Part shown: positions 1 through 20,697 of the stretch, piece by piece
Layout of the letters: each line of letters opens with the position of its first letter
Position numbering within the stretch: the first letter of the stretch is position 1
IMG/VR virus record: IMGVR_UViG_3300021963_004528
Coordinates: 1-20,697 of that record
DNA length: 20,697 nucleotides
Direction: 5' to 3' (one strand)
Source: a virus
Notes under the pieces: generated by a model
Seen by the model: the letters and a program-made list of their open reading frames with translations, nothing else
The model's database searches: none
What the model was told of the DNA's origin: nothing
Position numbers and translations under genes: made by a program

Positions 1-1
1 T

Positions 2-3000
2 GATTATCTTCCTGTATATACTGGTAATGTAAATGCAAATTATTTTATTGGAAATGGTAGTACATTAACTTATGTAACAGGTGGAAATGTTTCTGGTAAT
101 GTCACAAGTGCCATACAGAGTCACTATGCAAACATTGCTAACTCAGTTATTGGTAGCAATGTTAGTGGGCAAGTCGGTAATGCATTGGTAGCAGGTACTG
201 TATATACAAATGCACAACCAAATATCACTTCAGTTGGTACATTAGCAGGACTTACAGGTACAGGTATATTCAATCTTACTGGCACAAGTAATGTAGCATT
301 GGGTGCTGTGGGCAACGTACATATTACTGGCGGTACATCAGGGTACGTACTAAGTACCGACGGATCAGGTGCATTAAGTTGGGTAGCACAATCAGGTGGG
401 GGTGGAAGTTATGGAAATAGTAATGTTGCTGATTACTTACCTACATACACCGGTAATATCAGTGCTAACTATGTAATTAGTAATTATTTTAGTGGCAATG
501 GTAGTTTATTGACTTATGTTACAGGTGGGAATATAAATGGTAATGTAACAAGTGCAATACAAAGTCACTACGCAAACATATCAAATTCTGTAGCAGGAAG
601 TAATGTATCAGGTCAAGTAGGTAATGCATTGGTAGCTGGTACAGTATACACAAATGCTCAACCAAACATCACTAGTATCGGCACACTAACAAGTTTAAAT
701 GTAAGTGGTGACGCTACTGTAACTGGAAACTTCACAGTAGGTGGAAATACTACATATATTAACGTAGAAACATTTAGAGTTGAAGATCCATTAATTGAAT
801 TAGGCGGCGGAGTAAATGGGGCTCCGTTAACTACTAATGACGGAAAAGATCGCGGTTCAATATTACATTATTACACAACCGGTGTTGTTGATGCGTTTAT
901 GGGTTGGGATAACTCTAATGGTGAATTTGCATTTGGTAGTAATGTCTCTGTCTCAAGTGAAGTAGTAACATTTAATACTTTTGGTAATATTCGTGCTAAT
1001 AATTTCTTAGGTACTGCAACAACAGCAGGCACTGTTACCACTAATGCACAACCAAACATCACTTCTGTCGGAACATTATCAAGTTTAACAGTAACAGCAA
1101 ATATTTCTAGTGGAAATGCTAATTTAGGTAATCTAGCTACTGCAAGTTATTTTAGTGGTAATGGTATATTCATCTCTAACATTGCCGGAGCAAATGTTTC
1201 AGGTACTGTAGCCAATGCAACTTATGCAACAAGTGCGGGTAGTGCAACTACAGCCGGCACTGTTACCACTAATGCACAACCAAACATCACTTCTGTCGGA
1301 ACATTATCAGGATTAACTGTAAGTAATGCAACAGGTGTTGTTGATTTTACTACTACTGCTAACGTGACGTTAGGTGCAGTTGCAAACTTACATATATCAG
1401 GTGGTACGGACGGGTATGTATTAAAAACTAATGGGTCTGGCACATTAACATGGGTAGCACAATCCGGCGGAGGTGGCGGAACACCCGGAGGAAGTAATAC
1501 TCAAGTTCAATTTAATGATAACGGTAGCTTTGGTGGAAATTCGGCATTTACGTTTGATAAAACTACCGGTAACGTAGTTATGACTGGCAATTTAATTACT
1601 GGATCAGGTACAGGTGGAAATATCAGCGGATTGAATTATGTGATTGCTAACTATTTTACTGGCACATTAACAACCGCAATTCAATCAAACATCACATCAG
1701 TTGGTACATTAAGTAGCCTAACTGTAACCGGTAATATTACATCAGGTAATGCTAGTTTAGGTAATTTGGTAACTGCTACTTATCTAGGCGGGACACTAAC
1801 AACAGGTGCCCAACCCAATATTACCAGTGTTGGGTCCCTAGGTAGTTTAACAGTTACTGGATTAATTACTAACACAGGTACTGGGATTAAAACATCAAAC
1901 ATACAAGATAGCAGTGGAACTATTACTATTGTTACCGGTTACAATAGTGTATCAGGTGATGTAGGTGTATACGGAAATGTGAGAGTTGGTACCAGTGGTA
2001 CTGGATTCTTTGTTGGTAATGGTATCTACATCTCTAACATTGCCGGTGCTAACGTAAGTGGACAAGTTGGTAATGCATTGGTAGCGGGCACAGTCTATAC
2101 AAATGCACAGCCTAATATAACAAGTGTTGGTACATTGGTAAATACAACATTAGGAAGTGCTAATAGCTTAACAGGTGGTAATCTTGTAAGTGCAACATAT
2201 TTAACTGGTACATTAACAACAGCCGCGCAGCCAAATATTACATCAACCGGTACATTAAGTAGTTTAACTGTTACGGCTAATGGCAATATCACAATGAGTG
2301 GTACATTATCACAAATAAGTGGTGCTAACTTAATTAGTGGATCATATTTGACAGGTACTTTAACAACGGCTGCACAGCCTAATATCACATCAGTTGGTAC
2401 TTTAACAACTTTAACAGCAAGCGGCACTGTTGCCGGTCTATATTTACAAGCAACCAATAGTATTGGCGATGAAGGTGGTGAGATTCTTCTTGCTAAGGCA
2501 GTAAGCAATACAACATTATCTGGTACTGGTGTAACAATTGATGTATTCCAAAACAAACTTCGTTTCTTTGAACAAGGTGGTAGTGCCCGTGGTGCATACA
2601 TTGATATTTCAGCCGCAAGTGCAGGAGTAGGTAGTAATTTACTTGCAGGTGGGGGCGGTGGTGGTTCACCCGGCGGATTGGATACGTATGTACAATTCAA
2701 TGATAGTAGTAGTTTTGGTGGTAATAGTCAATTTACTTATAACAAAACAACTAATTTATTAACAGTAGGAAATATAGCAGGTACACTTACAACGGCTGCT
2801 CAACCAAATATTACATCAGTTGGTACTCTAACAACTTTAACCAGCGGTACACATACTGTATCTTTAAATGCCAATATCTCAATGAGCGGATCATTATCTC
2901 AAATAAGTGGTGCTAACTTAGTAAGTGCTAATTTTGTAACTACTGCTGCTAATGGCAATATCTTAATGAGCGGTACTCTATCTCAAATAAGTGGTGCTAA

Positions 3001-3751
3001 TCTAATAAGTGGAACATATCTAACTGGCACACTAACAACTGCGGCTCAACCAAACATCACTTCTGTCGGAACATTATCAGGATTAACTGTAAGTAATGCA
3101 ACAGGTGTTGTTGATTTTACTACTACTGCTAACGTGACGTTAGGTGCAGTTGCAAACTTACATATATCAGGTGGTACATCTGGATACGTTCTTCAGACAG
3201 ACGGGTCAGGCACACTGAGTTGGGTAGCACAATCTGGTGGAGGTGGAGGTGGTTCGCCCGGCGGATTAGATACATATGTACAGTTTAATGACGGTGGCAC
3301 TACTTTTGGCGGTAATGCTCAACTTACTTATAACAAGACAACTAATTTATTGTCTGTGGGTGGAAATTTAACAGTGTCTGGCTGGGCTACTTTACAAGAG
3401 TCAACCGATCTATTAACTACTAAAACAGGTGCTACTGGAAGTGTGACGCATGATTTAAGTACAGGACTTGTATTTTATCATACAAGCATTTCTGCAAGTT
3501 TTACTGCCGCATTTACTAATGTACCAACAACCAATGACAGGACTATTGTTGTTGTATTATTTTTAATACAAGGTGCGACATCATATATAGCAAGTGGCGT
3601 AACTATTAACAGTGGTAGCGCAGAAACAATACAATGGGTTAACGGCATAACACCAATTGGTAATATAAATAAAACAGATGTAATATCATTTACACTAATA
3701 CGCACAGGAAGTGCATGGACAGTTTTAGGTCAATTAGGAACATACGGATAA
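2..3751 (+). CDS. Repeat-built phage tail fibre/adhesin (5' truncated)
   Basis: The reading frame is already open at base 2, so the start lies outside the window; an internal ATG at 185 is not the real start because the repeat pattern continues upstream of it. The protein is a chain of beta-rich repeats: at least eleven copies of a GTxTTNAQPNITSVGTL-like unit, Gly/Ser/Asn/Thr-rich linkers, several copies of a unit ending GYVLxTDGSGxLxW, and units of the form VQFNDxxxFGGNxxxTYNKTTN after poly-Gly spacers. Such modules are known from phage fibre and virion surface proteins. A distinct domain (around 770-1010) carries DPLIELGGGVNG and FMGWDNSNGEFAFG, like structural proteins of marine T4-like phages. 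The last ~110 residues form a C-terminal domain ending WTVLGQLGTYG, shared with the fibre at 4986. Role in host adhesion is inferred. Confidence 0.82.
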   Translation, partial: DYLPVYTGNVNANYFIGNGSTLTYVTGGNVSGNVTSAIQSHYANIANSVIGSNVSGQVGNALVAGTVYTNAQPNITSVGTLAGLTGTGIFNLTGTSNVALGAVGNVHITGGTSGYVLSTDGSGALSWVAQSGGGGSYGNSNVADYLPTYTGNISANYVISNYFSGNGSLLTYVTGGNINGNVTSAIQSHYANISNSVAGSNVSGQVGNALVAGTVYTNAQPNITSIGTLTSLNVSGDATVTGNFTVGGNTTYINVETFRVEDPLIELGGGVNGAPLTTNDGKDRGSILHYYTTGVVDAFMGWDNSNGEFAFGSNVSVSSEVVTFNTFGNIRANNFLGTATTAGTVTTNAQPNITSVGTLSSLTVTANISSGNANLGNLATASYFSGNGIFISNIAGANVSGTVANATYATSAGSATTAGTVTTNAQPNITSVGTLSGLTVSNATGVVDFTTTANVTLGAVANLHISGGTDGYVLKTNGSGTLTWVAQSGGGGGTPGGSNTQVQFNDNGSFGGNSAFTFDKTTGNVVMTGNLITGSGTGGNISGLNYVIANYFTGTLTTAIQSNITSVGTLSSLTVTGNITSGNASLGNLVTATYLGGTLTTGAQPNITSVGSLGSLTVTGLITNTGTGIKTSNIQDSSGTITIVTGYNSVSGDVGVYGNVRVGTSGTGFFVGNGIYISNIAGANVSGQVGNALVAGTVYTNAQPNITSVGTLVNTTLGSANSLTGGNLVSATYLTGTLTTAAQPNITSTGTLSSLTVTANGNITMSGTLSQISGANLISGSYLTGTLTTAAQPNITSVGTLTTLTASGTVAGLYLQATNSIGDEGGEILLAKAVSNTTLSGTGVTIDVFQNKLRFFEQGGSARGAYIDISAASAGVGSNLLAGGGGGGSPGGLDTYVQFNDSSSFGGNSQFTYNKTTNLLTVGNIAGTLTTAAQPNITSVGTLTTLTSGTHTVSLNANISMSGSLSQISGANLVSANFVTTAANGNILMSGTLSQISGANLISGTYLTGTLTTAAQPNITSVGTLSGLTVSNATGVVDFTTTANVTLGAVANLHISGGTSGYVLQTDGSGTLSWVAQSGGGGGGSPGGLDTYVQFNDGGTTFGGNAQLTYNKTTNLLSVGGNLTVSGWATLQESTDLLTTKTGATGSVTHDLSTGLVFYHTSISASFTAAFTNVPTTNDRTIVVVLFLIQGATSYIASGVTINSGSAETIQWVNGITPIGNINKTDVISFTLIRTGSAWTVLGQLGTYG
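1277..1407 (+). repeat. 131-bp exact direct repeat, copy 1
   Basis: Read by eye, this stretch is identical base for base to 3047-3177, in the same frame of the same fibre gene. It encodes a QPNITSVGTL unit followed by a beta-rich unit ending HISGGT. Neighbouring protein repeats are similar but diverged at synonymous sites, so complete identity suggests recent duplication or gene conversion. Confidence 0.9.
3047..3177 (+). repeat. 131-bp exact direct repeat, copy 2
   Basis: Second copy of the exact repeat at 1277-1407, about 1.77 kb apart. Sequence on both sides diverges at once at the DNA level, although the protein repeat continues. Homologous exchange between the copies would delete or duplicate about 590 codons in frame. 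Confidence 0.9.
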
Positions 3752-3755
3752 TCAT

Positions 3756-4937
3756 ATGAGTAGAATAGCAGGTGTGGCAGGTGTGGCAGGTCCAGTAAGT
3801 GTGAATTCACCTTACGCCAGTGAATTAAATATACCATATTGGTATAATTTTGGGCAAGATTCTGTTTATAGAAAAGGCATGGTAACAAGTATGCCTCCAT
3901 ACAATAGTAGCCCGGTGCAAATAGTTGCTATGGGAACCCCATGGAATTACAATGATCGGTTAGCCTTAGGTGAGAATTCTGTAGGGTACATAAGAAGTGA
4001 CGGAACACTATGGTCTTGGGGTTCAAATGGGTATCTTCAACAAGGTAGCGGCTCCACCAGCGCCACTAGAAGTAGCCCGACACAAATAGCATCAACATCT
4101 AGATTTACAAAAATTGCCGGTTCAAATAGACACTTTGCGGCTATAGCGGTCGACGGAAAATTATATACCTGGGGAGGTAATAGTAATGGACAATTAGGTA
4201 GGGGTACAACGACCGGGGTCAGTGCAGGATTAGCCATTGGGGCAGTTGGCAGTAGTACTTGGTCCGCAGTTAGTACCGGTAATTCTAATACATTAGCTAT
4301 TAGATCAGATGGTTCATTATGGTCCTGGGGAGATAATAGTAATGGACAATTAGGTAATAATTCTACAGTTTCCCGATCCAGTCCGGTTAGAATTGGTAGC
4401 GGAACTAACTGGTCTAAAATTTCATGTGGGACTTTTGATACCATGTATGCTATAGATACCGACGGTAATCTTTGGGCATGGGGTGAGGGTAGTTTAGGTG
4501 GTTTAGGTAACAATCAGGTGAATGACCGTAGTAGCCCGGTGCAAATACCAGGAACATGGACAGCGGTAACTACACATATATACGGTGGAAGGGGTATTAG
4601 TTCAAATGGTTTTGTATATTCATGGGGCCAAGGGGTATACGGTAGTTTAGGTAATGGGTTAGGGGGAACTATATATCGTTCTAATCCAGTACAACTATCA
4701 ACTACTACTACTTTTGAATCTTTTGGTGGGAGATCATCTGGGGCAACAGGTTACGCTATTACGAGAGAAGGAGTATTGTGGGCTTGGGGAGATAACACTT
4801 CAGGCAACTTTTATAATACTTCCACTGTGTCTAGATCAAGTCCTATTCAAATCACTTCAGGAGTTCTTGCTGTATATGCTTATACAAACTTTGGCATATC
4901 GGTATGGGGTTTGATGTCTAGAATAAATCAACGGTAA
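3756..4937 (+). CDS. RCC1-type beta-propeller protein, putative tail-associated adhesin
   Basis: Six RCC1-like blades are visible, each with a DGxLWxWG core, at about residues 82-89, 133-140, 185-192, 236-243, 283-291 and 338-345. Several are followed by NSNGQLG and SRSSPVQI, the usual inter-blade signature. An N-terminal SSPVQI (51-56) and a C-terminal VWG (383-385) may supply strands that close a seventh blade. In eukaryotic RCC1 the fold is a seven-bladed propeller for protein binding; in phages such repeats occur in virion surface proteins. The gene sits between two fibre genes, starting four bases after the upstream stop without a clear Shine-Dalgarno, so translational coupling is likely. 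The N-terminal MSRIAG resembles the MSRVNA of the gene at 7221. Binding of a host surface ligand is inferred. Confidence 0.8.
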   Translation: MSRIAGVAGVAGPVSVNSPYASELNIPYWYNFGQDSVYRKGMVTSMPPYNSSPVQIVAMGTPWNYNDRLALGENSVGYIRSDGTLWSWGSNGYLQQGSGSTSATRSSPTQIASTSRFTKIAGSNRHFAAIAVDGKLYTWGGNSNGQLGRGTTTGVSAGLAIGAVGSSTWSAVSTGNSNTLAIRSDGSLWSWGDNSNGQLGNNSTVSRSSPVRIGSGTNWSKISCGTFDTMYAIDTDGNLWAWGEGSLGGLGNNQVNDRSSPVQIPGTWTAVTTHIYGGRGISSNGFVYSWGQGVYGSLGNGLGGTIYRSNPVQLSTTTTFESFGGRSSGATGYAITREGVLWAWGDNTSGNFYNTSTVSRSSPIQITSGVLAVYAYTNFGISVWGLMSRINQR

Positions 4938-4985
4938 TATCAATATATGTTTATTAGGCTAAATAGTAATAAGGAATAACAATTT

Positions 4986-7217
4986 ATGTCAGTAACCTAT
5001 TTAGAACCCTTTGGAGTGAATACTAGTGCAAATTACACATTTGCAAATGTATTGGTAACTGCAAATATAACCAATAACGGTAATGTCAATTTTATCGGTG
5101 CTAGTAATGTAAGTTTGGGTTCCAATACAACTGTGCGTATTACTGGAGGCTCAAGCGGCGGAGTTTTAACAACCAACGGATCCGGTGGTTTAACTTGGAG
5201 CACTCAGGTAGCCAATGCATTAGTAGCGGGTACTGTATACACAAATGCACAACCAAACATTACAAGTGTTGGTACTTTAGTTAACACAACATTGGGTAGT
5301 TCAAATAGCTTTACAGGTGGCAACTTAGTAAGTGCTACTTACTTGACTGGTACACTAACAACTGCGGCGCAACCAAATATTACATCATTGGGTACTATAG
5401 CAGGACTTACTGGTACAGGAGTATTTAATCTCATTGGAACTAGCAATGTTGCATTAGGTGCAGTAGGTAATGTTCATATAACCGGCGGAACGTCAGGACA
5501 ATTATTAAGCACAGACGGTTCAGGTGGATTAACTTGGTCTACTATAAATTCTAGTGGAATAAGTAACGGCACTAGTAATGTAAATATTGCTACATCAGGT
5601 GGAAATGTAACGGTGGGGGTAGGTGGTACCGCAGGTGTAATTACAGTTACTGCAACCGGTGCAAATATTAGTGGATATTTAAATACAGGTACAGGTAACA
5701 TCACATCAGGTAATGCTAGTTTAGGTAACTTGGCAAGTGCTACTTATCTAACTGGTACATTAACAACTGCGGCGCAACCAAATATTACATCAGTTGGAAC
5801 ATTAATCAATACAACACTAGGAAGTGCAAATAGCTTTACAGGTGGAAACTTAGTAAGTGCTACTTACTTAACAGGTACAGTAACAACTGCGGCGCAACCA
5901 AATATTACATCAGTTGGAACATTAGCAACAGTAACGCATGCGGCTAATGCCAATATTATAATGAGTGGATCACTATCACAGATAAGCGGTCCTAACTTAG
6001 TAAGTGCTAATTATGTAACTACTACGGCTAATGGCAATATCTTAATGAGTGGCACCCTATCGCAGATAACAGGTGCTAATTTAATAAGTGGAACATATCT
6101 AACCGGTACATTAACAACTGCGGCTCAACCAAACATTACAAGTCTCGGTACATTAATTAATACATTAATGGGTTCAAGTAACTCATTGAGTGGTGGTAAT
6201 TTAGTGAGTGCTACTTACTTGACTGGTACATTAACAACTGCGGCTCAAGGTAATATTACAAGTGTAGGTACAATGGCATCTATAACATTGGCTGCAAATG
6301 CCAATGTTACAATGAGTGGATCATTATCTCAAATAAGTGGTCCTAATTTAGTAAGTGCTAATTATGTAACTACTACAGCTAATGGCAATATCACGATGAG
6401 TGGCACTTTATCACAGATAAGTGGTGCTAATTTAATAAGTGGTACATATTTGACTGGTACATTAACAACAGCCGCACAACCAAACATAACATCAGTCGGT
6501 ACATTGGTAAGTTTAGGTGTTACTGGTACTACTACTTCTGGTAATTTTGCAACAGCCGGTAATATAACTGCTAGTTTCTTAGTAAGTAACGTAGCAACAG
6601 GAACTGCACCATTTACGGTCACAAGTACAACACGTGTTGCTAATTTAAACGTTGCTTATGCAAACGTGTCAGATTATAGCGCAGTAAGTACTGCTAGTAC
6701 AGGTAATTACTATATTAATATGGTTAATGGCTTGACCGGGAATGTACAAGAATATGCTAACGCTTCATTAATAGCAAATGCGACATCAGGTACATTCTAT
6801 TCAAATAATGCAGCATTGACAAATAATTTATATACAAAATATCTAACAGTATCTAGTATTTCGCAAGAATCGTTTAGCACAATCACTAGTGCTACTGGCA
6901 TTGTAGTGCATAACGTATCAAATGGACCTACATTCTACCATACCACTCCATCTGCTAACTTTACGCCAAACTTCACTAACGTCACAGTTACAGCAAACAC
7001 TACCACTGTTGTGAGTTTAATAATAGTTCAGGGTGCTACTCCTTATATGCCGACTGCTACGGCAAACATTCAAATTGAGGGTGCAAATAATACTATTAAT
7101 TGGTTATACGGTATTGCGCCCACTGGCACTACAAGTAAAATTGATGTTGTAAACTTCAGCTTAGTTAGAACTTCAAGTGCCTGGACAGTACTAGGTCAAG
7201 CAGCAACGTTTGGATAA
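4986..7217 (+). CDS. Second repeat-built phage tail fibre/adhesin
   Basis: A 743-residue paralogue of the fibre ending at 3751. It has a complete N-terminus (MSVTYLEPFGVNTS) and a clear Shine-Dalgarno (AAGGA) ten bases before the ATG. Seven GTLTTAAQPNITSVGTL-like units alternate with units of the form ANGNILMSGTLSQISGANLISGTYL. The middle has one GGTSGQLLSTDGSGGLTW unit. The last ~110 residues (FYHTTPSANFTPNFTNV through WTVLGQAATFG) match the end of the first fibre, so the two probably share an attachment, trimerisation or receptor-tip domain. No peptidase S74 chaperone signature was recognised. Function as a virion fibre is inferred from composition and neighbours. Confidence 0.82.
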   Translation: MSVTYLEPFGVNTSANYTFANVLVTANITNNGNVNFIGASNVSLGSNTTVRITGGSSGGVLTTNGSGGLTWSTQVANALVAGTVYTNAQPNITSVGTLVNTTLGSSNSFTGGNLVSATYLTGTLTTAAQPNITSLGTIAGLTGTGVFNLIGTSNVALGAVGNVHITGGTSGQLLSTDGSGGLTWSTINSSGISNGTSNVNIATSGGNVTVGVGGTAGVITVTATGANISGYLNTGTGNITSGNASLGNLASATYLTGTLTTAAQPNITSVGTLINTTLGSANSFTGGNLVSATYLTGTVTTAAQPNITSVGTLATVTHAANANIIMSGSLSQISGPNLVSANYVTTTANGNILMSGTLSQITGANLISGTYLTGTLTTAAQPNITSLGTLINTLMGSSNSLSGGNLVSATYLTGTLTTAAQGNITSVGTMASITLAANANVTMSGSLSQISGPNLVSANYVTTTANGNITMSGTLSQISGANLISGTYLTGTLTTAAQPNITSVGTLVSLGVTGTTTSGNFATAGNITASFLVSNVATGTAPFTVTSTTRVANLNVAYANVSDYSAVSTASTGNYYINMVNGLTGNVQEYANASLIANATSGTFYSNNAALTNNLYTKYLTVSSISQESFSTITSATGIVVHNVSNGPTFYHTTPSANFTPNFTNVTVTANTTTVVSLIIVQGATPYMPTATANIQIEGANNTINWLYGIAPTGTTSKIDVVNFSLVRTSSAWTVLGQAATFG

Positions 7218-7220
7218 TAC

Positions 7221-7862
7221 ATGTCTAGAGTAAATGCGTTCAATGGTGGGTTTGGCGGTTTCAGTGCGTTAGTCAGCGGAGATAATCCCAATGAATATAA
7301 AGGTGCTGTAATGTTGTTTGCACAAACTGCTGCCCCAACTGGCTGGACTAAAGATACTACATATGATGATTATGCTCTAAGAATAACAAGTGGTACAGTA
7401 TCTACTGGGGGCTCGGTTAATTTTTCTACTGCATTTGCCAGCAGATCGGTAGCAGGTTCATTTCCAGGTGGTAGTTTATTGCAAGCTACAACTGGTACCA
7501 CTGCATTAACTGCTGCCCAACTTCCTAGTCATACTCATTCGTATATAAACCCAGGAACATTTTCTAATCCAAGCGTTTCACCAACATCTCCAACATATGT
7601 TGCATCAGTGGTAGGTCAAGGACAAACAGGGGGGCCGGGTGCTCAAACAGGTATTATGACGGCGCCAAGCCCATCTGCACTTGGACCAACAACAAACCCA
7701 GCAATGTCACCTAGTAGTTTATCAACTTTAGGGCCAACCGCTGCATCAGGGGGCGGTCATTCACATACAGTGTCAAACTCTCCCGGTGGAACATTCACAG
7801 GTACCAATTTGAATATGGCAGTTAAATATCTAGATATGATTATTGCTTCATACCCGGTTTAA
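7221..7862 (+). CDS. Phage tail-collar/fibre-tip protein 1
   Basis: A 213-residue protein with the signature MLFAQTAAPTGWTKDTTYDDYALRI, then LPSHTHSY, then GGGHSHTVSN, ending in a strand NMAVKYLDMIIASYP. This layout (a PxGW-type opening, two HxH motifs, and a closing VKYxDxIIA strand) is that of phage collar-type fibre tips. In T4 gp37 such HxH pairs bind iron along the trimer axis. A Pro/Ser/Thr-rich insertion between the two HxH motifs (about residues 110-165) is the likely variable receptor-facing loop. It starts four bases after the upstream fibre stop and heads a set of three paralogues; its extra N-terminus (MSRVNAFNGG) is absent from the other two. Confidence 0.78.
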   Translation: MSRVNAFNGGFGGFSALVSGDNPNEYKGAVMLFAQTAAPTGWTKDTTYDDYALRITSGTVSTGGSVNFSTAFASRSVAGSFPGGSLLQATTGTTALTAAQLPSHTHSYINPGTFSNPSVSPTSPTYVASVVGQGQTGGPGAQTGIMTAPSPSALGPTTNPAMSPSSLSTLGPTAASGGGHSHTVSNSPGGTFTGTNLNMAVKYLDMIIASYPV

Positions 7863-7871
7863 GGAAAAATA

Positions 7872-8357
7872 ATGCCAGAAATAGCTTCAGGACAAACTAC
7901 TGTATTTAAACAAACCACAGCACAACTTGGGTGGACTAAAGTCACCTCATACGATGACTATGCATTACGTATAGTTACTGGATCAGTTAGTACAGGCGGC
8001 TCGGTTAATTTCACTACCGTATGTAGTACACAAACACCCGCAGGGACAGTTTCAGTTTCTAACACCACCGGTAGTACTACCTTAACTGTTAATGATATTC
8101 CTAGTCATACTCATTCGTATATAAAACACAATCCAGTAGGCGCTAGTGCGGCTGGTGGGAATGGAACATATAATTACCCATTTTCTCGTACTTTAACAAG
8201 AACTATTACAAATCCGTATACCACTAGTAGTGGTGGTGGCTCAGGTGGGTCGCATTCTCACCCACTATTGCTTGATTCTGCTAATTCAACATTTACAGGA
8301 ACAAGTATATCACTAGCCGTAAAATATGTTGATATAATATTAGCTAGGAGAGATTAA
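7872..8357 (+). CDS. Phage tail-collar/fibre-tip protein 2
   Basis: A 161-residue paralogue of the genes on either side. It shares TTAQLGWTKVTSYDDYALRI, the first HxH motif in IPSHTHSY, a second in GSHSHP, and a closing strand SLAVKYVDIILARRD. The insertion between the HxH motifs is short and Gly/Tyr/Thr-rich and differs completely from the neighbours. The AGGA Shine-Dalgarno lies just after the stop of the previous gene. Iron binding by the HxH pairs is inferred from T4 gp37-like tips; the role in the virion is not shown. Confidence 0.75.
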   Translation: MPEIASGQTTVFKQTTAQLGWTKVTSYDDYALRIVTGSVSTGGSVNFTTVCSTQTPAGTVSVSNTTGSTTLTVNDIPSHTHSYIKHNPVGASAAGGNGTYNYPFSRTLTRTITNPYTTSSGGGSGGSHSHPLLLDSANSTFTGTSISLAVKYVDIILARRD

Positions 8358-8358
8358 C

Positions 8359-8886
8359 ATGCCAGCTTTTGCATCAGGTACTAAAACTATTTTTCAAAAC
8401 ACATCTGCCGGCACTGGTTGGACAAAAGATACGTCTAATTATAATGAACATTCATTAAGGGTAGTAAATAGTACCGCTAGTAGCGGTGGGTCTGTTAATT
8501 TTAGTTCAGTGTTTACTTCAGGTACTTGGGGAGGAACAGTATCTAGTGCAGGTGGAGAAACTATAGCGCCTACTATAATAGACGCTAGTACTATGGCTGA
8601 TCATACACATAGTAAACCTAGCTGGTTCGTAATGCCGCCGGCGCCCGGGCCAGCAATTGCTCCGTATACTTTTGTTCCAGGAGCGAGTATAGGTTTTTAC
8701 ACTGCACCAACTCCTCAAATGGTCGATTTCAGCGGAGCAGGTGGTGCTCCAGGACCAGGAGTTGCTTCTGCTCATACTCACCCAGCATCTAGTTCAGTTC
8801 CTGGTGCAATAACTTACAATTGGACAGGTAGTAGTTATAATTTTTCAATTAAGTACGTAGATTTAATTTTGGCAACCAAAAATTAA
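8359..8886 (+). CDS. Phage tail-collar/fibre-tip protein 3
   Basis: A 175-residue third paralogue: NTSAGTGWTKDTSNYNEHSLRV opening, HxH motifs in ADHTHSK and AHTHPAS, and closing strand FSIKYVDLILATKN. The insertion between the HxH motifs is rich in Pro, Gly and Ala. Its Shine-Dalgarno (GGAGAG) overlaps the last codons of the previous gene and only one base separates stop and start. It is the most diverged of the three. A fibre-tip or receptor-binding role is inferred. Confidence 0.73.
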   Translation: MPAFASGTKTIFQNTSAGTGWTKDTSNYNEHSLRVVNSTASSGGSVNFSSVFTSGTWGGTVSSAGGETIAPTIIDASTMADHTHSKPSWFVMPPAPGPAIAPYTFVPGASIGFYTAPTPQMVDFSGAGGAPGPGVASAHTHPASSSVPGAITYNWTGSSYNFSIKYVDLILATKN

Positions 8887-8913
8887 AATAAGTACATAAC
8901 TGAGGATTATAAT

Positions 8914-9240
8914 ATGCAATTAGAACGTGAGAATTTTTGCCCACTTCTTAAAAAAGAATGTGTTAAATTAAAATGTGCCTGGTTCATGAAAATAGAAGGG
9001 TATGATATTAATACCGGCAATAGAGTAGATGAGTGGAATTGCTCTATTGCAATGTTGCCAATGTTACTGATTGAAAATTCAGGGATGCAACGTCAAACTG
9101 GTGCAGCCGTAGAAAGTTTCAGAAATGAAATGGTAAAGTCTACAGAGGCAAGTCAACAACTGTTTTTAGCAATGGCTACAAATAGATTGGATCAATTACC
9201 AAATGATATATTAACTATAGAGGATAAAAATGGAGAGTAA
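8914..9240 (+). CDS. Small phage protein with N-terminal Cys cluster, function unknown
   Basis: A 108-residue protein with a strong GAGGAT Shine-Dalgarno. Cysteines in FCPLLKKECVKLKCAWFM plus a later WNCSIAM could bind a metal or cluster, although the spacing fits no motif I can name. The remainder is helical (MQRQTGAAVESFRNEMVKS). Similar small proteins sit next to tail-fibre genes in other aquatic phages as far as I recall, but I know no assigned function. It overlaps the next gene by 11 bases and begins the tightly packed 8914-11989 gene series. Confidence 0.7.
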   Translation: MQLERENFCPLLKKECVKLKCAWFMKIEGYDINTGNRVDEWNCSIAMLPMLLIENSGMQRQTGAAVESFRNEMVKSTEASQQLFLAMATNRLDQLPNDILTIEDKNGE

Positions 9241-9481
9241 ACGTTTAACTGTTATACCAGCTGACTCCACTGTATATAGAGATCAGGGCGTATATGAGTG
9301 TGATTTGTCGCAAGCTGGAATTCCAAATAATGTTCATGCATTACAATGGAATGACGGAATAGGTCAAATAGAATTAATTACTACTGATCCCAACATTCAT
9401 ATTACAGAACTACCTGAATGGGCATTAAAATGTATTGATGTATGGGAACAAGAACATATTAATGCACAAAACTTAACATGA
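9230..9481 (+). CDS. Small tail-adjacent phage protein, function unknown
   Basis: An 83-residue protein beginning MESKRLTVIPADSTVYRD and containing VHALQWNDGIGQIEL and LPEWALKCIDVWEQE. The VHALQW...G.IE...LPxWA pattern is one I associate with small proteins encoded beside phage fibre genes; no biochemical role is known to me. The start lies inside the end of the previous gene and the stop overlaps the next start as ATGA, so expression is probably coupled. Confidence 0.7.
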   Translation: MESKRLTVIPADSTVYRDQGVYECDLSQAGIPNNVHALQWNDGIGQIELITTDPNIHITELPEWALKCIDVWEQEHINAQNLT

Positions 9482-10635
9482 TTAATAGTGACTTTAAAGA
9501 AAACAATTATCTATACATTCCAAATTTTATAGATAGTGATGTTGCTAAAGAATTAGCGATTGAATTTAAACAAGCCGCGATAGAAGAAAATTGGGATGGG
9601 GACGGACAAGCTCCTAACTCATATTCCAAATACAATTTTATTAGCTTCTTAGAATTACTATGTGAAAAAACACCACAAGTTAGTAATTTTTTAGGCGAAA
9701 AAGTTTTGCCCACATATACTTATGCTAGAGTATATAAAGAGGGAAGCACTTTGACACGGCACATAGACAGACCGGCATGTGAGATTAGTTTAACAATACA
9801 CTTAGATGGTGATGCAGATTGGCCTATTTTCATTCAAAAACCAAATGGAGAAGAAGTAGCATTGAATCTAAGATCAGGTGATGCTATGATGTATTTAGGA
9901 TGTGAGGCTGATCATTGGCGTGAACAATTTGAGGGAAAAGAATATGTGCAAGTATTTCTTCACTATGTAAAAAGTAGAGGCAAGAATAGTTTTGCATATT
10001 TTGATAAGACTAAAGAAAAACCCATAGACAAGAAATTAGTAGATATTCCTAAAAATGAATTGAAACCAAATATGCCTAAAAACATAAATGATTATATTGT
10101 TGAATTTGAAAATATATTATATGATGATTTGATCGATGCAATTTTTAGAGAATATGAAAATGCTGACGATTGGCATGATAGTCTTGTTGGGCCTGGGATA
10201 GTAGATAAAAATATTAGAAATGTAAGTACTATTGGCCTATCATTTGAGGCATGTATAAACAAGAATCCAGCAATTAGAAAACTTATTGACACTGAACTAT
10301 TCAACTGTGCAGGAGAAGCAATTAGAAAATATAATGAATTATTTCCTTTTGCTCAGATAGAAACAGACTCAGGGTATGAATTACTTAGATATAACCCTGA
10401 TCAATTTTACATTCAACATACTGATTCATTTAAAGCAAGGCCGAGGGCTGTAAGTTGCAGTTTTATGTTGAATGATGATTATGAGGGCGGTGAATTTGCA
10501 TTCTTTAATAGAGAACTAAAATTCAAACCAAAACGAGGATCAGTTATAATGTTCCCGTCTAACTTCATGTACCCGCACGAAATTATGCCAGTAACTAAAG
10601 GCACACGATATAGTATTATAACCTGGTTTATTTAA
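9478..10635 (+). CDS. Tandem two-domain 2OG-Fe(II) oxygenase (prolyl hydroxylase-like)
   Basis: A 385-residue protein with two non-haem iron oxygenase domains. Domain 1 (about 8-165) has HxD at H95/D97 and a distal His at H146. Domain 2 (about 205-385) has H314/D316, distal H367 in YPHEIM, and R377 in GTRYSI as the probable 2-oxoglutarate anchor, the prolyl-4-hydroxylase-like arrangement. Both metal triads look intact. Such enzymes couple 2-oxoglutarate decarboxylation to hydroxylation of proteins, nucleic acids or small molecules. 2OG oxygenases are frequent beside fibre genes in marine T4-like phages; the substrate here is unknown, and a virion protein or a host surface component is only a guess. 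Start overlaps the previous stop (ATGA). Confidence 0.85.
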   Translation: MINSDFKENNYLYIPNFIDSDVAKELAIEFKQAAIEENWDGDGQAPNSYSKYNFISFLELLCEKTPQVSNFLGEKVLPTYTYARVYKEGSTLTRHIDRPACEISLTIHLDGDADWPIFIQKPNGEEVALNLRSGDAMMYLGCEADHWREQFEGKEYVQVFLHYVKSRGKNSFAYFDKTKEKPIDKKLVDIPKNELKPNMPKNINDYIVEFENILYDDLIDAIFREYENADDWHDSLVGPGIVDKNIRNVSTIGLSFEACINKNPAIRKLIDTELFNCAGEAIRKYNELFPFAQIETDSGYELLRYNPDQFYIQHTDSFKARPRAVSCSFMLNDDYEGGEFAFFNRELKFKPKRGSVIMFPSNFMYPHEIMPVTKGTRYSIITWFI

Positions 10636-10636
10636 A

Positions 10637-11989
10637 ATGAATGTACTTATAATTTTACAAACCCATAGTAAGGGTGAAAATCAACATTACATGGGATTGA
10701 CCCATTTTAAACGATTTGTAAATCAACCCAAGAGTGAGATTACTCGTAGATGCACTAGAAGCCTAGTAGAGTCAATTAATTATGCTAAAGAATTATTTTT
10801 AGATAGTGAGTTTGAATTAGTTGTATTTGATGACCACAGTGATGAACAATCAGTCACAGATATTAAAAATAATCTTAATATTGCTACTTTCAAAACACAA
10901 TTCATCCCATTAGAAACACATGGAATAATGCCAAGCATTCTTAGATGCTATGAGCATGGCCGTGACTATGGAAAAGAAATTGTGTATTTTGTACAAGATG
11001 ATTATCTATATGACAAAAAAGCAATATATGATATGATTATTACTATGACGGACACATCAAATAAATTAGGCAATTACACTAGTATATACCCGTTTGATGA
11101 CCCTTATAGATACATACCTGAAAACACAGCAGTACAAAGTCATATGGTTAGGTGTCAAGGAAGACACTGGCGTACCCAAATTGCAACCGCTAGTTGTTTT
11201 ATGACACATCACAAAGTAATTACAGATAATTGGGATTTATTTTATGCTATGGGTGTACACCCAGTTGATAGTAACATGGAAGATGACACCATCAATAAAC
11301 TATGGTTTAATCGTGGCTACTATCTATTTGTACCCATCCCAAGTCTAGCATTGCATATGCAGTATGATACTGAACGTGATGATCAGATCAAATGGGTAGA
11401 ATGGTGGGACAAATATGAAAGACCAGAATTGTTGCACCCCACAACTGACAATACTGTATTGAATGTTGGGTTCGGCGGTAGTCCATTAAAACATATGTTA
11501 TACGTAGAAGATTTTTCTGACATGCGTGAAGTGACGTTAGATATTGATAAAAAATATAATCCGGATATATTAGCTGATATTACTAATATAAGTCATATCC
11601 CAGACAGCTTTGTTAATTGTGCTTATACATCACATATGATTGAGCATATTGATTATTTCAAAGTACCAATTGTTATCAGTGAATTACTACGTATATGTAA
11701 GCCAGGTGGATATGTCAGAATATTGACACCCAATCTACAAGTGATAGGTGAAAAAATTGCATCAGGTGACTTACTTGAGGTAGTGTATGAAAGTAACGGA
11801 GGACCAATTAGTCCCATTGATATTATCTATGGGCATCGTCATAGTGTTCATAGACACGGTGTAGATTTTATGATACATCGTACTGGGTTTAGTAGAAAAG
11901 TATTTGAACAACTAGCCAAAGAACATAACTTTGATATGGATATCAAAGAAGTTGGGTTTGATTTACTAGTTGATGTAAAGAAACACTAA
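10637..11989 (+). CDS. Glycosyltransferase-methyltransferase fusion
   Basis: A 450-residue protein with two parts. The N-terminal ~265 residues look like a GT-A glycosyltransferase: FDDHSDE at 64-70 and VYFVQDDY at 116-123, with QDD the likely sugar-nucleotide/metal DxD-type site. Residues ~272-450 are a class I SAM-dependent methyltransferase: glycine-rich VLNVGFGGSP (274-283), acidic LDID (301-304), HMIEHID (333-339) and a post-motif LLRICKPGGYVRILTPN. The methyltransferase resembles type-11 enzymes that act on small molecules or sugars. A fusion suggests coupled glycan extension and capping, or modification of a virion or surface glycan; the acceptor is unknown. Begins one base after the upstream stop. 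Its stop codon interlocks with that of the opposing gene. Confidence 0.8.
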   Translation: MNVLIILQTHSKGENQHYMGLTHFKRFVNQPKSEITRRCTRSLVESINYAKELFLDSEFELVVFDDHSDEQSVTDIKNNLNIATFKTQFIPLETHGIMPSILRCYEHGRDYGKEIVYFVQDDYLYDKKAIYDMIITMTDTSNKLGNYTSIYPFDDPYRYIPENTAVQSHMVRCQGRHWRTQIATASCFMTHHKVITDNWDLFYAMGVHPVDSNMEDDTINKLWFNRGYYLFVPIPSLALHMQYDTERDDQIKWVEWWDKYERPELLHPTTDNTVLNVGFGGSPLKHMLYVEDFSDMREVTLDIDKKYNPDILADITNISHIPDSFVNCAYTSHMIEHIDYFKVPIVISELLRICKPGGYVRILTPNLQVIGEKIASGDLLEVVYESNGGPISPIDIIYGHRHSVHRHGVDFMIHRTGFSRKVFEQLAKEHNFDMDIKEVGFDLLVDVKKH

Positions 11990-12240
11990 GCCATTAACTT
12001 GGCAATCAACAATAATTTTTCTAGATGATCAATGGCTTTGTTGATTGCCATTACTCGTTCATCTATCATATTATTTTTGTGTGTTCTTCTAGCTACCACT
12101 TCTAATTTGCTAAGTTCATCAACCATCTTATCAATGTTCTTCATCATCTTCCAAAGATCAGGGTTGTAGCCGATTGACTTTAATTCTTGTACTAGTTTGC
12201 CCCCAATATCGCTCCAGTCTAGGCTTGAGGTAATCTTCAT
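11986..12240 (-). CDS. Small helical protein, function unknown
   Basis: An 84-residue, charged, mostly helical protein (repeated Lys/Glu/Leu heptad-like pattern in the segment MVDELSKLEVVARR and in DHLEKLLLIAKLMA). No family recognised. Its ATG overlaps the upstream stop (ATGA), so it is probably co-translated with the amidotransferase-like gene. It is the last gene of the leftward unit and its TAG overlaps the TAA of the opposing gene. Confidence 0.65.
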   Translation of the reverse strand: MKITSSLDWSDIGGKLVQELKSIGYNPDLWKMMKNIDKMVDELSKLEVVARRTHKNNMIDERVMAINKAIDHLEKLLLIAKLMA

Positions 12241-12881
12241 TTCTGCATCAACCTATCTACAAAATCTAATAATAACACGTGATGCTCTCCGTTGTGATAT
12301 TTACCACGCATCCAACTGTAGCTATCATACCACTGTGATTCACTTTCAGGATGACAACCTATCAACCCAAGATTGTCTTTAATGATTGCCATTGGATCTC
12401 CGTTCATATAAGTTGCTATAGTTTCAAATTTACTAGAATCACCTATCAAAGCACAACCATCATAGAAAAACATATCATAGGGTTCACTGTCCCACTCAAT
12501 ACTGAGATTCTTTGCATGAGGTCGTCTTGTATCTGTGTTCGGACGCTTTATGTATTGTACAGCACGAACACTGTCTAATATGCCTAAATAGTGCTTATCT
12601 GCCCAATATGCACCCATGCATATGCCCAAATATTTGCCACCATTGTCTACAAAAGACTTAATGCGGCTAGCATTGGTTTTCATTAGATAACTATAGCTTT
12701 CACTATCGCCCAATCCACCGGGAATAGCTATTAAGTCTACATCGTCAAAGAAATTACTCTCTAACTCATGTCGGGTAAAGATTTTGAAATTATAGTATTG
12801 TGATAATGATTTCATAATACCATTACCGCTTTGTACAGAGCATTTTGGATGATGCAAAAACAAAGCGATAGTGGGTTTCAT
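12237..12881 (-). CDS. Class I glutamine amidotransferase-like protein (BPL_N type)
   Basis: A 214-residue flavodoxin-like/class I GATase fold. Visible are the oxyanion region IPGGLGD (53-59), the nucleophile elbow GICMGAY with C88, and GCHPES with H177 and E179, completing a Cys-His-Glu triad. The overall pattern matches the domain found at the N-terminus of eukaryotic biotin-protein ligases (BPL_N), which also occurs alone in bacteria and phages. The substrate is not known; no partner synthetase gene is adjacent, so glutamine hydrolysis for amination is not established. No clear Shine-Dalgarno precedes the ATG. The stop overlaps the next gene by four bases. Confidence 0.78.
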   Translation of the reverse strand: MKPTIALFLHHPKCSVQSGNGIMKSLSQYYNFKIFTRHELESNFFDDVDLIAIPGGLGDSESYSYLMKTNASRIKSFVDNGGKYLGICMGAYWADKHYLGILDSVRAVQYIKRPNTDTRRPHAKNLSIEWDSEPYDMFFYDGCALIGDSSKFETIATYMNGDPMAIIKDNLGLIGCHPESESQWYDSYSWMRGKYHNGEHHVLLLDFVDRLMQK

Positions 12882-12909
12882 AACATTATTTAATCAACCC
12901 AAAACATTG

Positions 12910-13131
12910 TCAATTTTTAGTTTTGTTATCAAAGGTCGGGGGAATCTTGTTCAATTCTTCTGGTGTTGCAAATCTACCCGTCTCTGGCATTCCGGGTAAT
13001 GTGAAATTAACAGGTTTCCAATATTTAGAAAACAAATTATTGATGGTTACTATTACGATAGTAATCAATATAATACCTAATCCAAATAGAATAGAACCAA
13101 CTAAGAAATTTGCGGCAGTTTCAATATCCAT
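12910..13131 (-). CDS. Single-pass small membrane protein
   Basis: A 73-residue protein with one strong hydrophobic helix (about residues 8-32, FLVGSILFGLGIILITIVIV), followed by a polar tail containing NFTLPGMPETGRFATPEELNKIPP. A good AAGGA Shine-Dalgarno starts directly after the stop of the upstream glycosyltransferase-like gene. Function is unknown; inner-membrane location is inferred from the helix. Confidence 0.72.
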   Translation of the reverse strand: MDIETAANFLVGSILFGLGIILITIVIVTINNLFSKYWKPVNFTLPGMPETGRFATPEELNKIPPTFDNKTKN

Positions 13132-13143
13132 ATACTTTTCCTT

Positions 13144-13902
13144 TTAAAAATAATAACAACCTTGTCGTGCAAAAAAGCACTCGTTAACATCTAATGCCCT
13201 AGCACTAAAAGTTTCTAATACAGTATTTTTGCCCAGGCCTTGTGCAATACCATAAGTAAATGTCTGATTACCTAAAAAGACTTCACATCCATCTATCACT
13301 TGTGCTAAGTCTAAAAAATCTTTACACTTATAATATGATAGCTTAACATTAAATGTTTTTTCAAAATCTTCATGTTCATTAGGCAAACCAACAAACACTA
13401 CATCATCTAATATCTTATTGTTTTCAATTAGTTCCATCCATGTTGCATTTGCTGTGGGTGAACTACTACGCCATCTTGGGCTTCTTGCAATTACAAATTT
13501 TGCAATACGTTTTGGTTTTGGTACAGTTAGCCAGGGCTTGATCAAATCTTCATCTGTGAATGGAATTTGATGTGTAGTATAAAATGCTTTTAAAAAGTTA
13601 CCAGTAACTGTTCTGTGTATTACGCCCCTAAATTCATCTAAATCAACATCAATGTTTTGATTCTGATAAACCGAAACACTGTTAATATAAGACTGAACTT
13701 CTAGTAGGGGTTTTAGACACTGAAAGTCATTGTCTGATAGTTTATCAACATACTCAGGAGGTACAGGACCATTTTTATAATGTGTTATTACGTTAGGTAT
13801 ATTTCTTAATTTAACATAGAAATCGCCTATGCCCTTTTTGTTTACTACTGACAATGAATAAATCAAGTCACCTAGGTTTCCACTTTGAGAATAACTTAAC
13901 AT
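13144..13902 (-). CDS. GT-B (GT9/heptosyltransferase-like) glycosyltransferase-like protein
   Basis: A 252-residue protein from ATG 13902; a TTG at 13905 is possible but the TGATG stop-start overlap favours the ATG. The N-terminal SGNLGDLIYSLSVV is the glycine loop of heptosyltransferase/ADP-heptose-type GT-B proteins. FVIARSPRWRSS marks the start of a second Rossmann half. FLGNQTFTYGIAQGLGKNTVLE resembles the donor-binding GxxT/S region near the C-terminus. It is shorter than typical heptosyltransferases (about 320-350). It follows an FkbM methyltransferase, suggesting joint glycan modification. Substrate unknown. Confidence 0.72.
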   Translation of the reverse strand: MLSYSQSGNLGDLIYSLSVVNKKGIGDFYVKLRNIPNVITHYKNGPVPPEYVDKLSDNDFQCLKPLLEVQSYINSVSVYQNQNIDVDLDEFRGVIHRTVTGNFLKAFYTTHQIPFTDEDLIKPWLTVPKPKRIAKFVIARSPRWRSSSPTANATWMELIENNKILDDVVFVGLPNEHEDFEKTFNVKLSYYKCKDFLDLAQVIDGCEVFLGNQTFTYGIAQGLGKNTVLETFSARALDVNECFFARQGCYYF

Positions 13903-14702
13903 CAATTTTCTTTGAGAGAGGACAACACAGGATCATCAACATGCAAACTTAATGTATTTTCTTGATTTAGATTCAAGGTTACATAATTATATTTTTTTAG
14001 TGTATCAATTAAGTTCTGCTTATCTGATTTTAAAACTTCTAGTTGAATGATAGGCCGACAACGCTTGATTGTTTTCTTAGCACCTTCTAATACTAATTCT
14101 TCCATACCCTCTACATCTAATTTAAGATAGTCTAGTCTAGGTAAATTTAAAGAATCAATAGTAATAGCTTGCACTTGTTCTTTGTTTGTTAACTGTTGAC
14201 CTACAAACTCGCTGGATTCAGTTTGAATCATTTCAATACTACCAAAGCTAGCAGGTAGTTGATAATCAGGAACCGATATCTCTATAGTCTCTTTTTTATT
14301 ACTAAGGGCATTCCAAAGTACTCTTACGTTGAATAAGTTGTTTATAGTAACATTACCAGCCAGAGCATAGAATATTCTTTCTTGCGCTTCTACTGATATA
14401 ACGTTACCCCAACCATACATCAATCTGCCCATAGTAACTGTATGTACTCCAATATTTGCACCACCATCAAGAAAAATTACACCATCGCCTTTATGTTGCC
14501 GTATTAATGATAATACTTGCATAATCACATTAAGTTCTGGAGCATCAAATACAGAAGATTCTAATAGATTAAATCCTACACCAATGGTGCCGTTATTTAC
14601 TTTATGGTAGTCAAAACGATTTATAATCATTGACCCAACATCCGTAGATGTTAATACGAATGCATTTTTCTTAGGATTACGGATGTTTGGCCAATTAATC
14701 AT
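13902..14702 (-). CDS. FkbM-family SAM-dependent methyltransferase
   Basis: A 266-residue protein with SAM motif FLDGGANIGVHT (77-88), acidic end of strand 2 in VEAQ (104-107), and the FkbM-type LKLDVEGMEELVLEGA (193-208). FkbM enzymes are O-methyltransferases acting on sugars, polyketides or surface glycans. Next to a GT-B gene, methylation of a glycan is the most plausible job, but the acceptor is not visible. The ATG lies two bases after the rubredoxin stop and shows no strong Shine-Dalgarno, so it is probably coupled. The stop overlaps the next ATG (TGATG). Confidence 0.85.
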   Translation of the reverse strand: MINWPNIRNPKKNAFVLTSTDVGSMIINRFDYHKVNNGTIGVGFNLLESSVFDAPELNVIMQVLSLIRQHKGDGVIFLDGGANIGVHTVTMGRLMYGWGNVISVEAQERIFYALAGNVTINNLFNVRVLWNALSNKKETIEISVPDYQLPASFGSIEMIQTESSEFVGQQLTNKEQVQAITIDSLNLPRLDYLKLDVEGMEELVLEGAKKTIKRCRPIIQLEVLKSDKQNLIDTLKKYNYVTLNLNQENTLSLHVDDPVLSSLKEN

Positions 14703-14704
14703 GT

Positions 14705-14839
14705 TTAAATAGTTTCGTATTCATCTTTGCCTACACCGCATTCTGGGCATAGAAAGTCTTGTGGCAAGTCTTCCCACTTACCTTCTGTTTCTTCATCGTG
14801 GACATGTCCACATACTACGCATACGTGATCTGGTTTCAT
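14705..14839 (-). CDS. Rubredoxin
   Basis: A 44-residue one-iron electron carrier. Two Cys pairs, CVVCG (residues 7-11) and CPECG (31-35), form the FeCys4 site. The WEDLPQDFLCPECGVGKDEYE end is the standard rubredoxin C-terminus. It is somewhat shorter than the usual ~52 residues because the loop between the knuckles is reduced. A strong GGGAGG Shine-Dalgarno lies inside the last codons of the rubrerythrin gene, and the start overlaps its stop (ATGA). It therefore probably supplies electrons to that rubrerythrin, which has no rubredoxin domain of its own. Confidence 0.93.
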   Translation of the reverse strand: MKPDHVCVVCGHVHDEETEGKWEDLPQDFLCPECGVGKDEYETI

Positions 14840-15288
14840 TGTAGACCTCCCAATACTTGTTTATAAGCATTTGCATGGCGTTCTTCAACTTTCTTTAGTG
14901 CATTGAAACGCTTTTCTGCCTTTTCAAGAACTGCCTTGAATTGCTCTGCATGTTCTTTTGACTCAGCAATTTGTTCAGACATTTCTTGTTCAACTGCATG
15001 GTTATGTTCCAGTGAGGCCCAACGTTGAAAATCTGGATACATTTCTGTATACTCATAAACCTCACCATCAATTGCTTTCTGTAGGCATTCTTTGGTAGAA
15101 GGCTTACCGATTAACAATTCTAGATGTCCCCATGCATGTTTGATTTCTTGGTCTGCCGTGTGTTCAAAGTGTTTTGCAACATCTTCAAATCCTTCTTCAC
15201 GTGCGATTTTAGCAAAGTAGCGATATTTGATGTGAGCCATTGACTCACCCGCTAATGCGCTTTCTAGGTTTTTTAGTGTTATTGACAT
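14836..15288 (-). CDS. Rubrerythrin (diiron domain only)
   Basis: A 150-residue four-helix-bundle diiron protein. I chose the ATG at 15288 because AAAGGAAACACACA lies directly upstream; an in-frame ATG at 15327 would add a basic stretch foreign to the family. Probable iron ligands are E15 (AGESMA), E48 and H51 (ADQEIKHA), E76 and E79 (DGEVYE), and E135 and H138 (EERH). Classical rubrerythrins reduce hydrogen peroxide with electrons passed through a C-terminal rubredoxin domain. That domain is absent here and encoded separately just downstream. A peroxide-detoxifying role during infection is inferred. The first 44 bases overlap the end of the upstream gene in another frame. Confidence 0.9.
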   Translation of the reverse strand: MSITLKNLESALAGESMAHIKYRYFAKIAREEGFEDVAKHFEHTADQEIKHAWGHLELLIGKPSTKECLQKAIDGEVYEYTEMYPDFQRWASLEHNHAVEQEMSEQIAESKEHAEQFKAVLEKAEKRFNALKKVEERHANAYKQVLGGLQ

Positions 15289-15583
15289 TGTGTGTTTCCT
15301 TTTTAGTCTGTGTCTGTACTTCTTCAAGTACGATATTATTTAGACGTTTGATTTCCTTAATATCTTTATGTGAAGCAATTATACTATAATATACTTTATT
15401 TTCAAACTTAATTGGTAAATCTAAACTGATAGTAAATCTAGGCCCATCAATTTCATTGATGACGCTATCGCCATATATAGTACCTATGAAAGGAATTTTA
15501 TTCCATTTAGCAAAGATTCTAGTACCAAATTCATATTTAGGTTTGTAACGATTGTTTGCAAAATATTCGGAGAGACTGGCCAT
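15245..15583 (-). CDS. Conserved-looking phage protein, function unknown
   Basis: A 112-residue protein: SEYFANNRYKPKYEFGTR at the N-terminus, a beta-rich middle (WNKIPFIGTIYGDSVINE, FTISLDLPIKFENKVY), and a basic C-terminal tail (KKPRKR). No family recognised; the middle could be a small barrel or SH3-like fold. The ATG lies eight bases beyond the terminator hairpin of the upstream gene and has no visible Shine-Dalgarno. Its 3' end overlaps the start of rubrerythrin by 44 bases and contains that gene's ribosome-binding site. Confidence 0.65.
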   Translation of the reverse strand: MASLSEYFANNRYKPKYEFGTRIFAKWNKIPFIGTIYGDSVINEIDGPRFTISLDLPIKFENKVYYSIIASHKDIKEIKRLNNIVLEEVQTQTKKETHNVNNTKKPRKRISG

Positions 15584-15590
15584 GATAAGA

Positions 15591-15610
15591 AAAGGCTCCG
15601 AAGAGCCTTT
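15591..15610 (-). terminator. Rho-independent terminator with UUCG loop
   Basis: A perfect 8-bp stem (AAAGGCTC / GAGCCTTT) closes a UUCG tetraloop on the minus strand and is followed by TCTT, giving a U-rich tail. It lies just after the outer-membrane protein gene. UUCG-capped terminators are typical of T4-like phages. Confidence 0.85.
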
Positions 15611-15628
15611 GAGTTGAGTAGTTACTGA

Positions 15629-16174
15629 TTAGAAACCGAATGTTAGGCCAAGACCATAAGCATTTTCTGAGATTTGCTCATAGCTTTTGCTTGCGTTAAC
15701 ATTAAGTGCAACACCTTTAGTAACAGGAATGCTGTATGTTGCGAATGCTACTGATTGAGTAGGCTTGTATGATTGGTCATTGATACGTGTCTTGACACCA
15801 CCAATTGCTAGACCAGGACCAACTTTAAGTGCGGTAGTTGCACCAACTAGACCATAGTTATATTGTTGACCCATGCCACCGTTCTTGCCCATGTCAAAGC
15901 CTACGCCGACAAAGGGAGTGAACATGCCCATACCTTTTCCAGCAGTTACTTCAACACTACTGAACATACCGGAACCGTCATGGTAGTTAGCAGTACGGCT
16001 TTGTAGACCATATTGAATGCCACTTAGTTCTTTACCGATACGAACATATTGTGCTGTGCTAGTTTGTTTGCTAACTTGGTCTTTAACATAGTCAACATCA
16101 AAACTTGCGTAGTTGGCTGCTGATGCTACAAAACCTGTTAGTGCTAGAATACTAGCTAATGCGATTTTCTTCAT
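15629..16174 (-). CDS. Outer-membrane beta-barrel protein with signal peptide
   Basis: A 181-residue protein with a Sec signal peptide (MKKIALASILALTGFVASA, cleavage after ASA at about residue 19). The mature part consists of alternating amphipathic strands and ends LGLTFGF, with the C-terminal Phe and aromatic pattern of a BAM-recognised beta-signal. Length fits an 8-stranded barrel. It has its own promoter-like sequence, an AAAGGA Shine-Dalgarno and a terminator, so it is expressed as a single gene. A phage could use such a protein to alter the host outer membrane (for example, receptor masking or superinfection exclusion), but that is a guess; a recent host origin is also possible. Confidence 0.78.
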   Translation of the reverse strand: MKKIALASILALTGFVASAANYASFDVDYVKDQVSKQTSTAQYVRIGKELSGIQYGLQSRTANYHDGSGMFSSVEVTAGKGMGMFTPFVGVGFDMGKNGGMGQQYNYGLVGATTALKVGPGLAIGGVKTRINDQSYKPTQSVAFATYSIPVTKGVALNVNASKSYEQISENAYGLGLTFGF

Positions 16175-16200
16175 GTGTGTTTCCTTTAAAAATTAGAATG

Positions 16201-16208
16201 AATTTATA
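16201..16208 (-). promoter_or_regulatory. Possible T4-type late promoter
   Basis: The minus strand reads TATAAATT, one base from the T4 late -10 consensus TATAAATA, about 27 bases upstream of the ATG at 16174. The spacing suits a short 5' leader containing the AAAGGAAACACAC ribosome-binding region. Short AT-rich matches occur by chance in this genome. Confidence 0.35.
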
Positions 16209-16245
16209 TTTAGTGAGTGTGAATAGTGTAAAAACATTTGTTTTA

Positions 16246-16533
16246 TTATTCTTGATCAGGAGATAAGCCATTACTGCGTTTATCACGTACTTTTTCCACA
16301 TCTTGAAATAAACGTTTCTCTTGTGGAGTTAGTGTATCTTTGTGAGTTTTTCTAGGATTGCCACAAAGATAACATTCTGGATTACCACAGTCCATAGCAT
16401 GATGTTTGGCGAACTTATGCGGTTCGTCAACTTTCATACCAGCGGCTTTGGCAATCTTAGTTTGTTTTTTGATGGCGTTCTCATCCTTGAGTAAACGCTT
16501 AGAATGGTTGAATTTATCTTGTTCAGTACTCAT
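16246..16533 (-). CDS. Small basic protein with CxxC motif, function unknown
   Basis: A 95-residue charged protein. The central HHAMDCGNPECYLCGNPRK holds three cysteines (CGNPEC, then CxxC) with adjacent histidines, suggesting a zinc site. The flanks are helical and rich in Lys. I know similar short proteins from phages and betaproteobacteria without assigned role. It follows the tmRNA terminator. No strong Shine-Dalgarno is seen before the ATG; TATAATTG a few bases upstream could be a -10 element for a very short leader. Confidence 0.65.
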   Translation of the reverse strand: MSTEQDKFNHSKRLLKDENAIKKQTKIAKAAGMKVDEPHKFAKHHAMDCGNPECYLCGNPRKTHKDTLTPQEKRLFQDVEKVRDKRSNGLSPDQE

Positions 16534-16571
16534 GCGTCAATTATACATAGGTTTATAGTTAAGTCAAAAGA

Positions 16572-16592
16572 AAAGGGCAACTAGTGCCCTTT
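16572..16592 (-). terminator. Rho-independent terminator after tmRNA
   Basis: An 8-bp stem (AAAGGGCA / TGCCCTTT) with a 5-base loop is followed on the minus strand by TCTTTT. It lies just beyond the coding piece of the tmRNA and probably ends its transcript. Confidence 0.82.
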
Positions 16593-16599
16593 CTGATTT

Positions 16600-16812
16600 T
16601 CTGTTACGAGGTATGTCTTACCCTAAGCAGTGTTTAGGCTGCTAATGCGAACTGTGAGTCGTTTGCTTTTACTTCTTTTGCTTCTGCGACCGAGTAGAGC
16701 GTCTTTCTATACTATGGGTATAGCGACTACACTTTGCCCCCAATCCTACGGCTTTCGCATTGCCGTGCTGTCCACTCTGTTACTCTTTGCCCTGTCGAAA
16801 CTATGCAGGCCC
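16600..16812 (-). ncRNA. ssrA: Permuted tmRNA, coding (tag) piece
   Basis: On the minus strand the piece opens with GGGCCTG then CATAGTTTCGACAGGGC, the conserved tmRNA 5' D-arm region. GGGCCTG (16812-16806) pairs with CAGGTCC (17038-17032) of the acceptor piece, with a G-U at pair 3, the identity element for alanyl-tRNA synthetase. Hairpins ACGGC/GCCGT and CTATAC/GTATAG follow. The tag frame runs from 16687 (GCA preceded by GTC as in E. coli) to TAA at 16634 and reads AEAKEVKANDSQFALAA. CCTAA/TTAGG forms a hairpin over the stop. A 6-base match (ACAGCA here, TGCTGT in the acceptor piece) fits helix 2. The 3' boundary is approximate. Role: ribosome rescue and tagging for proteolysis with SmpB. 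Confidence 0.92.
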
Positions 16813-16825
16813 GTCATAAAGAAAC

Positions 16826-16903
16826 TTAGTCTACGCTTAATGTTGTTAACAACAAGCATAATATTGGAAAAACAATTAATAAAAATTTTGTTAAATTTTC
16901 CAT
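16826..16903 (-). CDS. Tiny hydrophobic ORF in tmRNA intervening segment (25 aa)
   Basis: A 25-codon ORF starting MENLTKFLLIVFP, with a continuous hydrophobic stretch and a Cys (FPILC) in a lipobox-like setting. It starts one base after the stop of the preceding tiny ORF and ends 13 bases before the tmRNA coding piece. The Shine-Dalgarno is weak. It may be real through coupling, or a chance ORF in T-rich sequence. Confidence 0.35.
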   Translation of the reverse strand: MENLTKFLLIVFPILCLLLTTLSVD

Positions 16904-16904
16904 A

Positions 16905-17015
16905 TTACCATAACTCACAGTTTTTTATTTTCTCTTCGTCCAATGTGGTATCACGTGTAAAATAAAATACACCAAACACTAACCAAAATAACAAAAATAA
17001 AACATAACTTATCAT
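16905..17015 (-). CDS. Tiny membrane-protein ORF in tmRNA intervening segment (36 aa)
   Basis: A 36-codon ORF with one strong transmembrane helix (MISYVLFLLFWLVFGVFYF), a positive residue after it (TR) and an acidic/basic tail (LDEEKIKNC). A strong Shine-Dalgarno, AAGGAAG, is well spaced before the ATG. The ATG lies 12 bases after the CCA end of the tmRNA acceptor piece. Function unknown. The ribosome-binding site and the charge asymmetry around the helix argue that it is translated. Confidence 0.6.
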   Translation of the reverse strand: MISYVLFLLFWLVFGVFYFTRDTTLDEEKIKNCELW

Positions 17016-17027
17016 TAAACTTCCTTA

Positions 17028-17095
17028 TGGTGGACCTGGGGGGATTCGCACCCCCGTCCAAAACACTTTTCTCTCGGCTTCATACAGCAATAACT
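17028..17095 (-). ncRNA. ssrA: Permuted tmRNA, acceptor piece
   Basis: On the minus strand the T-arm is GGGGG, TGCGAAT, CCCCC (17055-17039), followed by CAGGTCC, discriminator A and an encoded CCA ending at 17028. TTTTGGAC before the T-arm matches the TTTCGGAC of E. coli tmRNA. Only a T half-molecule is present, so it is not a tRNA. The matching 5' half lies downstream in the transcript (coding piece), which defines a circularly permuted, two-piece tmRNA as in alphaproteobacteria, some cyanobacteria and some betaproteobacteria. TGCTGT (17089-17084) can pair with ACAGCA of the coding piece. The 5' boundary is an estimate. Confidence 0.92.
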
Positions 17096-17107
17096 TACAG
17101 TATATAT

Positions 17108-17269
17108 TTATTCTTTGGGTTTGTCAACTGCTTTGGAGATGATATCGTATACTTGGGTATATGCATCTGTTATTTTGTCTAGTTGCTGTTCTGTAACCAA
17201 TTCATTATCTTCCAAACTAACTAAGTCTTTGGCTAAGTTTTCTTGTAAAGTTTTGATCTGGTTATTCAT
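17108..17269 (-). CDS. Small coiled-coil-like protein, function unknown
   Basis: A 53-residue helical protein from the ATG at 17269 (MNNQIKTLQENLAKDL). I prefer this start to the in-frame ATG at 17296, which would overlap the tiny membrane gene; 17269 sits one base after that gene's stop. The heptad-like pattern of Leu/Ile and charged residues suggests a short coiled coil. No family recognised. It ends about 12 bases before the tmRNA acceptor piece. Confidence 0.6.
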   Translation of the reverse strand: MNNQIKTLQENLAKDLVSLEDNELVTEQQLDKITDAYTQVYDIISKAVDKPKE

Positions 17270-17270
17270 T

Positions 17271-17369
17271 TTATACAATACGTTTGAGTAGTCCAATTAT
17301 AATACCAAACATAGGTATTAGTAATAGGCTCATTCCAAACAATACTACTAATCCCAAAAGATATTTCAT
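17271..17369 (-). CDS. Tiny membrane protein (32 aa), function unknown
   Basis: A 32-codon ORF, MKYLLGLVVLFGMSLLLIPM followed by a hydrophobic run and a basic end (LLKRIV). Almost the entire peptide is hydrophobic, with one or two short transmembrane segments. The ATG lies six bases after the stop of the 1044-residue gene and the stop is followed one base later by the next ATG. The tight spacing on both sides supports expression; no clear Shine-Dalgarno is present. Confidence 0.55.
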   Translation of the reverse strand: MKYLLGLVVLFGMSLLLIPMFGIIIGLLKRIV

Positions 17370-17375
17370 TGTATA

Positions 17376-20300
17376 CTATTTATTGTAATATTGCCTAATC
17401 CAGTCCCAATCATAGGTTAATTTCAACTTTTCTAACTCTCCGTTTACTGAATTATAATATTCTACAGCATCTTTAGCACCCTGCATACTATGTTCAGCAA
17501 ATTCACCGGATCCTACTGTCAACCAAGTATTAAGTCTATCTTTGCTAGTTTTATCCTTAGCATATGATAATTTAATACATTCACGGAAGCTAGTTCTCCA
17601 AGTATCCCATTCACTACTATTATACAATGCTACACCGCTATTTACTTCAATAACTTCGGTACGACTATCCATAGTAAAGTCAAGACCTCTACCTACAGTA
17701 CTAAGTGTAAGTTTCTTATTGTTAGCTACAATAGCTTGATGACCATACTCTAAGTTGTTTACTGGATTAGTAGCAGTAAAGATATAATGTCTGCGTGATT
17801 TATATACGTTTGGTTGCCAAGTAAAATCAAAATTTTCACTTACTCGCAACTTAGCATTTACTAAGAAGTACCAAGGTGTAGCACTTGCATTGGCCGCTGC
17901 ATATTGACTAGCAATTCGACCATTAATTTTGTCAATACGAATTACTTTATTTGGCAAATCTTTTGTGATAGATAATAAATGTTCATAGTTACTATCAGCA
18001 CATGCTTCTCCGTTGCTAAAGAATACAATGTCCAACGGCTCACCTGATGATACCGAATGAGTAACACAATGCTCATAATCGGTCAATTTATTATACATAT
18101 ATATTTTAGTATTTCTAGGTACAATCGCATCATCACCTAGTAAATGCACAGTTAGTTCCTTTCTATTAAGGAAACTATAATCAGTTGTGTGTTTCTTTTT
18201 AACAAAATGTATGTAAGCAGTTGAGTACTTACCATCATGCAAAGCATCAAAGATACTATCTTCATACTCTACTTGCTCAATAGATAAGTCGGCTGATATA
18301 TCAGTAATGAATTTATTGGCTATACTTGAAGAACTCTTATATGTAAGAGTTGGCATAATTTCAGGTGTGTGAAATTTATTACCAAACACGTATGTATAAT
18401 TTTCTTCCGTCTCGTCTGGATGCCAACTAAAGTCAAACGTTTCTGTGTCAATGGGTTCGATGATACGCCAATTACGATTGTTAGGTTTCTTAACTGCCTT
18501 TAGCACATCTATATATTTTATCTTATCTGCACCAGGTACAATATAATTTGGACCACCTGTCTTCTGCCATTGTGTACCAAACTTATATATGAACGGTGGT
18601 TCACCAGGATCAGGACACCAGCTATAATCAAACATACTATCGTCTATGTCATCAGGTATAACCCAATTATCCAACTTAGCTGTCAATGTAGTCTTTACAC
18701 TATTAATGAATTTCTTTTCAGTGGCTCCAGGAACTTTATATAGAAGCGTTGGCATAACTTCTGCAGGATACCATTGATTACCAATCATATAGATATAAGG
18801 AGGGTCATTAGGATCAGGGTGCCAACTGTAATCAAACTCAAAATTATTAACTAAAGGTCTAAAATTTCTATTATCTGGTATGGGCTTGCGTATCGCAATC
18901 TGATCACTACAATATTTTTTCATTGTAGCACCTTTAGAGATATAAAAAGGTCCGCCGGCTGGTTGCCATTGAGTTCCGAACTCATATATCATTAGAGGTT
19001 CAGTATCATCTGGATGCCAACTGAAATCAAACTTCTCTGTTTCTATTTCATCTAACATTCTCCAATTACGCATGTTTACTAACTTGGTAACTTTTTGAGT
19101 GTCAACATACTTTACCTTAGTGGCACCTTGTACTAGATAAGATGGTCCACCGGTCTTTTGCCATTGTGTGCCAAATCTATATTCTAAAGGCGGGTCATTA
19201 GGATTAGGTACCCAGCTATAATCAAACATACTATCGTCTATATCATCGGGTATTGTCCACTTAGACTTATCTGCTAATAAAGTTGCTTTATAAGTATATC
19301 CCATATATTTTTTTTCAGTAGCCGCCGGCGTGCGGTATATTACAGTTGGCATGGTGATAGCATCATACCATTGATTTCCAAACACATATACGTACGGAGG
19401 ATCCTCTTCATCTGGATGCCAACTAGAATCAAATTCAATATTTGTTTGTATTTGATATAATCTCCAATTACGATTATTAGGGTCAGGCAACCTTTTAACT
19501 GTCATAGTTGACATATATTTGATACCCGTGCTTACTTCACTATCATATACTGGTCCACCTGTTCTTTGCCATTGCGTACCAAATTTATATGTGAGTGGAG
19601 GGTCAGTTGGATTAGGTACCCAACTATAGTCAAACATACTATCGTCTATATTATCTGGTATTTTCCACTTAGACTTATCTTCTAACAAAGTTGCTTTGTG
19701 GTCATGTATAAATTTCTTTTCAGTTGCACCTTTAACTCTATACAAAACAGTTGGCATTATTTCAGGCTCATACCATTGATTTCCAAACACATATATGTAC
19801 GGAGGGTCATCTTCATCTGGGTGCCAACTATAGTCAAAGTTTATATTTGCTTGTAATGGTCTCCAATGTTTGTTTGTTGAGTTATCAATTATTGCGTGTT
19901 GAACGTCAATGTGTTTAACAGTTTCAGCCCCGTCTGCTATATATCTAGGTCCACCATTCTTTTGCCACTGAGTACCAAATTGCCAAATAAATGTAGGCTC
20001 ATATGGATGTGGTACCCAACTATAATCAAACTCTATAATATTATCAGGTATTTCCCATTTACTTTGATCCGGTAATAAAGTTGCAGTAACATCATACATG
20101 AACTTCTTTTCTGTTGCTCCTGCAACACGATACTGATAAGTAGGCATAATGTCTACATCATACCATTGATTACCAAATATATAGATATAGGGAGGGTCAG
20201 TATCAGGCGGATGCCAACTAAAATCTATTGTACTATTAGATAACAACGGTCTCCATGCTCTATTATTGATATCAGGTTTTTTTATTGCATGTTGAAAATC

Positions 20301-20510
20301 TTGATACTTTACTCCTTCATGCTCTGGAATAATAAATCTAGGTCCGCCAGTAGGTTGATGCTGTGTACCAAATTGATGTATGTAGGGGCGGTCGCATGGA
20401 TCTGGTCGCCAGTCAAAGTTGAACTCTATTGTATCTAGATTGTCAGGTACTTCCCAGTACCCTTCATTCCATAAATTTAATCTTCTATCTATTTCTGTTT
20501 TTGTAATCAT
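17376..20510 (-). CDS. Eleven-repeat protein with possible glycosyltransferase-like C-terminus
   Basis: A 1044-residue protein. Residues ~28-750 consist of eleven repeats of about 65 residues. Each starts with a core like FDYSWHPDPNDPPYIYVFG. Two subtypes are visible: type A continues TQWQKTGGP and a KYxD segment, type B continues NQWYxxEIMPT then GATEKKF. The order is A-B-A-B-A-B-A-A-B-A-B. The last ~287 residues form a separate domain (LDIVFFSNGEACADSNYEHL, VIRIDKINGRIASQYAAANA, TPWYFLVNAKLRV) that resembles a GT-A glycosyltransferase fold, although a clear DxD is not seen. I recall related repeats in marine T4-like phages without known function. The start overlaps the carbamoyltransferase stop (TAATG), so both are co-translated and possibly act on one glycan or metabolite. 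Confidence 0.75.
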   Translation of the reverse strand: MITKTEIDRRLNLWNEGYWEVPDNLDTIEFNFDWRPDPCDRPYIHQFGTQHQPTGGPRFIIPEHEGVKYQDFQHAIKKPDINNRAWRPLLSNSTIDFSWHPPDTDPPYIYIFGNQWYDVDIMPTYQYRVAGATEKKFMYDVTATLLPDQSKWEIPDNIIEFDYSWVPHPYEPTFIWQFGTQWQKNGGPRYIADGAETVKHIDVQHAIIDNSTNKHWRPLQANINFDYSWHPDEDDPPYIYVFGNQWYEPEIMPTVLYRVKGATEKKFIHDHKATLLEDKSKWKIPDNIDDSMFDYSWVPNPTDPPLTYKFGTQWQRTGGPVYDSEVSTGIKYMSTMTVKRLPDPNNRNWRLYQIQTNIEFDSSWHPDEEDPPYVYVFGNQWYDAITMPTVIYRTPAATEKKYMGYTYKATLLADKSKWTIPDDIDDSMFDYSWVPNPNDPPLEYRFGTQWQKTGGPSYLVQGATKVKYVDTQKVTKLVNMRNWRMLDEIETEKFDFSWHPDDTEPLMIYEFGTQWQPAGGPFYISKGATMKKYCSDQIAIRKPIPDNRNFRPLVNNFEFDYSWHPDPNDPPYIYMIGNQWYPAEVMPTLLYKVPGATEKKFINSVKTTLTAKLDNWVIPDDIDDSMFDYSWCPDPGEPPFIYKFGTQWQKTGGPNYIVPGADKIKYIDVLKAVKKPNNRNWRIIEPIDTETFDFSWHPDETEENYTYVFGNKFHTPEIMPTLTYKSSSSIANKFITDISADLSIEQVEYEDSIFDALHDGKYSTAYIHFVKKKHTTDYSFLNRKELTVHLLGDDAIVPRNTKIYMYNKLTDYEHCVTHSVSSGEPLDIVFFSNGEACADSNYEHLLSITKDLPNKVIRIDKINGRIASQYAAANASATPWYFLVNAKLRVSENFDFTWQPNVYKSRRHYIFTATNPVNNLEYGHQAIVANNKKLTLSTVGRGLDFTMDSRTEVIEVNSGVALYNSSEWDTWRTSFRECIKLSYAKDKTSKDRLNTWLTVGSGEFAEHSMQGAKDAVEYYNSVNGELEKLKLTYDWDWIRQYYNK

Positions 20511-20697
20511 TAGCTTAATACTTTTATTCCGTAAAGTGTTTCAAATCTATCTGCATCGTTTCTATCGTTTACCATTGGCTCACCTCTGATATTAAGACTT
20601 GTGTTTAATAGCATAGGACATTCAGTTAGTACATACCATTTCTCTAACAACTCTCTGATGCCACTACCATCTTTTGGTACAGTCTGTACTCTACTAG
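20510..20697 (-). CDS. Carbamoyltransferase, C-terminal fragment (5' part outside window)
   Basis: Only the last 61 codons are inside the window. They read SRVQTVPKDGSGIRELLEKW and then LTECPMLLNTSLNIRGEPMV, the hallmark C-terminal motif (LLNTSFNxxGEPxV) of NodU/TobZ/HypF-type carbamoyltransferases of the YrdC-like/Kae1-like family. These enzymes transfer a carbamoyl group from carbamoyl phosphate, with ATP, to a hydroxyl group of sugars or antibiotics. Copies occur in T4-like cyanophages near surface-glycan genes. The stop overlaps the start of the repeat protein by one base (TAATG). Confidence 0.88.
   Translation of the reverse strand, partial: SRVQTVPKDGSGIRELLEKWYVLTECPMLLNTSLNIRGEPMVNDRNDADRFETLYGIKVLS

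Follow-up and report, generated by a model that had tools for sequence, protein, structure and literature searches.

Small protein genes in a phage circularly permuted tmRNA: an intervening sequence that probably acts as an exchangeable slot

Permuted tmRNAs are known from several bacterial lineages, and a general, merged model for them (RF04321) is part of Rfam. Virus-borne examples are also known: an evaluation of 18,146 phage genomes suggested 53 two-piece tmRNAs (PMC9004378, 2022), and phage Melnitz and other aquatic phages carry a permuted tmRNA, as does the virus described here (PMC9004378). A glutamine riboswitch is described with the gene, and the available text of that report mentions no protein gene in the intervening sequence (IVS). 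The permuted tmRNAs covered by RF04321, RF01849, RF01850 and RF01851 resemble our locus in gene order, tRNA-like domain, encoded CCA, tag frame and the presence of an IVS between the two halves. Cases of a second gene nested in a tmRNA gene have been described as well. Group I intron tmRNAs, some with homing endonuclease genes, contain a protein gene inside the tmRNA gene, as here, but there a self-splicing intron interrupts the T-loop of a tmRNA of standard form, whereas our permuted locus has an uninterrupted T-arm and carries its genes in the IVS (PMC11915505). A nominally archaeal permuted tmRNA has a tRNA-Ala within its IVS, again a gene within the slot, but this is one RNA gene in a single instance, whereas the genes reported below encode proteins, fall into at least 25 families and appear to be exchanged (PMC11915505). 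A further IVS holds a repeat, and the accessible portion of the same paper mentions endonuclease genes only in group I introns (PMC11915505). A phage-borne permuted tmRNA is thus not novel on its own. Unlike that of the Rfam permuted tmRNAs, the phage IVS studied here is protein-coding and swapped among close relatives, and this exchangeable coding IVS, with a ribosome-binding site built into its closing stem, is the new feature; searches of open-access PMC, a collection outside which much older tmRNA literature falls, turned up no description of a protein gene lying in a permuted tmRNA's IVS.

The window, meaning the whole stretch of DNA that was analysed, is a 20,697-base virus record in which a permuted tmRNA locus with its terminator occupies positions 17094-16566 of the minus strand. 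The preliminary description had proposed a phage-borne, circularly permuted two-piece tmRNA, and the proposal is upheld by a match to RF04321 (tmRNA_permuted) at 17089-16634(-), which covers the full model (1-213) with 96.6 bits against a gathering score of 47 (E 5.4e-18, with the whole window as search space). The check with Rfam models that it had proposed succeeded with this general model and failed with the older clade-specific families: beta_tmRNA (RF01850) gave a partial match of 40.5 bits, below its threshold of 84, the alphaproteobacterial model RF01849 (threshold 50 bits) had no window match among the matches listed at E 0.01, and the cyano tmRNA model had none among the matches listed. 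ARAGORN found no tmRNA in the window. The permuted tmRNA is genuine, and as a tmRNA it belongs to a known type.

Its parts, located by the RF04321 match and the sequence, follow the expected order, and here the earlier reading agrees with the DNA throughout. The acceptor half (17028..17094, minus strand) comprises a helix-2 strand, the T-arm with loop TGCGAAT, the acceptor 3' strand and the encoded CCA; as had been noted, it precedes the 5' half on the minus strand, with order, strand and coordinates in agreement. This second, coding half (16590..16812, minus strand) contains the acceptor 5' strand GGGCCTG, a D-arm region with GTTTCGAC, the other helix-2 strand and the tag frame. The 7-bp acceptor stem claimed earlier, GGGCCTG (16812-16806) with CAGGTCC (17038-17032) including the G3-U70 pair, is present, as is the helix-2 match of ACAGCA (16771-16766) with TGCTGT (17089-17084). 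The tag frame (16634..16666, minus strand) is likewise intact and open up to a hydrophobic degradation signal, its translation ending in ANDSQFALAA and a stop, with the start of the tag placed according to the usual tag form; similar tags occur in relatives. The terminator also exists, as a terminator-like hairpin GGGCACTAGTTGCCC followed by a T-run (16566..16589, minus strand, beginning at 16589).

Where we depart from the preliminary description is the stretch between the halves, which it had treated as empty. This IVS, 215 nt between the CCA and the mature 5' G at 16812 (16813..17027, minus strand), instead holds two protein genes and forms the exchangeable part of the locus, a cargo slot. 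ORF1 (16905..17015, minus strand; family F2) encodes 36 aa, MISYVLFLLFWLVFGVFYFTRDTTLDEEKIKNCELW, and ORF2 (16826..16903, minus strand; family F4), separated from the stop of ORF1 by 1 nt, encodes 25 aa, MENLTKFLLIVFPILCLLLTTLSVD; each is of membrane type and has a single, strongly hydrophobic segment. The ribosome-binding site AAGGA (17026-17022) begins one base past the encoded CCA, which ends at 17028. Because pS exceeds pN (NG86) in comparisons with the homologous IVS of other viral records, both ORFs are read as proteins under purifying selection: for ORF1, pS is 0.51-0.64 and pN 0.10-0.14 against L228 and L105, and 0.48-0.67 and 0.10-0.16 against L309 and L311; for ORF2, pS is 0.32 and pN 0.13 against L228. 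The assignment of ORF1 draws further on the genomic context of F2, and that of ORF2 on F4-like ORFs found elsewhere.

Relatives were collected by scanning viral contigs for the T-arm/CCA sequence, a search that is blind to the IVS and requires a G55 T-loop; acceptor-stem complementarity was a scan criterion and is not counted as evidence in them. The scan returned at least 120 loci, of which 101 continue into a matching coding half; the IVS of these 101 fall into 78 distinct sequences. An automatic coding criterion (a start no more than 40 nt into the IVS, a ribosome-binding site and at least 23 codons) is positive for 19 of the 78, against 1.33 expected from shuffles. Locus L049 passes this criterion and was judged to be a hairpin, and ten IVS that it misses were counted as coding on other evidence (seven of family F6, together with L029, L105 and L111), which gives a final tally of 28/78 distinct IVS, or 35/101 loci, in a sample drawn from the at least 120. 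Among distinct IVS of at least 90 nt, 26/29 contain such an ORF, the exceptions being L036, L046 and L112. IVS lengths ranged from 20 to 491 nt over all loci collected to that point, and the ORFs reach 151 aa. A second scan, which required a ribosome-binding site and an ATG after the CCA, added 51 stretches with additional families. RF04321 scores above threshold in 14 of 15 cargo loci (the exception, L099, has an IVS of 382 nt) and in all 16 loci of a further set; in L123 and L328 the match is limited to the coding-half side. Several relatives pass the RF01850 threshold, and L242, L214 and L338 pass that of RF01849. Pattern-based tag finding is incomplete (56/108 and 31/108), and a locus without a hit should not be read as lacking a tag.

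The simplest alternative is that these are ordinary phage permuted tmRNAs in which the IVS is a non-coding spacer and the ORFs arose by chance. As such a reading would have it, some two thirds of the distinct IVS from the blind scan are non-coding, mostly short hairpins. It is nevertheless very improbable in the face of the excess over shuffles, the matches to Pfam, the length of the ORFs and the substitution patterns, with pS well above pN in families F1, F2, F5, F6 and the L214 type. Some comparisons carry little signal: several pairs of a Zn-ribbon-like family have pS ~ pN, and in F3 (L105-L042) and F8 there are almost no differences. Separately, seven loci (L049, L095, L052, L117, L121, L016 and L017) have long (76-87 nt), structured non-coding IVS that are near-identical although the loci differ elsewhere, resembling conserved small RNAs housed in the slot.

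The cargo itself is diverse. Representatives of 25 families show no mutual match (blastp, E 0.01), and among ten cargo proteins scanned, two exceed the Pfam cutoff (PF09791 and PF03692) and none matches PHROGs at E 0.001. F2 lies directly after an acceptor half in 11/11 loci found, and F1 after one in 13/13, including two whose T-arm falls outside the scan pattern and was confirmed by Rfam. The L214-type protein follows an acceptor half in 6/12 loci found (in L337 judged from contig-end sequence alone) and lies elsewhere, with no tmRNA match, in the other 6/12, so some cargo exists as free genes. Family F6, which is PF09791-like, has no start codon in the IVS; its frame runs uninterrupted from an ATG within the acceptor half, the only in-frame start, through T-arm, CCA and IVS, and stops in the coding half in 7/7 loci (L013, L019, L032, L047, L050, L082 and L088). 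For L013 and L050, pS is 0.57 and pN 0.012 over the IVS part. We considered such an ORF from the acceptor-half ATG as a general feature and rejected it, as the frame ends at varied points outside F6. The predicted fold of F1 (mean pLDDT 65.7) found no PDB match at E 0.001 or better; many of its top PDB rows are acetyltransferases, a hint only at an acetyltransferase-like fold. A tblastn search with the F1 cargo and a 1044-aa neighbour against 50,697 phage records gave no match.

What unites coding and non-coding forms is a stem that closes the IVS. The IVS ends pair in a fixed register, nearly always over about 10 bp. In the window, the 5' strand (17018..17027, minus strand), which contains AAGGA, pairs at 10/10 positions with 16826-16817, and by pairing and folding this 3' strand (16817..16826, minus strand) lies over the ribosome-binding site; in the folded window precursor the stem has a pairing probability of 0.94 and the SD is paired at 1.00. 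Across relatives, the 51 distinct coding IVS form 487/510 stem pairs against 413.7 (sd 6.5; 0/2000 shuffles as high as observed) after re-dealing of their 3' ends, and the 54 non-coding IVS form 498/540 against 374 when re-dealt, both differences being inflated by relatedness. Judged by these pairings, the stem is plainly kept when the cargo changes. In most coding IVS the ribosome-binding site of the first cargo ORF sits inside the closing stem, and the SD is consequently paired at 0.95-1.00 in 33/33 folded precursors, as against 0.05-0.86 when the 3' strand is left out. According to these models, folding of the precursor should hide the ribosome-binding site of the cargo. Such masking is not universal: the ribosome-binding site of L120 falls past the closing stem, and the cargo of L029 and L111 begins some 23 nt from the start of the IVS. 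Most IVS are predicted to retain the stem even once excised, so that processing alone would not free cargo translation. Stop codons of the ORFs gather at two places, either 1 nt ahead of the mature 5' end (8 distinct IVS in one list, 5 in another) or 12-13 nt ahead of it, immediately outside the stem; some cargo ORFs continue into the coding half.

This architecture bears on a second alternative, in which each half is a transcription unit of its own, ordinary small phage genes happen to lie between them, and no common precursor exists. Small genes abound in phage genomes, and the free-standing L214-type genes in 6/12 loci show that cargo need not sit in a tmRNA. We regard the idea as unlikely, given that the IVS ends pair and covary in coding and non-coding forms, that the IVS is short throughout (20-491 nt) and that ORF stops abut the stem or the mature 5' end.

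The exchange of cargo is seen in pairs of close relatives, and our evidence for it rests on named pairs only; a statistic of 94/147 flank-similar pairs with unrelated IVS was set aside because many of these IVS, at 20-50 nt, are unalignable by the search used. In the downstream flank, the window matches L123 at 94-95% identity over 13094-14246 and 14398-16586; upstream, identity is 86-90% in three blocks between 17106 and 18519. The two acceptor halves, with the ribosome-binding site, agree at 94% over 101 nt, and the starts of their coding halves, including the 3' stem strand, at 98% over 65 nt; the IVS genes are unrelated, two membrane peptides in the window versus one 122-aa protein in L123. 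Likewise, L122 is 95.6% like the window over 340 nt downstream and has a different permuted tmRNA with a 29-nt hairpin IVS. In a second group with upstream flanks of 94-97% identity, L031, L066 and L109 have a 66-nt hairpin IVS, L060 and L067 an 84-nt gene and L120 a 152-nt gene; L214, whose upstream flanks are 87-89% like this group, has a 207-nt gene. L018 and L088 are 90% identical on both sides with different IVS genes. From their pairings (F2+F4 in the window, F2+F3 in L105, F3 alone in L042, F4-like alone in L087 and L064), the cargo modules themselves are seen to recombine too.

Precise replacement between close relatives is also what selfish elements homing into the tmRNA gene might produce, in the manner of group I intron endonuclease genes. 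This is extremely improbable for the IVS genes: neither Pfam nor PHROGs revealed a nuclease domain in the ten cargo proteins scanned, most of which are too small, and neither the window, whose T-arm is continuous with no group I intron in the T-loop, nor the tested cargo loci have an intron family match in Rfam.

Three further observations concern the history of such loci. The window and L123 share the beginning of the coding half and then diverge strongly (window 16763-16690) despite flanks of about 95% identity, so the coding half is itself mosaic. In L309 (1470-2051), F2 and F3-like ORFs follow a relic acceptor half, and a complete permuted tmRNA (1761-2051) whose IVS ORF differs comes immediately downstream; the relic looks like the fossil trace of a tmRNA that has been replaced. 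In L337 (1005-1226), a second, complete permuted tmRNA lies about 700 nt downstream of the cargo ORF that follows an acceptor half, possibly a case of tandem tmRNA genes.

Position 55 of the T-loop is normally U. The window T-loop, TGCGAAT, has G in its place and departs from the usual U54 U55; the relatives from the blind scan share G55 because the search pattern demanded it. A G55 variant, GGGTGCGA (L244-L300), also occurs in tmRNA genes of Saccharibacteria, other Patescibacteria and a few Alphaproteobacteria, those of the Saccharibacteria and other Patescibacteria being mostly of standard form. We do not take G55 as disqualifying, since it is a known kind of natural variation found in bacterial tmRNAs too. 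The substitution could nonetheless suggest an inactive tmRNA, a decoy or inhibitor of the host tmRNA whose locus would be retained solely as a place for cargo to recombine, and a tag-less phage tmRNA-like RNA that inhibits endogenous tmRNA has been described (PMC11915505). With the acceptor stem and its G3-U70 pair, the model match and the tag frame all intact, ALAA-type tags kept in different relatives, and G55 present in bacteria, we find this quite unlikely.

Among controls, the IVS inspected in six bacterial loci and in two phages of known host revealed no such gene. RF04321 matches 178/190 Alphaproteobacteria, nearly all matches listed spanning 184-270 nt; in six loci with longer spans, the IVS measures 44-232 nt, and ORFs having both a start codon and a ribosome-binding site never exceed 13 codons. 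In one betaproteobacterial order, a small control, 4/150 genomes pass RF01850, with spans of 325-345 nt. Stenotrophomonas phage Bhz51 and Xanthomonas phage X1 have non-coding IVS of 56 and 126 nt.

Overall, the evidence from sequence comparison for coding IVS and for cargo swaps is strong, and the explanation we consider probable, with good confidence, is a phage permuted tmRNA whose IVS is an exchangeable slot for small protein genes. How such a locus might work can be outlined. The whole would be transcribed as one precursor, with the IVS stem stacked on the acceptor stem, and RNase P together with 3' processing would release the two mature tmRNA pieces. Ribosomes would translate the cargo on nascent or unprocessed RNA while the stem is still open; cargo translation would then compete with tmRNA maturation, and the two would be coupled in this way. 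The mature tmRNA would tag stalled peptides with ANDSQFALAA, and cargo could be exchanged by homologous recombination in the conserved halves, including both stem strands. In infected cells the RNA may also, as the preliminary description suggested, control ribosome rescue or mimic the gene of the host. A bolder version, which we put forward tentatively and think rather doubtful, makes the IVS a translation-gated maturation switch as well as a slot through which phages trade takeover proteins. A ribosome on the cargo ORF would hold the closing stem open and cover the RNase P site, so that maturation would rise when translation initiation fails, and expression of the traded proteins would follow ribosome availability.

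For the exchangeable-slot reading, several implications follow. Protein genes would be using a structured RNA gene as their docking slot, where a single sequence doubles as processing stem and ribosome-binding site, and it becomes possible to test directly whether ribosome rescue is linked to the translation of accessory phage proteins. Additionally, the slot would be a reservoir of small phage proteins in an easily overlooked place, given that ARAGORN missed the tmRNA and ten cargo proteins had no significant PHROG match.

Finally, a few observations concern the surroundings of the locus. A late promoter was considered and rejected, with TATAAAT upstream of the acceptor half in only 4/144 loci. 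The window also carries accessory genes for a rubrerythrin (14836-15327), an FkbM methyltransferase (13902-14702), a glutamine-amidotransferase-like protein (12237-12881) and a 2OG-Fe(II) oxygenase (9478-10635). Two long repetitive proteins (2-3751 and 4986-7217) have the repeat TNAQPNITSVGTL in common and, from their sequences, are probably fibre-like surface proteins.

Follow-up and report, generated by a model that had tools for sequence, protein, structure and literature searches.

Small genes nested in the spacer of a permuted phage tmRNA: a putative gene slot translated before the tmRNA matures

Permuted tmRNAs are processed by excision of a spacer, which yields a two-piece tmRNA that works with SmpB. 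The question raised by the locus described here is whether such a spacer can itself be a protein-coding region and, if so, at which stage of the life of the RNA it would be translated. The window, that is the whole stretch of DNA that was analysed, corresponds to an entire IMG/VR virus record of 20,697 bases. It contains a permuted two-piece tmRNA at positions 17089-16634 of the minus strand, which matches the full RF04321 model end to end (96.6 bits for a gathering score of 47) in the order acceptor piece, spacer and coding piece (Table 1). ARAGORN called no tmRNA in the window, whereas the Rfam model finds this one, and the Rfam scan of the window detected nothing besides RF04321. The ACCA is encoded at 17031-17028, with the CCA ending at 17028, and the acceptor stem is formed by GGGCCUG of the coding piece (from 16812) and CAGGUCC, with seven out of seven pairs including G3-U70. 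The same tag, ANDSQFALAA*, was identified by ARAGORN in a relative (L002). A group I intron carrying a homing endonuclease ORF was considered for this tmRNA and rejected, because the T-loop is intact and Rfam gives only RF04321.

The unit is flanked by a promoter and a terminator, so that ORFs lying within it would here be read from the tmRNA precursor alone. Only 29% of the relatives show such a promoter (at least 10 of 12 matches in the corresponding stretch, versus 3.5% of shuffled stretches). Elsewhere on the same strand of the window, a hydrophobic ORF of 32 aa located 5' of the tmRNA (17271-17369) is a further candidate small membrane protein, and positions 17376-20510 encode a repeat-built protein of 1044 aa (for example FDYSWHPD..PPYIYVFGNQW) in which Pfam detects no domain at its cut-off. 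A 181-aa protein (15629-16174) with a signal-peptide-like start and no Pfam match resembles an outer-membrane beta-barrel, and a rubrerythrin (PF02915, 3e-16) is encoded at 14836-15327; both represent unusual phage cargo.

Table 1. Coordinates of the tmRNA unit and of the features nested in its spacer.
Feature	Position	Strand	Basis
Sigma-70-type promoter TTGACA-17-TATACT, directly upstream of the acceptor piece	17099..17127	-	11/12 consensus matches
tmRNA acceptor piece (3' half of tRNA-like domain, T-arm, encoded CCA)	17028..17089	-	RF04321 alignment
Closing helix, 5' arm: ACCA + TAAGGAAGTTT, contains SD AAGGAAG	17017..17031	-	in-register pairing and covariation
Intervening spacer, 215 nt	16813..17027	-	bounds from CCA and 7-bp acceptor stem GGGCCTG/CAGGTCC
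ORF1, ATG, 36 aa, MISYVLFLLFWLVFGVFYFTRDTTLDEEKIKNCELW, one predicted transmembrane helix	16905..17015	-	reading frame; homologue in L247
ORF2, ATG, 25 aa, MENLTKFLLIVFPILCLLLTTLSVD, hydrophobic	16826..16903	-	reading frame and stop position
Closing helix, 3' arm: AAGTTTCTTTATGAC, supplies ORF2 stop (TAA overlap) and the UGA used as stop by single-ORF spacers	16813..16827	-	
tmRNA coding piece (5' half of tRNA-like domain, tag reading frame)	16634..16812	-	RF04321 alignment
Tag reading frame GCAAACGACTCACAGTTCGCATTAGCAGCCTAA = ANDSQFALAA*	16634..16666	-	read from sequence
Intrinsic terminator 3' of the coding piece	16571..16593	-	9-pair stem, then CTTTT

A preliminary description of the locus had reported two ORFs nested in the spacer, and this was confirmed: ORF1 is followed after one base by ORF2, within a genuine RF04321 tmRNA, and the two ORFs with their stops cover 88% of the spacer, which they had been said to nearly fill. 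It had also placed a Shine-Dalgarno sequence (SD), AAGGAAG, 12 bases after the CCA; the motif is present (17026-17020) but lies 2-8 nt after the CCA, and it is the ATG of ORF1 that is found at 12 nt. Translational coupling is possible at the 1-nt junction between the ORFs, and ORF2 stops 13 nt before the coding piece. Each ORF has a hydrophobic stretch, with 17-residue Kyte-Doolittle maxima of 2.5 for ORF1 and 2.7 for ORF2, and ORF1 most likely encodes a small inner-membrane protein, for which a role in host take-over or lysis timing is a guess. No match was obtained for ORF1 by tblastn against GenBank phages, and PHROGs gave nothing better than E = 0.04 for the window ORFs. A 111-aa ORF of the plus strand that lies over the tmRNA was taken as a chance occurrence, since spanning ORFs are absent from all spacer reverse strands.

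In 20,000 dinucleotide shuffles of the window spacer, which has 25% GC, an ATG ORF of at least 36 aa starting within 16 nt arose in 1.0% of cases, and two ORFs in tandem as in the window arose in 0.055%. Evidence drawn from the comparison of related sequences is far stronger than this single-window figure. When the conserved frame was looked for in related phages, as had been suggested, both ORFs were found in six near-identical copies, and a diverged copy (L247) has retained an ORF1 homologue (MIGYVLFLVFWLVFGVFYITRDKTRDIEKLKQCQLW) in the same place, with mostly synonymous change. Window ORF1 and its L247 homologue display 13.3 synonymous differences in 20 sites and 12.7 nonsynonymous differences in 88, giving a pN/pS of 0.22-0.24 (p = 0.003 for the trimmed alignment). 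As judged from this comparison, ORF1 is under purifying selection at the amino-acid level. The seven copies of ORF2 (window plus six) differ by two changed codons, too few substitutions for a selection test, and in L247 it is replaced by a different second ORF of 35 aa, membrane-like, that ends 12 nt before the coding piece. The second ORFs of the two-ORF spacers L247 and L174 likewise stop 12-13 nt before the spacer end. From its frame and stop position, ORF2 is a candidate gene that is probably real.

Permuted tmRNAs were gathered from IMG/VR by two routes blind to spacer content, one based on the downstream neighbour gene and the other on a coding-piece pattern, while a third IMG/VR sample was selected for SD plus ATG and is biased towards ORF spacers. 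The detector, which uses only the acceptor stem, the T-stem and the coding-piece landmark, returned 207 permuted tmRNAs. Among the 84 distinct spacers of the content-blind set, 28 contain an ATG ORF beginning immediately downstream of the CCA and extending across the spacer, compared with a mean of 0.9 and a maximum of 5 in dinucleotide shuffles and with none on the reverse strand. The stop falls exactly 1 nt before the coding piece in 20 cases of this set (0.08 expected), and an SD occurs in 22/28 ORF spacers vs 5/56 other spacers. All samples pooled yield 101 distinct ORFs in 53 BLAST groups; because some groups (e.g. L005/L018) are probably not genes and the SD-selected sample inflates the count, ca. 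50 unrelated families are stated here, which come mostly, but not solely, from that sample. Unrelated genes repeatedly have their start 9-14 nt downstream of the CCA and their stop 1 or 12-13 nt upstream of the coding piece; some of the ORFs have only 19-25 aa. The claim that spacers can be protein-coding thus appears to hold, given the synonymous change in ORF1 and the presence of genes in the same place in many other phages. The expectation of small membrane proteins as products was borne out in part: 14/53 families (about a quarter) are membrane-like, and others are soluble, such as a thioredoxin and a CxxCxxCC protein. Around two thirds of the unselected spacers have no ORF, which makes the nested gene dispensable for tmRNA function.

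All cultured phages with a permuted tmRNA that were examined (two relatives of Stenotrophomonas phage Mendera, Xanthomonas X1, Acinetobacter BUCT628, Alcaligenes QDWS595 and Ruegeria RpAliso) carry spacers of 26-126 nt that lack an ORF. GenBank records of Stenotrophomonas phages carry a tRNA-Leu annotation that overlaps the permuted tmRNA in its acceptor half, and in several of them the tmRNA itself is missing from the annotation. Bacterial and archaeal genomes, in which host permuted tmRNAs were sampled unevenly, gave 0 matches for the acceptor+SD+ATG pattern, and the coding-piece pattern of the phages matched once, in a contig (L413, DITF01000195.1) of the bacterial MAG UBA6191. The spacer of this contig has no ORF and matches those of phages, being equal to phage spacer L085 in length and ends; the contig is probably of phage origin and was assigned to the MAG by binning. 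An alpha-type search pattern returned no usable permuted tmRNAs. A non-canonical T-loop (GGCAGTR, GGCGGTA or GGCAGTT, not TTCGANT) was observed in 23/207 phage permuted tmRNAs (L257, L281, L267, L237, L254 and others), and many of the examples looked at have ATCGAT instead of TTCGAC in the coding piece, possibly reflecting a changed T-loop/D-loop contact. Finally, in some families (L212, L230, L259, L276 and L290; also L217/L227 and L213/L218) the ORF has no stop in the spacer and runs 12-70 nt into the coding piece, so that translation would enter the tRNA-like domain.

Several nested ORFs have recognisable products. The L238 spacer encodes an entire thioredoxin, including the CGPC site (PF00085, 4e-21), and the L091 spacer the CxxCxxCC protein (PF03692, 1e-6). 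Nested thioredoxins end in KVSL*, the last codons being the helix sequence (see below), whereas free-standing homologues with 87-89% identity, located outside any detected tmRNA, end in KVK* (KAK* in one case). A separate nested thioredoxin, L325, has a pN/pS of 0.21 relative to the L238 copy. In most families with enough changes pN/pS is 0.10-0.46, selection being weak or absent in a few (1.41 for L261/L283; 0.5-0.8 for families of 22-24 aa). Near-identical copies of the window cassette are joined to a different tag region, a family of 122-aa spacer proteins occurs with different T-loops and, more generally, closely related cassettes sit in tmRNAs with differing coding pieces and T-loops, which indicates that cassettes and tmRNA bodies recombine. 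As the thioredoxin gene illustrates, genes have been captured into spacers and exchanged between them. Homing-endonuclease-like genes adjoin the tmRNA in L002 (a NUMOD-like end, upstream) and in L413 (a GIY-YIG-like start, minus strand) and could drive mobility of the locus. The 122-aa protein had no tblastn match in GenBank phages; its AlphaFold model is of low confidence (pLDDT 62) and the best Foldseek matches, none significant, were mostly GNAT acetyltransferases, so that a GNAT identity is only hinted at. That the nested ORFs arose by chance in AT-rich spacers, for which the base composition of the window spacer and the 1% figure taken alone might plead, is already refuted for the class by the 28 spanning ORFs where 0.9 were expected, the pN/pS values, the Pfam domains and the free-standing homologues, and deserves practically no credence.

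At its two ends the spacer forms an in-register helix in which ACCA faces UGAU and ca. 11 further pairs follow, extending the acceptor stem. In ORF spacers the 5' arm of this closing helix is the SD, while the 3' arm provides the stop codon, usually a UGA paired with the CCA end. This UGA faces the CCA at the cleavage site in 60/101 ORFs, the alternative being a TAA or TAG about 12-13 nt before the end. Pairing is supported by covariation: double-change cells number 158 in ORF-free spacers, where chance would give 44, and 47 in ORF spacers represented by a single member of each family, where it would give 15. G-U wobbles cluster at two SD positions (67/101 and 77/101 in ORF spacers vs 10/55 and 14/55 in ORF-free ones), and pairing kept by wobbles at the SD is read here as the mark of two constraints on one stretch. 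A C74-A(-2) mismatch between CCA and UGAU is near-invariant across all spacers, with flanking pairs kept, and may mark the cleavage or trimming site. The proposed link between tmRNA maturation and the nested gene is supported by this anatomy.

One explanation of the nested ORFs is of the leader-peptide type, in which the act of translation controls folding or processing of the tmRNA and the product is irrelevant. The stop codon at the cleavage site in these 60 ORFs and the very small size of some of them agree with it; yet purifying selection on amino acids and the complete, CGPC-bearing thioredoxin imply that products matter in many families, making this explanation very unlikely.

Folding in silico of isolated RNA predicted the SD to be unpaired with a median probability of 0.61 in nascent RNA; the median is 0.01 for the full-length precursor and 0.04 for the spacer after excision. 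Predicted accessibility was higher in the nascent RNA than in the precursor in 92/92 pairs, and for the window the three values are 0.65, 0.005 and 0.017. The arms of ORF spacers form a weak helix (about -5.9 kcal/mol), stronger ones being found in ORF-free spacers, and this weakness means that the helix may open transiently and permit ribosomes to initiate on the precursor or on the spacer once excised. The preliminary description had envisaged that the excised spacer, released by tmRNA maturation, is translated as a free mini-mRNA. Excision would indeed leave the ORF intact, since no part of it lies outside the segment removed and its end is usually 1 nt short of the RNase P site. However, both helix arms remain on the excised RNA, in which the SD is still predicted to be paired, and a 3' end one base past the stop would be open to exonucleases, whose trimming would create a nonstop message. 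With the SD predicted to be open in nascent RNA and hidden in both later forms, translation of the nascent precursor is favoured, and the mini-mRNA is improbable.

We therefore favour, with a probability of roughly 0.7, the reading in which the spacer of phage permuted tmRNAs is a gene slot and one transcript would act first as an mRNA and then as a tmRNA. In the window, the slot would be occupied by ORF1, coding for a small membrane protein, and by ORF2, probably a gene as well. RNA polymerase would make the acceptor piece, then the SD and the ATG right behind the CCA, and a ribosome could load while the remaining RNA is synthesised, the SD being predicted open at this stage. Once made, the 3' end of the spacer would pair with the SD and the CCA in a helix that continues the acceptor stem, and the closed helix would stop further initiation. 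RNase P and 3' processing would then excise the spacer, and the mature two-piece tmRNA would presumably depend on host SmpB, SmpB having not been found in eight related phage records (up to 364 kb). We are evenly divided over a broader proposal, namely that this is a cassette site in a non-coding RNA gene, whose processing helix has evolved with a ribosome-binding site on one strand and a stop codon on the other, so that an inserted small gene would be expressed only from the nascent precursor and silenced as the RNA matures.

The same data can be viewed without any such control, the spacer being a neutral harbour in which genes were captured since insertion there is harmless to the tmRNA, and from which they are translated normally on the precursor, the helix serving for processing only. 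The ca. 50 unrelated genes in one site, the related cassettes in tmRNAs of different make-up, the free-standing homologues and the even stronger helix of ORF-free spacers are all compatible with this possibility. It accounts less readily for the recurrence of SD position, start distance and stop position across unrelated genes and for the clustering of wobble pairs at the SD, even if both could arise simply from the need for an SD within a required helix. We regard the harbour as possible, though rather unlikely.

The gene-slot reading has partial parallels. Dual-function RNAs such as SgrS/SgrT and RNAIII provide an RNA function and a small protein from one transcript. The phage spacers share this combination and differ in that the coding part is cut from the functional RNA, which is a tRNA-like tmRNA, and that the gene is interchangeable. 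Long-range helices that sequester the SD limit translation to the nascent RNA in, e.g., the MS2 maturation gene and hok mRNA. As proposed here, translation is possible there before the helix covers the SD, but that helix has no role in tRNA-like maturation, whereas the phage spacer helix extends the tmRNA acceptor stem. Permuted tmRNAs of alpha- and betaproteobacteria, cyanobacteria and some phages (RF04321, RF01849-51; PMC11915505; Melnitz, PMC9004378) share with the window the acceptor-spacer-coding order, the encoded CCA, the 7-bp stem with G3-U70, the T-arm and a tag ending in LAA*; their spacer is normally described as discarded, whereas some of the phage spacers described here hold protein genes. 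The accessible part of one survey (PMC11915505) reports 11,946 unique permuted tmRNA sequences, one of which has a tRNA gene and another a repetitive element within its intervening sequence, and mentions no protein gene; likewise, no nested gene is mentioned in the accessible part of the description of the permuted tmRNA of phage Melnitz (PMC9004378). According to the same part of the survey (PMC11915505), group I introns with homing-endonuclease ORFs in tmRNA genes also place a protein gene within RNA removed at maturation, but they interrupt the T-loop, self-splice and carry homing endonucleases, unlike the phage spacers, which have no intron, undergo tRNA-type processing and hold diverse genes, none recognised as an endonuclease so far. 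No published example of a protein gene in a tmRNA spacer was found in the open literature searched; with subscription journals outside this scope, priority is uncertain.

These data point to a coding role, previously not known, for the discarded part of a tmRNA transcript, and many phages in the collection appear to carry exchangeable small genes there. Annotation has probably overlooked such genes, since ORF calling is usually run with RNA genes masked, and the simple rule of looking between the CCA and the coding piece would lead to dozens of unannotated phage microproteins. The locus also offers a natural test case for an RNA required to serve as a messenger before it becomes tRNA-like. If the cassette-site proposal is true, a changing stock of small phage proteins would be coupled to the production of the ribosome-rescue RNA.
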